From positions 1-64,000 of the forward strand of contig LUUF01000019.1 in assembly GCA_001644045.1 (NCBI GenBank): a stretch of DNA of 64,000 bases. Reading direction: 5' to 3'. This DNA is from Methylomonas methanica. Lineage in GTDB: Bacteria > Pseudomonadota > Gammaproteobacteria > Methylococcales > Methylomonadaceae. Shown here one piece after another: positions 1 to 64,000 of the stretch. The notes under the pieces are model-generated. The model was not told the origin of the DNA. It saw nothing but the letters and a program-made list of their open reading frames with translations, and ran no database searches. The position numbers were made by a program, and so were the translations under genes. Position 1 is the first letter of the stretch. The number at the start of each line of letters is the position of its first letter.

Positions 1-222
1 TTGCGGCAAGCTGGGTTTTGGTTGACCACGGGGCTTATGCTACGCAAAGCCAATAGCCAACAAAAACGATATATTTAGAATTCAATATCTGATATTGCGA
101 TATTAAATGCCGCCAATAACTCTTCTTTCTTTCGTGGCAATCCTCAATATAACGGCATACGCCTGTGGTAATGGACAATGGAATCGGCATTCAGACTTAT
201 GAATCCCGGTTTTAAGAACTTG
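1..222. other. Gene-free left edge
   Basis: No coding sequence is supported here; this is the downstream side of the sulfotransferase gene. The only structure seen is a short AT-rich palindrome (CAATATC-T-GATATTG, 83-97), which could be an operator or chance. No T-tract hairpin typical of a terminator is visible. Confidence 0.5.
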
Positions 223-1869
223 TTATAGGTACCCGAACGCTTTGATATAAGGCGCCAACACTGGCAGGATGGGCTGGAAATGGTCGGCGTATGCCTGCCA
301 GCGCGCTACCGCCGAACCGTATACAGGCTGGGACACAGCGGCAAAACTCGGCGTCGCAACATAGCGCCCGGCCACCCGTTCGTGGTAGTGAGCCACTTGC
401 GGATGCCAAGCCAGATCCAGCAGCGCAAACACCCGCCGGAAACTGTTTTCAAAATCGCCGACCACATCCTCGTAGCGTAATTCCAGATACTCGGGAACTA
501 TCCGCTGCCTTAGATTCAGCCACAAATCCATCACGGCAGCATATTGTCTGGCAATCCCCGACCAGGACAGCAAATTTACGGTGGCCGGCGACGCAGAGAA
601 TGACTGCATCGCGCAACTCAAACAAATATCGCGCGGATCGCGCAACGCAAACAGGATTTTGGCTTCCGGGAACAGACAGCTGATCAAGCCGATTTCTATG
701 CTATTCAACGCTACTTTATTGACGAAGCGCTTCTGCAAAGCGGTCGGCGTAAATTCCTCGCTCACGCGCTGCCAGTAAAAACCGCGCAGGCGGCGAGCCT
801 GGTCGAGATTAAGACTGCGCAAGGCCTCGGGCGGATTTTGCTGGATACCGGTCATTGCCGCCAATTCGGCAAGTACTTCCTCGATCAGCTGGTTCTCGTC
901 CGAGGTCAATACTTGGGGATGGGCGGCCAATATTTGCTCGGTCAACGTGGTACCGGAGCGCAAAAAACCCATTAAAAACACCGGCACCGGTAAATCATCG
1001 GCGAAATCGGCTACCGACCAACGCTTTAATAAATTGTCGTCGTAACCTTGTTTGTACAACGCAATTTTATTGAAAATGTAATCGCCATCGACGCGCCGGG
1101 TTTCCGGTAATTGTGTCTGTAGTTCGCCGGCCTTACTTAGCATTTTAAAAGCATCGGCATGGCGCTGTTGTTTGTCGTAAACCTTGGCTAGTTCCAGGCA
1201 GGCCCTCGCCAACTGTTTTAGGTCCGTTGCTCTGGCCACCACCCGTTCCAGTCTTTGCTGCGCCCGAACATACTGTTTTTTGTCGAACTCCAGTATCGCC
1301 ATCAAGGTTTGGCAGCCGGCATCGTCCGGGATTAACTTCAAGACCTTACTCAATACCGCGATGGCTTGATCGGCGTGATTTAAGCGATGCAAGCAAGCGG
1401 CCATGCAGAATTGGGCCGCCGGCTGTTCCGGCATCTGTTTGACCGCCGCCCGCGCCAATTGTAAGGCTAGATCCAAATCGCCCCACATTTGCAGTTGCTC
1501 GGCCAACTCCAGCAAAAGCCGGCCTTCGATTTTTTCCGGGCGGCGCAGCATCTGCTTGGCGGCTTTAGCAAAATATTGGCGCCCCTCGGCGCGCCGATGC
1601 CGCCGGCACAAGCCTTGTCCGACGCCAGCCAAGGCTTCGATATGATTGGGTTTGATCGCCAGCACCTGCTGATAACACTGCTCGGCGGCGGCGAAGTTAC
1701 CCTGCAGATAAGCATGGTTGCGGGCACTTTCCAACAAAATCCAAATATCTGTATCAGCGTTGTCCTGTTCGCGCGGAGTATTTGCCTCGCAACAATGTTT
1801 GAATTTTTTGCCGCTTTGGCATGGACAGGGATCGTTACGTCCGGATTTTTGTGGGATAGCGTTATTCAT
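223..1869 (-). CDS. SEC-C / TPR / sulfotransferase fusion protein
   Basis: A 548-residue cytoplasmic protein in three parts. Residues 11-27 form a SEC-C zinc knuckle (C15, C17, H25/C26). Residues about 40-250 are tetratricopeptide repeats. Residues about 290-540 form a sulfotransferase domain, with a PAPS 5'-phosphosulfate loop (FLMGFLRSGTT, near 297-307) and a 3'-phosphate motif (RDPRDICLSC). The family moves sulfate from PAPS to a hydroxyl or amine of a small molecule, glycan or protein; the acceptor is unknown. TPRs suggest a protein partner. No strong ribosome-binding site precedes the ATG. It stands alone and is separated by a terminator from the next gene upstream. Domain calls are firm; substrate is not. 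Confidence 0.85.
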   Translation of the reverse strand: MNNAIPQKSGRNDPCPCQSGKKFKHCCEANTPREQDNADTDIWILLESARNHAYLQGNFAAAEQCYQQVLAIKPNHIEALAGVGQGLCRRHRRAEGRQYFAKAAKQMLRRPEKIEGRLLLELAEQLQMWGDLDLALQLARAAVKQMPEQPAAQFCMAACLHRLNHADQAIAVLSKVLKLIPDDAGCQTLMAILEFDKKQYVRAQQRLERVVARATDLKQLARACLELAKVYDKQQRHADAFKMLSKAGELQTQLPETRRVDGDYIFNKIALYKQGYDDNLLKRWSVADFADDLPVPVFLMGFLRSGTTLTEQILAAHPQVLTSDENQLIEEVLAELAAMTGIQQNPPEALRSLNLDQARRLRGFYWQRVSEEFTPTALQKRFVNKVALNSIEIGLISCLFPEAKILFALRDPRDICLSCAMQSFSASPATVNLLSWSGIARQYAAVMDLWLNLRQRIVPEYLELRYEDVVGDFENSFRRVFALLDLAWHPQVAHYHERVAGRYVATPSFAAVSQPVYGSAVARWQAYADHFQPILPVLAPYIKAFGYL

Positions 1870-1950
1870 TGTCCGTCGGAAAAATCGGAATAATGGCTCT
1901 GTTAGAAAATGTTAAACCGTTGGATGAGCAAGCTCGAAAAACCGTCAGGC

Positions 1951-1980
1951 AAAAAAATACGGGAAACCAGGGCTTCCCGT
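1951..1980 (-). terminator. Rho-independent terminator of the 348-residue PEP-CTERM gene
   Basis: The inverted repeat ACGGGAA/TTCCCGT with an 8-nt loop is followed on the minus strand by TATTTTTTT. It lies about 90 bp downstream of the PEP-CTERM gene stop. The plus strand also ends the stem with A/T-rich sequence, but the longer T-run is on the minus strand. Confidence 0.75.
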
Positions 1981-2072
1981 AAAAAGGCGAGCAATGCCCG
2001 CCAAGGTAGATTTTTGCTCAAGCTTTCGAAAAGGCTAAGAGCATGTTCCAACCCCTGCTCTTAGTCGGCAAA

Positions 2073-3119
2073 TCAGACAGCCAACGCTTGTTTGCGGCGA
2101 CCAAAGCCTATCATGCCGGCCATTGCGCTACCGAACAGCCATACCGCACCCGGCACAGGTACCGCGGTGACAGTTAATTCGTGCCAGCCCGTGCCATACG
2201 CTTTAGATACCGCAGTAGCGCCGGTCGCGAGGGTAGTAACGGTTTTGGTTTGATAAGGGCCGCAATCCACCAAATCCACGCAACTACCACCGATCGCAAT
2301 CAGATAGCTGCCCGCGCCCAGATTTACCGTCAGATCGGTGTACAAAAATCCGTCCGCATTGGTGCCGGAAGACGAGCCGGCGGAACCAGTGCCGACTAAA
2401 TCGCCGTTGCCGTTGTACCAGCCGCTAAAGCCCGAATTGGAATAACCGACAAAACCGTTTACACCACCCGTGGCCAGAAATGTGGAGTTGTTCGTACCGT
2501 TAGGCGCGGCAACTTGGTTAAAGCCCATGGTGTTGTTATTGCCGCCCGTGGTATAGCCATAGGCCAACGGACTTTGTACGGTGGCCGGGTTATTGGCCGA
2601 GGTCGCGCCGGTGAAGGCGCTACCCGCCAACGACCAGATACTGAATGCCGGGTGGATAGTTTTATCCAGCACCATGGGACTATAAGTAGTGGTGGTTGTG
2701 GCATTCGATGTATTAGCCGACCCGGCAGCATTGCGAAAGCCAATGACTTCAGACTTGATTTTATAGGTCCCGGAATCGGTAATATTGATTTGTACCCAGT
2801 CCGCGTTATGCATCCAGCCCAAATCGATAGCCATATCGGCCCAGGATTTAACGGTCGTGTAATCGTGATACACACCGGCTTGCCCGGCGCCGGCGGTCAA
2901 AATATGGCCCGTGGCAATCGCCCGACCGGAGCCGTCGATACCGCCGCCGTTGTTCAGGCTGGTACCGATCGCATTGGTGCCGGCGCCATTGGTAATAGTA
3001 TGCGCGGCGTTGAATGTTTCCGTGGTGCTGGTGACGCTTACCGCACCGGCGTGCGATGCGGTCAAAACTAAGGCGGTACCGGTCAAAATTTGCGCAACAG
3101 CTTTTTTAACGTGTTTCAT
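2073..3119 (-). CDS. PEP-CTERM exported protein (VPxPGAVWLF type)
   Basis: A 348-residue exported protein with an N-terminal Sec signal ending near residue 26 (ASHAGA-V). It has a Gly/Ser/Thr/Asn-rich body and a C-terminal sorting tail of VPVPGAVWLFG, a hydrophobic helix and GRRK. That tail is the VPxP variant of the PEP-CTERM signal, which an exosortase recognises and cleaves. No enzyme motif is seen in the body. An AAGGAAAA Shine-Dalgarno sits before the ATG, and a clear terminator follows. Its role is probably in the cell envelope or extracellular matrix (inference). No exosortase is in this window. Confidence 0.8.
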   Translation of the reverse strand: MKHVKKAVAQILTGTALVLTASHAGAVSVTSTTETFNAAHTITNGAGTNAIGTSLNNGGGIDGSGRAIATGHILTAGAGQAGVYHDYTTVKSWADMAIDLGWMHNADWVQINITDSGTYKIKSEVIGFRNAAGSANTSNATTTTTYSPMVLDKTIHPAFSIWSLAGSAFTGATSANNPATVQSPLAYGYTTGGNNNTMGFNQVAAPNGTNNSTFLATGGVNGFVGYSNSGFSGWYNGNGDLVGTGSAGSSSGTNADGFLYTDLTVNLGAGSYLIAIGGSCVDLVDCGPYQTKTVTTLATGATAVSKAYGTGWHELTVTAVPVPGAVWLFGSAMAGMIGFGRRKQALAV

Positions 3120-3597
3120 ATATGAATTTTCCTTGTTAACAAATTACGGAAAAGCAGTTGCAGAGTTTCCGATCTCCCCTAAGAACTCGTCACTCAGTAT
3201 CGACTGCTTCCTATCGACATCCCCGCCGCGCCACTCCCCAATCTGGAGTATCGCTGCGCGGGAACCAGTCTCATCGCTAGAGACCGCTACCGGCATTGCA
3301 AAATATAAGCCATAAATTAATTACGTTTTAATACATATGGCTACATGAATACTGACGCGCAAATACCTGGCTATTACTGTGAAATAACACAGGCAGTAGG
3401 TGATTTGCCTGAATAGGCTTGCAGCCAGAGTATATGGAAGTTTGTTGGAAACAATGGCGGGAAAACGACCGGATCGGCACTCGGCTTTTAAGAAATGCAA
3501 CGCACGATAGCAAACGCTAAGTGTTTGATAGCCTTGGCCAATGTATTGATGAAACCTGCCTGCTCGGAAACTCCTTAAATCAAACAGCTTCGGTATT
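3120..3597. other. Intergenic region between two PEP-CTERM genes
   Basis: About 480 bp with no supported gene. It should hold the promoter and a long leader for the gene to its left. A weak GG-N10-GC pattern is present on the minus strand near 3260-3280, but its -12/-24 elements match the sigma-54 consensus poorly. A hairpin CAGGCA/TGCCTG at 3390-3411, followed on the minus strand by TGTTATTTC, could terminate the gene to the right. Confidence 0.4.
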
Positions 3598-5091
3598 TCA
3601 TCGTTTGCGGCGCACAACCCAGCCGAAGCCGCCGAGTGCGGAAAGGAACAGGGAAAATGCGCCAGGCAACGGCACCGGTGCGGATTGCAACGGACTCATA
3701 TGCCAGGCCAATGCGTAATCCCAACTGAAGGGAATTGCCTCGCCGGACTTGACCCGCAATTCGTAGTGGTGACCGGTTAATAGATCAAGCCACAGGTTTT
3801 CGCTGTTATCGACACTGCTCGCCGAAAACGCGGCGATGTTTTGCGCCGTGATATCGAATAACTCCAGATTCAGATCATACAAGGTGGTTGTCAGATTTAG
3901 GTCGTTCGATACCCCCAGATTCCAAACCAAAGATGCCTGCAAATTCAAATCCGTCGCGGCGGCAAACTTATAAGTGCCAAGGCTATTGCTACCCAAGCCG
4001 CCGAACGCGGTATCGACATCGAACCCGGCTAAACCGATGCCGCCCAGATGACCGCCATCTTCCAGGCTATCCTGCTCGCCGCCGGCGATGATTTCGTAAC
4101 TGTGCAAAATATTCAGTTGGCCGGCGCCGAATCTATCGTCCAGGCCGTTTACGGTTTGATGCCCGCTGCCGCGATAATCGAGGATATTGTCCGTGGTCGA
4201 GGTATTTTGCGTCGCTCTGTCGGCGCCGGCCAGCAATGCCGCTTTGACGGTTTCGGCACGCTCGGCGTTATAAACCGTACCCACACTGTCTATGTCGATA
4301 GATCCATGCGAAAGACTCGATCCGCCCTTGTGGCCTGTCTCGACCAATAGCGCGGCGGCGGCGGCCACTATGGGTGTGGCCGCGCTGGTAGTAGTTTGCG
4401 GTGCGACTATATCGGGGCGCGTCCGTCCCGCTACATATACCGAGTCCACCGCATCGGCCCCCCTGTCCTGCTTACCGTCCGTGCGGCCCACCGCAATTGC
4501 ATTGTAAGCACTACCCAATAACGGCGCGTCGCTCAGGCCGTTGTTCATACCAACTACCTGGATAAATTGGTTACGCTGCACTTGCCTGTCCACCAAGCGC
4601 AAAATCATCGCGGTTTCCGCTACGGAATCACCTTTGCCTATCCAGCTATGGTTCGCAATCCGGCTGGCATTGACGGGTGCCAACGCCGTCGGCGTGATGA
4701 GGTTGTCGAGCCAGGCGTTGCCATCGTAACTGGCGATAGTGTTTATTCCATGCGCAATGGAATCCTTGCCGTAAAACCTGGCTCCGACACTAGTTGCGTG
4801 GCCGGATGGCGAAGTACTGGCTTTTTTACCCGGAAAACTAAACGTCTTGCCGGCAAATTGCGCATTAAGAATATCCGGCGCATAGATGGGGTAAGCGGGA
4901 TCATCTTTCGATTCAACGGCTGACGCTTCGGCATGAACTACATTGACACCGTCGCCGGTCGGTACGCTTGCGCCCAGTTGTGCTAACAAGGCTTGATAAC
5001 CTATATCGCTTTTGTAATCCGCAGCCGCGGAGCAAGCCCAAAACACCATTGGAAACAGATAAAACCCAGGCTTTTTAATCATTGTTATCAC
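3598..5091 (-). CDS. PEP-CTERM protein with degenerate subtilase (S8)-like domain
   Basis: A 497-residue exported protein with a signal peptide (residues 1-24) and a C-terminal PEP-CTERM-type tail (VPLPGAFSLF, hydrophobic helix, RRKR). The middle resembles peptidase family S8. PSGHATSVG near residue 95 fits the His motif, an NN pair (VGMNN) fits the oxyanion region, and TTTSAATPIVAA fits the Ser motif. The expected Asp strand appears as GVNVVHAEA, without Asp, so it may be an inactive or divergent subtilase. AAGGTGATAACA-ATG gives a good Shine-Dalgarno. The 394-bp region upstream is non-coding. Family assignment is by motif only. Confidence 0.65.
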   Translation of the reverse strand: MITMIKKPGFYLFPMVFWACSAAADYKSDIGYQALLAQLGASVPTGDGVNVVHAEASAVESKDDPAYPIYAPDILNAQFAGKTFSFPGKKASTSPSGHATSVGARFYGKDSIAHGINTIASYDGNAWLDNLITPTALAPVNASRIANHSWIGKGDSVAETAMILRLVDRQVQRNQFIQVVGMNNGLSDAPLLGSAYNAIAVGRTDGKQDRGADAVDSVYVAGRTRPDIVAPQTTTSAATPIVAAAAALLVETGHKGGSSLSHGSIDIDSVGTVYNAERAETVKAALLAGADRATQNTSTTDNILDYRGSGHQTVNGLDDRFGAGQLNILHSYEIIAGGEQDSLEDGGHLGGIGLAGFDVDTAFGGLGSNSLGTYKFAAATDLNLQASLVWNLGVSNDLNLTTTLYDLNLELFDITAQNIAAFSASSVDNSENLWLDLLTGHHYELRVKSGEAIPFSWDYALAWHMSPLQSAPVPLPGAFSLFLSALGGFGWVVRRKR

Positions 5092-5485
5092 CTTTTTGAG
5101 TCTCTTGAAATTTGGTTAGCTTGATCTAGCCGTTCCGGCAAATACCGCGCGGCAAGCCGGAAAAATCGATAGTCCGGATGAATGATGAGTTGCTCAGCAT
5201 CCTCCTAACGTGCCGGCACTGGTTCTGTCGGTTAATCGCAACTATAGACCAGATACCAGGTCTTGCCGATACATGCCCGGCTATCAGTCTGGCGAGTGTA
5301 AAGCTGTACGATTACAGCAAACAGCCTGCCGATCAATCGACAAGGCTTTTAGGAAGATGACGAGAGTCTGATCGCATCCGACAAACTCTCCAGCATTTCA
5401 ACGGCGAGGTGTTGCGGCCCCTGTGTTAATAATCCGCAGGGGCGCAGGTAAGAACTAAGCGTCGAGCAAACGGGTACTCAAGCGA
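5092..5485. other. Intergenic region with a GC-rich hairpin
   Basis: Promoter region of the subtilase-like gene; no gene is supported. A perfect 7-bp inverted repeat, GCCCCTG/CAGGGGC with a 13-nt loop, lies at 5417-5443. It sits just downstream of the small secreted-protein gene and lacks a following T-run, so it may be a weak terminator or an mRNA 3'-end structure. Confidence 0.4.
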
Positions 5486-5887
5486 TCAATGAATGCGAAC
5501 CAGATAGCCGTCGGTTTTTTCACAACCGGGTTTGCTATGCGCGGTAATGCTCAGGCGCGCAAAGCCGCCTTCTATGGGTCTATCCACTTTGCCTTTTATC
5601 TCCAGACGGCCGCTAGGCTGTTGGGTAATTTGCAGTTCTTTGGAGGTGAAATGGTATTTGGTTTCCCCGGCGCTGACATTAATGACAATCGATGTCAGCG
5701 TGGTATTGGCGGATGCCGTCAACGAAAACTCGCTAAACGATTGCAGATATTTATTGGTCGCCGGCTGAAACTCGGAAAACACCGGCTTATCGCAGTGCTG
5801 CGAGCTCTGGCTGCTGCCGTAGGCATGGGCCGCGGTGCCGCTCAGACTTAACAAAGTGGCGGCGGCAATTCGGAATAGCGTGGTCAT
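5486..5887 (-). CDS. Small secreted protein, function unknown
   Basis: A 133-residue protein with a clear Sec signal peptide (cleavage near AAHA-YG, residue 22). The mature part of about 110 residues has an Ig-like beta pattern (alternating hydrophobics, ITQQPSGRLEIKG) and two cysteines, one near each end (HC-DK and PGCEKT), that could form a disulfide. I recognise no family. The Shine-Dalgarno CGGAGAAAATA-ATG decides the start. It stands alone; the next gene upstream is divergent. Confidence 0.65.
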   Translation of the reverse strand: MTTLFRIAAATLLSLSGTAAHAYGSSQSSQHCDKPVFSEFQPATNKYLQSFSEFSLTASANTTLTSIVINVSAGETKYHFTSKELQITQQPSGRLEIKGKVDRPIEGGFARLSITAHSKPGCEKTDGYLVRIH

Positions 5888-6260
5888 TATTTTCTCCGTG
5901 GGGTGGTTATTAGCATAATTATCCCGCTAGCTTACCAACAAAACGCGGAATTGCTGGCGATCAATTCAATTGAGCGCCCACCTGCCAAGCAAATACTCGA
6001 TGTTCCGTCTAGTCACATCCATGGTGCACTACTCGCCCGTTGACCGATCGAAGCACTTCTGCGCCGAAAAAATGTGATGTACGGCTCATAAATAGTTCTT
6101 ATGAAAACAAAATAAGTTCTAATGAGAACTTTAAAGTGATAGACTTTACCCACACTGACAGATTGACCTGAACTTCCCGAAACAAAAGTTCGTTTTGATA
6201 CTGAAGTGCCGAGGCCTAACCCAATAGCCTCATTTCTTCTTATTTACCGAGGTTTACATC
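5888..6260. other. Divergent promoter region
   Basis: About 370 bp between the small secreted gene on the left and the small exported gene on the right. No coding sequence is seen. The right part carries the tandem operator-like inverted repeats listed at 6095-6131. The gene on the right has a leader of more than 100 nt after those sites. Confidence 0.5.
6095..6131 (+). promoter_or_regulatory. Tandem inverted repeats matching the marR operator
   Basis: Two sites lie with centres 21 bp apart, two helical turns. Site 1 (6095-6108) is GTTCT-TATG-AAAAC. Site 2 (6114-6131) is AAGTTCT-AATG-AGAACTT, a 7+7 inverted repeat. Site 2 nearly equals the perfect palindrome TTCTAATTAGAA in front of marR (10769-10780). 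I infer binding by that MarR protein and control of the small exported gene and perhaps ftsH. Confidence 0.55.
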
Positions 6261-6647
6261 ATGACATCTTTCAAAAAATTCATATCTTTTGCCATAGCCA
6301 TCGCTGTTATCAGTGCATTGTCTTTTCCGGTATCTGCTGCCACTTTTAGTCACGAAGAAGTCAGAGCCGCTCTGGAAAGCACCATTTCTAAAGTCAAAGC
6401 GTCCATCTCCGCGGTGGAAGGCGGTGCGGACAAGGAGACGGTGGCCGAGCTGGTCAGCGATGCCAAACAACAGCAAAAAGACATTGAGAATAACGATCTC
6501 GAAGTCAAACGCCAGCATGCCGGCAAACGCTTGAATACAGCCTGGAAAGCCGCGCGCGGCGGCGATTTGCAATTGGCCGGCGAATCGTTGAAAGAAGCTT
6601 TAAGCCGCTATGAAGAAATGCACAACATTTATGTTTCCAGCCATTAA
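6261..6647 (+). CDS. Small exported helical protein, function unknown
   Basis: A 128-residue protein with a Sec signal (hydrophobic 8-24, cleavage near VSA-ATF). The mature domain of about 100 residues is charged and predicted helical, with heptad-like segments (VRAALESTISKVKASI, LVSDAKQQQKDIE) and a tail containing RYEEMHNIY. It resembles small periplasmic helical proteins of the kind induced by metal or envelope stress, but I recognise no named family. It is followed by ftsH after about 440 bp. MarR-type operators upstream suggest coregulation with the efflux genes at 9-15 kb. Confidence 0.7.
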   Translation: MTSFKKFISFAIAIAVISALSFPVSAATFSHEEVRAALESTISKVKASISAVEGGADKETVAELVSDAKQQQKDIENNDLEVKRQHAGKRLNTAWKAARGGDLQLAGESLKEALSRYEEMHNIYVSSH

Positions 6648-6707
6648 ACCGTAAACATCGCGCCGGTTGAGCTATGCGTCAGCCGGCCGCATCGGCGCAC
6701 TGAATAG

Positions 6708-6968
6708 GGGCATCTTCTGTTCATATCCAAAACAACGCTTGACCGCCGCATCGCTCAAGCCGCGGATAGCTGCCCGCTTTTCACGACCCGCATCATCGAT
6801 AACGTCAGTACATTTGATGCGCGTGTGCTGGCCTTGGGCCCGGGGTCCAAGCGTTTTCTTACCTCCGAAAAGAAAAACGTGACAATTGATTCGTTCGCCA
6901 ACTGGCGACGCGATGATGAGGGTCTTTTTTATATGGGATTGATGGCGCAAGAATTGCTAATTTTTTAA
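6708..6968 (+). pseudogene. Possible gene remnant without a start
   Basis: An open frame of 86 codons between stops at 6705 and 6966 has protein-like composition (for example LDRRIAQAADSCPLFTTRI and SFANWRRDDEGLFYMG). It has no usable ATG, GTG or TTG near its beginning; the frame opens GGG-CAT-CTT-CTG. It could be the end of a decayed gene or a chance frame. No family was recognised. The opposite-strand frame over 6672-6950 looks like a shadow. Confidence 0.25.
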
Positions 6969-7084
6969 TGTCGGATCAGCGCTATCAGCTGTCGCTTGGG
7001 TCGATGCGGAAACATGCCGACACAAACCCAAGCTTTACGACACCGTATCACTTGAACCTTGCACCCTAAACAGGAGATCGCATC

Positions 7085-8980
7085 ATGAAAAAGCTCTTAA
7101 TCGCGCTGTCCCTATTGGCTGGAATCGCTATCGTGATGTTCGCGGTATTCAATCCCAGGCTGCCTGCCTACAACGCGCAAACTGACATTTCCTATTCCGA
7201 TTTCATCAAGGACGTGCGCAGCAAATCCGTTGCCGAAGTGGTGATAGACGGCAAATCCATCGACGGCCGCCGCCACAACGGCACCCGGTTTGCCACTTAC
7301 AATCCTGGGGATGCGCGGATCATAGACGATCTATTGGAGTATGACGTAAAGATCAAAGTCGAGCGACCGGAAACGCAGTCCACCCTGACGCAACTTTTAT
7401 TCTCGTGGGCTCCCACCTTGCTGTTGATCGGGGTATTAGTGTATTTCATGCGTAAGCAGCAACTTGGTGCCGGCGCGCAAAACGGCTTTGGTAAAAGCCG
7501 GGCCAAATTGATGACGGAAGATCAGGTCAAGATACGTTTCAAGGATGTGGCCGGTGCCGAGGAAGCCAAACAGGATGTGGCTGAAATGGTCGACTTCCTG
7601 AAAGATCCGGGCAAATACGAAGCCTTGGGCGGCAAAATTCCGCGCGGCGTATTGATGGTGGGGCCTCCCGGTACCGGTAAAACCTTGCTGGCCCGGGCGA
7701 TTGCCGGCGAAGCCGGCGTGCCGTTCTTCTCTATCTCGGGTTCCGACTTCGTGGAAATGTTCGTCGGCGTCGGCGCCTCCCGGGTACGGGACATGTTCGA
7801 ACAAGCCAAAAAACGCGCGCCCTGCATTATTTTTATCGACGAAATCGACGCGGTCGGCCGCCAGCGTAGCGCCGGCGGCAATATCGGCGGCGGCGAAGAA
7901 CGCGAACAAACCCTTAACCAACTGTTGGTGGAAATGGACGGTTTCAGCGGCAACGAAGGCATCATCGTCATCGCCGCGACCAACCGGGTCGATGTGCTGG
8001 ACAAAGCCTTGCTGAGGCCGGGCCGCTTCGATCGCCAGGTGCAGATCGGCTTGCCGGATATCAAGGGCCGCGAGCAAATTCTTAAAGTCCACGCCGCCAG
8101 AGTGCCGTTGGCCGACGACGTCAACATCAACGATCTGGCGCGCGGCACTCCCGGTTTTTCCGGCGCCGAACTGGCCAATTTGATCAACGAAGGCGCCTTG
8201 TTCGCTGCCCGCAACAATCAGCGGGAAGTGACGATGCACGACCTGGACAGCGCCCGCGACAAAGCCATCATGGGTGCCGAGAAACGCACCATGATCATGA
8301 GTCGCGACGACCTGTTAATGACTGCTTACCACGAAGCCGGCCACACCATCGTCGGCCGCTTGGTGCCCGAGCATGATCCGGTTTACAAAGTCAGCATCAT
8401 GCCGCGCGGCGGCGCCTTGGGCATTACCATGTTTCTGCCGGAACGCGACCAATACAGTGCCTGTAAGGACAAACTGGAAGGCCAGATTTCCAGCCTGTTC
8501 GGCGGTCGAATTGCCGAAGCCTTGATTTACGGCAAGAACAAAGTCACCACAGGCGCATCCAACGATATTCAGCGCGCCACGCAATTGGCCCGTAATATGG
8601 TCACCAAATGGGGCTTGTCCGATCGCCTGGGGCCGGTAGATTGCGGCGACAACGACAGCGGATATTTAGGGTCAAGCAAACCGATGTCGGAACAAATGGC
8701 GCGTCTGATCGATCATGAAATAAGGCAAACCCTTGCGAACAACTATCGGCGCGCCGAAGCCATCCTTAAAACTCATCTGGATATTCTGCATAACATGGCG
8801 CAAGCTTTGCTGGATTGGGAAACCCTGGATAAATATCAGATAGACGAGTTGATGCAGGGCCGGATGATAGCGCCGCCAAAGGCTATAGAGCTGGCAAAAT
8901 GGAACGGCGATAACGGCAAGTTACACAAGCCAACCGCTGAAACTGTACCTCCGTTTGGCAAAATGCCGGCATTGTCCTAA
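7085..8980 (+). CDS. ftsH: ATP-dependent zinc metalloprotease FtsH (paralogue)
   Basis: A 631-residue membrane-bound AAA+ protease that extracts and degrades membrane and short-lived cytosolic proteins as a hexamer. In order: TM1 (4-22), periplasmic FtsH_ext domain (25-100), TM2 (105-121), Walker A GPPGTGKT (about 193-200), Walker B with DEID (about 251), SRH with RPGRFD, and the zinc site HEAGH (about 416-420) in the M41 domain. The start has Shine-Dalgarno AGGAGATCGC before ATG. Its placement beside a small exported protein and efflux genes, rather than rrmJ-folP-glmM, suggests a second, stress-specific copy. All catalytic motifs are intact. Confidence 0.95.
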
Positions 8981-9032
8981 CCTAAAAAGCGGATATAAAA
9001 CAGTAAGCACATTACCGAACTGTTTCTCGCGG

Positions 9033-9060
9033 GCCCCGAATAAATGCTAGAGTTCGGGGC
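9033..9060 (+). terminator. Hairpin after ftsH
   Basis: A perfect 8-bp inverted repeat, GCCCCGAA/TTCGGGGC with a 12-nt loop, lies 53 bp after the ftsH stop. No T-run follows, so it may be a weak terminator or mRNA-stabilising stem separating ftsH from the efflux gene. Confidence 0.4.
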
Positions 9061-9116
9061 TAAAGAGTTGCTCCGCTCAGAGTGATTAATGAACAGGGGA
9101 TTTTTTCTACATTAGC

Positions 9117-10655
9117 GTGATTCCACAATCCAATAGAAGCTTGAATAAATTTGTTTTAACTTCGGCAGCAATACGCTGTTTGGTGCCAGCCTATCGCGGC
9201 GGAACGATTGCCGCATTGATATTATTGACAGCCTGCACCATGCCAAAGCCGGCGCCAGTTGCAGAAAATGATCCGCCAATCCCTGCCAAGCCGGCTATTT
9301 CCTGGCATGCTTATCAAGCCCAAAACAGCCCGCAAGAGCCCGGTACATCCGGCTTTCCAACTGAAGATGCCGGAATCGATACCAAGCAAACCTACGATTT
9401 GCCGGCCTTGGTGGATTTGGCCCTGCACACGCATCCGGAAACCCGGATCAGTTGGGAGGAAGCTAAAGCCGCCGCCGCACGCCTGGAAAGAAATCGCAGC
9501 AGCTGGTATCCAACCCTGACGGCAATGGCATTCGGTCAGCACTTTACCAGCAGCTTTCCCATCCCGGGCAGCGCGCTGGTCAGCAACGGCTACGCGGCTC
9601 TCGCCAGTCTGGACTTGGCATGGACCTTATTCGATTTCGGACGCCGCGAAGCGTTGGTCGATGCCGGCGCCGAGCGTCTGAGCGCGGCTAACTTCGCCTT
9701 CGACCGTAAACACCAGGAAATTGCCTATAGAGTGGCCAGCAGTTTTTTTGTTTATCAGGCCGCCTTGGCCAAGGTGACGGCGGCGCAACAAACTTTTGCG
9801 TCTGCCAAGACCAACGCCGACTCGGTTCAAGCCAAGCTCAAACAAGGCCTGGCAACCAAACCCGACTTATTGCTGGCCCTGCAAGAGCAGGCAAAATCCA
9901 GTTATGACCTGCAAGATGCGCGCGGCTCGGTCACGCAGACACGCGCCGATCTGACGACGAACCTGGGTATTTCACCGGCTTACAGTCTGCAACTGATCGA
10001 CCTGAGCAAGCTACCGTTGCCCGCAGAACTGGCGCAATCGGTGGAAAAAATCGTCGATCAGGCCTTGGAGCGGCGTCCCGATTTGCTGGCGCGCCTTGCC
10101 GAATTGCGAGCCCGCGAGGCCGACGTGAAAAAGGCCAGAGCCGAATTCTGGCCCAAGGTGTCGCTACGCGGCATGGTGGGCAATCAATACTGGGGCAATG
10201 TGCGTACCAAGCCGTCGGGCGGTGAGAGTTATTCCGCCAACGCCATGGTCGATACCGCCATGTTGAATGTGGAATGGACCTTGTTCGACGGCTTTGAACG
10301 CAATAATGCCGTACGGGAAGCGGAGGCCAAAAGGTCGGCGTCCCAAGCCCAACTGGATGCCTTGCGCCTGGAAATCATGCGCGACATCTGGAAAGCCTAC
10401 GCCGACACCAAAACCGCGCTGGAAAAGCGCGAGTTTGCGTTGGCTCTGTTGAAAGCCGCCGAAGAATCCTATGCCGCCACCCAGGAGTCATACACACACG
10501 GCTTTTCGACGGTAATAGAGCTGTTATCGGCGCAAAAAGATCTGGCGCGTGCCCGCTTTACCGAAATCGACAGTCGGGCGGCTTTATTACGTTCCGCCGC
10601 AACGCTGGTTTATGTGTCAGGCGAGCAAAATCCGGAAGCGTCGGATGAGCATTAA
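9117..10655 (+). CDS. TolC/NodT-family outer-membrane efflux lipoprotein
   Basis: A 512-residue outer-membrane channel of a tripartite efflux pump. A GTG start leads into a lipoprotein signal with lipobox LTAC (Cys about 40). Two OEP repeats follow (about 90-280 and 300-500), with the long amphipathic helices of the periplasmic tunnel (FASAKTNADSVQAKLKQGLA and its counterpart AAEESYAATQESYTHG). This matches the NodT/MdtP class. It precedes marR, ytcA, an HlyD-type adaptor and a FUSC protein, the MdtNOP-like arrangement. It probably exports aromatic or phenolic compounds, as FUSC pumps often do (inference). Confidence 0.88.
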   Translation: MIPQSNRSLNKFVLTSAAIRCLVPAYRGGTIAALILLTACTMPKPAPVAENDPPIPAKPAISWHAYQAQNSPQEPGTSGFPTEDAGIDTKQTYDLPALVDLALHTHPETRISWEEAKAAAARLERNRSSWYPTLTAMAFGQHFTSSFPIPGSALVSNGYAALASLDLAWTLFDFGRREALVDAGAERLSAANFAFDRKHQEIAYRVASSFFVYQAALAKVTAAQQTFASAKTNADSVQAKLKQGLATKPDLLLALQEQAKSSYDLQDARGSVTQTRADLTTNLGISPAYSLQLIDLSKLPLPAELAQSVEKIVDQALERRPDLLARLAELRAREADVKKARAEFWPKVSLRGMVGNQYWGNVRTKPSGGESYSANAMVDTAMLNVEWTLFDGFERNNAVREAEAKRSASQAQLDALRLEIMRDIWKAYADTKTALEKREFALALLKAAEESYAATQESYTHGFSTVIELLSAQKDLARARFTEIDSRAALLRSAATLVYVSGEQNPEASDEH

Positions 10656-10735
10656 ATGACCGTCTTTCATGCCGGCCTGTCAGTATTTCTGTTACCCGAC
10701 AGCCAATGCCGGTTAACCGATTCACCAGGTTTTTC

Positions 10736-10764
10736 TTGAGCGTGCACAGGCTTATAGCTATTAT
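10736..10764 (+). promoter_or_regulatory. Putative sigma-70 promoter of marR
   Basis: TTGAGC (10736-10741), a 17-bp spacer and TATTAT (10759-10764) form a good sigma-70 promoter. The operator palindrome begins 5 bp further on, covering the expected +1, as in an autorepressed gene. Confidence 0.55.
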
Positions 10765-10768
10765 CGAA

Positions 10769-10780
10769 TTCTAATTAGAA
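10769..10780 (+). promoter_or_regulatory. Putative MarR operator
   Basis: TTCTAATTAGAA is a perfect 12-bp palindrome that ends 16 bp before the marR ATG. With the sites at 6095-6131 it suggests a consensus near (G/A)TTCTAATKAGAAC. Binding here would block transcription start or elongation. Confidence 0.6.
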
Positions 10781-10796
10781 CAATTATTTTTACATT

Positions 10797-11267
10797 ATGT
10801 CCTCCGACTCTACATTTCCAACAGTTTTGCGCCAGTTACTCCGCACCCACCAGGCCTTTTTGTCTTATGCGGCCAGACACGTTCACCGGCTTGAATTAAC
10901 CTTGCCGCAATACGATGTGATTATCACGCTGGGCAAAACCGCCGGCATGCAGCCCAAGAAACTTGGCGAGGAAACATTGATTACCAAAGGCACGCTCACC
11001 GGCGTGGTCAGCCGCTTGGAGGATAAGGGCCTGGTGGAAAGATCGGCCTCGAAAAAAGACGGCCGCAGCCAGATCATCCGCTTGACCGAAGCCGGTCGCG
11101 CCGTTTACGAACAGACTTTCCCGGAGCACCTGGCCCATATCGGTCGCCTGTTCGACGATTATGCGCCCGAGGAAATCTCGAAGCTGGAAGCGGATTTGCA
11201 GAGGTTGCATCAAGCGGTCATCACTGCTCGCGGCGACCATATTGAACAAGTCGATGATGAATTCTAG
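10797..11267 (+). CDS. MarR-family transcriptional regulator
   Basis: A 156-residue winged-helix regulator that normally binds a palindrome as a dimer and releases it on contact with a small, often phenolic ligand. The recognition helix region is TKGTLTGVVSRLEDKGLVER (about 62-81), followed by the wing (SASKKDGRSQII). Flanking helices serve dimerisation. It lies between the outer-membrane component and the ytcA-hlyD-FUSC genes, so it is the likely pump repressor. A perfect palindrome overlaps its own promoter, and similar sites precede the 6.3-kb gene. Ligand unknown. Confidence 0.9.
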   Translation: MSSDSTFPTVLRQLLRTHQAFLSYAARHVHRLELTLPQYDVIITLGKTAGMQPKKLGEETLITKGTLTGVVSRLEDKGLVERSASKKDGRSQIIRLTEAGRAVYEQTFPEHLAHIGRLFDDYAPEEISKLEADLQRLHQAVITARGDHIEQVDDEF

Positions 11268-11353
11268 CGAGTACCGAAATGTTCATACGTTTGAGGTGAA
11301 GCGCACAATGATCTCTGGGCAATTACTTAAGTGGGCCTCTAAAAATAAAAACA

Positions 11354-11445
11354 CCTCCTTCTCCCCCCGGGAGAAGGTTGGGATGAGGGAATTAAAATCA
11401 ATTACTTACCCCCCTCACCCTAGCCCTCTCCCGGAGGGCGAGGGA
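11354..11445. repeat. Palindromic intergenic repeat (SPLPEGEG-type)
   Basis: Two related arms in opposite orientation surround an AT-rich centre (AATTAAAATCAATTACTTAC). The left arm has CTTCTCCCCCCGGGAGAAGG then TTGGGATGAGGG; the right arm has CCCTCACCCTAGCCCTCTCC then CGGAGGGCGAGGG. This matches a repeat found in many proteobacterial genomes, recognisable when translated as SPLPEGEG. Its right end supplies the purine-rich GGAGGGCGAGGGA just before the ytcA ATG. Confidence 0.7.
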
Positions 11446-11709
11446 ATGTTTAGAGGTTCCCTTAAAACGTTTTTACTGGTGAGCCTCTCGATTTTCCTGA
11501 CCGCTTGCGACCCAATGCTAAGCCTGGAGGGTTCGTTCTGGCCGGCCTGGATCATCTGCATCCTCGGAGGGCTGGCGGCCAGCATGTTGTTGATGTGGCA
11601 ACTGGTGCACTGCCGCCTGGCACCGCATTTGGGACCACCGCTGCTGATCGCTCCCAGCCTGTGGGCCCTATGCACCTTTGTCATTTGGTTGGTGTTTTAT
11701 GCAGCATGA
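11446..11709 (+). CDS. ytcA: YtcA-family small inner-membrane lipoprotein
   Basis: An 87-residue protein starting at the ATG right after the repeat. A lipobox signal (SIFLTAC, Cys about 22) is followed by two membrane helices (about 32-52 and 64-85). In E. coli and relatives, ytcA sits beside mdtNOP, and the same order recurs here, so it is an accessory of the HlyD-FUSC pump. The reading frame stays open upstream through the repeat, but that segment codes only the repeat's SPLPEGEG translation, so I prefer the internal ATG. The exact function of YtcA is unknown. Confidence 0.8.
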   Translation: MFRGSLKTFLLVSLSIFLTACDPMLSLEGSFWPAWIICILGGLAASMLLMWQLVHCRLAPHLGPPLLIAPSLWALCTFVIWLVFYAA

Positions 11710-11724
11710 AAGCGGCGGTGCCTG

Positions 11725-12882
11725 ATGGAAAACAGTCAAAACGATAGCCGAGGATTAAGCCTGCAAAATCGGATGTTGCTCGGTCGTATCATCGGTATTG
11801 TCATCGTGCTGGGTGCGGTGGCGACCGGCTCGCTGGTTTGGCATATCAATTATCAAAATCCGCGCACCAACGACGCGATGGTGAGGGCCAACATCGTCGG
11901 CATCGCGCCGGAAGTCAGCGGCCGCATCGTGGAACTGCATGTCGAAGACAATCAGTATGTCAAACAGGGCGATTTGCTGTACGTGATCGACCCACGCCCT
12001 TATCAGGCCAGATTAGATAAAGCCAAGGCCGAATTGCTGCTCGCGGAAAAAGATGTCGATTCCCGGCGCGCTTCCAGCGGTTCCGCCGAAATCGCTATCG
12101 AACGCCTGGAACACCAGCGTGCCGCCGCCAATGCCGAAGTGAAAAAAATCGAGGCGGAAGACGAATATCTGCATAACTATCTGGAACGCCTGGAACCCTT
12201 GGCGGATAAGCAATATGTCACCACCGATCAGCTCAAACAGGCGCGCTCGCGCTATGCGGCTTCGCGCGCCGAGTTGGCTGATGCGAAAGCTAAGGAGCAG
12301 TCGGCCCGTAGCGCCATCGAGGAAGCTAAAAGCGACAGCCGCCGGGCCATATCGTTAATCGCCCAGGTCGGCGACGTCAACGCCCGCATCGAAGTGGCCA
12401 GAGCCATGGTCACCGCCGCCGAACTCGATCTGGAATACTGTTATGTGCGCGCGCCGTTTAATGCTTACGTCACCAATTTGAATACCCGCGAAGGCGAATA
12501 TGCCAAGGCCGGCGCGCAAATGTTCGCCTTGGTCGACGACCGCCACTGGTATGTAATCGCCGACTTCAAGGAAACCTATTTGAAGTCGATCAAGCCCGGC
12601 CTGGAAGCCGAGGTGTTTCTGGTCGGTTATCCCGGTAAGCGCTATCGCGGCGTGGTCACCGGTATCGGTTGGGCCAATTCGCCCGACAATATCAAGCAAC
12701 AAGGCGTGTTGCCGGAAGTCGAGCGCACGCTGAACTGGGTGATTCTGGCCTCGCGTTTTCCGGTGCGGATCGAGATTGCGGAGCGCGACCCCGAGCATCC
12801 CTTACGCATGGGTATGACCGCGTTTGTCACGGTGCGGGAACGAAGTACCGAGGGAGCCGGTAAAGCCCTGCCGCCGTCATGA
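11725..12882 (+). CDS. HlyD-family periplasmic adaptor (MdtN/EmrA-like)
   Basis: A 385-residue membrane-fusion protein linking an inner-membrane transporter to the TolC-like channel. One N-terminal helix (about 12-34) is followed by the first lipoyl half (VSGRIVELHVEDNQYVKQGD, about 57-76). A helical hairpin coiled coil rich in Ala/Glu/Lys/Arg follows (about 92-215), then the second lipoyl half (RAPFNAYVTNLNTREGEYAK) and a beta-barrel domain. It starts 15 nt after ytcA and overlaps the FUSC gene by 4 nt (ATGA), so the three are translated together. Confidence 0.92.
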   Translation: MENSQNDSRGLSLQNRMLLGRIIGIVIVLGAVATGSLVWHINYQNPRTNDAMVRANIVGIAPEVSGRIVELHVEDNQYVKQGDLLYVIDPRPYQARLDKAKAELLLAEKDVDSRRASSGSAEIAIERLEHQRAAANAEVKKIEAEDEYLHNYLERLEPLADKQYVTTDQLKQARSRYAASRAELADAKAKEQSARSAIEEAKSDSRRAISLIAQVGDVNARIEVARAMVTAAELDLEYCYVRAPFNAYVTNLNTREGEYAKAGAQMFALVDDRHWYVIADFKETYLKSIKPGLEAEVFLVGYPGKRYRGVVTGIGWANSPDNIKQQGVLPEVERTLNWVILASRFPVRIEIAERDPEHPLRMGMTAFVTVRERSTEGAGKALPPS

Positions 12883-15146
12883 TCAACGGCGACAGCCGGC
12901 CCGTATCAAACTCGCAGCCAAAACGCAGCCGGCTTTGGTTTGGCACCAGCCTGGGGCAATTCCTCAAGGCAGAACTCAAAGACTCGCCGGCTCGGCGCGT
13001 CGCCGCTACCCGCCTGTTTGTGGTCACGCTGACCATTGTCCTCGTCAGCCAAACCCTGCATGTGCCGCCCTTGGGGGCAATTTCGGTACTGATTTGCCTG
13101 AGCTACGACGCCCACGCCAATGCCGGCCAGTCATTGGCCTTCGGCATGCGCCAGCTTGGCTATCTGATTGTGACGACTTTGGTGTCGGTATTGACGCTGA
13201 TGTTGGCCGGCAACGACCCCTGGTTGCTGTTGAGCTTATCTTTCGTCATCATGGCCTTGGCTCTATTTCACGCCCGTTTGATCGCCTGGCCTACCGGCAT
13301 TGCCCTGTGGTATTCGGTGGCGGTGCTGTACAGCCCCAGCACGCCCGATGAAAATATTTACCATGCCTTATGGAATATCCCCATTATCGGCGTACTGGCG
13401 CTGGGAACATGGACGGTAGTGCATCTGACCATCAAACCGCAAGATCCGCTGAAACTGTTAAAAGCGGAGATCGCCACGCAATTGGCGACGGTGGAATACA
13501 TCTTCAGTGTGCGTCTAGCCGATGCGGGTGCGCATAGCCCCAAGCCGGAGGCGCCCATGCATGCCGCTGCCGGCAGCCTCGGCAAGCTGCTGGGTTTACT
13601 GGCCAACGCCGAATTAATACATCCCGCGTTGCACGAACGCCACCAGACTTATCGGGCGCTGCTGCTGGAAATAGACGGTTTGCGGCAGTTGGCGGATTGG
13701 CTTAATCAGGTGCTGGCGGCGGAATATCGAGCCCAGCCGATGACGCCGGAAAAACTGCATGTCTACCGGGCTTTGCAAAGCGCCTGCGCCGAATTACGGC
13801 AAGGCGTGGCGGAATCGCGCGATGTGTCCGGGGAAATCACCAGCTTGTTAAGCGACGAGATATTGCAAAACTATGCGCGGGAAACCAATCCCTCGCTATT
13901 AACCGCCTTGTGGCGGGCTCTGCAACGCATTGCCGGGTTGACGCATGATTTGCATCAACCGATAGCCGCCAAAGACAGTAAAAACATCAACACAGAATCC
14001 GACGACAACCCGGAACATGGCTGGCTGCCGGCCTGGTTTGCTTACGAGTTTTGGGCAACCCATGCCGACAGCGTGCAATTCGGTATCAAATTCTCCCTGG
14101 GCGCGATCCTGTGCATGCTGATCGTGGAAAGCCTGGGCTGGCCCGACATCAACACCGCGATTCCCACCTGTCTGGTCGCGGCGCAAACCAGTCTCGGCGC
14201 CGACTATCGGCTCTCGCTATTGCGGGTGTCGGGCGCCGCCGTCGGCGGAATCTGCGCTTACTTTTACGTACTGGTCTTTCAATCTCAGCTCGATACCATC
14301 GTCGGCTTTGCGTTTGCAACAGCGCCATTCTGGGCGCTGGCAGCCTGGATTACCGCCGGCAGCGAACGCATCGCCTATCTGGGCCGGCAGCTTGGTTTCT
14401 CGTTTGCATTGTTTGTGCTGCATGATTTTGGTCAAGTCACTGACCTGTATCTGCCGCGCGACCGGGTCATAGGTATTTTGCTCGGACTCATCGTGATGGG
14501 CGTTATCGATTACGCGCTGTGGCCGCGGCGCTCGATTGCACTGGCCCGCCACCACGGCGTAGCGGCCTTGCGCACACTCGCCAGCTTCACCAAGCGCTTA
14601 CCCGATGTCAGTCACCTGCTGACTTACACTTTACCTTTACGGCTATCGGCGGAAAAAGAGCTGACCGCCGCTCAAGACTTATTGGCTCACGCGGTATTGG
14701 AACCCGATGCGCGCTTGGTCGAGAAAGTTCACGAACGGGCTACGCTGAGAGCAGTTGTCAAGGATGCCAGCCATTTATCGGGCTTGTTACAAGTCCGGAA
14801 ACGTTACCGCTTACTCAGCGGCCAGCGCTTCAGTCATTTTCCCGATGAATTGCAACAACTCAGCCGGGCGTTCGATGCCGAGCTGGCAAACGCCCTGGAA
14901 TATGCCGCAAGACTTCTGCAAGGCGAACAAGCCGGCAACCGGAGCGAGCTTGCCAAGCATCAAGCGGATCTACAGCAAAGCTATAGCGATCATCATCGTA
15001 TCGACAATCTGGCCGACGATCTGGCTGTGGAATGGGAACTACGCTTTATGCTGGACCAGCAAATCGTGGAGCTGATAGAAAACATCGAAAAAACAGCACT
15101 GGATTCAATTTCATATCCTCGAAAATACGCTCCCAATATTGAATAA
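12879..15146 (+). CDS. FUSC-family inner-membrane efflux protein (MdtO/AaeB-like)
   Basis: A 755-residue protein with two membrane bundles. The first (about 44-185) and second (about 385-530) are each followed by a cytoplasmic helical domain, the FUSC/YccS arrangement. These proteins serve as the inner-membrane part of pumps for aromatic acids and related compounds. The start overlaps the adaptor stop (ATGA). It is the last gene of the efflux operon; the next gene is convergent. Length is typical (MdtO about 680, AaeB about 655), with a slightly longer C-terminal domain. Substrate not deducible. Confidence 0.88.
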   Translation: MINGDSRPVSNSQPKRSRLWFGTSLGQFLKAELKDSPARRVAATRLFVVTLTIVLVSQTLHVPPLGAISVLICLSYDAHANAGQSLAFGMRQLGYLIVTTLVSVLTLMLAGNDPWLLLSLSFVIMALALFHARLIAWPTGIALWYSVAVLYSPSTPDENIYHALWNIPIIGVLALGTWTVVHLTIKPQDPLKLLKAEIATQLATVEYIFSVRLADAGAHSPKPEAPMHAAAGSLGKLLGLLANAELIHPALHERHQTYRALLLEIDGLRQLADWLNQVLAAEYRAQPMTPEKLHVYRALQSACAELRQGVAESRDVSGEITSLLSDEILQNYARETNPSLLTALWRALQRIAGLTHDLHQPIAAKDSKNINTESDDNPEHGWLPAWFAYEFWATHADSVQFGIKFSLGAILCMLIVESLGWPDINTAIPTCLVAAQTSLGADYRLSLLRVSGAAVGGICAYFYVLVFQSQLDTIVGFAFATAPFWALAAWITAGSERIAYLGRQLGFSFALFVLHDFGQVTDLYLPRDRVIGILLGLIVMGVIDYALWPRRSIALARHHGVAALRTLASFTKRLPDVSHLLTYTLPLRLSAEKELTAAQDLLAHAVLEPDARLVEKVHERATLRAVVKDASHLSGLLQVRKRYRLLSGQRFSHFPDELQQLSRAFDAELANALEYAARLLQGEQAGNRSELAKHQADLQQSYSDHHRIDNLADDLAVEWELRFMLDQQIVELIENIEKTALDSISYPRKYAPNIE

Positions 15147-15157
15147 AAACAACTTTA

Positions 15158-15180
15158 ACTCGGTTGAAATAAGACCGGGT
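15158..15180. terminator. Possible bidirectional terminator
   Basis: ACTCGGT/ACCGGGT (7-bp stem with one G-U pair, 9-nt loop) lies between convergent genes. On the minus strand it is followed by TAAAGTTGTTTTT. The T-run is imperfect, so support is moderate. Confidence 0.35.
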
Positions 15181-15183
15181 AAT

Positions 15184-16311
15184 TCAAAAGATGTCCATCT
15201 GAAAATCCAGGCTCCGTTCCGCTAACCAGACCAAAGCCACGGTAACGATAGAAACGGAACCTGTTTTCATCACTAGTACCGGATAATAACGGTAGCGGCT
15301 AAAGCCGACTATCAACGGCAAAGCCGCGCCGACAATCGCCAATTGACCCGCTTCCACGCCCAAATTAAAGCCCAATAGCGATAACATCCGCTGCGTATCC
15401 GGCAAGCCCATGTCCAGCAACACGCTGGCGATGCCCATGCCGTGAATCAAGCCGAAACAGAAGGCAAACCAGGTGCGGCGTTTTACCAAGACCGGATAAA
15501 TATTGTTCAACGCCGCCAACGCCACGGAAGCGGCAATGGCCGATTCTACCCAGCGGGACGGCAAGGAGATGTAGTGCAACACGGTCAAACTCAGGGTCAG
15601 CGAATGCGCCAGCGTAAAGGCTGTGACCACGCCCAGCACATCGAAAAATACCGGCTTAAAGCCGGATTTTGGCTGCCACTCGGCGTTATTCCAGATTAAA
15701 GCCGCCGGCAACAACAGGCTCAGCAAAAACAGCATATGGTCAAAGCCTATCCAGATATGCCAAATACCTTCGTAAGCAAAATCGGTCAGCGCCCGCCATG
15801 CAGAGTGGCCTGCGCTGAATGGAAACTGTATTTGTTGGCGGTCGGGGCTAAAGATCGCCGTTTCGGTAAGGCCTTGGTGGATCAGGCTTAACAGCCCGCG
15901 ATGCTGCGGGTCGAAATCGAAAAATAAGCGGTAAGCTATCGACAACGGTGCGGAGACGGATGGACAGATTGCCTGAAAATTTAATACTACGTAATGGCCG
16001 TCGCTGTGTTCGTCCACCAGCAAGTCCGCTGCTTGCAGCGAACAGACTTGCTTACCCCTGGTCATTTCCAAACGACTCAGCGCATAGGCATAAACGACTT
16101 CCCGACTATTTCGCAATTCCGCCCAGGTGATATTGCCGTCGTCGTTTGCATCCAAGCCCAAGGCGTAATCCAGGTCGCGCAAGGCAATATCCCATTGCCC
16201 GGTGATTTGCCGGTCGTCGACACGCACAGTCAAGTAGCTATCGCTGGGCTTGTGAGCTAAGGAATTAAAACTTACGGCCAGCAGCCAGATCGTTACTATC
16301 AGCCTGGTCAT
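15184..16311 (-). CDS. HupE/UreJ-type membrane protein
   Basis: A 375-residue protein with a signal peptide and a periplasmic N-terminal half (about 20-175). The membrane half (about 180-370) carries HupE/UreJ_2 hallmarks: FDHMLFLLSLLLPA, HSLTLSLTVL and FCFGLIHGMGIAS with conserved His. Classical HupE and UreJ handle nickel; members fused to a periplasmic domain, like this one, have no proven substrate. Its ATG overlaps the TPR gene stop (ATGA). It is last in a row with DUF4331 and TPR proteins, a combination seen in other proteobacteria. Confidence 0.82.
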   Translation of the reverse strand: MTRLIVTIWLLAVSFNSLAHKPSDSYLTVRVDDRQITGQWDIALRDLDYALGLDANDDGNITWAELRNSREVVYAYALSRLEMTRGKQVCSLQAADLLVDEHSDGHYVVLNFQAICPSVSAPLSIAYRLFFDFDPQHRGLLSLIHQGLTETAIFSPDRQQIQFPFSAGHSAWRALTDFAYEGIWHIWIGFDHMLFLLSLLLPAALIWNNAEWQPKSGFKPVFFDVLGVVTAFTLAHSLTLSLTVLHYISLPSRWVESAIAASVALAALNNIYPVLVKRRTWFAFCFGLIHGMGIASVLLDMGLPDTQRMLSLLGFNLGVEAGQLAIVGAALPLIVGFSRYRYYPVLVMKTGSVSIVTVALVWLAERSLDFQMDIF

Positions 16312-17486
16312 ACCCTACCCCCTTTGATCTGCTCGAGTAATATTTGCAACCGCGCATCCTGCAGTTTGGATTGGGCTAAAAATGCCAGCAGCGGTTGAAG
16401 CGCTTGTTGAGTTTTGCCGCTAGCCAGTGCAGATTCCAGAAAGATGCGCGCATCGCGCGGCTCGCGCTGTACGGCCCAATTGGCTTGCGCCAGTGCTAAT
16501 GCCGGTTCGGGCTGGTTTAACAGATGCAGTAAAAAGCGCGCCTCATCGCCTTGATGACTGGTATCGCCGCGCATGCGGCTGGCGGCAAAGCGGGCTGTCA
16601 GCGCGTCGATATGCGCATTGGCGGTTGGCAACTGCAAGGCCTGTTCAGCCAAGGTCAAACGCAGTAACAAGCCGTCGGCGCGCGTCTCGTTACCGAGCAA
16701 CGCCACCACCTCCGGGTGACGTTTTTGTTCCAGTAAGTAGTCGGCATAGGTAGCCAACAGATAGCCGTTGCGGCGCGTCAATTGCAGCGCTTGTTGGTAA
16801 TACTGCTCGGCGGCGTCGGCCTTGCCCATCTGCTCCGCCATTTCCGCCTGCGTCGTCAACGCCCATTGTTTATCTTGCGGCTCGGCATTTTCCGCAGCCG
16901 GCACAAGTTGCGCCAGTTGACGATAAGCAGTATCGAGCTGCCCGGAAACACTCAGCGTCGAATTAACACAAACTTGGCCGATCAGCGGCTCGGCCAATTT
17001 CAATAAGGGTAAACAACTGTTCAGGGCATCGGCGTACCGGCCCTGCACTTCCAGAATCGCCGCCCGCGTCAACCACGCTTGCGCCAAGCGCGGCTGACGC
17101 GCCAAAGCCCGATTCAAATAGTCCAATGCCGCCGGAAACTCATGGCGATTTTGAAACAAGGTCGCCCGTAAGGTCAGGACCTCGGCACTCGGTTGCGCTG
17201 CCGTCAGCCAAGGCGCCAAGGCCGCTTCCGCGTAGCCGAAATAGCGCGGGTCCGATTCGGCACGACCCAATTCGATATAGCGCCGTACCAAAGCTAAAGC
17301 AGGTTCCAAATTATTCGGTTGGGCCGCGACTTGTTTGCGCAAGTAACGAATTTCCAGCCAGCTTTCGCCCCTGGCCGGTAAGATCTCGACCACCTCGTCA
17401 TTGGTCTTGGGTAAATAAGGTTGCGCGCCCACGTCACTGAACACAGCAACAGACATTATTAAACCTAATGTAAGCCAGTGCTTCAT
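16308..17486 (-). CDS. Periplasmic TPR protein
   Basis: A 392-residue protein with a Sec signal (residues 1-21, GAQ-PYL). A solenoid of tetratricopeptide repeats follows (for example SAEVLTLRATLFQNRHEFPA and AEQYYQQALQLTRRNGYLLA). No catalytic motif is present; it is probably a scaffold for the neighbouring exported proteins. AAAGGAGAAGCC precedes the ATG, a good Shine-Dalgarno. It is coupled by a 4-nt overlap to the HupE/UreJ-type gene and follows the DUF4331 gene by 60 bp. Confidence 0.82.
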   Translation of the reverse strand: MKHWLTLGLIMSVAVFSDVGAQPYLPKTNDEVVEILPARGESWLEIRYLRKQVAAQPNNLEPALALVRRYIELGRAESDPRYFGYAEAALAPWLTAAQPSAEVLTLRATLFQNRHEFPAALDYLNRALARQPRLAQAWLTRAAILEVQGRYADALNSCLPLLKLAEPLIGQVCVNSTLSVSGQLDTAYRQLAQLVPAAENAEPQDKQWALTTQAEMAEQMGKADAAEQYYQQALQLTRRNGYLLATYADYLLEQKRHPEVVALLGNETRADGLLLRLTLAEQALQLPTANAHIDALTARFAASRMRGDTSHQGDEARFLLHLLNQPEPALALAQANWAVQREPRDARIFLESALASGKTQQALQPLLAFLAQSKLQDARLQILLEQIKGGRV

Positions 17487-17546
17487 CGGCTTCTCCTTTG
17501 GATGTTTATCAGACCGGGGGCGAGCACAGCCGCCCCCTTCCCTCTT

Positions 17547-19175
17547 CTAATTATTTGGACAACTACCCACAGCCAAGGAAACGGCATCGAAACAACCTGA
17601 TTCGCCGGGATCGACATGGCGACTTTGCCGGCCGCTATTGGCAAAAGCCACATAAGGAAACACTTCCTGATAGGTTCTGTCGTTGGCGTTGACGCCGTCG
17701 GCAACCCGGTTATTCGGAAAGCTGTTAAATGCCGGATTCAAAACCCCAACCACCGCTTGCGCGGCAATGTCGGTGACGTCGTCGGACACCCGCCGCCCAT
17801 TAGGAAAACCGGCGGTATCGCCAGCCAGAAATGCCATGCGTTTCCGTGCACTCAAAGGCGTGGGGCTAATGCCGGTGTTTAAACGCAGCAAATCGGCAAC
17901 CGGCCCGCGTTGAACTGGAGAACAGCCGGGACAAATCGGCGCTGCATAAAATACCAATGGGCCTAGATCTAAACTGGGATTAGCCGGATTCACGCGCGGC
18001 GGTGTCGGAATGGGTACCGCACCGCCGTAAGCAGCATTGACGACTCTAGCCAACAGCGGATCCAGCACATAACCGGCAAAACTGGCGTCGTCCTTGGGTT
18101 CGCTCATGCTGAACCTGTCTTTATCGCCGGTACCGATCAATACCTCGTTGATCAATGGATTACCCATCCGTTGAATCTGCACATAGGCGTTGGCGAGTTT
18201 AGGCTTGCCGCCCGGTCTGTCGGCATAAGCCTTGCTGCGCGGCCGGGAGGTGGTGGCGTAGGTACCGATTACCGCCAAGGCGTCGCCGGCACTATGTTGC
18301 TTGCCGTCTTGGGTTAGCAGCGCAATCGGCAATTCGATGGCAATGGAATTGACGTTAAAGCCGGACACATCGTCAGGCGCGAAATTTTTGCTCTCGGCTA
18401 CATTTTGATCCTCGGAAAACACCCCAGGCACCCCGACACCGGACGCGCCAGTCCGAAAATTGAAGGTATCGAAAGTCGCACCTAAATCGATATAAAACGG
18501 ATCGTCAACGGTACCGGCGAACACGCAAACCCCACCGCCCAAGTCGTAAATCCCTTGGCTGGCCAAATTTTGGTAGTTGGGCATCGTGCGCGGCCCGACG
18601 TTGGATGGAACAGCGTAAAGCTTTTGCTGATTGGTCAGGTCGATCACCTGCCGATTGGCGCCCTTACCCTTGATCAGCGTGACTGTATAACTCTGCCGCA
18701 AACCCAAACCTTCCGAACCTGGGCCATCCAGCGCGGTAATGGCCGGCGGTACGATCAAGCTGCCGGCCGTAACCGGACTCGGCGAATTGGCCGGCGCAAA
18801 GATCCCGGTACCAGCACCGACAAAACCGGTAAACACGCCGGGTAAGCGGTTTTCGGTTTTAAATCTAAACTGCAAGGTAATGTCTTCGTCGGCGTCGAAA
18901 TTGTTATCCACTTTCATTTCGTAAAGCACCTCCGGATCGAACGGAAAATAATTCGGGCCGTTGCTAGGGTCCAGCAAGGGATCGACATTCAGGATCATCG
19001 TTACCTTGCTGGGATCGTTATAACTGACAAAGGCATACCAATCGGTAATATCGGCCTTGGTATCGAGTGCGGTCAACGGCGCTTCGCGGTGGTTGGCGGC
19101 CTGAACGGGTTGCAGGGCTGCCAGCGCGACGCATAGCGCCAGCGGCCAGCTTGTATGGTTATTTGGATTTTTCAT
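17547..19175 (-). CDS. DUF4331-family exported protein
   Basis: A 542-residue protein starting at MKNPNNH (AGGA upstream; a longer in-frame start at 19262 lacks signal-peptide character). A signal peptide ends at QA-ANHREAP. ANHREAPLTALD and SYNDPSKVTMILNVDPL are hallmarks of DUF4331, a family of large secreted beta proteins of unknown function, often beside HupE/UreJ and TPR genes. Four cysteines lie in the last third, including ICPGCSP. It is probably cotranscribed with the PEP-CTERM gene before it (80 bp) and the TPR gene after it. Confidence 0.85.
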   Translation of the reverse strand: MKNPNNHTSWPLALCVALAALQPVQAANHREAPLTALDTKADITDWYAFVSYNDPSKVTMILNVDPLLDPSNGPNYFPFDPEVLYEMKVDNNFDADEDITLQFRFKTENRLPGVFTGFVGAGTGIFAPANSPSPVTAGSLIVPPAITALDGPGSEGLGLRQSYTVTLIKGKGANRQVIDLTNQQKLYAVPSNVGPRTMPNYQNLASQGIYDLGGGVCVFAGTVDDPFYIDLGATFDTFNFRTGASGVGVPGVFSEDQNVAESKNFAPDDVSGFNVNSIAIELPIALLTQDGKQHSAGDALAVIGTYATTSRPRSKAYADRPGGKPKLANAYVQIQRMGNPLINEVLIGTGDKDRFSMSEPKDDASFAGYVLDPLLARVVNAAYGGAVPIPTPPRVNPANPSLDLGPLVFYAAPICPGCSPVQRGPVADLLRLNTGISPTPLSARKRMAFLAGDTAGFPNGRRVSDDVTDIAAQAVVGVLNPAFNSFPNNRVADGVNANDRTYQEVFPYVAFANSGRQSRHVDPGESGCFDAVSLAVGSCPNN

Positions 19176-19254
19176 GGCTTTGATTCCTAACAAAAGATAA
19201 ACGCGCAGTTCTGGTGACTGCATGGTTAATACGAGCTGAATGGCTAAATGGATG

Positions 19255-19935
19255 TCAGACAAACACCGCTGTTGATACGGACTTTCCAGCGCTACTGCAG
19301 GCTTTTGGCAAACGACCGCCCAGGAAAAACAGGCCGGACAAGCCCAACAGCATCCAGGTTGGCGGTTCCGGTACGCTATTCACGCTGGCGCTATCGACAT
19401 TCAGAAAATGGACATCCCAGGCATTGGTGCGATTGGGTTCTACCGGGTTATTGTTGCTGTCCACTAGCGAACCTTCGCAAAAACGGCCGTTGGAACAACC
19501 GAAGGCGGCGGTGAACACCGGATCGGTGTCGCGCAGGAAACCGTCCGCCAGAATGCCGCTGACCGAAAAGTTGTCGTATTGAGTCAGGGTGGCGATGTAA
19601 TTGCCCGCCGCCAGATTCAGGTTGATATAACTGTCGAATTCGCCGTAGTTGTAAGTGACGCCGTTCGACACCAGCGCACCGCCCAAGCTGCCGTCGTCCT
19701 GCTCCAGGATTTGATTTCCGCCACCATCCCACAACGTTAAAATCGGATCGAAGCCGCCGCCCAGCCAAGACGAGGTGAACAGCGTCACCGCGCCGGGCAA
19801 GCCGAGGCTAAAGTCAAAACGCACGACGTCGTTATCTTGCGCAAAGCTGCCGTTAAAATCGAACGCGGCAGACAGCGCCGGCACCGGCAGCGTCGCCGCT
19901 CCCGCCAATACGGCTATTGCTAATATTTTTTTCAT
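19255..19935 (-). CDS. DVUA0089-type PEP-CTERM protein
   Basis: A 226-residue exported protein with a signal peptide (1-22, ALS-AAF). Its beta-rich body shows DVUA0089-family features: GSFAQDNDVVRFDFSL, FDPILTLWDGGGNQI and LAAGNYIATLTQYDNF. A canonical PEP-CTERM anchor follows (VPEPPTWMLLGLSGLFFLGG), but the residues after the helix are unusually long, reading on to STAVFV. It heads the DUF4331/TPR/HupE row. A promoter like that of the divergent ECF sigma gene lies about 90 bp upstream. Confidence 0.8.
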   Translation of the reverse strand: MKKILAIAVLAGAATLPVPALSAAFDFNGSFAQDNDVVRFDFSLGLPGAVTLFTSSWLGGGFDPILTLWDGGGNQILEQDDGSLGGALVSNGVTYNYGEFDSYINLNLAAGNYIATLTQYDNFSVSGILADGFLRDTDPVFTAAFGCSNGRFCEGSLVDSNNNPVEPNRTNAWDVHFLNVDSASVNSVPEPPTWMLLGLSGLFFLGGRLPKACSSAGKSVSTAVFV

Positions 19936-20021
19936 GTTGAATTCCTCCGATTGAAATGAAAAACGGCAAGCGCCCTATCCTCACGCTCGGAATTTCCGAA
20001 CCTTAGGCGCCTGCAATCACA

Positions 20022-20048
20022 GATACGCGGCAAACCGGCGCTTGGATG
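20022..20048 (-). promoter_or_regulatory. Putative ECF-type promoter for the PEP-CTERM/DUF4331 genes
   Basis: On the minus strand TCATCC, a 16-bp spacer and CGTATC resemble the sigma gene's own GCATCC-N17-CGTATA. The 1-bp shorter spacer weakens the match. It lies about 90 bp upstream of the PEP-CTERM start and suggests control by the divergent ECF sigma factor. Confidence 0.4.
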
Positions 20049-20190
20049 AGTCTTTCGTAAAAAATATTTGCCCAGGAAACTATTCGACGGGGTTTTGTCC
20101 GGCCAAATAAGCTGGACACTGCCGCTAACACATTGAATAATCTGACATAAGCTGAAGTTACTTAAATCATTAATCCCACCCTAAAAAATG

Positions 20191-20202
20191 ACTGCCGGCA
20201 GT
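20191..20202. promoter_or_regulatory. 12-bp palindrome before the sigma gene promoter
   Basis: ACTGCCGGCAGT is a perfect palindrome placed 15 bp upstream of the putative -35 element. It could be a binding site for an added regulator, or chance. Confidence 0.25.
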
Positions 20203-20217
20203 TATCCGCACATCGTT

Positions 20218-20246
20218 GCATCCAAACCTGCTAGTTTTTGCGTATA
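20218..20246 (+). promoter_or_regulatory. Putative autoregulated ECF promoter
   Basis: GCATCC (20218-20223), a 17-bp spacer and CGTATA (20241-20246) resemble the TGATCC-N17-CGTAT pattern known for RpoE/ChrR-type ECF systems. It lies about 60 bp upstream of the sigma factor start. Confidence 0.5.
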
Positions 20247-20269
20247 GCGGGAAAGGGATGGTCGACACC

Positions 20270-20311
20270 ATGAAAAAACCTACAAGGACAAAGACGAGAC
20301 CGCTGAATTGA
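20270..20311 (+). CDS. Possible 13-codon leader peptide before the sigma gene
   Basis: ATG at 20270 with GGGATGG upstream encodes MKKPTRTKTRPLN. Its stop (TGA 20309-20311) overlaps the TTG start of the sigma gene (20308). This could couple translation of the sigma factor to the leader. The evidence is only position and a Shine-Dalgarno. Confidence 0.3.
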   Translation: MKKPTRTKTRPLN

Positions 20312-20910
20312 ATAAAGACTCGAACACCCCCGACGGTTTTGGCGCGGACGATGCATCCTTGCGAATTTGGATCGCTGCCGTGGTGGATCGCGATCAAGCC
20401 GCGCTGAGCTGTTTGTACGACGCGCTAATTGCGCAGGTTTACGGACTGGCGTTGCGAATCACCCGGCAAACCCAGTTAGCGGAAGAAGTGGCGCAGGATA
20501 CGTTTTGGCAAGTCTGGCGGCAGGCGCCGCGATTCGATGCCAGCAGAGGCAGCGCCAAAGCCTGGGTGATGACGATCGCCCGCAGCCGGGCGCTGGATGC
20601 GTTGCGCAGTTTGGATTCCGAGGAATGCGAGCTGGAACCGGAGACTTTGGCGTTAATCCAAGCCGAAGATGCTGATATGCCACCCAACTTGTTGATGGCG
20701 GTCGAGCAAGGCCATGGATTGCACGCCGCACTGGCAATGCTGGATGCCACGCCGAGACAGTTATTGTCGTTGGCGTTTTTTCGCGGCTTGAGCCACGACG
20801 AAATTGCCGAATGTAGCGGTATGCCGTTGGGCACCGTGAAATCGCATATCCGCCGAGCGCTACAAACATTGCAGGGTATATTGGCGGCAAACGCCGCCGA
20901 ACCACATTAA
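20308..20910 (+). CDS. ECF RNA polymerase sigma factor
   Basis: A 200-residue sigma-70 family factor. Region 2 (about 25-90) includes RITRQTQLAEEVAQDTFWQV; region 4 (about 135-195) includes the helix-turn-helix LSHDEIAECSGMPLGTVKSH. TTG at 20308 is the only possible start in an open frame that begins after a stop at 20245. The gene for a cupin anti-sigma-like protein follows after 4 nt. A GCATCC-N17-CGTATA promoter upstream suggests autoregulation. The likely regulon includes the divergent PEP-CTERM/DUF4331 genes. Confidence 0.9.
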   Translation: MNKDSNTPDGFGADDASLRIWIAAVVDRDQAALSCLYDALIAQVYGLALRITRQTQLAEEVAQDTFWQVWRQAPRFDASRGSAKAWVMTIARSRALDALRSLDSEECELEPETLALIQAEDADMPPNLLMAVEQGHGLHAALAMLDATPRQLLSLAFFRGLSHDEIAECSGMPLGTVKSHIRRALQTLQGILAANAAEPH

Positions 20911-20914
20911 ACCG

Positions 20915-21748
20915 ATGAAGAACCAAGCCATGAATAACGCCAACGACCCCGAACAAGACCAACTCAACCGGCTGCTGCTGGACAGTTTGTCGCCTATCGA
21001 GCTGAGCAACGGCCGCCATAACGCACTCAAGCAAGGTTTGCTGACGCGCGCGGCGCAAAGCGTCGCCAATCAGGCAGGTGTGTTGACGGTACGCGCCAAG
21101 GACGGCGTCTGGCAAACACTGAAAGCCGGCACCCGCGTCAAGCAACTGTGGAACGGCGATCGGCAAGGCAACTCGGTATTAGTAGAATTCGCTCCCGGCG
21201 CCAGTCTGATACCGCATCGGCATAACTGTCTGGAAGAAGGCATAGTGTTGCGCGGCGATTTGCAAATGGGCGACTTGCGGCTTGGCCCGCTGGATTACCA
21301 TGCCTCGCCTGCCGGCAGCCGCCACGGCGGCATCAGTTCGAATCAGGGCGCACTGGCTTATCTGCGCGGCACTTCGTTGGGGAACGCCCACGAGGTATTG
21401 CTGGAGGTATTGGGCGGTTTGCTACCATTCGGCCAGGACCGGTCTTTGACGGTGTACGCCGACAATAACAGCGCTTGGCAGGAAATCATGCCGGGCATCT
21501 GGAAAAAACCGCTCTGGCAAGAAGGACCCAGGGAATCCTGTTTCTATCGGCTGGAAGCGAACGCCCGCTGTCCGGAACACCTTCACCAGGTGGAAGAGGA
21601 ATGCATGATGCTGGACGGCGACTTGTTTATCGACGACGTGTTGCTGCGCGCCGGCGATTACCAGCTTGCGCCGGCCGGTAGCCTACACCGCGAGGTATAC
21701 ACCGATGTCGGAGCCACGCTGTTCGTACGCGGCGCGAGGGAGTATTAA
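20915..21748 (+). CDS. Double-cupin ChrR-like anti-sigma protein
   Basis: A 277-residue protein with two ChrR-type cupin modules. The first has IPHRHNCLEEGIVL and PAGSRH (about 95-135); the second has CPEHLHQVEEECMML and PAGSLH (about 210-255). Each offers a His-His-Glu-His metal site. The N-terminal 60 residues lack an obvious HxxxCxxC zinc anti-sigma motif of classical ChrR, so sigma binding, if any, differs. A second ATG 15 nt downstream (MNNANDPEQ) is possible. Its position directly after the ECF gene supports a sensor or anti-sigma role. Confidence 0.78.
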   Translation: MKNQAMNNANDPEQDQLNRLLLDSLSPIELSNGRHNALKQGLLTRAAQSVANQAGVLTVRAKDGVWQTLKAGTRVKQLWNGDRQGNSVLVEFAPGASLIPHRHNCLEEGIVLRGDLQMGDLRLGPLDYHASPAGSRHGGISSNQGALAYLRGTSLGNAHEVLLEVLGGLLPFGQDRSLTVYADNNSAWQEIMPGIWKKPLWQEGPRESCFYRLEANARCPEHLHQVEEECMMLDGDLFIDDVLLRAGDYQLAPAGSLHREVYTDVGATLFVRGAREY

Positions 21749-21875
21749 ACTGCCGTAACCATTCAGCGAATCACCAAACCCGGCAAATCGCCAAAAGCCT
21801 ACCCCGCGCTGAATAGTTACAAATTGCCTTGAATTTCCTTAATCGTTCCAAGCAAGCCTATCAGCTTGCCTATCT

Positions 21876-23468
21876 TCAACTGATGTCCTGACTATTCAAA
21901 TAGTCTTCGTAGTTACCGCTGAAATCCACGATGCCGTTCGGCGTCAGCTCGATAATCCGGGTGGCCAGCGACGACACGAACTCACGGTCGTGACTGACGA
22001 AAATCAAGGTGCCGGGGTAGTTTTCCAAAGCGGCATTCAACGACTCAATCGATTCCATATCCAAATGGTTGGTCGGCTCGTCCAACACCATCACATTGTT
22101 TTTTTGCAGAATCAATTTGCCGAACAACATCCGGCCTTGCTCGCCGCCGGAAATCACTTTCACGGATTTGTTGATTTCGTCATTGGAAAACAGCAAACGC
22201 CCCAGCGTGCCGCGTATGGTTTGGTCGTCGTCGGATTCCTTGCGCCATTGGCCCATCCATTCGATCAGCGGCATGTCTTCGGCAAAATCCTCGGCGTGGT
22301 CTTGGGCGAAGTAGCCCACATCGGCATTTTCCGACCATTTGACTTCGCCGCTATCCGGGGTCAAATCGCCGACCAGGGTTTTTAATAAGGTAGATTTACC
22401 GATGCCGTTCGGGCCGATCACTGCCACCCGTTCGCCGACCGCGATCATCATGTTCAAGTTTTTGAACAGCGGCTCGTCGCCATAACCTTTGGCTAAATCC
22501 TTGGCTTCAACCGCCAAACGATACAGCTTTTTAGTTTGATCGAAACGGATAAACGGATTGACCCGGCTGGACGGCTTGACTTCGTCGAGCTTGATTTTTT
22601 CCAGCTGCCGCGCCCGCGACGTAGCCTGCTTGGCCTTGGAAGCATTCGCCGAAAAGCGCGCCACGAAAGTTTGCAGCTCGGCGATCTGAGCTTTTTTCTT
22701 GGCATTACCGGCCAGCAATTGTTCGCGCACCTGGGTCACGGCGGTCATGTAATCGTCGTAATTGCCCGGATACACCCGCAATTCGCCGTAGTCCAGATCG
22801 GCCATATGGGTGCAGACACTGTTCAGGAAATGCCGGTCATGCGAGATGATGACCATTGTCGAATTACGCTCGTTCAGCACGTTTTCCAGCCAGCGGATGG
22901 TGTTGATGTCCAGGTTGTTGGTCGGCTCGTCGAGCAGCATGATGTCGGGATTGGAGAACAAGGCTTGCGCGAGCAACACCCGCAACTTCCAACCCGGCGC
23001 CACTGCGCTCATAGGGCCATTATGTTGTTCCAGCGGAATGTCCAGACCCAACAATAACTCGCCGGCCCGGGCTTCGGCGGTATAGCCGCCGAATTCGGCG
23101 AATACCGTTTCCAGATCGGCGGCGCGCATGTAATCGTCTTCGCTGGCTTCCATATTGGCGTAGATGGCGTCGCGTTCCGACATGGCCGCCCACATCTCCG
23201 CATGGCCCATCATCACCACATCCAGCACCCGCTGCTCTTCATACGCAAATTGGTTCTGGCGCAAAATACCCAAGCGCTCGTTGGCATCGATGCTGACGTT
23301 GCCCGATGTCGGCTCCAAGTCGCCGCTGAGGATTTTCATGAAGGTCGACTTGCCGCAACCGTTGGCCCCAATCAGGCCGTAACGGTTGCCGTTACCGAAC
23401 TTGACGGAAACGTTTTCAAACAGGGGCTTGGCCCCGAATTGCATGGTGATATTAGCGGTAGAAATCAA
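21876..23468 (-). CDS. ybiT: ABC-F ATPase YbiT
   Basis: A 530-residue soluble ABC-F protein, the same length as E. coli YbiT and closely similar from memory. ABC1 has GANGCGKST and [10 protein letters not shown]; the linker (about 235-310) is charged and helical; ABC2 has [16 protein letters not shown] and [13 protein letters not shown] proteins bind the ribosomal E site and relieve stalled or blocked translation. The start is TTG, giving [12 protein letters not shown], which aligns with the E. coli N-terminus. No membrane segment, so not a transporter. Confidence 0.93.
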
Positions 23469-23613
23469 GAGAGTGTCCGAGGATTAAGAGTAAAAAGAGC
23501 GTTGTCGCCGCTTGAGGCGTATGACGAAATAAATGGGTTGACGCGAAAATTGGTTATTTTACCAGACTTTAATCGACGATCATTTACAGTAATGTGTCAT
23601 TGACAATCCCCAT

Positions 23614-24303
23614 ATGATTGCACCGTCCCCCACCACAGAACAGATTTACCCCATCTTGTATAGTTTCCGCCGCTGCCCCTATGCGATGCGGGCACGCTTG
23701 GCCATTGCCGTATCGGGGCTAAGCGTCGCACTCCGAGAAATCGAGCTCAGCAATAAACCGGAAGCGATGTTGGCTATTTCGCCGAAAGGCACGGTGCCGG
23801 TGCTGCTGTTACCCAACGGCCAAGTCATCGATCAAAGCCTGGATATTATGCTGTGGGCCTTGGCTCTGCATGATCCGCAAGATTGGCTAGACCAATCGCC
23901 GGAAGATGCGAAGCGATTAATCGAATGGAACGACGGCGATTTCAAATATTCTTTGGACCGTTACAAATATGCGGACCGCTATCCGGAACAAACACCAGCC
24001 GATTATCGTCAACAAGGCGAGGTGTTTTTAGCCGCACTGGAAACCCGTTTGCAGCGGACCCGATTCTTATGCGGCGATAGCTTTAGTCTGGCCGATGCCG
24101 CCATTCTGCCGTTTATCCGCCAGTTTGCCGCTGTGGATAACACTTGGTTTGCCGGCTCGCCATACCCGGCCTTGCAACATTGCTTGGACAACTTTTTAGC
24201 ATCCAATCTGTTCGCAGCGGTTATGCGAAAATACCCGCCCTGGAAAGCTGACGACCCATTAGTCCTTTTCGGTAACGAGGCCGGCCTCGTACCAATTAAA
24301 TAG
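23614..24303 (+). CDS. Glutathione S-transferase family protein
   Basis: A 229-residue protein with a thioredoxin-fold N-terminal domain (12-85) carrying SFRRCPYAMRARLA. Cys21 stands where Omega-type GSTs place the catalytic Cys. The cis-Pro region KGTVPVL and the helical C-terminal domain (about 95-215, LADAAILPFIRQF) follow. It probably binds glutathione for thiol transfer or conjugation; the substrate is unknown. The next gene begins within 10 nt of its stop. Confidence 0.85.
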   Translation: MIAPSPTTEQIYPILYSFRRCPYAMRARLAIAVSGLSVALREIELSNKPEAMLAISPKGTVPVLLLPNGQVIDQSLDIMLWALALHDPQDWLDQSPEDAKRLIEWNDGDFKYSLDRYKYADRYPEQTPADYRQQGEVFLAALETRLQRTRFLCGDSFSLADAAILPFIRQFAAVDNTWFAGSPYPALQHCLDNFLASNLFAAVMRKYPPWKADDPLVLFGNEAGLVPIK

Positions 24304-24312
24304 GTGCCCGAC

Positions 24313-24615
24313 ATGTTAAAAATTTACAGAAAAACCATCCGCATCGACAGCTCCGATGCGCATCCCCGCCTCGAGTCGCCTCCGCAAAGCAAGGCGTCCA
24401 ATCTGTTGACCATACCAGCAATGATTGCCGGCGCGATATTAGGCACCGTGGTGTTTTCGGCATTTTTTGCCTTACTGCTAATTCCGGTGGCGATAATCGG
24501 TATCAGAGGCTGGTGGTTGCTGCGAAAACTTAAAAATGCGCGGGTCGATGAGCAAAGTCTGGAAGCTGAATATACCGTGGTTTCGGACACCTCAAAAAAA
24601 TCCGAATCCGACTGA
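24313..24615 (+). CDS. Small membrane protein, function unknown
   Basis: A 100-residue protein with one long or two short membrane helices (about 36-65, GAILGTVVFSAFFALLLIPV) and charged ends. ATG 24313 is preferred because AGGTG lies 6 nt before it; a GTG at 24304 is in frame. It follows the GST gene directly and is probably cotranscribed. No family recognised. Confidence 0.6.
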   Translation: MLKIYRKTIRIDSSDAHPRLESPPQSKASNLLTIPAMIAGAILGTVVFSAFFALLLIPVAIIGIRGWWLLRKLKNARVDEQSLEAEYTVVSDTSKKSESD

Positions 24616-24637
24616 GGAATAACGCTCCGGTTAACGA

Positions 24638-24671
24638 CAAAAAAAGCCTCCACCTTGAGCAGGATGGAGGC
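24638..24671 (-). terminator. Terminator of the 53-residue membrane-protein gene
   Basis: GCCTCCA/TGGAGGC (12-nt loop) is followed on the minus strand by seven T residues. It lies about 45 bp past the stop of the minus-strand small gene. The plus-strand gene ending at 24615 converges on it. Confidence 0.75.
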
Positions 24672-24716
24672 TGTGGAATGTGTAGCATTTACAACGAGGA
24701 GGTACTACGAAAACCT

Positions 24717-24878
24717 TTAGATCCGAACCGGTTTCGCCACTTCGATATTACTGAACAAGGACGCGGCGCCGAAAAACAGTGTGGAAAGAACGAACTGACC
24801 GGACATGAAGCTAAAAATACCGGTTGCAAAGAATAATCCGGTGGCGATGTCTTTATATAGGTTGCTTGAGTTGTTCAT
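24717..24878 (-). CDS. Small hydrophobic membrane protein
   Basis: A 53-residue protein (MNNSSNLYKDIATGL...) with two membrane helices (about 11-27 and 29-45). GGCGGAAAA before ATG 24878 favours this start over one 33 nt upstream. A strong terminator follows. No family recognised; such small proteins often modulate larger membrane complexes (inference). Confidence 0.6.
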   Translation of the reverse strand: MNNSSNLYKDIATGLFFATGIFSFMSGQFVLSTLFFGAASLFSNIEVAKPVRI

Positions 24879-25084
24879 TTTTCCGCCTTGACTGAGTTTC
24901 AGTCGATTCAATGGAGACGGTTTAACTATAAACCTTTGCTATTTATTTACAACAAGGCATTTATAACATGATTTGTTTCTTATTTTGAAACAAATATCGC
25001 TACACAGCACCATCCACCAGCCAAGTTGAACGCCAAACCATTTAAGGCGTAAGCTATCGGCAATTCATTCAGGAGGATGCAGCC

Positions 25085-25369
25085 ATGAGCCACCATTTAA
25101 ATCTGCTGCGCGCGATATTCCAGGATCCGGTTAGCGGCAACATCCATTGGCGGGAAATAGAATCGCTGTTGCATCACCTGGGTGCCAACCTGCAACCCAG
25201 CCATGGCGCGCGCTTTCACGTGACTTTAAATAATATCGAAGGCGTGTTGCATCATCCGCATCACAGCGGTATCTGTAACAAACAAGAAATCAAACATCTG
25301 CGCGAATATCTGGCAAGCGCCGGCATCAGTCCGTCCGCATATGAAGAACAGCGAAATAAACAGCATTAA
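25085..25369 (+). CDS. HicA-like toxin-fold protein, no partner
   Basis: A 94-residue protein with an AGGAGG Shine-Dalgarno. The region about 20-70 (IHWREIESLLHHLGA, SHGARFHVTL, HHPHH, CNKQEIKHLREYL) matches the HicA dsRBD-like fold, including the His of the SHxxxF motif used for RNA cleavage. HicA toxins are usually paired with hicB; no hicB-like gene is adjacent. It may be a domesticated HicA-like RNA-binding protein, a type common as singletons in proteobacteria. Confidence 0.7.
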   Translation: MSHHLNLLRAIFQDPVSGNIHWREIESLLHHLGANLQPSHGARFHVTLNNIEGVLHHPHHSGICNKQEIKHLREYLASAGISPSAYEEQRNKQH

Positions 25370-25441
25370 TTAAAGCCGGTGCTAAGGTGTTAAACCCTTA
25401 GCGCGGCCATTGCCGACAGCAAGGATTGAATAAAACGACGA

Positions 25442-26695
25442 ATGAAATGGATTGCAAAGAGCCTGCTGCTGACGGTATCGCTATTGGCCGCATTGTTTGG
25501 ACTGGTGCTGTGGTTGGCAATTGACGACACTCCCAAATTACAGACCCGAGCCGACCTGACGCCGGAACAAATTGCCAGAGGCAAATTGATTTTTCGGCAA
25601 AACGATCCGCGCCGGCTGAAGTCCGGCGCTATCGCCAGAGTTGCACTAGATCAACAGGAACTGGATCTGACGATCAATTACCTGGCCAATCAATACGCCA
25701 ACAGCGTGGCTGGCTTACGGATCGACAAAGGCCGGGCCCACATTGAGGCAACTCTGCGTCTGCCTGCCAATCCCCTGGGCCGATACGTCAATCTGACGCT
25801 AGAGCTCAGGCAGTCAACGGATTTGCCAATAGTGGATCATGTTTCAATCGGCAAACTTTGGATTCCCGGCATGCTGGCTAAACCGTTACTGAATGTGCTG
25901 CTCGATACCTTACAACCGGCGGCGGATCGGCAAGCCTTCGCCAACGTTGTCAAACATGTGCTATTTCAACCGCAGCGCCTGACGCTTACGTATCGTTGGC
26001 AGGCCGATTTGCCGGGTAAACTGCGCGGCGCGCTGCTGACGCCTGATGATCAGCAGCGTCTAGAGGCGTATCAACGGCGCTTGACCGAACTGAGCCAGGT
26101 GGACAACAAAAGCGTCAGCCTCACCGAGTTCAGCAAGCCGTTGTTTAAACTGGCTGCACAACGAAGCGCCAGCGGCGACCCGATCGCGGAAAACCGGGCA
26201 TTGATTTTGGTACTGACGCTTTACGTCAATCAACAGCGGCTAATGAAAATCGTCCCGGAATCCCGCTTATGGCCCCGCCCAGTTTGGCGCCAAGCAACGC
26301 TGAACGGCCGCGACGACCTGACCAAACATTACCTGGTTTCGGCGATGCTGGCGGCGTATTCCGGCACGCCATTAGCGGATGCGGTGGGCTTGTTTAAGGA
26401 AATAGAAGATTCGCGCGGCGGCAGCGGCTTTTCGTTTAACGACCTTGCAGCCGACCGGGCCGGCACCCGCATGGGCGAACAAGCCGTCGCCAGCCCGGCA
26501 CTGGCCCAGAAAATCCAATCAATATTAGCCAGCGCCAATGAAAGTCAAATGATACCGGCCACAGCCGATTTACCGGAATCGCTGACCGAAGCAGAGTTTA
26601 TCCGCCGCTTCGGCGGTACCGAAAGCAAGGCATACCAGCAAATGATGCAAGACATCGAAAGCCGAATCGCCACGTTGCCAGTTTACCGGAACTGA
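25442..26695 (+). CDS. Conserved membrane-anchored protein, function unknown
   Basis: A 417-residue protein with one N-terminal anchor (6-28) and a large periplasmic domain. The C-terminal part contains a zone I recognise as conserved in uncharacterised gammaproteobacterial proteins: HYLVSAMLAAYSGTPLADAV, then GLFKEIEDSRGGSGFSFNDL and ADRAGTRMGE. No catalytic residues can be assigned. It stands alone, with 70 bp before it and a tandem repeat after it. Confidence 0.7.
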   Translation: MKWIAKSLLLTVSLLAALFGLVLWLAIDDTPKLQTRADLTPEQIARGKLIFRQNDPRRLKSGAIARVALDQQELDLTINYLANQYANSVAGLRIDKGRAHIEATLRLPANPLGRYVNLTLELRQSTDLPIVDHVSIGKLWIPGMLAKPLLNVLLDTLQPAADRQAFANVVKHVLFQPQRLTLTYRWQADLPGKLRGALLTPDDQQRLEAYQRRLTELSQVDNKSVSLTEFSKPLFKLAAQRSASGDPIAENRALILVLTLYVNQQRLMKIVPESRLWPRPVWRQATLNGRDDLTKHYLVSAMLAAYSGTPLADAVGLFKEIEDSRGGSGFSFNDLAADRAGTRMGEQAVASPALAQKIQSILASANESQMIPATADLPESLTEAEFIRRFGGTESKAYQQMMQDIESRIATLPVYRN

Positions 26696-26738
26696 TCGGC
26701 CTGATTGCACGGGACCAACCAAGAATTGTCAGCCATGC

Positions 26739-26790
26739 CTAGGACTAGGACTAGGACTAGGACTAGGACTAGGACTAGGACTAGGACTAG
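26739..26790. repeat. Hexanucleotide tandem repeat (CTAGGA)n
   Basis: Eight perfect CTAGGA units plus a partial unit (52 bp) lie about 45 bp after the stop of the 417-residue protein and about 150 bp from the convergent hybrid kinase stop. Perfect repeats of this length are prone to slipped-strand copy change. Confidence 0.9.
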
Positions 26791-26944
26791 GGAATAAGCA
26801 AACACTAACTCTTAGCTGTTATCCAAAGCTATATTTGCATTGATGATTGGCCAAGCAGACCACCCACCCCATGAACCATGCAAGTGATTATCCCACACAC
26901 GGCTCTCCGGTTAACGCCCTCCTCATCGGGATTTAAGCTCCCTA

Positions 26945-29900
26945 CTAATCGTTGATAGACTGCGCCAATAAAGCCGAAAACTGTTCGGCGGCCATCGGCT
27001 TACCGAACAAATAACCCTGCGCTTCGTCGCAGTCGTTTTGCAACAAATATTGCGCCTGTAACTCCGTTTCCACACCTTCCGCTATCACCTTGAATTTCAG
27101 GATTTTGGCGATGGAGATAATCACCAGCACGATCGCGGCGGCATCGGCTTCGTGCGGGATGTTGGCGACGAAGGAGCGATCGATTTTCAGTTTGTCGAAT
27201 GCGAACTGCTTGAGTTGATTGAGGCTGGAATATCCGGTGCCGAAATCGTCGATCGAAATTTGCAAGCCGGTTTCCCTGAGCTTGGCCAGGATATCGCGTT
27301 TCCGTTCCGGATTGCGGATGAACAAACTTTCCGTCAGCTCCAATTCCAGATATTCGGCTGGCAGGCCGGTTTCGTTGACAATGGCGATGACTTGCGCGAC
27401 GAAATCCTCCTGGTCCAATTGGCGCGCCGATACGTTGACAGCCATCGTGAACGGCGGATAACCGCTTTGCCGCCAAACTTGATTCTGTCGGCAAGCCTCG
27501 CGCAGCACCCATGCTCCAATCGCCTCGATCAGGCCGATTTCCTCGGCGACCGGAATGAACTGATCCGGCGGAATCAAACCCAATTCTGGATGCCGCCAGC
27601 GTATCAACGCCTCGGCACCGACGATTCGCCCGGAATCCAGGTCAATTTGCGGCTGATAGTGTAGAAAAAATTCGTCGCGTTGCAGCGCCCGGCGTAAATC
27701 GCTTTCCAAGCGCAATTTAGTCGACACGGCAAATTCCATGCTGTCTTCGTAAAAACAGTAAGTATTGCCCTGCTCCTTGGCGCGGTACATCGCGGTGTCG
27801 GCGTGCTTAATCAGCAAACCGCTATCAGTGCCGTCGGCTGGATATAAAGAAATGCCTATACTGGAACTGATGTAAAACTCCTGGCCCATCAGCACGAACG
27901 GATGAGCGATTGCGATACGGATTTTATCTGCCACTGCAGCGGCAACTTGCTGGTTGGCTATGTTTTCCAACAACAACGTAAACTCATCGCCGCCAAACCG
28001 GGAAACCACATCTTCCCGCCGCACGCAACCTTGAATCCGTTCCGCGGCAGTTTTCAGCAATTGATCGCCGACATCGTGCCCCAAGGTATCGTTGGTAAGT
28101 TTGAAACGATCCAAATCCAGGAACAACACGGCATGGAGTAAACTTTTATCCGTATCGTTCGAGATCACCGAGGTCAGCCTTTGGATGAACTGGGTGCGAT
28201 TGGCCAGATCGGTCAAGGGATCGTGGTAAGCCAAGCGATTCAAAGTGCGTTGAGTCAGGCTGGCTTCCAACAAATGCGCGATACGCTTGCGCAGTACCGC
28301 GAAATGAATCGGTTTGGGAATGTAGTCGTTGGCGCCTATCGAGAATGCCAACTCCACCGAATGTTCGTTTTCCAACGCGGTAATCATCAATATTGGTACG
28401 TCGGCGCCATGGGGCAGCGCACGGATTTTGCGGCAAGCCTCAAAACCGTCCATTTCCGGCATCATGGCATCCATCAAGATCAAATCAGCCATTTGCCGTT
28501 CGCACAGCGTCACTGCCTGCCGGCCGGTACCCGCCAAATCGACCAGATAGCCGTCTTTCTCCAGGACATCTTGCAAGGCAAAACGCATGGCTCTATCGTC
28601 GTCGGCCACCAGTATCCTGGGACTGGATTGCGGGACCTGATCACTGACGCTTTCCGTGCAAATTTCCAAATTCAGCAATTGTTCGATAAACCGGTATTCG
28701 TCGCGCAGTTGATGCAGTAAGGCCTGACCGTTCTCGATTTGCCCTTGAGCCGCTAGTTCTTCCAATTGTCGGGCAATAGCCGCCAGTTTTTCCGCGCCCA
28801 GGTTGCGGCTGGCGCCTTTCAGGCCATGGGCCAATTCGCGCAATTGCAAATGATTGTCCGCAGCCAGCGCCAAGCCGATTTGCTCGATTTGCGCCGGCGC
28901 ATCTTCCAAATAATAAGCAACCATCTTCACAAAACCTTGGCCGATTTCATCGCGCAATTGTCGCAAAACCGCATTATCCAGCGTCTCGATCGCATGCTCT
29001 GGAGGTAGCGGCACGTTGGCGGCATGCGGTCGCCCGTCGAACCAACTCAATAGCTTGTCCCGCAAGGGTTTCAGCTTGATAGGCTTGGCCAGATAATCGT
29101 CCATCCCGGCCGCCAAACATAAATCGCTGTCGCCCTGCTGGGCGTTGGCGGTCATCGCCACGATGGGCACCCGGCCCAACGGCTCCGGCAATAACCTAAT
29201 GCGCCGGGTGGCCTCGAAACCGTCCATGTTCGGCATATGACAATCCATCAGGATCAAATCGAAAGCCTGCTGCGCCAGCCAAGTCAAGGCCTCCACCCCG
29301 GAGCCGGCGATTTCGTAACTGCAACCCAACCGTTCCAGCATGCCCGCGGCCACCATCTGACTAGCGCGGTTGTCTTCCACGATCAGCACCCGCCGGCCCA
29401 TGGCGGCGGGTGGCTCGGCCTCGCCTTCCCAGCCGGTTCCGGGCCCTTGATAATCTTGCCCAACCGTTAATATGAAATCGTATAGCTTGGATACTTGTAC
29501 CGGCTTCTCCAACTGCGCGGCAACGTTCGGTAAGCGCGATAGATTGGGAGCAGTACCTGGATCGGACAACAAGATGACTTTGACTGCCGCCAAGCCCGGA
29601 TCGGACACGATCATATCGACCCAAGCGCCATCGGCGACATCTTTCAGATCGATGATGGCAAATTGATAAGCCTGCCCCTGATCGCGGGCGGAACGCAACA
29701 TATCCACGGCCTTGATGCCGTAACCGCTGTGACGGTAATGGATGTTCCAGCGTTCCAGGCTTTGCGTCAGGAATTGCCGCATTTTGTCGTTTTCGGTGAC
29801 CACCAAGATCCGCAGATTGGCAAAGTAGGCTTGCCGAGCCTCGGATAGTCCCTGCGTGCCGAAGGGCGGAGCAAAAGGCACGGTAAACCAGAACGAACTG

Positions 29901-31366
29901 CCTATCCCTTCCCGACTTTGCACCCCGATTTGCCCGCCCATCAATTGCACCAACTGCCGGCAAATCGCCAGGCCCAGGCCGGCGCCCTCGTAATGCCGGC
30001 TCATGGAGCCGTCGGCCTGGACAAAAGCGTCGAAAATACTGGTTTGCGCCGCGTCGGGTATGCCCATCCCCGTATCGGTGACGCAAAACCGCAACAGCAG
30101 TGGATCGCTTGCCGATGCTTCGGCCGTCACGTCGATAGTGATGCTGCCGCGATCGGTAAACTTCAACGCGTTGCCGACCAGATTGATCAAGACCTGCCTC
30201 ACCCTGGAGGCTTCGCCGTTCAATACCAGCGGTATATCGTCGGCTATCGTATAACCCAGTTGCAGATTTTTCCGGTGCGCCTGACCGGACATTAACTCCA
30301 GCACTTCGTCCAACGTCTCATACAACACAAAATCGACCGGTTGCCGCTTCATCATGCCGGATTCGATGCGCGAGAAATCCAGAATATCTTCGATCAACTT
30401 CAACAACGATTCGCCGGCGTTGCGGGCCACCATCGAATATTCCAATTGTTTGGGCGTCAAGCCCATGTCTTGCAGCAGTTCCAGCATGCCCAGTACTGCG
30501 TTCAAAGGCGTACGCAATTCGTGGCTGACGTTGGCGGCAAACTCGCCCTTCAGGCGCGCCGATTCCAGCGCAGTGTCGCGGGCGCGCTCCAACTGCTTTT
30601 CCCGGGTTTCCAGCACCGCCATCATGGTGTTAAACGCTTCGCCCATTTCGGTAATATCGCGTGGCCCGCTTAATGCGGCCCGGACGTTTTTTTCACCCGC
30701 GGAGGCTTTGCCCATCCGCAAGGCCAATTGCTTGATCGGTAGCGTCAGGCGGCGCGACATGACCAATAAAAACAGCAAGAACAAGGCGGCAGAGCCGCCG
30801 GAAACTATCAGCGTGGAAAGGCGAATTTGGTCTTTCAACAGATTTAACGATTGTTTACCCTGTACTAAACGCACATAACCGAGCAACTCGGGCGCCGGCA
30901 TTTGCGCTTCGAACGGGGAAGCCTCATGTTCTCCGGCGTTGCGCGCGAATACCGGCGCGGCAAAATACCAAGCCCGTTCGTTCTCCTGAACCAGTTCCAT
31001 AGCCTCCGGCCAGTACGCCTCGCCTACGGCGCCAGGCATGGCCTGATCGCCGCGCTCGAACAATAGCATGTGATCGGGATTGAAAATGGCCACGCCGCGC
31101 ACGTCGGGAAACGCCAGAAAACGCCGGGCAGGCTCCTCGGCGTTTTCCCGGCTGGCGTAAAGCAGGGCTAGAGCACTCTGGGCCGCGAACGCCTCGGTGG
31201 TCTGCAAACCTTGGGCTATCCACTTGTCGCGGACGATATGATAGGACAGCGTGGAGATAGCGAATGCCGATAGCACCGAGACTACCGCCAGCCCGAAACA
31301 AAACGTTACGATAAGCTGCTGTAGAAAACTCGCCCCTTTGAACCGAGGCCACGGCGAACGCTGCAT
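26945..31366 (-). CDS. Hybrid histidine kinase with Hpt, GGDEF and EAL domains
   Basis: A 1473-residue inner-membrane signalling protein. TM1 (about 16-40), periplasmic sensor (45-180), TM2 (184-204), HAMP (204-255), HisKA (H282 in NVSHELRTP), HATPase (about 385-498), weak REC (515-635, D573), REC (658-775, D708), Hpt (795-880, H847), REC (917-1035, D966), intact GGDEF (GGDEF at 1125-1129), intact EAL (EAL at 1252-1254). It should relay phosphate and adjust cyclic di-GMP. It starts 5 nt after the binding-protein gene stop, with AAGGGAA upstream, so it is cotranscribed with a periplasmic binding protein and a TonB receptor. Confidence 0.93.
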
Positions 31367-31371
31367 TTCCC

Positions 31372-32316
31372 TTACGGCACCGGGAAAACCATCGCGAATT
31401 CGCGGCGCGTCTGACTGGAAAAGCGCAAGCCCAAGTGTTCCGCGGTGCGTAAATTCACGGCCACCAGTAAATCCTGCAACAGTTGCACCGATTCGGACCT
31501 GCCGTCTGCATGTAGTTGTTGTTTGGCTAGACCGGCCAAGCTGCGGCCCATGCCGAAATTGTCCGGATACAGCGAAAATAACGCGCCTTTACGGACATGA
31601 TCGAGATTGCTGGAGAACACCACGAAGTTTTTTTCCCAAGCTTCGCGCAGCACTTCCGGCAGCAGGGCTTGCTCGTCCATGGCAGCGTTTTCGCGCGGCA
31701 GCCACAAAGCGATGGAATTGTCTTTGACTTCTACCAGAATTTGCCGGAACAGTTCGGACGAGTCGTGTAAATTGCCGGTCGGCTGCGCCACAAGCGTCAG
31801 GCCGCGCTCGCTGGCGGCGCGCTCGGCATGCCCGATCTCCCAGGCCGTTTGCCGGGGATCGTAGATGACGGTCACTTTTTTCACGTCCGGCACCAGTTTT
31901 TTCAAACGGTCGAACATGGCTTCCGGCGCCGGCGTCAGGCTGATACCGGCCAAGCCTTGCACTTCGTCCGGGCGCATCATCGTCGCACCGATCACCACCG
32001 GAAACTCGGCGGCTACCGACTTGGCCACGGCCAGACCGGCCCGACCCAGGGTTACCACCACATCGACCCGGTCGTTTTTCAGATCGCTTAGCAATTTTTG
32101 GGTGGAATTATCCCGCTCGCTCAGCAGGTAATGACCGACCGGCTGACCCAACTCCTGTTCCATGCCGCGCGCGATCTCCATGAACACCGAACGGTAAGGT
32201 TCGCGCACATCCGGATAAACGATGGCGACACTGGGCGTTTGCGCCCAAGCGCCGCCGCCAATCGGCCACAGCAGGCACAAAATCAACCCTAGCGAAAAAA
32301 ATAGTCGAGAGAACAA
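31372..32316 (-). CDS. Periplasmic binding protein (ABC_sub_bind family)
   Basis: A 314-residue exported protein (signal 1-25, AWA-QTP) of the TrpX-like ABC_sub_bind fold, with two lobes (for example [16 protein letters not shown] and [15 protein letters not shown]). The start is TTG with AGGAG 5 nt before. No ABC permease or ATPase is nearby. It lies between a TonB receptor and a sensor kinase, so it more likely presents a ligand to the kinase sensor domain than to a transporter (inference). Confidence 0.82.
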
Positions 32317-32367
32317 AATTACTCCTGAATCATTGATAGTAGCGGGACACGGCCAGCGACAACTCGG

Positions 32368-34518
32368 CTAAAAATGAATACTGACTTCGCCGTAAAAACT
32401 GCGCGGCGCCAGCGGCAAATCGTTGGGGATGGCCGCCGGATTACCGGCGAGGCTGGGTTCCCGCGCGCTGACATCGAACAGATTGCGTACCGAAAAGGCC
32501 ACTTCCACATGCTTGGCCACATTTTGCCGGCGTAGCGTCACATCCACCCAAGTATAATCCGCGACCGGCTTACGCGTATCCCCGGCGCTGCGGTCGCGGC
32601 CCACAATCCATTTCGCTTGCGGACTAAGATGCCAGTCGGGCAGAAACTCCCAATTCAGCCGCAGGTAGACTTGATGATGGGGGGCATAGCCGCTATCGCG
32701 ATCCTGCGCCTGATCGCGGCTACGTTGATAGGCGTAGTTGCCGACGATCTTCAATGCGTCGGCGGCCTGCCACTCCGCTTCCAATTCGGTGCCGTAGCCT
32801 TGCTGAGTCCCGGTATTTTGCGCCGTCGAGGTGGTAGCATTGGCATCCGGTACGAAACGGATGATGTCCTTCCACCAGAAGTTAAAGAAATTCAACCCTA
32901 GGCGCAGACTATCCGCCGGCCGATAGTCGAAACCCAGTTCGACATTTTCCATCGTTTCCGGGCGCAAGGCGGCATTACCGAGTTGCGCCGGGTTGTTGAT
33001 GATGTACATTTCCTGAAACGACGGCGCCCGAAACGCCGAGCCGTACATCAATTTGGCGGTCAAATCGTAGCGGGCTTCCCAAATCAATGCCGCGCGCGGA
33101 TTGAAGGTATTGCCGAAATCAGAATAGCGGTCGTAACGAGCGCCGGCGGTCAAACTCCAGTCGTTGGCGAAGTTCCACTGATCCTGCAAAAACAGATAGG
33201 CCACTTTCCGGTCCACCTCGGGGATAAACGTCGAGGCGGTACCGGAAACGTCGGTCAGCGGAATACCCGGCAACGACGGTATCGACGCACCGGTAGCCGG
33301 ATCGATGCCGAAATTCTGACTGACCCGCGCCTTGAACAGGCTGTCGTAGTTAAAGCCTATGCCGCTACGTAACTGATGTTGCTGAAAGCCGCTGTAGGCA
33401 AAAGCCTGGCTGATGCGCACATGGCGCTCCCATACCTCCGGATTGCCGATGTAGCCGTTCGGAAACGTCACCGGCGCCCCGGCACCGATCTGACCGTTGG
33501 CGCCGATCGGCAAAGTCGTGCCCGCCGGAAATAAGGTTAGATTGCGCTCGATTTCCTGAGTCGATTCGAAGTAGCTGATCTGACTGGTCAAATCCCAGTT
33601 TTCGATTGCGTCGGTGTGGTAGGTCAGATCGGCGTTCCAGCGGTCGCCGGCGTAGCGGTTGACCGGGTCCAAGGCTTGGGCGACGCCGGAGCCGATGCCT
33701 AGATCGCTACGATGTTGCAATCCGCCGCGAAACCGCCAATTGCCGCGCGACAAATCCAGCCGGGCATCGAGATTATCGCGCGACATGTTTAGCGGCCCCG
33801 GCGCCAGCGAGACGCTGGTTCCCAGCAAGCGGTCGAACTGGCTTTGCAAGTCGGCATCGACGATGGCGTCCTGACCGGCGGTCTTGTGGTATTCAAAAGC
33901 CAATGCGATGTCGAAGCCGGCCCATTCGCCCCCATGCAAGCCCCAGCCGTCGTAAGTATCGAAACTGCCGACCCGGCCGCCAAGCTCGGTGCCGTCGATA
34001 TCCTGTTTGGTTTTAGTAATGACATTGATCACGCCGGCGAAAGCGTCGGCGCCGTATACCGCGGACCCAGGTCCACGCACGACTTCGATGCGGGCGATGT
34101 CGCGGATCGGCATGCCGCCCCAAACCTCGCTACGGCTGCCGGTATAGGAATTGGTGATCGGAATGCCGTTGACCATCATCAGCACCTGCTGATTGAACTG
34201 CGAAAAAATGCCGCGAAAGGTATAGATAGGGTTGTAGCCGATGGTGTTGCGTTCGACATGCAAACCCGGCACGGTTTCCAGCACTTCGTCGATGTCGGTG
34301 GCACCGATCTGCTTGATATCGGCGGCGGTAATTACCGTGGCGATGGACGGCGCCTTGGAGATCGGTTGTTTGTAACCGCTGGCGATACTGACCATTTCCT
34401 CGGTCCCGTAGATTTGCGATAGTGCTCTTTCTTCCTCCTCTGGAGAGACCGGTTGCGCTCGAGCCGCGGCACCTATCAGATAGCCGCAACAAGTAAGAAG
34501 CAACGGGCGGAACATCAT
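32368..34518 (-). CDS. TonB-dependent outer-membrane receptor
   Basis: A 716-residue receptor with a signal peptide (1-21, ARA-QPV), plug domain (about 48-165, KAPSIATVITAADIKQIGAT and VRGPGSAVYGADAFAGVINV) and a 22-strand-type barrel ending in aromatic F (GEVSIHF). AGGAG precedes MMFRP. The ligand may be a siderophore, cobalamin, sugar or metal chelate; nothing fixes it. It heads an operon with the binding protein and hybrid kinase. Confidence 0.9.
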   Translation of the reverse strand: MMFRPLLLTCCGYLIGAAARAQPVSPEEEERALSQIYGTEEMVSIASGYKQPISKAPSIATVITAADIKQIGATDIDEVLETVPGLHVERNTIGYNPIYTFRGIFSQFNQQVLMMVNGIPITNSYTGSRSEVWGGMPIRDIARIEVVRGPGSAVYGADAFAGVINVITKTKQDIDGTELGGRVGSFDTYDGWGLHGGEWAGFDIALAFEYHKTAGQDAIVDADLQSQFDRLLGTSVSLAPGPLNMSRDNLDARLDLSRGNWRFRGGLQHRSDLGIGSGVAQALDPVNRYAGDRWNADLTYHTDAIENWDLTSQISYFESTQEIERNLTLFPAGTTLPIGANGQIGAGAPVTFPNGYIGNPEVWERHVRISQAFAYSGFQQHQLRSGIGFNYDSLFKARVSQNFGIDPATGASIPSLPGIPLTDVSGTASTFIPEVDRKVAYLFLQDQWNFANDWSLTAGARYDRYSDFGNTFNPRAALIWEARYDLTAKLMYGSAFRAPSFQEMYIINNPAQLGNAALRPETMENVELGFDYRPADSLRLGLNFFNFWWKDIIRFVPDANATTSTAQNTGTQQGYGTELEAEWQAADALKIVGNYAYQRSRDQAQDRDSGYAPHHQVYLRLNWEFLPDWHLSPQAKWIVGRDRSAGDTRKPVADYTWVDVTLRRQNVAKHVEVAFSVRNLFDVSAREPSLAGNPAAIPNDLPLAPRSFYGEVSIHF

Positions 34519-34560
34519 GGCTAACTCCTGTTTCGAATTGTAGTGATAGGAGGATTACGC

Positions 34561-34578
34561 ATTAACCCCGGGGCTAAT
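34561..34578. promoter_or_regulatory. 18-bp near-perfect palindrome before the TonB receptor
   Basis: ATTAACCCCGGGGCTAAT has one mismatched pair and lies 43 bp upstream of the receptor start. It has no T-run, so an operator is as likely as a terminator for the kinase gene upstream. Confidence 0.3.
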
Positions 34579-34726
34579 CTTTCGAGAGAATAGCAAGCTG
34601 CGCGCAGTGTTTGTTAAATTTCAGCCCTTCATTTAATTCAGATCAAATCTTGCGGGTTTTCCGGGACAGTGCATAGGATAGCAGAGGCCAAAAAATCCGG
34701 GCTATCGTTAGGGGTAATGTGCGGCA

Positions 34727-36451
34727 CTATCGCTTAATCAACAAAATCGCGATAACACCAGCCAATATGAAGGACACGCCTTTCCAGAACGCCGCCGGGT
34801 TGCGTTCCAGCAAAGCCGGCCCGGTCTTGGTCAAGAACGCCGGATTGGGATGGCGTAAATCAAAGATAAACTCGGACAGGTCTTCGTAGCGTTTATGTGG
34901 ATCGGGATGCGCGGCCTTGCGGATGGTGTCGTCCACCCAACCCGGAACATCCCGATTGCGGTACAAGGTGGCGTCGTAGCTGAGTTTGTTTTGCGCGGCC
35001 CTGGATTTGCATTTGGCCACTTCCGCGCCGTAAGGCAGTTTGCCGGTCAGCATTTGATAGGCGATCACCGCCAGGGAAAACTGCTCGGCACGCACCGAGC
35101 CCGGCTCACCCAGAAAATACTCCGGCGCGGTATATTGCGCGGTGCCAAGCATATGCTGGTGGCCGATGGTCGCGCCCATCTCCACAACGCCGGCCACTCG
35201 GGTCGAACCAAAATCGATGATTTTCACCGTGCCGGTGCCGTCTATCATGATGTTGTCCGGCCGCAGATCCTGATGCAGCATTTCCAGACGATGAAAACCC
35301 CGCAAGCCCTTAGCGATTTGTTCGACGATGCCGCGCACGGTTTCCAGATCCGGCTGCGGATGGTCGATCATCCACTGTTTCAGGGTCTGGCCGTCGATAA
35401 ATTCCGTGGCAACATAAAGAAAATTGCGTTTGCGGGTCTGCGCGCACGGCTTTAACACATGCGGGTTGTTGATGCGCCGGGCAATCCAGTCTTCCATCAG
35501 AAAGCGTTCCAGGTATGCAGGGTCGCCGCGCAAATCGATGGACGGGGTTTTAATCACCACATGCGCCTGGGTTTCATTGTCCACCGCCAGATAAATATGA
35601 CTACGGCTGCTGGCATGTAATTGCCGGACGATGGTGTAACCGTCGAACGCCATCCTGGCGTCCAATTGCGGCGGGAACGGCAAGTCGGTTAAGGACTGAT
35701 ACAGTTCGTTGGCGCTGGGCAGCGGCAGTTGGTCGATGCGCACAATCTGTACCGTCAGATTATCGCCGCTGCCATTTCCGTAGGCTGCCTCGACGATGGT
35801 TTTTGCCGCACCGTCCAGATCGTCGCCGGCTTGGAGGATGGTTTGGGTTACAAAACGCGAACTAACATATTCGTAAACGCCATCGGTCGCCAATACGAAC
35901 ATATCGCCCAAACCGACGGTCAACGCTTGATAATCAATTTCCAGACGCGAATCCATGCCCATCGCCCGGCTCAGGTAACTTTTCTCTTGAGAAATCCATA
36001 AGCGGTGGTCGTGGGTCAGCTGTTCCAGATCGTTATCCTGCACCCGGTAAATCCGCGTGTCGCCGACATGGAATAGATGCGCGGTGGCGGATTTGATCAC
36101 CAGCGCACTCAAGGTGCAGACATAGCCGCGATCCATATCGTAACAATCGCGACTTTGCCGAGTTTGCGCGTACAACCAGGAGTTGGTGGCGGTCAACACC
36201 CGCTGCACCGACTTCTTCACCGACCAGGCTTCCGATGTGCAAAAATAATCAGCCAGAAAGCCGGTCACCGCCGCCTGACTGGCGATATGGCTGACTTCGC
36301 TGCTGCTGATGCCGTCGGCCAATGCTATCGCAATGCCTTTGGCGCTTAGTTGCGGCTCTTTGGCGATATAAACGCCATGAAAATCCTGATTCAGCGCCTT
36401 GCGGCCCTTATCGGAATATTGGCCGACGGTAACGCATAATTGACCGGACAT
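34727..36451 (-). CDS. Bifunctional PP2C phosphatase / Ser-Thr kinase
   Basis: A 574-residue membrane-anchored protein. The N-terminal PP2C domain (about 1-240) has metal-binding motifs LADGISSSE, HVGDTRIY and ATDGVYEY, plus SGDNLTV. The kinase domain (about 270-535) has the catalytic loop HQDLRPDNIM and IDFGST. A C-terminal TM (about 553-571) ends in KR. It follows the FNT channel and cyanase genes, an arrangement known in several gammaproteobacteria, and may set their activity in response to nitrogen status (inference). The Lys of the kinase (VVIKTPS) is present. Confidence 0.9.
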   Translation of the reverse strand: MSGQLCVTVGQYSDKGRKALNQDFHGVYIAKEPQLSAKGIAIALADGISSSEVSHIASQAAVTGFLADYFCTSEAWSVKKSVQRVLTATNSWLYAQTRQSRDCYDMDRGYVCTLSALVIKSATAHLFHVGDTRIYRVQDNDLEQLTHDHRLWISQEKSYLSRAMGMDSRLEIDYQALTVGLGDMFVLATDGVYEYVSSRFVTQTILQAGDDLDGAAKTIVEAAYGNGSGDNLTVQIVRIDQLPLPSANELYQSLTDLPFPPQLDARMAFDGYTIVRQLHASSRSHIYLAVDNETQAHVVIKTPSIDLRGDPAYLERFLMEDWIARRINNPHVLKPCAQTRKRNFLYVATEFIDGQTLKQWMIDHPQPDLETVRGIVEQIAKGLRGFHRLEMLHQDLRPDNIMIDGTGTVKIIDFGSTRVAGVVEMGATIGHQHMLGTAQYTAPEYFLGEPGSVRAEQFSLAVIAYQMLTGKLPYGAEVAKCKSRAAQNKLSYDATLYRNRDVPGWVDDTIRKAAHPDPHKRYEDLSEFIFDLRHPNPAFLTKTGPALLERNPAAFWKGVSFILAGVIAILLIKR

Positions 36452-36470
36452 GGCTTAAAGCAAATCCGCC

Positions 36471-36914
36471 TCAGTAACTCTTATACGGCAGAAACTTTCC
36501 GCTCATCACGATCTTGACCCGGTCGCCTTTCGGATCGGCTTCGCGCTGCAAATCCATACTAAAATCGATCGCGCTCATGATGCCGTCGCCGAATTCCTCA
36601 TGAATCAGCGCTTTAAAGGTCGTGCCGTAGACATTTACCAGCTCGTAAAAACGATATATCAACGGATCGGTCGGCACGGCGCTGGGCAGCGAACCCTTGT
36701 ACGGCACCACTTGCAGTTGGGCGATAGCGTCGGGCGGCAAATCCAGCAGCGCGCCGATGGCGGCGGCTTGTTCGGCATTCAGGGTCATCTGCCCCAGCAA
36801 TGCGGCGGTGGTCCATTCCTTACTTAAACCAATCGCCTCCGCCAGTTGCGCCCAGCTCAGTTGCTTGGCCAATTTTTGCGTAACGACCAATTCGGTCACT
36901 TCGTTGCGTGTCAT
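36471..36914 (-). CDS. cynS: Cyanate hydratase (cyanase)
   Basis: A 147-residue enzyme converting cyanate and bicarbonate into ammonia and CO2, a decamer in E. coli. The N-terminal helical DNA-binding-like domain (1-70) is followed by the catalytic domain. Arg88 and Glu91 (YRFYELVNVYG) and Ser114 (GIMSAIDF) correspond to R96, E99 and S122 of E. coli CynS. It lies between the FNT channel (77 bp) and the kinase/phosphatase (20 bp) in one operon with a sigma-54 promoter. Confidence 0.96.
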   Translation of the reverse strand: MTRNEVTELVVTQKLAKQLSWAQLAEAIGLSKEWTTAALLGQMTLNAEQAAAIGALLDLPPDAIAQLQVVPYKGSLPSAVPTDPLIYRFYELVNVYGTTFKALIHEEFGDGIMSAIDFSMDLQREADPKGDRVKIVMSGKFLPYKSY

Positions 36915-36991
36915 CTTTAACTCCTTTTGCCCATTGAACAGCGAGAAAATGACCTCTGGCTTAACAGCGTCGAGGCCATATCGAATTGTGA

Positions 36992-37804
36992 TTAGTTGAA
37001 AGAACGTTTCGGTGCGGTTCTGACATGCGTGGAATACAGCGTCAAGCCGGTAAATGCCAAGCCGCCGACCAGATTACCCAACACGGTCGGGATCTCGTTC
37101 CAGACAAAATAATCCATAATCGAGAAATTGCCGCCCATGATCAGGCCGGAGGGAAACAAAAACATGTTCACAACCGAGTGTTCGAAGGTCATGCCAAAGA
37201 ACAGCATGATCGGCATCCACATCGCTATTACCTTACCGCTCACCGAGGTAGAAATCATCGCCCCCACCACACCGGTGGACACCATCCAGTTACACAACAT
37301 GCCGCGAATAAAAATGGTAAACCAGCCGGCGATGCCGTATTTGGCATAGCCCAGCGTCCTAGCTTCGCCGATACCGGCCAGTTTTTTGCCGACCGCATCC
37401 GCTTCGACGGAAAAACCATAGGTAAACACGATGGCCATCATCACCGCCACCGTCAAGGCCCCGAGAAAATTGCCTAAAAACACCAAGCCCCAATTTCTGA
37501 GGATGCCGCCCATCGTCACCCCGGCGCGCTTGTCCAGCCAGGCCAGCGGCGTCAATACGAACACGCCGGTCAGCAAATCGAACCCCAGTAAATACAGCAT
37601 GCAAAAACCGACCGGAAACAAAATCGCCCCAAAGATCGGCGAGTTGGTTTGGACTGTAATCGACACCGCAAATACCGCCGCCAATGCCAGGATCGCTCCG
37701 GCCATATAAGCGCGAATCAGCGTGTCGCGGGTTGACATGAAGATTTTGGATTCACCGGCATCGACCATCTTTGTGACGAATTCCGAAGGGATCAGATAGG
37801 ACAT
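36992..37804 (-). CDS. Formate/nitrite transporter family channel
   Basis: A 270-residue inner-membrane channel of the FNT family with six helices (for example AYMAGAILALAAVFAVSI, GFCMLYLLGFDLLTGVFVL and NWGLVFLGNFLGALTVAVMM). The N(W/M) segments FIRGMLCNWMVSTG and FEHSVVNMFLFP follow the family pattern with its central His. Next to cynS it may pass cyanate, nitrite or formate; clustering and the nitrogen-type promoter favour cyanate or nitrite. It is first in its operon, behind a leader of about 240 nt. Confidence 0.9.
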   Translation of the reverse strand: MSYLIPSEFVTKMVDAGESKIFMSTRDTLIRAYMAGAILALAAVFAVSITVQTNSPIFGAILFPVGFCMLYLLGFDLLTGVFVLTPLAWLDKRAGVTMGGILRNWGLVFLGNFLGALTVAVMMAIVFTYGFSVEADAVGKKLAGIGEARTLGYAKYGIAGWFTIFIRGMLCNWMVSTGVVGAMISTSVSGKVIAMWMPIMLFFGMTFEHSVVNMFLFPSGLIMGGNFSIMDYFVWNEIPTVLGNLVGGLAFTGLTLYSTHVRTAPKRSFN

Positions 37805-38055
37805 AACTCACCTTTTAAATGTGGGAACAAAATGAACTTCGGTGTTTTACAAGCACCGCCATTCGTTTGATTAAGCCTGTGTGCGCAAGCTAAAGCTCCC
37901 CTGGAAACAAGCGTGTTACTCGTGAGCGAAGGTCCTGAAGGCAATAAGGATAGGAACAACGGACGAGTAAACCATGCTGCGGGTATAAAACCAGCAACTT
38001 TCCAACGCCGTTGTTGAAGGGAACCGAGGGTGCGCCATTGCACCGCGTAAATTGC

Positions 38056-38071
38056 AGCACGGATTGTGCCA
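38056..38071 (-). promoter_or_regulatory. Putative sigma-54 promoter of FNT-cynS-kinase operon
   Basis: The minus strand reads TGGCACAATCCGTGCT, which keeps GG-N10-GC and the TGGCAC element of the RpoN consensus (TGGCACG-N4-TTGCW). It points toward the FNT gene. Confidence 0.65.
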
Positions 38072-38135
38072 GCGTTTCGAATGCAGCACCGGCAAGCTCT
38101 GCGCCGCAGACCTAACGAACAAAGACCGTGATCAC

Positions 38136-38166
38136 GCACCAAAACGGACTGACAGCGCACCAAAAC
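38136..38166 (-). promoter_or_regulatory. Two NtrC-like enhancer half-sites
   Basis: GCACCAAAAC occurs twice (38136-38145 and 38157-38166), 21 bp apart, so on the same helix face. Each resembles half of the NtrC site GCACCAAAATGGTGC. They lie 65-95 bp upstream of the sigma-54 promoter, a normal enhancer position. Confidence 0.5.
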
Positions 38167-38343
38167 AGGCAAAGGCAAATCTGAAATAGGTCTGCAGGTA
38201 GGCGCCAAGTCAGTATCGGCAATCAGCTCCTGGCAACCGATCCCCAACTGCTATTTTCAGCAAAAACACCAAGTAGCGGCTATGCTTCGCCGACGATTAC
38301 CCAGTATCCGATTCTAACGTCATCGCCCTATGTAGCCGAGCCT

Positions 38344-39546
38344 ATGCCATCGTCGTCGCTTAATAAAAAACTGCTCCTTACTTACAGTCCCTGGAAAAAA
38401 TTGGCGGCCTTACTGGTCTTGACTATAGCCTTACTGCTCGCCTGGGTGGGATTTCTGAGCAACTTTTTCCTGTTGGAAGTCAGCCTGATTTTGTTCTGCG
38501 CGTATTTGTTTTGGTTAATGCTGGATATTGTCGGCATATCGTCGATTTGCATGTATCCAAACAAAATCGTCAAACGCAGTTGGCTAGGCGAAACCACCAT
38601 TCCAACCCATGCCTTGCTGGTAGCCGATAGCCAGGATCAGGACAGCGTAAAGTCATGGCGCTTTTTTCACGGCTCCAACAAAAACAGGCGCGAGTCTATT
38701 CGCGTGGCGGGCAATTTTTTGTCGCCGGAGCTGAGGCTTTGGCTGGATTCCTATCGCCGCAACATCTATAGATTAGGCGGCTTTTCCAGTAGTCCGTTGA
38801 GCAGCAACAGCGCCGTCTGCGTGGAGTTCGATAAAGCGGTGTCGTCCTTCCGTTTCATGGCCGTACTTACCGGCGTATATCTGTTGGTGTATGTGATCTA
38901 TGCAACCATGCTGTACTGGCAATATCCGGTGTTTGCCGGTTACGCGCCGCAGTTGCCGGCGTGGCCGGTGCGCATATTGTTTGTTGCCGTCGCCTTGGCG
39001 GTGTATCCGCTATTGCAAGCGCTGGCCAAGCCGCCCGTTGGTGTGCCGAACTATACCTTACTTGTAGCGCAAGCCCAGCAACGAGCCTTCCGTTCCGCAT
39101 TGATCGCCAATGGTGTAGCCTGGTTGGGATTGCCGCTGTTTCTGCTGTGCGGTAACAGACTGGATTTTTATCTGCTGTTGTCGATAGGCGCTATTTATCA
39201 CTACGACTTTTATCCCCGGCTATCCACCTGGGAAAGCATATTGCAAGCCGCACAGGAAACACCGCAGGTCCAAGCAGCGGTTCCCCGCCGTTCCATGCAG
39301 GTGTCCTTGGCTTTATTGGGCGGTTTATCGCTTGCCAGCTATGCCGGTAACCCGAACGATTTTCGGATACGCCAACAAGATTGCGTCGACGACAAGGGCA
39401 ACCCGGTCGAATGCCAAAGCAACGGTAGTCACGGCGGCGGTTCCGGCTCCAGTTATCGCGGCAATGGCAGCTCGGACAGCCATAGCTCGGTCAGACGCGG
39501 CGGCTTCGGCTTCTTCGGCGGCTCGCACAGTTCCTTCGGCGGCTAG
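38344..39546 (+). CDS. Polytopic membrane protein with RGGFG Gly/Ser-rich tail
   Basis: A 400-residue protein with paired N-terminal helices (about 18-65), a cytoplasmic part, four more helices (about 175-285) and a Ser/Gly/His-rich C-terminus ending RRGGFGFFGGSHSSFGG. That tail resembles the RGGFG end of DUF1190 proteins (YgiB/YjfM). The two next genes are a YgiC/YjfC-like enzyme and a DUF350 protein, the same partners as in E. coli yjfLMC. The membrane part is not recognised. It may be a membrane-embedded stand-in for the DUF1190 partner (inference). Confidence 0.68.
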   Translation: MPSSSLNKKLLLTYSPWKKLAALLVLTIALLLAWVGFLSNFFLLEVSLILFCAYLFWLMLDIVGISSICMYPNKIVKRSWLGETTIPTHALLVADSQDQDSVKSWRFFHGSNKNRRESIRVAGNFLSPELRLWLDSYRRNIYRLGGFSSSPLSSNSAVCVEFDKAVSSFRFMAVLTGVYLLVYVIYATMLYWQYPVFAGYAPQLPAWPVRILFVAVALAVYPLLQALAKPPVGVPNYTLLVAQAQQRAFRSALIANGVAWLGLPLFLLCGNRLDFYLLLSIGAIYHYDFYPRLSTWESILQAAQETPQVQAAVPRRSMQVSLALLGGLSLASYAGNPNDFRIRQQDCVDDKGNPVECQSNGSHGGGSGSSYRGNGSSDSHSSVRRGGFGFFGGSHSSFGG

Positions 39547-39548
39547 GC

Positions 39549-40679
39549 ATGCAACGTATAGCGCTAACTCCCCGCACCGACTGGCAACAGAGAGTGGAGG
39601 CCGTGGGTATGAATTATCACACCCTGGACGGTGACGCTTATTGGGATGAATCGGCTTGCTACCGATTCACGACCAATCAGATCGATGTTCTCGACGATGC
39701 CACCGCCGAATTACATGGACTGTGTCTGAAAGCCGTCCAGGCCATCATCGACCGCAATCTGTTCAAGCAACTGCTGATTCCGGATTGGGCCGTGCCCTAT
39801 ATCGTCGACTCGTGGGAACGCCGGGCACCCAGCGTTTACGGCCGTTTCGATCTGGCCTGGGACGGCAGCGGCCAGCCCAAACTGCTGGAATACAACGCCG
39901 ACACCCCCACAGCACTGCTGGAAGCCGGCGTGGTGCAATGGTTCTGGTTACGGGATTGCTTCCCCGACGCCGATCAATTCAATTCGATACACGAAAAACT
40001 GCTCGGCTTTTGGCAACATTACCGGCAACGCCAGCCCAGCCTGCATTTTGCCGGCGTCGATACCAGCGACGAAGATAGCGGTAACCTGGAATATCTGCGC
40101 GATACCGCCGTGCAAGCCGGCCTGCAAACCCAACGCCTGGCTATCGACCAAATCGGCTGGGACGCTGGCAAGCAACGCTTTGTCGATCTGCGCAATAATC
40201 CCATCCGCGCCTTGTTCAAGCTTTATCCTTGGGAATGGCTGTTGCACGAGGAGTTTGGCCCCTACCTGCCGCAAGCCCGACCCGCGATGCTGGAACCGCC
40301 CTGGAAACTGCTACTCAGCAACAAAGGCATATTGCCGATTTTGTGGGAGTTGTTTACCGACCACCCCAATCTGCTGCCGGCCAACTTCGCCGACCAACCG
40401 CTGTTGGGCAACTATGTGCGCAAACCGCTGTATTCCCGCGAAGGCGCCAACATCCAGATTCGCCGTGGTTCCAGCGTCGTCGAAACTGACGGCAGTTATG
40501 GCGGCGCAGCTTACATTTATCAACGGCATACACCGCTGCCCGATTTTGCCGGCAATTTTCCGGTGATCGGCTCCTGGATTATCGCCGGCCAACCCGCCGG
40601 CATCGGCATCCGCGAAGACAAAACCGAAATCACCGGCAACAATAGCCGCTTCATCCCGCATTATTTCGTCGAGAATTGA
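39549..40679 (+). CDS. Glutathionylspermidine synthase-like ATP-grasp protein (YgiC/YjfC)
   Basis: A 376-residue protein matching the C-terminal synthetase (ATP-grasp) domain of glutathionylspermidine synthase without the amidase domain, close to YgiC (386 residues). Conserved features include YGRFDLAWDGSGQPKLLEYN, LEPPWKLLLSNKGILPILWE, and the end region YSREGANIQIR and GSWIIAGQPAGIGIRED. It should join a carboxyl group to an amine using ATP, with unknown substrates; Gly-rich tails of DUF1190-like partners are one candidate (inference). It lies 2 nt after the RGGFG-tail gene. Confidence 0.85.
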   Translation: MQRIALTPRTDWQQRVEAVGMNYHTLDGDAYWDESACYRFTTNQIDVLDDATAELHGLCLKAVQAIIDRNLFKQLLIPDWAVPYIVDSWERRAPSVYGRFDLAWDGSGQPKLLEYNADTPTALLEAGVVQWFWLRDCFPDADQFNSIHEKLLGFWQHYRQRQPSLHFAGVDTSDEDSGNLEYLRDTAVQAGLQTQRLAIDQIGWDAGKQRFVDLRNNPIRALFKLYPWEWLLHEEFGPYLPQARPAMLEPPWKLLLSNKGILPILWELFTDHPNLLPANFADQPLLGNYVRKPLYSREGANIQIRRGSSVVETDGSYGGAAYIYQRHTPLPDFAGNFPVIGSWIIAGQPAGIGIREDKTEITGNNSRFIPHYFVEN

Positions 40680-40681
40680 CT

Positions 40682-41098
40682 ATGGAATCGCTAGACCTCT
40701 CTAACATCCTGGCCGGCGCCAACGGCTTTTTTCTGCACTTCATTGCGGCCGCCGCCCTGACCGGCCTGTTTGCTTTCTGTTATCTGTGGATTACGCCGTA
40801 CGCCGAATTCAAGCTGATCCGCGAGGGCAAAACCGCGCCGGCGGTGGCGTTTAGCGCCGCGTTGCTGGGCTTTGTGTTGGCGCTGTCCGGGGCCGTCGCC
40901 AACAGCGTGTCGTTCATCGATATGTTGATCTGGGCCGGCATTGCGCTATTTTTGCAGGTGCTGGTGTTCGTCGGCCTGAGACTAGCCTTTGCGGACCTGT
41001 GTAAGCGCATCGCCGACGACGAACTGGGGCCGGCCATCGTGCTGGCCGGTTTTGCGCTGGCGGCGGGCTTATTAAGCGCGGCCTGCATGACCTATTAA
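40682..41098 (+). CDS. DUF350 inner-membrane protein (YjfL-like)
   Basis: A 138-residue protein with four membrane helices (about 14-37, 50-72, 77-102 and 110-136), matching two DUF350 units. ATG 40682 lies just past the preceding stop; a TTG 6 nt earlier is in frame. E. coli YjfL sits beside yjfM and yjfC in the same way. Function unknown; context suggests a membrane partner of the ATP-grasp enzyme. Confidence 0.85.
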   Translation: MESLDLSNILAGANGFFLHFIAAAALTGLFAFCYLWITPYAEFKLIREGKTAPAVAFSAALLGFVLALSGAVANSVSFIDMLIWAGIALFLQVLVFVGLRLAFADLCKRIADDELGPAIVLAGFALAAGLLSAACMTY

Positions 41099-41102
41099 AG
41101 CC

Positions 41103-41792
41103 GTGACTGCCGCGAAACGCATCTTAATCGTCGAAGACGAACCGGCGATTGCGGACACCTTGATTTACGTGCTGAACAGCAGCGGTTACCAGACCGAGCA
41201 CGTCGGCTTGCTGCAAACCGCGTTATCCAGGCTGCAAACCGCATCGTTCTCTCTGGCTATCCTCGACGTCGGCCTGCCGGACGGTAACGGCTTTGACTTG
41301 TGCCGACAGTTACGCCGCTTCTCCGACATCCCGGTGATTTTTCTGACCGCGCACGGCGACGAAATCGACCGCATCGTCGGTTTGGAAATCGGCGCCGACG
41401 ACTATGTGACTAAGCCGTTTAGTCCACGTGAAGTGGCGGCCAGAGTTGGGGTAATCCTGCGCCGGCTGGGCACCGACGCCAATAAGCCAACATCAACGCC
41501 GAACACCCAATTTGATTTGGATAGCCAAGCCGGGCGCATCCGCTATTGCGAACAGTTGCTGGATTTGACCCGTTACGAATTTTTGTTGCTGAAATTATTA
41601 ATCGAACACCCGGAACGGATTTTCTCCCGCGAGCAACTGCTGGAAAGAATCTGGCAAGACCCCGGGGACGTATTCGACCGCACCGTCGATACCCACATCA
41701 AAACCTTGCGCGCCAAACTGCGCTTGGCCGCCGCCGATCAAGACCCGATACGCACGCATCGCGGCCTGGGTTATAGCTTGCAAAGCCGATGA
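41103..41792 (+). CDS. creB: CreB-type response regulator
   Basis: A 229-residue OmpR-class regulator. The receiver (1-120) has acidic pocket E11-D12, phosphoacceptor D55 (LAILDVGLPDG) and K (VTKPFSP). The winged-helix DNA-binding domain (about 130-228) has LTRYEFLLLKLLIEHPERIF and RTVDTHIKTLRAKL. The GTG start lies 4 nt after the DUF350 gene, and it overlaps creC by 4 nt. CreBC responds to carbon metabolism in enterics; here it follows the yjfLMC-like genes and may control them. Confidence 0.88.
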   Translation: MTAAKRILIVEDEPAIADTLIYVLNSSGYQTEHVGLLQTALSRLQTASFSLAILDVGLPDGNGFDLCRQLRRFSDIPVIFLTAHGDEIDRIVGLEIGADDYVTKPFSPREVAARVGVILRRLGTDANKPTSTPNTQFDLDSQAGRIRYCEQLLDLTRYEFLLLKLLIEHPERIFSREQLLERIWQDPGDVFDRTVDTHIKTLRAKLRLAAADQDPIRTHRGLGYSLQSR

Positions 41793-43219
41793 AGTTATCG
41801 GTAAGGCTATTTTTGGGTTATTTCCTGCTGGTGGCCGTGACCGGGCAACTGGTGCTATTGCTGGTGGTAAAGCAGATCGGACCCGGCGTACGCACCGCGC
41901 TGGAGGCCAGCCTGGTTGATACCGCCAACCTGCTGGCCGAACTGGCCGCGCCGGACTTGCTGCAAGGCAACATCGCCGACGGTCATTTCGCCCAGGCGGT
42001 CAAACGCTACAGCAAGCGGCCGGTGTCGGCGACCATCTTCGGTTTTCCGAAGCAAAGCCTGGATTACCGGGTTTACGTTACCGACTCGACCGGCATTGTC
42101 CGGTTCGACTCAGCGGGTACGGCAGTCGGCGAAAATTACTCGCGCTGGAACGATGTGTATCTGACCCTGCAAGGCCAATACGGCGCACGTTCCACGCAAG
42201 CCAATCCCGGCGACAAAACCAGCTCGACCATGCATGTAGCCGCGCCAGTACGCAACGGCGAACAGTTGATAGGCGTGGTCACCGTCGCCTACCCCACCGC
42301 CCTGCTGCAACCCATCGTCGACGCCAGCAAGAATGCCATAGAACGCGGCGCTTTCTGGCTGTTCGGCGGCGCTTTGCTATTCGGCGCGGTATTCAACTGG
42401 CGCTTGACCCGCGCCATCGATTTACTGGCCGGCTATGCCCGCAGCGTCGCGTCCGGCGGCAAAGCCAACCCGCCCAAATTGCGCAGTGTCGAACTGTCCA
42501 CACTGGCACACGCCCTGGAAACCATGCGCAGGGAATTGGAAGGCAAACAATACGTGGAGCGTTACGTACAAACCCTGACTCACGAAATGAAAAGCCCGCT
42601 GGCGGCCATCCGCGGCGCGGCGGAATTGCTGGAAGAACCGCTGCCGGATGCCGACCGACGCCGTTTCGCCGGCAACGCCCGCGAGCAGGCCGAGCGTCTG
42701 GATCAGTTGATCGAACGTTTATTGGGACTGGCGGAATTAGAGCAGCGCCAACAGTTATCCGATCCACAAATATTGGATTTGGGCGAATTGCTGAATAGCG
42801 TCCTGACCGAAAAGGCTCCGCAACTGTTGCAACTGCATTTGCAAACAGCTGTGTCGCTAGACGAACCGCTACCCATGCTGGCGGAAGAGTTTTTATTGCG
42901 GCAGGCTATCTCCAATCTTTTGGATAACGCCTTGGCCTTTGCACCCGCCGCTTCGGTGATCGAAATCGACGGCCGCCGCGATGGCAAACAAATCATCCTG
43001 CGCATCCGCGACCACGGCCCCGGCATCCCCGACTACGCGCTGGAACGGTTGTTCGAACGCTTCTACTCGCTACCGCGCCCCAACAATGGCCGTAAGAGCA
43101 CCGGCTTGGGTTTGGCCTTCGTCAGGGAAGTGGCTGTGTTGCATGGTGGCGAGATCAAGGTCGGCAATGCCGAGGGTGGTGGGGCGATGGCGGTGTTGAG
43201 CTTGCCGACAAGGGATTGA
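41789..43219 (+). CDS. creC: CreC-type sensor histidine kinase
   Basis: A 476-residue sensor with TM1 (7-28), a periplasmic domain like CreC (about 30-185, LDYRVYVTDSTGIVRFDSAG), TM2 (188-208), HisKA with H265 (LTHEMKSPLAAIRGAAEL) and HATPase (N box NLLDNALAFA, DHGPGIPD, STGLGLA). All catalytic boxes are intact. It overlaps creB (ATGA). No creD follows; the next gene is unrelated and differs in codon use. Confidence 0.9.
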   Translation: MKLSVRLFLGYFLLVAVTGQLVLLLVVKQIGPGVRTALEASLVDTANLLAELAAPDLLQGNIADGHFAQAVKRYSKRPVSATIFGFPKQSLDYRVYVTDSTGIVRFDSAGTAVGENYSRWNDVYLTLQGQYGARSTQANPGDKTSSTMHVAAPVRNGEQLIGVVTVAYPTALLQPIVDASKNAIERGAFWLFGGALLFGAVFNWRLTRAIDLLAGYARSVASGGKANPPKLRSVELSTLAHALETMRRELEGKQYVERYVQTLTHEMKSPLAAIRGAAELLEEPLPDADRRRFAGNAREQAERLDQLIERLLGLAELEQRQQLSDPQILDLGELLNSVLTEKAPQLLQLHLQTAVSLDEPLPMLAEEFLLRQAISNLLDNALAFAPAASVIEIDGRRDGKQIILRIRDHGPGIPDYALERLFERFYSLPRPNNGRKSTGLGLAFVREVAVLHGGEIKVGNAEGGGAMAVLSLPTRD

Positions 43220-43300
43220 AAAACTGTACAATCTTGATCGAATCCCTTCACATAGTTCAGCACATCCTGCGAGCCTAACTCCATTTATCTATAAATCAAT

Positions 43301-44203
43301 ATGTCGCGCATCCTTCAGTATTTGGAGAAAAAGTACCCGGGTAATAGCGAGAGGGCAATTTTTCGCGCTGAGCTCATGCGACTGTGTCAAGAATTCATCG
43401 AGTCCGGCTATGCTGACGGCAAGTTTGAACACGAGCTTACAAGTGGCCATACCTCTAAGTTCTGGTCCAGCCTCTCCGAAGCATTGATCTTTGAACAACT
43501 GAAGGGAAAGAATTTTTTATCACGGCGAAACATTGGCATTGGGCCAGACTTTCTAATCGAGTGCAACGGACGTAAATTGTGGATCGAGATTATATGTCCC
43601 ACCCATTCCGGCATACCAGATGATTGGCTAGAGATACAATTAAACAAAGCATCAAGTGCCCCCCATACCGAAATACTACTTCGCTGGACTAGTGCTTACA
43701 AAGAAAAAGTCGAAAAATTGCTTGGTAATCCATCTGGCAAACCAATGGGTTATCTTGCCAATGGTATTGTCTCAGAACAAGACCTATACGTGATCGCGAT
43801 TAATGGCTGTCAACTGCGCCACGGTCCCTTTTCTGCACTGCACGGTATGAGTCAACTTCCATATGCCGCCGAGGCAGTTTTCCCAATCGGTCCCTATCAA
43901 GTGCAATTAGACAAAGCGACAATGAATATCGTCGGCCAAGGCTATCAGGAGAGGCGGAACATTCCCAAACCAAACGGAAAAGCAGTGTCGGCAGAGGCAT
44001 TCCTCGACCCGACACACAAAATGATTAGTGCATTGTGGGCTGTGGACTTTGACGGTTGCCGAATCCTTGGCAATCATCAGCCGTCTGCCATCATTCACAA
44101 CCCCTGTGCACAAAATCCTCTTCCTTATGGCTTTTTGCCATCAGACGAAGAATTTCACGCGGTCGCCACATGCGAAGAATTTTATTCATTTTGCCGTATC
44201 TGA
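43301..44203 (+). CDS. Orphan protein with PD-(D/E)XK nuclease-like signature
   Basis: A 300-residue soluble protein that I do not recognise. The segment IGPDFLIECNGRKLWIEII (79-97) follows the order of a PD-(D/E)XK core: PD at 82-83 and E96, preceded by E60 in a helix. The expected Lys at position 98 is Ile, so activity is uncertain. The DNA is visibly more AT-rich in codon choice than its neighbours, the start lacks a Shine-Dalgarno, and a REP-like element follows. These suggest a transferred gene of defence or mobile origin. No methylase or partner is adjacent. Confidence 0.6.
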   Translation: MSRILQYLEKKYPGNSERAIFRAELMRLCQEFIESGYADGKFEHELTSGHTSKFWSSLSEALIFEQLKGKNFLSRRNIGIGPDFLIECNGRKLWIEIICPTHSGIPDDWLEIQLNKASSAPHTEILLRWTSAYKEKVEKLLGNPSGKPMGYLANGIVSEQDLYVIAINGCQLRHGPFSALHGMSQLPYAAEAVFPIGPYQVQLDKATMNIVGQGYQERRNIPKPNGKAVSAEAFLDPTHKMISALWAVDFDGCRILGNHQPSAIIHNPCAQNPLPYGFLPSDEEFHAVATCEEFYSFCRI

Positions 44204-44229
44204 GCCAATCCGTAACGGCTTACTAGTCG

Positions 44230-44310
44230 GTAGGTCAGGGTGAGAGAAGCGTTCCCTGACAAATTAGATTCGATTCGTCACGTAACCGCTCTCGCGCCAA
44301 CGTGACCTAC
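44230..44310. repeat. REP-like palindromic element
   Basis: 81 bp bounded by perfect 8-bp ends GTAGGTCA/TGACCTAC. Inside, GTCAGGG and CCCTGAC form one hairpin. It resembles a REP/BIME unit found between genes, located 27 bp after the orphan gene and about 100 bp before ycgR. Confidence 0.65.
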
Positions 44311-44412
44311 ATCGCCACATTAGAAAATTAAATACACCCGCTTTCAAGCCTGCAACAATCCGCTTTTTAACGTATATTTTCCAAACATTTGCAAAACCGA
44401 TGATCACTATCG

Positions 44413-45162
44413 ATGGAAGACAATTACGCGATTTTTAACCCAAAACAGATTATCAATTACCTAACGGAAATCCAGCAGCGCAATTGCATTTTGTCCGCCC
44501 GCTATGGGGCCGATAATCAAGCGTTTCTAACCGCGATTGTGCAAATCGACTCTGAGCATAATACCTTGGCGATAGACATTGCCCCCACCCAGGAATTGAC
44601 GGACCGTTTGTTATTGAGCGAGCGTGTGCATTTCTTTACGCAGGTGGATGGAATTGAAGCGGCTTTTCAAGGGGTGAACATTAAACTGGCGCAAGGCGAA
44701 CATGGCGCAGTGTTGACCATGCCTTTGCCGGACAAGCTGCATTGGCGGCAACGGCGCGATTACTATAGGGTGAAAGTGCCGCAATCGCATGTGGGTACCT
44801 ATTGCGAATTCGGTTTTAGCCTAATTGACGCGAATGGCGTGCAAACATCTATCGTTAAAACCTTCAAACTGATGGATATTGGCTTGTGCGGACTGGCTTT
44901 GTTCAATCCCGACCATGACTTGCAGCAGGATTTAGTAACCGTCGAACCCGTCAGTTGCACCTTATTTCTGCACGACCACGAACATCACCATGCCGACGTC
45001 GGGCTGCGCGCCAAATACAGCATCGACGTCAAAACCAGCACGATAAACACCGCGCATCGGATAGGTTTTCAATTTATCTCGATTTCGCCGGTTTTTGAAA
45101 GCAGCGTGCAGATCTACATGCAGTCCATAGAGAGGATGCTGAAAAGCATTGAGAGTCACTAA
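44413..45162 (+). CDS. ycgR: Flagellar brake protein YcgR (PilZ)
   Basis: A 249-residue protein with an N-terminal YcgR domain (about 8-110) and a C-terminal PilZ domain (about 112-240). The cyclic di-GMP motif RxxxR is present (RQRRDYYR), while the second motif reads DIGLCG instead of (D/N)xSxxG, with Gly for Ser. YcgR with bound c-di-GMP slows the flagellar motor. The changed second motif may lower affinity. The c-di-GMP kinase/GGDEF-EAL gene at 27-31 kb is a possible partner. Confidence 0.82.
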   Translation: MEDNYAIFNPKQIINYLTEIQQRNCILSARYGADNQAFLTAIVQIDSEHNTLAIDIAPTQELTDRLLLSERVHFFTQVDGIEAAFQGVNIKLAQGEHGAVLTMPLPDKLHWRQRRDYYRVKVPQSHVGTYCEFGFSLIDANGVQTSIVKTFKLMDIGLCGLALFNPDHDLQQDLVTVEPVSCTLFLHDHEHHHADVGLRAKYSIDVKTSTINTAHRIGFQFISISPVFESSVQIYMQSIERMLKSIESH

Positions 45163-45241
45163 TGCAGACACTTACACACCGCTTATTTTCTTTAGGCCTC
45201 GGCCTGTATGCCGGACAATCTATACACGCGTGAATTCATAA

Positions 45242-47629
45242 TTAGGTGTTGATATCAAAACCTATCGCCTGCCGGTGTTTCTCCCAGGTGTTATCCAGCA
45301 GCAGGAAATAACCGAATAGCTGGTACTGATAGTCGGCCGGGTCGGTGGCCGAGTGAAACGGCACCAGCAAAGCGGTAGAATAAATCAATTGCCCCAGAAA
45401 CAAACCCTCGGCAATTTCTACCAACTCATCCAGACAGGTGCCGATCGGCGCCAGCCCGCCGATCAGCGGATAGCGGTAATGAAACTGAAATACTTTCTTA
45501 GGCTTATCCGGGCCGTTGTTCATCGGCAAGATCGACTCCCTATCGTCCACACCCAAAAAGCTATAGCCCTGCCTTACAAACGGCGACGGTCCGGCATCGG
45601 CTAATTGCTGTATGGATGGCAGCGGCGGATGGTAGTTCATATCCAAGACCCGGAACAAGGCGTCGGTCGGCAGGATGCGCGAGTCCTGGATGTTATTGCC
45701 GAATAGCCAATGCTCTGCAGCCTCCCGTTCCCAGAAGGCCTTGTCGGTTTTCGACATGCCTTGGTCCCAACTGCCGCTGCTCAGATGTTTGGCGTAAACG
45801 CCCGGCTGTTGCCAATAATGCTCGCGGTTTTTCTCGACCAGGGCGTAATGCGGAAAGCTGGCCGGATGGGCTTTCAGTTCTGCGACCCGCTCCGGATAGC
45901 GCTGGGCCAGATCGTCGCTTTCGTCCAGCAGCATGCTCAATTTACGGCCGCTGATGCGTTCGAAAGACTTGCCGGCCCACGGAAAAATAAAGCGGCCGAT
46001 ATTGGCCCACACCGCATTCAGCAAATTAGGCGCGCGCGGATCGTTTTGCAGCTTGTCAGCCAATGCGGCCGGAATCATGCTGTGTTCCTGCAAAGAGCGG
46101 GCGATGTTGGCGATAAAACTGTCGCCAAAGCCCCAATGCAAATTCAGCGTGGCACCGTGGTAATAATCAAAGCCGTTGCACGGATCGCTCTGTTCATACC
46201 AATCGCGCGCTTCGGGCGCGTCGAAACGGGTGTTGTAGCCTCTACCCTGCCCTTGAAACACGCCATCGACAATGCCGGGCGCAACGCCGGCGCGAAACAG
46301 CCGATTCAGCACTTCAAAATGCCGCAGGTGATCGTCAAAACCGCTGGCCGCGGAAATTTTGCCTTGTTGGCGCTGCAGCATCTGCAAAATGGATTCGCCA
46401 GGTTGCAGTAACTCGCGGACATCGCCATCGTCGTCTTTTGGCGACGCTTCCAGGCAAAATGTCGTGAATTTACGCTGCAACTCCGGATCGTCGCGCCAGC
46501 CATTGACCCAATCCACACCATCGGGTGCGGCGCCAGGTTTGGTGGTTCTTGGTTTGTCGTAGCCCAATTCCTTCCAGCCGCTCTCGCCGGGCCGAGGCCG
46601 TAAATTGGGGAAGGCTTCGTCCGCAAACGCCTCGCGAGCGCGAGCGGTATCTATCATCAAAAAGAAGCCGTTATTTTGATAGCCGTAATCGACCGAGTTA
46701 TCGCCGGTATACGCTTCGCCCAATTCCCACTCCGGCGGATGATCGCCGAACAAGGGAATCTGTAACGTGCCCAAACTGTAATGATGGGTGGCCATGACCA
46801 ACTGGCCCAAATAGACGCCGTCTTCGATCTGCACTAACTCGTCGATAAGCCGCGTCATCGGAAACGCCGGATGCAGATCGTGCCATCGGTAATTAAGCTG
46901 ATAAACGGCTTTGCCGTTCATCTCTCCAACCACGGATTTGCCAGGCAAAGACAGGAAAATCCCGCCGGTTTTCACATACGGAATGGCTTTTTCCTTGGCC
47001 AGATTTTGCGCAAGCAATTGGCTATCGAAACCCTGCGCGTTGGTATCCAACGGCCGGTCACGCAAATTCCAAAACTGGGTCAGCACCGGCATGCCTAAGC
47101 TTTGAATGAAATTAGGATCGTCAGGCTCGCGGAAAAAATTCCGGCCGATGCGCGCCACCTCCGGATCGTAATTAAAGATCGCGACCGGGTCGTGGCCGCA
47201 TTTGGCGGCAAACACCTCTTTAGCCACCGGCTCAAACGTCTTGCCCATCCATAACCCGGTACTGGCGTAGGTGACATTCCACAGCGTCGCCATCCATTCC
47301 AGATGCGCCAGCATCGAACGGTTTTCGCCGTGTTTCTTGGCGGCTTCCTTAAAATAATCACTATCGCGGATGGACATCGACACGCCTATCATCGGCCCAT
47401 CCAGTGGCGTACTAGTGCCGCACTTGAACAGGATCAGCAGCTTTTCGTGAATACCCTCCCATTCCTCGCGGCGCAGATTGTCGCCCAGAATCTTGCGATA
47501 ACTGCCGAGCATAGGCAACGCGCCGCCTTTAAGATCGTTGGCGATTATGGCGTCGAGAGCGGTAGCCAGCGCTTGCTGTTCTTGCTCCGACGCGGTTGGG
47601 AAATTGGCGACATTGAGATAGTTGTTCAT
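45242..47629 (-). CDS. Two-half internally duplicated protein, function unknown
   Basis: A 795-residue soluble protein without signal peptide. The two halves are related. Residues 242-280 (VYQLNYRW..IDELVQIEDGVYLGQLVMAT) match 713-752 (VFQFHYRY..LDELVEIAEGLFLGQLIYST). GLWMGKTFEPV (about 126-136) matches FPWAGKSFERI in the second half. Each repeat thus has a W-x-GK(T/S)FE element followed by a Y-R...DELV...LGQL element. I recognise no catalytic family. GGGGAAGGACC precedes the ATG. It is the last of six close-spaced genes headed by a glycyl radical enzyme. Confidence 0.7.
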   Translation of the reverse strand: MNNYLNVANFPTASEQEQQALATALDAIIANDLKGGALPMLGSYRKILGDNLRREEWEGIHEKLLILFKCGTSTPLDGPMIGVSMSIRDSDYFKEAAKKHGENRSMLAHLEWMATLWNVTYASTGLWMGKTFEPVAKEVFAAKCGHDPVAIFNYDPEVARIGRNFFREPDDPNFIQSLGMPVLTQFWNLRDRPLDTNAQGFDSQLLAQNLAKEKAIPYVKTGGIFLSLPGKSVVGEMNGKAVYQLNYRWHDLHPAFPMTRLIDELVQIEDGVYLGQLVMATHHYSLGTLQIPLFGDHPPEWELGEAYTGDNSVDYGYQNNGFFLMIDTARAREAFADEAFPNLRPRPGESGWKELGYDKPRTTKPGAAPDGVDWVNGWRDDPELQRKFTTFCLEASPKDDDGDVRELLQPGESILQMLQRQQGKISAASGFDDHLRHFEVLNRLFRAGVAPGIVDGVFQGQGRGYNTRFDAPEARDWYEQSDPCNGFDYYHGATLNLHWGFGDSFIANIARSLQEHSMIPAALADKLQNDPRAPNLLNAVWANIGRFIFPWAGKSFERISGRKLSMLLDESDDLAQRYPERVAELKAHPASFPHYALVEKNREHYWQQPGVYAKHLSSGSWDQGMSKTDKAFWEREAAEHWLFGNNIQDSRILPTDALFRVLDMNYHPPLPSIQQLADAGPSPFVRQGYSFLGVDDRESILPMNNGPDKPKKVFQFHYRYPLIGGLAPIGTCLDELVEIAEGLFLGQLIYSTALLVPFHSATDPADYQYQLFGYFLLLDNTWEKHRQAIGFDINT

Positions 47630-47686
47630 GGTCCTTCCCCCTGTGATTGTTATATTTTTGGCTTAGGCCGGACGTATAAGCCCCGC

Positions 47687-48550
47687 TTAAAAGCCTTGTT
47701 GTTTTAGGTCTTTGACGATGTCGCGGTACACCGCCGGAATATCGAAATGCGTCAACAGCACGCCGCGATAGTCCACCAAGTCGCCATGCGACAAGCCTCG
47801 GTCCGGATTGCTATCCCCTATCAAGCCGCGAAACCGGCCCCACTGGCAGGATAGCGTGGAGACCATGCCGTCGTTGTCGCCTTCCATGCGCTTCAGCAAC
47901 ACTTGCGTCGCGGCAAACACCGGGTCGTCGATAGGCCGACGCATCAAGGTGCCGTAGCTTTGGTAGTACACGCCGGGCATATCAGACACTTGTCGATTAA
48001 ATTCCGCCAGATAGGAACGCGTCAGCTGTTTGATTGCCATGCCGGCTTGCGGGCTTTTGTCGCCGGTGATTCTGGCCAGAATGTCCATCGCACCGAACCC
48101 CAATCGCTGCGCCAGGCGTTTGAAGAAATTTATGCTCAGCAGGTTTTGCGTATCGGGAATGTCGCCGGCTACCAGATCCGCCACGGCGGAACCATGATGC
48201 GGGGTGCAAACCGTGGTCAAGCTGGCCACCTTATCGGCCATATCCAGTTTGGAAATCAGATAACGCGCTTCCAGGCCGCCCTTGGAATGGGCGACGATAT
48301 TGACCTTTGCCGCTCCGGTCTGGCTGAGTATTTGCTCAATATTCGGCTTTAACGCGAGCGCGCTGTTTTCATGGCTGTTCCAGGCATCCAGGCCGCCCTG
48401 AAACACCCGGGCGCCGGCGGCCTCCAGGGCTTTAGGAATCCGCCCCCAGGAATTCAGCATCAGCAAGTCGTCTCTATAACCTACGCCATGTAACAAGACG
48501 ATAGGGTATAGCGTCCGGCACGATAGCTCGGCTGCGATGTTGGCGTTCAT
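47687..48550 (-). CDS. Lipase-like alpha/beta hydrolase
   Basis: A 287-residue hydrolase with the lipase oxyanion motif LLHGVGYRD (19-27) and nucleophile Ser89 in VAHSKGGLEA. Asp and His probably come from the C-terminal part (SHGDLVDYRGVLLTHFDI). The layout matches bacterial triacylglycerol lipases of the LipA/EstA group, but no signal peptide is seen, so it likely works in the cytoplasm. GGGAG precedes the ATG. It lies 22 nt downstream of the DUF6765 gene, within the GRE operon. Confidence 0.82.
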   Translation of the reverse strand: MNANIAAELSCRTLYPIVLLHGVGYRDDLLMLNSWGRIPKALEAAGARVFQGGLDAWNSHENSALALKPNIEQILSQTGAAKVNIVAHSKGGLEARYLISKLDMADKVASLTTVCTPHHGSAVADLVAGDIPDTQNLLSINFFKRLAQRLGFGAMDILARITGDKSPQAGMAIKQLTRSYLAEFNRQVSDMPGVYYQSYGTLMRRPIDDPVFAATQVLLKRMEGDNDGMVSTLSCQWGRFRGLIGDSNPDRGLSHGDLVDYRGVLLTHFDIPAVYRDIVKDLKQQGF

Positions 48551-48572
48551 GGCAAATCTCCCGGTTATCGGC

Positions 48573-49631
48573 TCAGCCCGCGCAAATACCGTACTTGGGC
48601 AAAATATCGTGCAGTACCGTCAAACGATGCAATTGCAGCGCGTCGTGAAACAACTTCCAATTGCTGCGCAAAAATTCCGGCGTGTATTTATGCACGCGTA
48701 TATCCCAGCTGCTGCCCAGCGCTTTTTCCTTCCAGGAATTGGCACCTTCGGCGGCATAGCTGATCTCGGCCGTACCGAAGCTGAACTTTTCGCCTTTGAA
48801 GCCATTCTTGACGATCTCCAGCCATTTCGCATGGCGGGCTTTGTCTTCTTTGATCTTTAAATCAAGAAAGATTTTTTCCAGCAGCGTTTTGTCGGCGGTC
48901 GGCAGTCCACTCTGCGCTTTACCCAAATATTGCTGCATGACTTTACACATCGCGTCCGCGGCCTTACAAAAATCTGCGGGATTATCGCGATCGCCCCAAA
49001 CACCGCGACCGTTCCGATACTGCCAATGTAAAAACGGCAGATCGGGAAAATCCTTGGCGCGGCCATGGCCCAACGGCGGAATCACATCATCCAGCAAATC
49101 CTCCAGCACATGCTGCAGCTGTTTGCTGTACATGCCGGAACTGGTGAGCTCCCGGGCATGCTCCACGTTATTGATTTCATGTATTACCCCGGCAAAGCCC
49201 TGGTGCGACCAAGTATCGGCATACACATGCAAGGCTATCCCCAGCCGATGCAGACTGTACGGTTTGCCTTTATCGTCGACCGCCGCCTGCACCATCTCCT
49301 TGGCCGGCGGACTGTCCGGCAGGCAGACGATTTTTTGGATAAAGGTGCCGTCCGGATCCTCGCCCGGCCCCTTGTCGCCGTTACCCGGCAGAAAATGAAA
49401 CGGCAACCAAATCAAGTGGTTGTAATCATTGTTCAAATTGCCGACATCGGTACTTTTATGCGAGGAATGTATCCGCGCATAAAAGGCATCGTTGTCGAAA
49501 TGCACGACGCCTTCGCTGACGGCGTCGTCCACGTATTGCGCCGAATAAGCAATGATGTCGGCTTCCCGGTGAGCGAACCCGGCCGTGCGGGCGGTAACAT
49601 AAGTGACGGCGTGATGAAAATCGGTTTGCAT
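48573..49631 (-). CDS. DUF6765-family protein
   Basis: A 352-residue protein starting at MQTDFHHAV, fixed by AAGGAGATTCATC; a longer frame upstream lacks support. His-rich motifs, DFHHAVTYVTARTAGF (3-18) and HRLGIALHVYADTWSHQGFA, fit DUF6765, whose His/Asp pattern resembles zinc-dependent phospholipase C and P1 nuclease folds. A phosphoester hydrolase role is plausible but unproven. It sits between the GRE activase (17 nt) and the lipase-like gene. Confidence 0.72.
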   Translation of the reverse strand: MQTDFHHAVTYVTARTAGFAHREADIIAYSAQYVDDAVSEGVVHFDNDAFYARIHSSHKSTDVGNLNNDYNHLIWLPFHFLPGNGDKGPGEDPDGTFIQKIVCLPDSPPAKEMVQAAVDDKGKPYSLHRLGIALHVYADTWSHQGFAGVIHEINNVEHARELTSSGMYSKQLQHVLEDLLDDVIPPLGHGRAKDFPDLPFLHWQYRNGRGVWGDRDNPADFCKAADAMCKVMQQYLGKAQSGLPTADKTLLEKIFLDLKIKEDKARHAKWLEIVKNGFKGEKFSFGTAEISYAAEGANSWKEKALGSSWDIRVHKYTPEFLRSNWKLFHDALQLHRLTVLHDILPKYGICAG

Positions 49632-49648
49632 GATGAATCTCCTTGAAA

Positions 49649-50545
49649 TCAGCTGGCCTGCAAGCAATCGATGCAGTGTTCGATCTCGGTATCGCTCATG
49701 AATGCGCTGTGCCGATACTCGACATCGATACCAAAGCGCTGCAGCTTGTCCAGCCATAATGGGTTATAAGGCAGGGCACTGACCTGCTTGATCCGGTGCT
49801 CCCGTAAAAACCGGGCTATGCCGCACAGGTTTTCATCGGTAGCGGTAATATTGGGGATCAATGGAATGCGGACCTTGACCGGAATCTCGGCGCACTCGGT
49901 CAGGCGCAACAAGTTGTCCAAAATGGGCCTATTGGAATGGCCGGTGTGCTGGATGCTGGCGGCTTCGTCTATCAGTTTTAAGTCGAAATAGATCAAATCC
50001 AGCCAAGGCAACAGCAAGCGGGCGAAGCGCCCAAAATTGAACATGCCGTTGGTTTCGATGGCGGTACGAATGCCGGCGGCTTTCAGTTTTTTGAAAAATT
50101 CGTGCAGAAAACTCATCTGCATCGTGCATTCGCCGCCGGATGCCGTAACGCCGCCGCCGGTGGCGTCGAAAAAGGGTTTATCGATGGCTACCCGGTAAAA
50201 CAGCTCGTCCACGCTCAGCCATTGGCCGACCTGCTCCAAGGCATGCCGCGAGCACACCGCCGCGCAGCGTCCGCATTGATCGCAACGTTCCCGGTCAAGC
50301 CGCAGTTGCCGGTCCCGCAGGGTTAAGGCTTTGGTTTTACAGGCCTTGATACAAGGCCGCTCGCAGTCGTCCGGATGACATAACTCGGCACGAAAAGATA
50401 GGGATGGCCCCGAAGCTATGCCCTCGGGATTTTGACACCAACTGCAACTCAGCGGACAGCCTTTGAAAAACACCGTGGTACGGATGCCCGGCCCGTCCTC
50501 GCTGGTATTGCGTTTGATATCGAAGATGTAGGCTTTGCTGTCCAT
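49649..50545 (-). CDS. Glycyl radical enzyme activase (radical SAM)
   Basis: A 298-residue PflA-type activase that generates the glycyl radical on its partner using SAM. The radical-SAM cluster is C30-x3-C34-x2-C37 (FFKGCPLSCSWC). Two extra ferredoxin-like clusters follow (CHPDDCERPCIKAC and CDQCGRCAAVC, about 56-110), as in activases of non-PFL GREs. The GGE-like ASGGECTMQ segment is present. It is separated from the GRE gene by one small gene and has the Shine-Dalgarno AGGAAG. Confidence 0.92.
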   Translation of the reverse strand: MDSKAYIFDIKRNTSEDGPGIRTTVFFKGCPLSCSWCQNPEGIASGPSLSFRAELCHPDDCERPCIKACKTKALTLRDRQLRLDRERCDQCGRCAAVCSRHALEQVGQWLSVDELFYRVAIDKPFFDATGGGVTASGGECTMQMSFLHEFFKKLKAAGIRTAIETNGMFNFGRFARLLLPWLDLIYFDLKLIDEAASIQHTGHSNRPILDNLLRLTECAEIPVKVRIPLIPNITATDENLCGIARFLREHRIKQVSALPYNPLWLDKLQRFGIDVEYRHSAFMSDTEIEHCIDCLQAS

Positions 50546-50560
50546 CTTCCTGCTCCATAT

Positions 50561-51214
50561 TCAGGCCGCTTTGGGAAGGTCCAAGGACAGCTGGATATCC
50601 GTGGCGATCGCGCCCAGTTTGAACAGATGACCGACGTGGCCGGTCAACTGCACCAAATTCTCCAGCAGCAAGCCGACAATATCCACGCCGGAACGGCCCA
50701 GCAAACCGATAATCGATTGCACGTCTTTAAAGCGCACCACCAAGTCCACCTGACTGGGATCGTTCTCAATTTGGTCGGCTTGGTCTTCGGTCAGCACTTG
50801 GGTATCGACCAACGCCAGCGAGTTCAGCGCTTGTCCGAATGGGGTCTTGATATACAGTGCCTCGGGATTCGGGCAGAACCTCAGCAACACGTTCATGTCG
50901 TCGCCGCGCCGGCTGGTGCGGATCAGAAACTTGCCTTGGTAGTAACGTTTACCACCGGGCACCATCGGATCGATGATGATGAAGTTTTCCTCGAAAAACG
51001 TGTTGGCCTTGGCGGCTTGCGCGGCATCCAGATGGCAATCGCGCAACAAATAGCCAAACCCCAAACGTAGCGCGACGGCCATGCCACTGGCCAGCAACCG
51101 GCCCTGGACTTTATCCAGCACAGCCGGCAGGTCGCCAGCCTGAGTCGCGGCCTTGGTGCCTAGCCTCAAGGTTTTTTGTAAATTCGGTAACAAAACGGGA
51201 AATCCGGCATGCAT
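50561..51214 (-). CDS. GRE-operon protein, possibly SCP2-like lipid-binding
   Basis: A 217-residue protein starting at MHAGFPVLLP (ATAGGAGAACTGTC precedes). The C-terminal part, VDLVVRFKDVQSIIGLL then LTGHVGHLFKLGAIATDIQL, looks like the end of an SCP2 sterol-carrier-type domain, which binds lipids or acyl-CoA. This is a pattern impression, not a firm match. It is placed directly between the GRE (13 nt) and its activase (15 nt), so it may present a hydrophobic substrate. Confidence 0.6.
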   Translation of the reverse strand: MHAGFPVLLPNLQKTLRLGTKAATQAGDLPAVLDKVQGRLLASGMAVALRLGFGYLLRDCHLDAAQAAKANTFFEENFIIIDPMVPGGKRYYQGKFLIRTSRRGDDMNVLLRFCPNPEALYIKTPFGQALNSLALVDTQVLTEDQADQIENDPSQVDLVVRFKDVQSIIGLLGRSGVDIVGLLLENLVQLTGHVGHLFKLGAIATDIQLSLDLPKAA

Positions 51215-51227
51215 GACAGTTCTCCTA

Positions 51228-54200
51228 TTAAATTGCGTTGAGCGTATGTTGCTCGGCGCCGGTGTCCAGGCCAAAATTGGCTCTTTGAATAATCTCTTTA
51301 CGCATCTGCGGGCTGAGCGTGACGAAATACGCCGAGTAGCCCGCCACGCGTATCATCAGATCCTTGAATGGTTCCAGGGCTTTATGCTCGGCCTCGCCGG
51401 CCCCGGATTGCCCGGCGGCCGTGGCGGCGCGGTCGGCGGCGACCAGATCGTTGATCGACGACACGCACATTTGCACCAATACGCCGTTTTGGTCGGCAAA
51501 GGCCTTCATATAGCGCGAGAACAACTCGGTATCTTCTTCGAAATGGCCGCGATCGCGGGTGGTCAAGCTGAGGTTGTAGGTATAGCCGTTCTGTACCGTG
51601 TTGGCGTTCACCGACGTCACGGACAGCATATGATCCAGCAAATTGACCGGCTCGCCGTTGGCTTTCACGACGCCGGGACACGGCGTGATGCCGCTGGCAA
51701 AGGATTCGCCGCTACGCCGGCCATTGGGTGTGGCCTTGGTCAACATCCCAAAGCCGGCATGATTGGTCATGCTCCAGTAACCCGGCAGATAGCGCCCGCC
51801 GCGATGAGTGCGGTATTGGGCGAACACTTCCTGCAACATTTCGGTCAACAAATGCGTGTATTTGACCGCCGTGGCGTTGTTATAAATGCCGCCGGGGGTT
51901 TGATCGACGCCGGCGCCGTATTTGGGGGCCAAACGCACCATTTCCTTGATTTGTTTTAAACGCTCCTTACTCAGATTGGGCAAACTGAGCGGCACATCTT
52001 CGGGATGCAACCAGTTTTGCACCCGCGCCAGAAATGCCTTCCAGGCGCTTTTGGGCTGTAGGGTGTTTTCGTCGAAATCGGCCTGCATCGCCGCCAGCAA
52101 TTCGCCGGCCGAGATTTTGCCGGCAAACACCAGGGTATCCAGCACGCAAAACGAGTCGATCACATCGGCCAAACCGATCACCGCAATGCCCGCTGAGTTG
52201 TATTTAGCGCCGCCGGCGGACACGTCGCGAAAACTGGCGCCGTCGCTGTCCGGCGTATTGGTGGGGCCAGTAAACAGCCCGGACAAAAACGGCGATTGCC
52301 GGGATTGTTCGTAGAAACGGCCGAAGTAATTGTTGCATTGCACGACATGCCGGGCCATTTCGTTCAGTTGAAATTTAAAGGCCTCGATAAACGCTTGCAT
52401 GGTGTCGATTGCTGTCAACGGCTGCGTGGTGTAACGCGCGTCGCCGTAAAACAGGTTTGGCGATTTCACCGCCACGCCGTCGCTACGGTGCTTGCCGCCG
52501 TATAAAGCCAGTTCCAATACCGCCGGCAGCACCATCAGTGTCGAGCCGGTATTGCCGTAATGTTTATGCGCGGCATTTTCTTCGATGCAGCCGATAGAAG
52601 TATAGTCATAGGCGTCGGCCAAGGCTTCTTCCGCACTAATGCCGGTGTGCGCGGCATAATAACTAGCCATGGCCGGGACCACCGCCGCGTCGCCATGTAG
52701 TGCAGGCGTGGCCCGGGTCAGAATATTGACCTGGCAGATGCGTCTTAGATAAGGGTCCATCACCTCGGTTGGCAGCGGCTTGCCTTGCGCGTCGCGGTGA
52801 TGCACATCGCGGTGATAGCGGGCGTGCACGTTCGGATCGCGGATCGACAAGATCTCCGTGGCTTTCAGAATGATATAGGTCATGTCGTTGACCGCATCGA
52901 CAACCTGGCTGTTTTCGTAACGGGTGCCGCCCACGGTCAGAGCCTGATTGGAGCCGCTGCCGGCGAACAGGGTTTCCGAACCGGACGTAGACAGCGGCAC
53001 ATGGTCGGAGCAATGCAGAAAGAAATGGCTAACCAGTTCCACCGCTCGGCGGCTGTAGTCGTCCTGCGCCGTGGCGCCATCCAGTTTCTGCCAATCGGCC
53101 AGATAGAACGGGTTGAGGATTTGATCCAGGCGGCCTATGGAAAAACCGAAATTGGTGTTTTCCTGCAGCAACAGGTGATAGCAAATCCAGACTACAGCCA
53201 GCGCTTCGTGCAAAGTTTCTGCGGGCTGCGCCGGTACCTTGCGGCAGATTGCCGCCAATTCTTGATTGCCGGCTTGCACGGCGGCCTCGGCCAGGTGTTG
53301 CGCATAAATTTTGGCGCCGTCGTATACCGCGATGACGCCTTCCAAAAATTCAATTTGCTGTGCCGTGGCCGCTACGCCATTGGCGATATCCTGTCTGGCC
53401 CGTTCGATTAGGCCATCGAAACCGTATTTCAACACCCGTTCGAAATCCGGCACTGTATGCGAAACGCAAGTGGCTTTGTCGGACAAGAAAAAGGCCACCC
53501 GTTCCATTAATTCCTGAGCTTTCGGCGTTTGCCCGGCTCTTTTACGTAACGGTGGATCAATGGAGGGTGGATAACTGCCGGCTACCCTGTCCCGATTTTC
53601 ATAGCCGGCGCTATCGTAATCGCTGTAACGCGCCAGTTCCTGCACCGGTTTTTGTTCCAACCAGAACGGAAAAATCTCCCGATTCAGGCGGTCGGCCACT
53701 TCCGGGCGAATCTTGAACGGATTTTGGGCGCGGGTGGTGACGGTTTTCAGTTCCGGCCAGATGCAATAACCGATGGTATCGGCGTAAACCACCGGACCGA
53801 CGAAGCTGGTGGCGGTTTGGCCGGGCAGTAGATCATCGGCTTTAACTATCGCGGTTTTGTTGGCAAAAATATGCTGCAGCGCTTTGGCGCGCCGGGTATA
53901 GGGCGGCAAGGCCTGATTCTCGGGCCGGCGCAAGAATTCGGTCAAAAGGCGCGGCAACTCGTCGCAAATCTCCGGAGTCCCTTCCGGCGCGAACAGCTTA
54001 TCGCGCCAGGCCTTAACGACCGGGAATTGTGCCAGCGTAATGTTGCGTAGCGCCAAATCCTTCAGAGTTTTAATTTTCTGGAAGTCTTGATTGGCGATGG
54101 GAAATAAATCGACTTTGCCGGAACCGGAACCCGGCACAGAGGGATTCTTGCCGAGTTCTACCGAAATACCGCCGTCGGATGATGGATATGGAACAGACAT
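51228..54200 (-). CDS. Glycyl radical enzyme of unknown substrate
   Basis: A 990-residue PFL-like enzyme, longer than usual (about 760-860). The thiyl site is Cys538 in SIGCIEENA, with Glu540 in the Cys-x-Glu arrangement used by dehydratases and lyases, not the Cys-Cys of PFL. The glycyl loop is RVAGYSAYF with Gly954, 36 residues from the end. GGAKYNSAGIAVIGLADVID and PNGRRSGESFASGI are standard GRE segments. About 45 extra residues (PKSAWKAFLARVQNWL region) precede PKYGAGVDQ, and the N-terminus is extended. ATG 54200 is fixed by AAAGGAG. The product should be oxygen-sensitive. Confidence 0.9.
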   Translation of the reverse strand: MSVPYPSSDGGISVELGKNPSVPGSGSGKVDLFPIANQDFQKIKTLKDLALRNITLAQFPVVKAWRDKLFAPEGTPEICDELPRLLTEFLRRPENQALPPYTRRAKALQHIFANKTAIVKADDLLPGQTATSFVGPVVYADTIGYCIWPELKTVTTRAQNPFKIRPEVADRLNREIFPFWLEQKPVQELARYSDYDSAGYENRDRVAGSYPPSIDPPLRKRAGQTPKAQELMERVAFFLSDKATCVSHTVPDFERVLKYGFDGLIERARQDIANGVAATAQQIEFLEGVIAVYDGAKIYAQHLAEAAVQAGNQELAAICRKVPAQPAETLHEALAVVWICYHLLLQENTNFGFSIGRLDQILNPFYLADWQKLDGATAQDDYSRRAVELVSHFFLHCSDHVPLSTSGSETLFAGSGSNQALTVGGTRYENSQVVDAVNDMTYIILKATEILSIRDPNVHARYHRDVHHRDAQGKPLPTEVMDPYLRRICQVNILTRATPALHGDAAVVPAMASYYAAHTGISAEEALADAYDYTSIGCIEENAAHKHYGNTGSTLMVLPAVLELALYGGKHRSDGVAVKSPNLFYGDARYTTQPLTAIDTMQAFIEAFKFQLNEMARHVVQCNNYFGRFYEQSRQSPFLSGLFTGPTNTPDSDGASFRDVSAGGAKYNSAGIAVIGLADVIDSFCVLDTLVFAGKISAGELLAAMQADFDENTLQPKSAWKAFLARVQNWLHPEDVPLSLPNLSKERLKQIKEMVRLAPKYGAGVDQTPGGIYNNATAVKYTHLLTEMLQEVFAQYRTHRGGRYLPGYWSMTNHAGFGMLTKATPNGRRSGESFASGITPCPGVVKANGEPVNLLDHMLSVTSVNANTVQNGYTYNLSLTTRDRGHFEEDTELFSRYMKAFADQNGVLVQMCVSSINDLVAADRAATAAGQSGAGEAEHKALEPFKDLMIRVAGYSAYFVTLSPQMRKEIIQRANFGLDTGAEQHTLNAI

Positions 54201-54646
54201 GTTCAATCTCCTTTACAACAGAGCGATCCCTCGAAAGCGTATGCCGACAGCTTGCGGCGTGATCGCCAGTTCCCTGCCCCGGCCATTTTTGTGATGTGCA
54301 TCTAATTATAGCCCATTCCTTATGAAACATAAGGAAATAAACCCGGCCAATTTCTTGTGTCTCGGCGAATGCATACGCATCTAACTGGGCCGAAATACGG
54401 AACCCCAAACGACGACGTTTATCTTCGTAAAACTTAAGAATTTATCTTGCCAGGGTATTACCTGAGCAACAGCGATAAACCAAATACTGCTCCATCCGCA
54501 ACATGTTGACCCGCGCCAAACCAGAGGAATCGCCGTTTTTTAGTTGGCATGGAATTTGAGAGAACTACATTGAGGCTCAGAACACCTCGATTCTCAGGAC
54601 ACTTTAATTGCATTCCACATTAAAAGATTTTACGGAGCAAAATCCT
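54201..54646. other. Divergent regulatory region, GRE operon / haloperoxidase
   Basis: About 445 bp without a supported gene. The main feature is the inverted repeat at 54316-54336. No convincing FNR box (TTGAT-N4-ATCAA) or sigma-54 promoter was seen by eye. Confidence 0.5.
54316..54336. promoter_or_regulatory. Hyphenated palindrome upstream of the GRE operon
   Basis: TTCCTTATG-AAA-CATAAGGAA is a perfect 9+9 inverted repeat with a 3-nt centre, about 116 bp upstream of the GRE start and 310 bp from the haloperoxidase start. It has no T-run, and its length fits a dimeric repressor or activator site. Confidence 0.55.
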
Positions 54647-56539
54647 ATGTCAACCAAATCGTTTCCCGCAAAAACCGCTGTATCCAACGTATCCGCATCG
54701 GACGACGGCCATAGTGCCGCGGACACCTCGGATGCAGGCGCAAGCAACATCAGCCGGCGCTCGTTTATCGGTCGGGCAGCCGTGATTTCCGCTGCAGGCG
54801 TGTTGGCGCCAACCTTACCGGCATCGGTTCAAGCGGCTGTCGGCCGGGGTCATTTTGACGATGACGACTCAATCCCCGAATCGCTCGGCCAAGATTTCTC
54901 AAGAAAATATCAACGCGATGTTTTCGATACGCTGCATAGCAAGGATTTGCGGAAAAAAGCCTTTAAAGCGCGGCTAAAATCCGCCGAAGCCGAATACAAG
55001 ATCGATATTCCGCCACAACCCAACAACGGCGACGAACTGCGCTATCCGAACAAAATCGCGATTTCCACGAAAGGCTTGCAACACGATGCGAACGGCCATG
55101 TGCAGCCCGATTCCTACGAGTCGTTTTTAAAAGCGCTAAAAACCGGCAAACATGAAGATTTTGAAAAAATCAAACTGGGCGGCACCACTAAATTAGCCGG
55201 TATCCAAGGGCCTTTGTCGGCCAGTCTTGAAGGCATCGCCAATAGCCAGCTGGCCATTCCGGAAGCAGCCCCGCTCGACAGTGCCGAGTTGGCCGCGCAC
55301 CACATCGAAGTTTATTGGCAGGCATTGTTGCGCGATGTGCCGTTCAGCGAATATCGCAACGACACCAATAACGAGTTGGTGCTGGGGGCTGTCGCCGAGT
55401 TGAACAGTCTGAAAGCCTTCAACGGTCCCAAAATCAATGGCAAAGTCACCCCCGAAACCTTGTTCCGCAGCACCGCGTCCTATGTCGATTACCAGGCTGA
55501 TCCGTCCGGCAAAAAAGGCAAATATGTCGTGCCCGACGGCACGCTGGATGGCCCATATATTTCGCAGTTTTTATTGCGCCCTATCCCTGCCTGGGGCACC
55601 ATCGCCAGCCAAGCTCAAACTCGCCCCATTCAAAAAGCCGGCGAGACATTTGGCGCCACCTATGAAGAATGGCTGGCGCTACGGAACGGCCAAAGCATAG
55701 GCCGCACCATTACCTTGGAATCGGGACGCCGGCACATTATCAATGGCCGCGATTTGGCCACATTGGCGCGCGGCAGCGGCCCTACTTATTTGCACGTGTT
55801 GCAAATACTTACCTCCGCACCCAATGCCAGCAACCCGCTGCTGGGCGGTGTCGGCGCACCGTTGAACCCGGCAAATCCTTATGTCAATTCCAAAACCCAG
55901 GAATCAACGGCGTCGTCTTTCAGCACAGCGTTCATCCAAGGCTTGTTGGCACTGGCCGGCGCCTATACCAACCGAGTGTCTTACTACCAAAACTGGTACG
56001 TCAATCGCCGCTTAAGACCGGAAGATTACGGCGGTTTGGTTCACAAAATTTTGGCCAACGGCGCCAGCTACGCTATCCATCCCGATATTTTAAATTCGGA
56101 AGCCGTGGCACGTATTTACAAGCAATACGGTAGTTATTTGCTGAACAGCGCCAGCAATGTGGGCGCCCCCACCCATCCGGGTTATCCAAGCGGCGCGACC
56201 ATCAGCGCGGCGACGCCTATTACCCTGTTGAAAGCGTTCTTCGACGAAAGCTATGTGATACCGAATCCGGTCGAGGTCGATCCTAACGATCCAACCAAGC
56301 TCAGACCTTACACCGGCTCGGAAAAACTCACCATAGGCGGAGAGTTGAACAAACTGGTCAACAACGTCGGTTTTGGCCGCAACTTTAACAATTTCCATAT
56401 TCGCGCTGACATTTCCGCTTCGCATAGCTTGGGCGAAGCGCTGGCGATCAGTCTGCTTAGAGATCAGCGTTACACCTACAACGAACCTTTCGATGGCTAT
56501 ACCTTTACCAAATTCGATGGTAGCAAGGTAACAATCTAG
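54647..56539 (+). CDS. Tat-exported vanadium haloperoxidase-like protein
   Basis: A 630-residue protein of the PAP2/vanadium-haloperoxidase superfamily. The Tat signal is SRRSFIGRA (36-44). Vanadate-binding candidates: RP in VNRRLRPEDYG (about 455), PSG in HPGYPSGAT (about 507-515), Arg about 586 and His about 594 in RADISASHSLGEAL. The usual PSGH acid-base His is Ala, so halide oxidation may be lost or altered. ATG 54647 follows CGGAG; a TTG upstream is less likely. It is transcribed away from the GRE operon. Folded export by Tat suits a cofactor enzyme. Confidence 0.82.
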   Translation: MSTKSFPAKTAVSNVSASDDGHSAADTSDAGASNISRRSFIGRAAVISAAGVLAPTLPASVQAAVGRGHFDDDDSIPESLGQDFSRKYQRDVFDTLHSKDLRKKAFKARLKSAEAEYKIDIPPQPNNGDELRYPNKIAISTKGLQHDANGHVQPDSYESFLKALKTGKHEDFEKIKLGGTTKLAGIQGPLSASLEGIANSQLAIPEAAPLDSAELAAHHIEVYWQALLRDVPFSEYRNDTNNELVLGAVAELNSLKAFNGPKINGKVTPETLFRSTASYVDYQADPSGKKGKYVVPDGTLDGPYISQFLLRPIPAWGTIASQAQTRPIQKAGETFGATYEEWLALRNGQSIGRTITLESGRRHIINGRDLATLARGSGPTYLHVLQILTSAPNASNPLLGGVGAPLNPANPYVNSKTQESTASSFSTAFIQGLLALAGAYTNRVSYYQNWYVNRRLRPEDYGGLVHKILANGASYAIHPDILNSEAVARIYKQYGSYLLNSASNVGAPTHPGYPSGATISAATPITLLKAFFDESYVIPNPVEVDPNDPTKLRPYTGSEKLTIGGELNKLVNNVGFGRNFNNFHIRADISASHSLGEALAISLLRDQRYTYNEPFDGYTFTKFDGSKVTI

Positions 56540-56635
56540 GGTTTCGGAAACTTTTGGGGCGTGCAGGAGCTACGGATATTAAGGCACCTGTCGTCCCATG
56601 CCGGTTAATTCAAACCGAATCTTCGCTTAGTTTCG

Positions 56636-58141
56636 TTAAAGTCGGGTATAGCGATGCTTTACTCCTGCGGGAAAATATTCCGCATCCGCAAAACTATGTA
56701 AGCTAATCTGCGGCAGTTGCTTCTCGGCCGGCGTGTAATTGGCAAATTCGCTGTTCAGGCGCAACAATTGCGTACGGATGGAAGCGGCTATCGCCGGCGC
56801 CATCGCCGGATCAGGCATTACCCCTGGCAACAATTCCACGGCGATATGCAGATATTTATCGCCCTCCGCATTTTCCCGGGTTTGCAGTACAAATTTTCCG
56901 GTCACCCAAGCCATGATCTCCGGCTGCTCCAGTCCCACCGTGACGTTTTCCGGATAAATATTGGCACCGTAGTACGACACGGTAAAATCCGCGCGGCCAA
57001 ACACATACACAAAAGGCAAGTCGCGGGCTTGAAAACCGCTATCCAAACCTAAATCCTCAACCGACTGCACGCCGTGCTGCCGCAAAAACTCCCAGATTTG
57101 CGCATAGCTCAGCACCCCGCCCTTATCGGCGATGTGATAGCGCAGCAAGGGTACGCTGGTCTCGCCGGAGACCACCAAGGTCCCCTCGTGTTCTTCGAAG
57201 AAACGGCTATGTGGATCGTATTGCACCAGGGTCGGCAGTCTCGATTCGCCGAACAAACTTCGGGCCGCTTCCGGCCTTTGCGCCAACCAACGGCGAATGG
57301 CGATGCTAAGCGGCGTTTCGTTACCCAGCACGCCGCCGTCGGCGGTGCCGTATAGCGATGCTGAATCGAAACAAACCGACTGCGAGCCGATACGCTGCGC
57401 CAGCAGGCTGCGCCATTCCTCGCTAAACACCTCGCCGGCAAACACCAGTTTGGGTTTGAATGTGGCCCAGTCTATGTCCTCTGCGACACCGGCATCGATC
57501 ACGTCTTTCACAAACGGCGGATACCCCAACAGCACCGTCTGTTCGAAATGCGGCGCCAGCTCGCGCACCACCCGAAAAATTTCGGCTTTGTTATTGCCCG
57601 GCGTTGCCACCAGCAACGGATAGCCCTTATGCGCCAGATGCCAACAGCATGACGTGGTAAACAAGCCGCCCACCCAATTGCCCAGCGCAAAACATACCAC
57701 CGCCAGCGTACTGCGTTTATCCGCTTGAAAACTGTCCTTGAACACCTGCTCGAAGCGCACCGCCACATCCAACTCATATGCCGCCGAACGCGGCCAGAAA
57801 GTCGGCACGCCGGTAGAACCGGACGACACCGCCACCCGGTCCGCCCCGCTCAAACTGCCGCCGAAACAACGCGCCGGCAACGGATAAGCTTGCATGTAGT
57901 TAGCCTTGTTGATTAAGGGCAGCTTTTGAAAATCCGGGTAAGTATTAATCTGCGCGGGATCGATTTGCTTGGCATGTAAAAACTGCCGATAAGCGGGAAC
58001 CTCTGTCGCGCAGCGCCGGAATAAAGCCAGCATTTTTTGCTGCGGATTGGGTACTTGATGTTCGGCAAGCAAGGTATCCAATGGCGTGGACAGAAAATGC
58101 TGAAATGCTGCCGCGGAAGACGTCGTCGGTAAATAGCTCAT
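56636..58141 (-). CDS. PaaK-like adenylate-forming enzyme
   Basis: A 501-residue protein of the phenylacetate-CoA ligase group. The ATP loop is AVSSGSTGVPTF; other core motifs are SLYGTADGG, LLRYHIADKGG and FGRADFTVSYYGANIYPENV. It should activate a carboxylic acid as acyl-AMP, then as CoA or another thioester; the acid is unknown. ATG 58141 has AGGTGG upstream and avoids an uncharacteristic N-terminal stretch given by an upstream start. It is divergent from the alcohol dehydrogenase gene by 98 bp. Confidence 0.83.
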   Translation of the reverse strand: MSYLPTTSSAAAFQHFLSTPLDTLLAEHQVPNPQQKMLALFRRCATEVPAYRQFLHAKQIDPAQINTYPDFQKLPLINKANYMQAYPLPARCFGGSLSGADRVAVSSGSTGVPTFWPRSAAYELDVAVRFEQVFKDSFQADKRSTLAVVCFALGNWVGGLFTTSCCWHLAHKGYPLLVATPGNNKAEIFRVVRELAPHFEQTVLLGYPPFVKDVIDAGVAEDIDWATFKPKLVFAGEVFSEEWRSLLAQRIGSQSVCFDSASLYGTADGGVLGNETPLSIAIRRWLAQRPEAARSLFGESRLPTLVQYDPHSRFFEEHEGTLVVSGETSVPLLRYHIADKGGVLSYAQIWEFLRQHGVQSVEDLGLDSGFQARDLPFVYVFGRADFTVSYYGANIYPENVTVGLEQPEIMAWVTGKFVLQTRENAEGDKYLHIAVELLPGVMPDPAMAPAIAASIRTQLLRLNSEFANYTPAEKQLPQISLHSFADAEYFPAGVKHRYTRL

Positions 58142-58239
58142 CGCAAACCACCTGAAAAATGCTTGAAAAACGCTAAAGGTATATTCTTGGCCTGAATGTT
58201 TGGTAAAAACTAATTCTCCAAAGCTTCCCGGCCTTACCA

Positions 58240-59223
58240 ATGCAAGCGCTGACATTAGACAAATTATTATCCTACCGCAACGATATTTCGATACCGGACT
58301 TAGCTACCGGCGAGGCCTTAATCGAGCTACGCCTGGCCGGCATCTGCGCCACCGACCTGGAACTGGTGAAGGGTTATGCCGGATTTTCCGGCATCCTCGG
58401 CCATGAATTTGTCGGCACGGTAACCGCCGTTGCCGACGACAAACACCGCGACTGGCTGAACCGGCGCGTGGTCGGCTCCATCAATATCGGCTGTAACGTC
58501 TGCGAGGTTTGCCGACGCGACGGCCCCGAACATTGCCTGCATCGCAAAGTGCTGGGAATACGCGGCAAAGACGGGGTATTCGCCGATTATTTCAGTCTGC
58601 CGGTTGCCAACTTGTACACAGTTCCCGAAGCAGTGCCGGACCAAGCCGCCGTGTTTACCGAACCCCTGGCCGCTGCTTTGCGAGTTGTGAAACAAATTGC
58701 CGCACTGCCCATCACCGACATCGCGGTCGTCGGCCCCGGACGTTTGGGACTGTTAATCGCCAAGGTGTTGAGTCTGGCCGGCTACCGGGTCACGGTGTTG
58801 GGCCGGTCGGCGGCGTCCTTGGCATTACCCAAACAATGGCAACTGGCTACCGGCTTAATTACCGATATTGCGGATAACCGTTTCGACTGCGTCGTCGACG
58901 CCAGCGGTCAGGCCGCCGGCTTTGCGCAAGCGCTGCGCATCGTCAAACCGCGCGGCACCTTGGTATTAAAAAGCACCTTCGCAGGCAACGCGGCGCTGGA
59001 TTTAAGTAAAGTGGTGGTTTATGAAATCAACATCATCGGCTCGCGCTGCGGCCCGTTCGCGGACGCATTAGCGCTGCTGGCGGAAAACAAGCTGCCCGTG
59101 GAAACGATGATAGACGGCCAATACCAGCTGCAAGACGGACTGGCGGCTTTCGAGCACGCAGCACAAGCAGGGGTTAGAAAAATTTTGTTGCAGCCTGCAA
59201 AACCGCATGAGCCTTGCCGATAA
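58240..59223 (+). CDS. Zinc-dependent alcohol dehydrogenase (MDR family)
   Basis: A 327-residue medium-chain dehydrogenase. The catalytic zinc site includes C36 (GICATDLE) and H55-E56 (ILGHEFVG); the structural zinc site is C85, C88, C91 and C99. The Rossmann motif VVGPGRLGLLIAKV is near 165. It oxidises an alcohol or polyol with NAD(P); the threonine/sorbitol dehydrogenase branch is closest by eye. It shares an intergenic region with the PaaK-like gene, hinting at a joint alcohol-aldehyde-acid route (inference). Confidence 0.87.
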   Translation: MQALTLDKLLSYRNDISIPDLATGEALIELRLAGICATDLELVKGYAGFSGILGHEFVGTVTAVADDKHRDWLNRRVVGSINIGCNVCEVCRRDGPEHCLHRKVLGIRGKDGVFADYFSLPVANLYTVPEAVPDQAAVFTEPLAAALRVVKQIAALPITDIAVVGPGRLGLLIAKVLSLAGYRVTVLGRSAASLALPKQWQLATGLITDIADNRFDCVVDASGQAAGFAQALRIVKPRGTLVLKSTFAGNAALDLSKVVVYEINIIGSRCGPFADALALLAENKLPVETMIDGQYQLQDGLAAFEHAAQAGVRKILLQPAKPHEPCR

Positions 59224-59406
59224 AGTCGCCGACTTTCACGTAATTGAAATTACCAATAACCGCCACAGACAATCAGAAAAAGAAAACTACGTTCACCGGT
59301 AAAAACGCCTCTGAGCAGCGTTGTTAAAAATCCAGACTGGGAAGAATCCGAAAAATCATGCCGATGTTCAACTACACTTTAGGCCTCATTTTGATTCGAG
59401 GTTAAG

Positions 59407-60453
59407 GTGTTTAGTTTTTTAAAGCGAATCTTCGCCGGCAACCAGACACAAACGCCAAAAACCAACAAACAAACTCCGCTGCACTCGTCGGCGGTTGCCG
59501 CCGCTCAAAAATCAGTTCCATCGGCAGCCAAGTTACATTCTTCGCCGCTAAGCTCGGATTATGCCGCGCTGGCCGCAAGCTTTAACGATTTTTTACTTGA
59601 CTCCGGCACATCGTCAACGGCCCCTCTGAATGAGGTTGAACACTTCATCCGTGAGAATCTGGAGAAAATGCTACAGGGGGATATTCCGGAGTCCGCTGTG
59701 CCTAGACTGCCTGATGTAGGGATGGCATTGCTGAAGCAACTAGGTAACACCGAGATCACCACAACTGAAATCATGTCCTATATCAGTCGCGATCCGGCTT
59801 TGGCCTCGGAGGTCTTGCACATGGCCAACAGCGCCATGTTTCGGCCGACTGGCTGCGAAACCATAGCCAATCTCGAAAATGCCGTCGTGATCTTAGGCTT
59901 GGAAAATCTGAAAATGGTCGTTAGCTCGGCACTGATGAAGCGCATGCTAGTCATTGCGCCGGTTTATTTCAAAATGTTCGGTCGCCATCTTTGGGAACAT
60001 TCGCTCAACTGCGCGCATGCCTGCCGGGCATTGGCGGAGATTTACCAGCGTGGCGATGCCAATAACGCCTACCTGGTCGGATTGATGCACGATGTAGGCA
60101 AATTAGCCATATTCGGCTTATTGAGCAAGGCGCTGGGCCAATATCTCGATTACACCCCACGCGGCGGAGTTTTTTCCGGCATCGTGCGAGATCATTCGGC
60201 GGCGCTATCGGCCAAGATTGCCCAAAAATGGGATTTGCCGGACTATTTAAAAACAGCTTTAGCCGAACAAGTGAATGGGCCATCAATTCACGATTATTCG
60301 AATTACGGCTTCATTCTCAATCAAGCTAATATTCTGGCGGAGTTTAAAGCCATTGCCGAAATAACTCATAACCGAAACAAAGACCTGGAGGAACTGGCTC
60401 TTGAGTACGGCATTCCTCTGGCGCTTTATACCCAAGTATTTTCGATGCGGTAA
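59407..60453 (+). CDS. HDOD-domain signalling protein
   Basis: A 348-residue cytoplasmic protein with a GTG start (GAGG upstream). A low-complexity N-terminus (1-65) is followed by an HDOD domain (about 95-290): PRLPDVGMALLKQL, ISRDPALASEVLHMANSAMF, HSLNCAHACRALAEIY and VGLMHDVGKLAIFGLL. HDOD proteins are adaptors in c-di-GMP, stress and motility signalling and usually lack phosphodiesterase activity. The HD pair (MHDVGK) is retained here. It stands alone. Confidence 0.87.
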   Translation: MFSFLKRIFAGNQTQTPKTNKQTPLHSSAVAAAQKSVPSAAKLHSSPLSSDYAALAASFNDFLLDSGTSSTAPLNEVEHFIRENLEKMLQGDIPESAVPRLPDVGMALLKQLGNTEITTTEIMSYISRDPALASEVLHMANSAMFRPTGCETIANLENAVVILGLENLKMVVSSALMKRMLVIAPVYFKMFGRHLWEHSLNCAHACRALAEIYQRGDANNAYLVGLMHDVGKLAIFGLLSKALGQYLDYTPRGGVFSGIVRDHSAALSAKIAQKWDLPDYLKTALAEQVNGPSIHDYSNYGFILNQANILAEFKAIAEITHNRNKDLEELALEYGIPLALYTQVFSMR

Positions 60454-60510
60454 AACCTAGACAATTAGTAAACAGACTGGGCGGAGATACTTGTTGGAGA
60501 TTGACGCACC

Positions 60511-61029
60511 TTAACCTTGGCTGGCAAACAACCGGCGAATAGTCCGCAAATTGATACCCATCGCCACGCTCTCCGCCAAAAACGCCGGCCAGGCCTGCCA
60601 AATATAATCGTTGCCTATCCAGGCCAGACTGGAAACTAGCAGCGCTATGCGCATGTGGCGATTATTTAGGTAAAACAAAGCCAGTGTGGTGTTGATCACC
60701 GCAAAGGCCGGCAGCAACGACACAGGCCCTTGCCAGGAAAACAGCGTAAGCCCACAAAACAATGCCACGAAACCGACCGCGGCCCAATGCTTGTAAAAGC
60801 CGTTCGTTAAACTGCCGGACAGCATGGTCCGCAAGGCCGTGCTGGCCATGGTCAAGCCGGCGGTCCAGGCGTCCAGCAACAGGTATTGCGCGGCCCACAA
60901 CAACGCACCGGCGGCGGACCAGCGTCGAAACGCCGATCCGTCCGGCAGGCAGTAAGCCCGCCATTCCACCAGAATGCCCACTCCGCCAACCAAATACGCC
61001 AGGGCTACAGAATCCAATGCCAGTTGCAA
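60511..61029 (-). CDS. ygjV: YgjV-family inner-membrane protein
   Basis: A 172-residue protein with five or six membrane helices matching the Imp-YgjV family (YLVGGVGILVEWRAYCL, WSAAGALLWAAQYLLLDAWT, WIGNDYIWQAWPAFLAES). TTG start with AGG upstream. Function of the family is unknown. It converges with the HDOD gene and lies 57 bp beyond the malic-enzyme start side boundary, transcribed separately. Confidence 0.78.
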   Translation of the reverse strand: MQLALDSVALAYLVGGVGILVEWRAYCLPDGSAFRRWSAAGALLWAAQYLLLDAWTAGLTMASTALRTMLSGSLTNGFYKHWAAVGFVALFCGLTLFSWQGPVSLLPAFAVINTTLALFYLNNRHMRIALLVSSLAWIGNDYIWQAWPAFLAESVAMGINLRTIRRLFASQG

Positions 61030-61085
61030 AAGTTAAACCTTGTTACTTAGCGCGATGCTGGGATTGAAGCGGCATGAAGCCCGCT

Positions 61086-62834
61086 TCAATCCCAGCAACT
61101 ACTGGCCGGCCCCGCATATTTGAAAGGCGCGTACTCGGCTTTCCAGAGATGGGCCTTGACATAGGCTTCCAGATCGATACCCACTAAGTCCTGCCGCGTC
61201 GCGGAGCCGTCCACCAGCGCTTTTGCCAACACCCGGGTAGCCACCAGCAAACTAACTTGTTTCAAGTCGCTAACCGGCGGAAAGATCAGACCGGCCGCAA
61301 TACAGTTTTCCGCGATGTAATCGGCCAAGGCATACGCGGATTCCAACACCATCGCGTCGCTGATCCGGCTGCATTCGCCCAACACCGCGGCAAAACCCAA
61401 GCCCGGAAATATAAAGGCATTATTGCCCTGCCCGATCGGATAACGCCGGCCTTGGTATTCCACGTCGGCGGATGGGCTGCCGGTCGCAACCATGGCCGTG
61501 CCTTGCGTCCATTCCAGAATGTCTTCCGGCGTGGCTTCACAATTGGCGGTGGGGTTGGATAAAGGGAAAATAATGGGTTGTGGATGATTCCGCGCCATGG
61601 TTTTTACCACCGCTTCGCTGAACAATCCGGGCACGCCGGTTAGCCCCAGCAGCACACCGGGCTTGGCATGGGTGACCACCTCCAGCAGGTTCGGTACTCT
61701 ATCGTCCGGGATACCCCAATCGTGGTAACTGGCCTGAGTGTGGGAGAGCGGCAATTTATACGCTTCCGTGGTGGCTTCCTTTACTACCAGACCGTGCGCA
61801 TCGATCACGAAGATCCGCTGCAGCACCTGCTCATCCGTTAAACCCTCGCGCAGCATGCCTTCTTTAATGGCAGTAGCCACGCCAAAGCCGCCGGCACCGG
61901 CGCCCACGACGACAACGGTTTGTTCGGCAAGGGTTTCGCCTTTTTTACGGCAGGCCGACAATAAACCGGCCAAGGCTACCGCGCCGGTGCCTTGAATATC
62001 GTCGTTGAAGCAGGACACTTGGTCTTTGTATTTTGCCAACAAATCGAAGGCGACGTTTTTGGCAAAATCTTCCCATTGGATAATCGCTTTCGGCCAGACA
62101 TTCTTGACCGCATTGACGAATTTATCGACCAATTCGAAATAAGGCTGGTCGTGCAAGCGCTTGGTGTGCGCGCCCAAATAGAACGGATCGTCCAGTAATT
62201 CGGCGCGGTTGGTGCCCACGTCCAGGTTGACCGGCAAGGTTTGAAACGGGCACATGCCACCGCCGACGGTATACAGCCCCAGTTTGCCGATGCAAATCGC
62301 CAAACCGCCCATGCCCTGGTCGCCGATACCTAGAATGGACGAAGAATCGGTCACCACAATCATACGAACATCGTGTAATGGGTAGTTTTGCAAAATCGTT
62401 TCGGCCCGGTCGATATTGGCCGCCGAAAAAGTCAAGCCGCGCGTGGTGGTAAAGTTGGAGCTGAACTGCTGTACCGCCAAGCCTATGGTCGGGGTATAGA
62501 CGATGGGTACCATTTCGTCCAGATGCCGCTCCAACAGCGCGTAAAACAGCACCTCGGTGCGGTCTTGCAGTGCTCTTAGAAATTGATACTTGGAAATATC
62601 GTTCGCTTGTTTTTGATAATTGGCGTACACCCGGTCGAGCTGCTGCTCCATATCCGTGACTTGCGGCGGCAATAAGCCATCCAATCCCAGTTCGATACGT
62701 TCCTGGACGTTAAACGCGGTGCCTTTATTGGTTGCCGGTAGCCGGAGCAAAGTCACGCCTCGAATCGAAACCTCTACATATTTATTACCGTCGGCATCTA
62801 GCCGGTAGTCGAAATAATCGCTTAGCGTTGTCAT
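61086..62834 (-). CDS. maeA: NAD-dependent malic enzyme
   Basis: A 582-residue enzyme converting malate to pyruvate and CO2 with NAD reduction. Motifs: FYALLERHLDEMVPIVYTPT (catalytic Tyr near 112), MIVVTDSSSILGIGDQG, CFNDDIQGTGAVALAGLL (metal-binding Asp) and the NAD fold VVVGAGAGGFGVA. Length and layout match E. coli MaeA (565). AAGGAAA precedes the ATG. It provides pyruvate and reducing power from the TCA cycle. Its coenzyme choice, NAD over NADP, is inferred from the family. Confidence 0.92.
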   Translation of the reverse strand: MTTLSDYFDYRLDADGNKYVEVSIRGVTLLRLPATNKGTAFNVQERIELGLDGLLPPQVTDMEQQLDRVYANYQKQANDISKYQFLRALQDRTEVLFYALLERHLDEMVPIVYTPTIGLAVQQFSSNFTTTRGLTFSAANIDRAETILQNYPLHDVRMIVVTDSSSILGIGDQGMGGLAICIGKLGLYTVGGGMCPFQTLPVNLDVGTNRAELLDDPFYLGAHTKRLHDQPYFELVDKFVNAVKNVWPKAIIQWEDFAKNVAFDLLAKYKDQVSCFNDDIQGTGAVALAGLLSACRKKGETLAEQTVVVVGAGAGGFGVATAIKEGMLREGLTDEQVLQRIFVIDAHGLVVKEATTEAYKLPLSHTQASYHDWGIPDDRVPNLLEVVTHAKPGVLLGLTGVPGLFSEAVVKTMARNHPQPIIFPLSNPTANCEATPEDILEWTQGTAMVATGSPSADVEYQGRRYPIGQGNNAFIFPGLGFAAVLGECSRISDAMVLESAYALADYIAENCIAAGLIFPPVSDLKQVSLLVATRVLAKALVDGSATRQDLVGIDLEAYVKAHLWKAEYAPFKYAGPASSCWD

Positions 62835-63103
62835 TAAGTTTCCTTGGATTTATTTAATCGAACTCGCGGAGTTAACCAAGCAGCCCGAATAGCGCAAACT
62901 ATGGCGCGTGTTCCCTTTATAACAGCCTAACCGGCGATGCGGTAGCCGCAAGGCAGCTGAATCGGCACTTTTTTTGTTACTCGTGCTTGCCGTGTTTCAA
63001 GGCGGTGCGTTTACTTGGCGTTTACCGTGAAAATGCCCCAGGTTGGCGCTTATGAGATGATGCGTTACAACCTCTCCCGGAAACTTAGCAACGCTTTTCC
63101 CTC

Positions 63104-64000
63104 GTGAAAAAAAAAAACCTGTTTGGTCATCCCATCGGCTTGTTCGTGCTGTTTTTTACCGAAATGTGGGAGCGCTTTTCCTATTACGGCATGCGCGCCT
63201 TGCTGGTGTTGTATATGACCCAACATTTAATTCAAGCAGCGCAAACCGATACCATAGTGTTCGGTTTCGCAAAGCTGCAAAGTGGTTTGGAAGGCTTGTT
63301 CGGGCCATTGTCCACACAAGCCTTGGCCTCGCAGATTTACGGTTTATATACCGGTCTGGTGTATTTCACCCCCTTGTTCGGCGGCATTTTGGCCGACCGG
63401 ATTTTGGGGCCGCGCAAATCCGTGATACTGGGCAGCGTGTTAATGGCTATCGGCCATTTTCTGATGGCCGCCGAAGCGTTTTTCCTGTTGGCGTTGCTGT
63501 TTTTGATTCTGGGCAACGGCTGTTTCAAAGCCAATATTTCGACCCAGGTCGGCAGTTTATATCCACCCGGCGATCTGCGCCGCGACGGCGCGTTTACCAT
63601 TTTCTACATGGGTATCAACTTGGGCGCATTCTTCTCGCCGTTGATCTGCGGTACCTTGGGGCAACGCTACGGCTGGCATTACGGCTTCGGCGCCGCCGGC
63701 ATTGGTATGTTGCTGGGTTTGCTGATTTACCTGTTTGGGCAAAAGTATTTGGGCGAGGATCAATTTGTTAAACCTGCGGAAAACGCGATTGTCCCCGCGC
63801 CTTTGACTGTTAAAGAATGGCAGGCCTTAGGCGGCTTAACGGCGTTAGCGGTTTTGAATATCCTGTTCTGGGCTGTTTACGAGCAACAAGGCAACACGCT
63901 GCAACTGTTCGCCGAGCACGATACCGATTGGCATATCCTGGGTTGGGAAATGCCCTCCACCTGGTTTCAATCCCTGAATCCGGCCTTCATTTTCCTGTTG
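63104..64000 (+). CDS. POT-family proton/peptide transporter (partial)
   Basis: The first 299 codons of a POT (PTR2) symporter, cut by the window end. The start is GTG followed by 11 A residues (VKKKNLFGHPIGLF). The family signature FTEMWERFSYYGMRALLVLY (ExxER) is near 20-39; the second, FYMGINLGAFFSPLICG, is near 168. About eight helices are visible. It imports di- and tripeptides with protons. No Shine-Dalgarno is visible before the GTG. The rest of the gene lies outside the window. Confidence 0.88.
   Translation, partial: MKKKNLFGHPIGLFVLFFTEMWERFSYYGMRALLVLYMTQHLIQAAQTDTIVFGFAKLQSGLEGLFGPLSTQALASQIYGLYTGLVYFTPLFGGILADRILGPRKSVILGSVLMAIGHFLMAAEAFFLLALLFLILGNGCFKANISTQVGSLYPPGDLRRDGAFTIFYMGINLGAFFSPLICGTLGQRYGWHYGFGAAGIGMLLGLLIYLFGQKYLGEDQFVKPAENAIVPAPLTVKEWQALGGLTALAVLNILFWAVYEQQGNTLQLFAEHDTDWHILGWEMPSTWFQSLNPAFIFLL

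Follow-up and report, generated by a model that had tools for sequence, protein, structure and literature searches.

Glycyl radical enzymes (GREs) are destroyed by air, and most known examples come from anaerobic or facultatively anaerobic organisms. What, then, could a GRE do at the head of a six-gene cluster in Methylomonas methanica (contig LUUF01000019.1; the window, that is, the whole stretch of DNA analysed, comprises 64,000 nt)? The module was also found, unexpectedly for an enzyme of this kind, in ammonia-, iron- and sulfur-oxidizing bacteria and in certain anammox bacteria. Its presence in named Nitrosomonas and Methylomonas strains suggests that nitrogen- and methane-cycle organisms regarded as classic aerobes carry oxygen-free radical chemistry. 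No publication describing a GRE/SCP2-like module was apparent in the literature searched by titles and abstract openings. The reading favoured here, tentatively and at a probability of about 0.4, is that the module's substrate is hydrophobic or derived from a lipid and is transformed by radical chemistry in the absence of oxygen.

Layout and distribution of the locus

Six complete minus-strand ORFs encode the GRE, an SCP2-like protein, the GRE activase, a DUF6765 protein, a lipase and a 795-residue protein (P795) (Table 1; ORF lists had lower size limits of 80–120 residues). The intergenic gaps of 13, 15, 17, 22 and 57 nt given in the initial annotation were identical on recomputation. The GRE may alternatively start at an in-frame TTG (54206), giving 992 residues, and the residue numbers used below (Cys540, Glu542, Gly956 and so on) refer to this longer form; the ATG at 54200 lies 7 nt 3′ of AAAGGAG.

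Table 1. Features of the GRE locus, in coordinates of the window.
Feature	Position	Strand	Basis or detail
Inverted repeat TTCCTTATG-TTT-CATAAGGAA adjoining the −10 element	54316..54336	-	alignment and sequence
TATAAT, likely −10 element	54305..54310	-	alignment of 10 Methylomonas upstream regions
Conserved 5′ leader of the GRE, about 100 nt	54201..54304	-	AAAGGAG at 54208-54214
GRE	51228..54200	-	990 aa from ATG at 54200; Pfam PFL-like
Predicted SCP2-fold carrier-like protein	50561..51214	-	217 aa; AlphaFold2 and Foldseek
GRE activase	49649..50545	-	298 aa; radical SAM CxxxCxxC and ferredoxin-type insert (8 Cys)
DUF6765 protein	48573..49631	-	352 aa, His-rich; Pfam PF20551, E 8e-103
Lipase-type alpha/beta hydrolase	47687..48550	-	287 aa; Pfam
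P795, tandem-duplicated beta-rich protein	45242..47629	-	795 aa

The window and the nine other sampled genomes of the genus that have the GRE all carry the six genes in the same order (10 of 10), and this retention of order argues against a chance assembly. Across the order, the GRE (at least 69% identity) and P795 co-occur in the same 13 of 301 genomes, the window's own included, while in two further genomes only P795 fragments (155 and 33 residues) occur; neither P795 nor a GRE match is listed for 20 genomes of the genus.

A broader sample consisted of 48 named loci with a GRE at 54–95% identity; these are not 48 independent genomes, as L099 and L103 lie on one chromosome and other genomes recur (for example, L042/L100, L043/L064 and L046/L058). 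Hosts include Methylomonas, Crenothrix, Nitrosomonas, Gallionella, sulfur oxidizers and some anammox bacteria; many loci are contigs of metagenome-assembled genomes (MAGs), so that binning errors might account for the odd single hosts (Sulfuricurvum, Acidobacteriota and a Desulfobacterales MAG). Where 1.8 kb or more of downstream sequence was available (39 loci), the SCP2-like gene and the activase accompany the GRE in 38. P795 was found in 31 and DUF6765 in 26 of the 48 loci, many of which end short; DUF6765 is absent from 10 of 33 loci with enough sequence, and of 20 whole genomes examined (completeness not given) 10 gave no P795, so neither is essential. Outside the module, no family occurs in more than four of the 48 loci. 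Pairwise inter-locus distances correlate with those of the GRE most closely for the SCP2-like protein (Pearson 0.95, partly reflecting shared ancestry of the loci), followed by DUF6765 (0.84), the activase (0.79) and P795 (0.66).

The lipase, by comparison of loci, was seen only in Methylomonas copies and so does not look like a core part. The six-gene system first proposed is thus reduced: the SCP2-like gene and activase routinely go with the GRE, which largely bears out the linkage originally proposed, P795 and DUF6765 are frequent rather than universal, and the lipase looks like a Methylomonas lineage addition to a module of at most five genes.

Placement of the GRE

The GRE matches Pfam PFL-like (E 8e-103) and falls below threshold for Pfam Gly_radical (18.8 versus 22.2 bits). 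Its catalytic motif, Cys540-Ile-Glu542, is preserved in the alignment as Gly-Cys-Ile-Glu in 44 of 44 module GREs, Cys540 and Glu542 included, and the glycyl loop RVAGYSAY places Gly956 in all 41 with data; the equivalent Cys, Glu and Gly were also present in 17 of 17 distant GREs aligned. The activase carries Pfam Radical_SAM and Fer4, scores 260.6 bits against NCBIfam TIGR02494 (cut-off 174) and retains CxxxCxxC in 54 of 54 rows, some of which share a genome. The glycyl loop, the finger-loop Cys and the CxxxCxxC activase are those of the GRE superfamily. That the GRE is an inactive relict retained as a binding protein is highly improbable, given the invariance of Cys540, Glu542, Gly956 and the activase core motif, even though many of the named hosts are aerobes and the auxiliary clusters of the activase are being lost.

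The initial annotation had left the GRE without a subfamily, and this held. The window GRE is far below the cut-off of every NCBIfam equivalog matched, which rules out membership of any of them: it scores 200.8 bits against 1050 for choline trimethylamine-lyase, and 68–207 against 1000–1150 for trans-4-hydroxyproline dehydratase, sulfopropanediol dehydratase, and indoleacetate and hydroxyphenylacetate decarboxylase. Four further module GREs likewise scored far below the equivalog cut-offs. In a tree, the module GREs (44 rows) are separated from the other rows by a branch that has full SH-aLRT support and a stem of 2.22 changes per column, although a quick method with SH-aLRT only and a midpoint root was used, the program flagged long branches, and the input was restricted to rows of at least 780 residues, with ten reference GREs. 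By these sequence comparisons, the module GRE is a clade of its own.

Pyruvate formate-lyase, the usual annotation, would assign the module to fermentation; the Pfam name PFL-like favours it, and genome annotation may well label the module GRE this way. A Gallionellaceae study reportedly mentions pyruvate formate lyase once. Pyruvate formate-lyase requires two adjacent cysteines. The Gly-Cys-Ile-Glu of every module GRE is without such a pair, so this candidate was ruled out; the invariance of Cys540, Glu542 and the glycyl loop and a score of 31 bits against TIGR01255 (cut-off 994) make it extremely unlikely. PMC5178258 reports a 'pyruvate formate lyase' in Gallionella capsiferriformans ES-2, a possible member of the module family.

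The nearest solved GREs are PFL2, the glycerol and diol dehydratases and choline lyase, which brings in an alternative: a dehydratase or C-X lyase working on a small molecule, akin to the glycerol/propanediol dehydratases or choline lyase, with the SCP2-like and other proteins as regulatory or structural helpers. With the PFL2/glycerol dehydratase type (2f3o, 1r8w and 5i2a), the module GRE has in common the family, Cys-x-Glu, the glycyl loop, the radical SAM activase and His250, whose aligned counterpart in diol dehydratase is the His of a Gly-His motif. However, profile matches to these three reach only 164–195 bits, the module GRE is longer (990 versus 776–843 residues), and it differs in its SCP2-like neighbour gene and its substrate-pocket residues. 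A diol-binding His-Ser pair together with an Asp is the mark of glycerol and 1,2-propanediol dehydratases; in the module GRE, the pair is replaced by Phe353-Gly354, and the Asp, 14 residues past the Cys, by Gly554. The choline trimethylamine-lyase system CutC/CutD shares Cys-x-Glu and a Thr 13 residues past the Cys (Thr553), yet the CutC reference has Asp in place of His250. Remoteness from known GREs also counts against a small-molecule lyase: beyond the equivalog scores, a plasmid collection contained 51 records with a GRE, and the 40 listed share about 22–26% identity with the module GRE (P795 was not found in that collection). Further points against it are that the 48 loci lack any widely shared family beyond the module genes, and that the SCP2 fusion described below indicates a hydrophobic ligand. 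On balance this alternative is possible, if somewhat unlikely.

A hydrophobic carrier would also suit an enzyme of the X-succinate synthase type, in which a hydrocarbon delivered by SCP2 would be added to fumarate. One solved chain named benzylsuccinate synthase alpha subunit (8iof) scored 139 bits, little below the best GREs, but the remaining two solved enzymes so named, TutD (4pkc; 63 bits) and MasD (9o8u; 52 bits), were the weakest matches listed, and the proposal is very unlikely.

The SCP2-like protein and its fusion to related GREs

The AlphaFold2 model of the SCP2-like protein has a pLDDT of 84, and its best Foldseek match is UbiJ-SCP2 (probability 1.00, E 2e-3, TM by target 0.67), with other SCP2s also among the matches and none below E 0.001. 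The predicted fold, shared with UbiJ and sterol carrier protein 2, supports the identity originally suggested for this protein. Unlike those proteins it is GRE-linked and without a Pfam SCP2 match (no Pfam match in the window protein; SCP2 in 0 of 22 relatives).

The UbiJ match favours an oxygen-independent biosynthetic change of a membrane lipid, quinone or hopanoid, in which the SCP2-like protein would act as UbiJ/UbiT do in ubiquinone synthesis. Most of the named hosts are lithotrophs and methanotrophs that live by respiration, which would fit, as would the observation that no module protein appears secreted by eye. Nevertheless, the module is so patchy within the genus (the 20 genomes above) that an essential lipid is not its likely product, and DUF6765 and the lipase are not obviously required; we consider a biosynthetic role doubtful.

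An SCP2-like N-terminal extension was found on the GRE itself in 15 of 22 distant rows (among L106–L119, L121 and L123), from Asgard archaea, Desulfobacterota, Bacteroidales and others. A joint profile of these extensions is related to the module SCP2-like protein (hhalign probability 93%, raw E 3e-7), and three of six extensions scanned gave a sub-threshold Pfam SCP2 match. In the tree, the fusions are the nearest GRE branches to the module, from which they differ in being one chain and only about 26–33% identical; an activase gene is present at 10 of the 15 fusion loci, where no P795 or DUF6765 match was found. Of 14 distant loci with listed neighbours, two have an aldehyde:ferredoxin oxidoreductase next to the fused GRE (the neighbour scan covered ten proteins from six loci), as expected if the GRE makes an aldehyde.

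Together, fold and fusion uphold the earlier proposal that a lipid-carrier-type partner belongs to the GRE. The fusion, as the best evidence, suggests that GRE and SCP2-like carrier act jointly. Such a partnership, as separate gene and as fusion, would bring hydrophobic substrates within reach of GRE chemistry, and cultured Methylomonas offers a concrete handle on it.

Proposed function and upstream region

Most likely, the GRE catalyses an elimination at low oxygen, with a substrate that is bound to a carrier or derived from a lipid, although GRE pockets are usually small, which counts against a lipid. Installation of the glycyl radical by an activase is established for the superfamily. Here, the radical-SAM activase would place the radical on Gly956, from which it would move to Cys540, and Cys540 would abstract a substrate hydrogen. 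With Glu542 as acid/base, an adjacent group (water, amine, alcohol or the like) would then be eliminated to leave a carbonyl product; elimination is proposed from the conserved Cys-x-Glu, common to dehydratases and C-X lyases. The SCP2-fold protein may hold or pass on substrate or product, as suggested by its fold, by its constant linkage to the GRE and by the fusions seen in related enzymes.

P795 probably acts as a further binding protein or as a scaffold. Its duplication, noted in the initial annotation, was borne out by hhalign of the N- and C-terminal halves (probability 98.7%). The family has no Pfam or PDB sequence match, and the structure model was poor (pLDDT 67), with no confident Foldseek match; a by-eye likeness to DUF4334/GXWXG was dropped at an hhalign probability of at most 1.3% against a small set of two or three matches.

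The DUF6765 protein, over the Pfam cut-off for that family, is possibly a metal hydrolase, which might supply the pathway. A kinship to Zn-dependent phospholipase C is at most weakly indicated: matches to Zn_dep_PLPC (PF00882) were sub-threshold and seen in 2 of 16 relatives (best E 0.014), and hhalign against PF00882, the target being a poor alignment of five PF00882 matches, was negative, which leaves a lipid-hydrolase role tentative. One DUF6765 copy lies near a GMC oxidoreductase in a 14-kb stretch without other module genes. For the lipase-like hydrolase, the Pfam alpha/beta hydrolase match and solved triacylglycerol lipases (E 9e-22) agree with the first assignment; this cytosolic-looking enzyme would be a Methylomonas addition. 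The originally proposed order of events, a hydrolase step followed by GRE cleavage or dehydration of the freed head group, found no direct support.

More speculatively, and with low probability, the module would be the first GRE system whose substrate is a lipid bound to a carrier. Such an oxygen-independent lipid lyase might, for example, split a monoalkyl glycerol ether at its C-O bond, an elimination giving an alcohol and hydroxyacetone, after DUF6765 and the Methylomonas lipase had stripped head group and acyl chain. It would share ancestry with the Asgard/Desulfobacterota SCP2-GRE fusions and would have been acquired by aerobic ammonia, methane, iron and sulfur oxidizers for oxygen limitation.

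Lithotrophs and methanotrophs probably use the module when oxygen is scarce, as FNR boxes in part of Nitrosomonas suggest. Of 43 regions 5′ of the module, five, all from Nitrosomonas, contain a perfect box (TTGATNNNNATCAA), which arose in 0 of 100 letter shuffles of each. The low-oxygen use first proposed thus gained ground in some Nitrosomonas only: the best match in the window agrees at 8 of 10 positions, which 15 of 100 shuffles equalled, and a search of Methylomonas upstream regions gave no credible FNR or sigma-54 site. The GRE 5′ leader matched no Rfam family above threshold. Upstream of it, TATAAT is kept in 9 of 10 Methylomonas regions, with TACAAT in the remaining one, and the adjoining inverted repeat, of which the left half only is well conserved in other Methylomonas, is a possible operator.

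The glycyl radical enzyme module and its gene content

In the window, genes for a glycyl radical enzyme (GRE), an SCP2-like protein, a radical SAM GRE activase, a DUF6765 protein, a lipase-type alpha/beta hydrolase and a 795-residue protein (P795) are separated by gaps of 13, 15, 17, 22 and 57 nt, and the genes, strand and gaps of the initial annotation were recovered at the same coordinates. The closest relative of the GRE is that of Methylomonas sp. WSC-7 (95% identity), and the nearest matches of the host genome are likewise Methylomonas; at a threshold of E 0.001 the GRE is the sole PFL-family match, and the DUF6765 gene the sole family member, in this genome. Among 301 genomes of the order, the window's own counted, P795 and the GRE (69% identity or more) were found in the same 13; P795 fragments alone (155 and 33 residues) occurred in two further genomes, and distant GREs were weakly matched in nine further ones. 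Order and strand of all six genes are kept in the nine other GRE-bearing same-genus genomes of the sample. Three other Methylococcales genomes carry GRE, SCP2-like, activase and DUF6765 genes together with a divergent P795 (in one, the module is spread across two contigs), and the lipase-type gene was not found in their fetched stretches. Since at least 20 same-genus genomes among those listed have neither P795 nor GRE, the module is accessory. The gene divergent to that of the GRE encodes a protein of 643 residues that bears a twin-arginine-type signal and is related to vanadium-dependent bromoperoxidases (E 1e-44); the same arrangement was seen in just one (L054) of the nine same-genus loci examined for it.

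Coordinates of the features discussed (L-numbers are loci fetched from other genomes)
Feature	Sequence	Positions	Strand	Remark
GRE, SCP2-like, activase, DUF6765, lipase-type and P795 genes	window	54200 to 45242	-	
Conserved leader, about 100 nt, plus promoter, before GRE	window	54201-54336	-	ten Methylomonas loci
Bromoperoxidase-related gene	window	54608-56539	+	
Piece of split GRE gene	L099	10001-11695		Nitrosomonas MAG
Piece of split GRE gene	L103	10001-11395		Nitrosomonas MAG
Fused SCP2-like-GRE and flanking genes	L107	6524-18164		Lokiarchaeota
Three ORFs of about 1000 residues	L112	5753-8755, 9684-12653, 12752-15721	same strand	Desulfobacterium MAG
GRE and activase pair	L159	2387-5762		Acinetobacter towneri plasmid
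DUF6765 and GMC oxidoreductase genes	L147	5304-8959		14-kb stretch

When one genome was scanned for each species, 72 GRE loci were recovered, a lower bound because exact short peptide patterns were required. Of these, 48 (L058-L105; 54-95% identity to the window GRE) constitute the module clade and 24 (L106-L129) are distant, at 23-32%. Hosts of the clade are Methylomonas, Crenothrix, Methylobacter, Thiodictyon, Sedimenticola, Nitrosomonas, Gallionella, further Gammaproteobacteria, the anammox bacteria Scalindua, Brocadiaceae and Anammoxibacter and, from other phyla, isolated MAGs; across the phylum, 3 of 398 sampled genomes, the window's own counted, harbour the GRE. Named strains with records not marked as MAGs include Methylomonas methanica R-45363, M. 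fluvii EbB, M. koyamae SM2, Nitrosomonas oligotropha Nm75 and Nm45 and N. aestuarii Nm36, and therefore contamination does not explain the module.

The SCP2-like, activase, P795, DUF6765 and lipase-type genes were seen in 41, 40, 31, 26 and 4 of the 48 loci, respectively, all four loci with the lipase-type gene being Methylomonas; many contigs end early. Of the 39 loci with 1.8 kb or more of sequence after the GRE, 38 have the SCP2-like gene and 38 the activase gene; the single exception, L103, is half of a split GRE whose other half, L099, is on the same chromosome. P795 is present in 23 of 27 loci with 4 kb on both sides, the other four being L099 (its P795 sits at L103), L088, L097 and L102, and a whole-genome search for the last three found none. 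Ten of 20 whole genomes whose loci lack P795, hold part of it or leave no room for it do contain it, those of L062 and L081 as divergent compact forms. Of 33 loci that extend 3.5 kb downstream, 10 lack DUF6765 (one being the half locus L103). The commonest order is P795-GRE-SCP2-activase-DUF6765 on one strand; P795 comes last in Methylomonas, the activase precedes the GRE in L088, and P795 or DUF6765 is reversed in a few loci. Families other than these turn up in at most 4 of the 48 loci each. Thus, the core is GRE, SCP2-like protein and activase, usually with P795 and often with DUF6765, and the lipase-type gene looks like a Methylomonas addition. Of the six-gene unit proposed initially, the GRE-SCP2-activase part stands; the lipase-type gene was unseen outside Methylomonas in these loci.

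On the Nitrosomonas MAG chromosome, the two GRE pieces lie over 200 kb apart, P795 accompanying the first part and SCP2-activase-DUF6765 the last, which looks like a rearrangement or misassembly.

Phylogeny and active site of the GRE

In a tree of 74 GREs, built by a quick method and subject to long-branch warnings, all 44 module GREs are set apart together by a branch whose SH-aLRT support is full, on a stem of 2.22 changes per column. The references outside are YbiW, a GRE beside pduA and pduB, CutC, HypD, E. coli formate C-acetyltransferase and five less defined GREs. For the window GRE and for four further clade members, NCBIfam equivalog scores reach at most 207 bits against cut-offs of at least 994; the broad PFL2-3 subfamily model gives 327 bits against 678.

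Cys540 and Glu542 (numbered from an in-frame TTG start) occur in 44 of 44 module GREs, and Gly956 in all 41 with data. Pyruvate formate-lyase (PFL) carries two adjacent Cys; this pair is absent from module GREs, and that identity was rejected. Diol dehydratase has functional roles for a His, a His-Ser pair and an Asp. The His of its Gly-His motif lines up with His250 of the module GRE, but its His-Ser pair is replaced by Phe353-Gly354 and its Asp, 14 residues after the Cys, by Gly554. Judged by these residues, the module GRE may act as a radical eliminase whose pocket is new.

Paired GRE and activase genes were also seen on an Acinetobacter towneri plasmid, with similar matches on Moraxella osloensis plasmids; both species are regarded as strict aerobes.

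The SCP2-like protein and the other partners

The SCP2-like protein had no Pfam match and no PDB sequence match. Its structural model (pLDDT 84) retrieved UbiJ-SCP2 first (probability 1.00, E 2e-3), followed by alkylsulfatases and sterol carrier proteins; as no match had E below 0.001, the case for an SCP2 fold is good but not overwhelming. The distant GREs provide independent support: 15 of 22 rows are extended at the N-terminus, so that they become homologous to the window GRE only from residue 146-263, and this extension probably shares the SCP2 character, with sub-threshold Pfam SCP2 matches in three of six scanned and a profile match to the module protein (hhalign probability 93% over 53 columns, raw E 3e-7). 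In the tree, such fused proteins (Lokiarchaeota, Jordarchaeia, Desulfobacterota and others) are the nearest branches to the module clade. Fusion in some genomes and adjacency in others is a classic sign of joint function, and the SCP2-like protein and the GRE probably work together. What can be defended as new is a conserved GRE-SCP2 module shared by lithotrophs and methanotrophs, of which several are aerobes, and related to fused forms in anaerobes; the literature searched, judged by its listings and with few subscription journals in it, yielded no account of the module. The initial reading was half right, as the SCP2-like partner is borne out by 38 of 39 loci and the fused relatives, and the lipase-type protein seems not to belong to the core.

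Among neighbours listed for 14 fused loci, with ten proteins scanned, aldehyde:ferredoxin oxidoreductase and a TetR regulator were each found at two loci and AMP-binding (acyl-CoA-ligase-type) enzymes at one; few in number, these are in keeping with an aldehyde product. In L107, where aldehyde:ferredoxin oxidoreductase flanks the fused gene, an FAD oxidoreductase-like gene paired with one of ferredoxin-reductase type lies on each side (upstream by Pfam, downstream by eye). L112 has three similar ORFs in a row; Pfam identifies the first two as GREs, and it gives the second a match to SCP2 that is below threshold.

P795 is an internal duplication (N-half versus C-half, hhalign 98.7%); in a Bryobacterales MAG each half is an ORF of its own (298 and 286 residues), and a compact form of 622 residues occurs in a Planctomycetota MAG. 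Its poor model (pLDDT 67) gave no confident structural match (best probability 0.41). Between-locus distances correlate with those of the GRE at Pearson 0.95 for the SCP2-like protein and lower, at 0.66, for P795. DUF6765 has many conserved His and Asp, and the one pointer to its function is a match to Zn-dependent phospholipase C, below threshold, in 2 of 16; a profile comparison with that family, on a poor test set, gave no match. In L147, a stretch with no GRE, a DUF6765 gene lies near a GMC oxidoreductase gene that is cholesterol oxidase-like by eye.

Upstream regions and activase clusters

A perfect TTGATNNNNATCAA lies 137-248 nt before P795 in 5 of 43 upstream regions (L068, L069, L073, L092 and L103), all Nitrosomonas, against 0 of 100 letter shuffles each; it is absent from six other regions of Nitrosomonas or close kin. 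As the five species are related, the number of independent cases is below five. L068, L069, L092 and L103 each have a neighbouring gene from the same family, the L069 copy being divergent and Crp/Fnr-type by Pfam. The best such site in the window matches 8 of 10 positions, no better than expected by chance. What is conserved in Methylomonas instead is a -10 element and a leader, and the window promoter also has a 9-bp inverted repeat with its left half conserved; the leader before the window GRE matched no Rfam family.

The radical SAM motif is intact in 54 activase rows. Within the 75 residues following it, 26 rows have 8-9 Cys (Methylomonas, anammox and others), six have 3-5 (two fetched rows apiece for Crenothrix, Methylobacter and a Methylococcales MAG), one has 2 and 21 have none (Nitrosomonas and others; about 250 aa). 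The activases of L067-L075, L078, L079, L082, L085, L086, L090, L092, L098, L099, L102 and L104 were contrasted with those of L058-L062, L083, L088 and L097. Going by the Cys counts alone, the auxiliary [4Fe-4S] clusters of the activase seem to have been lost stepwise.
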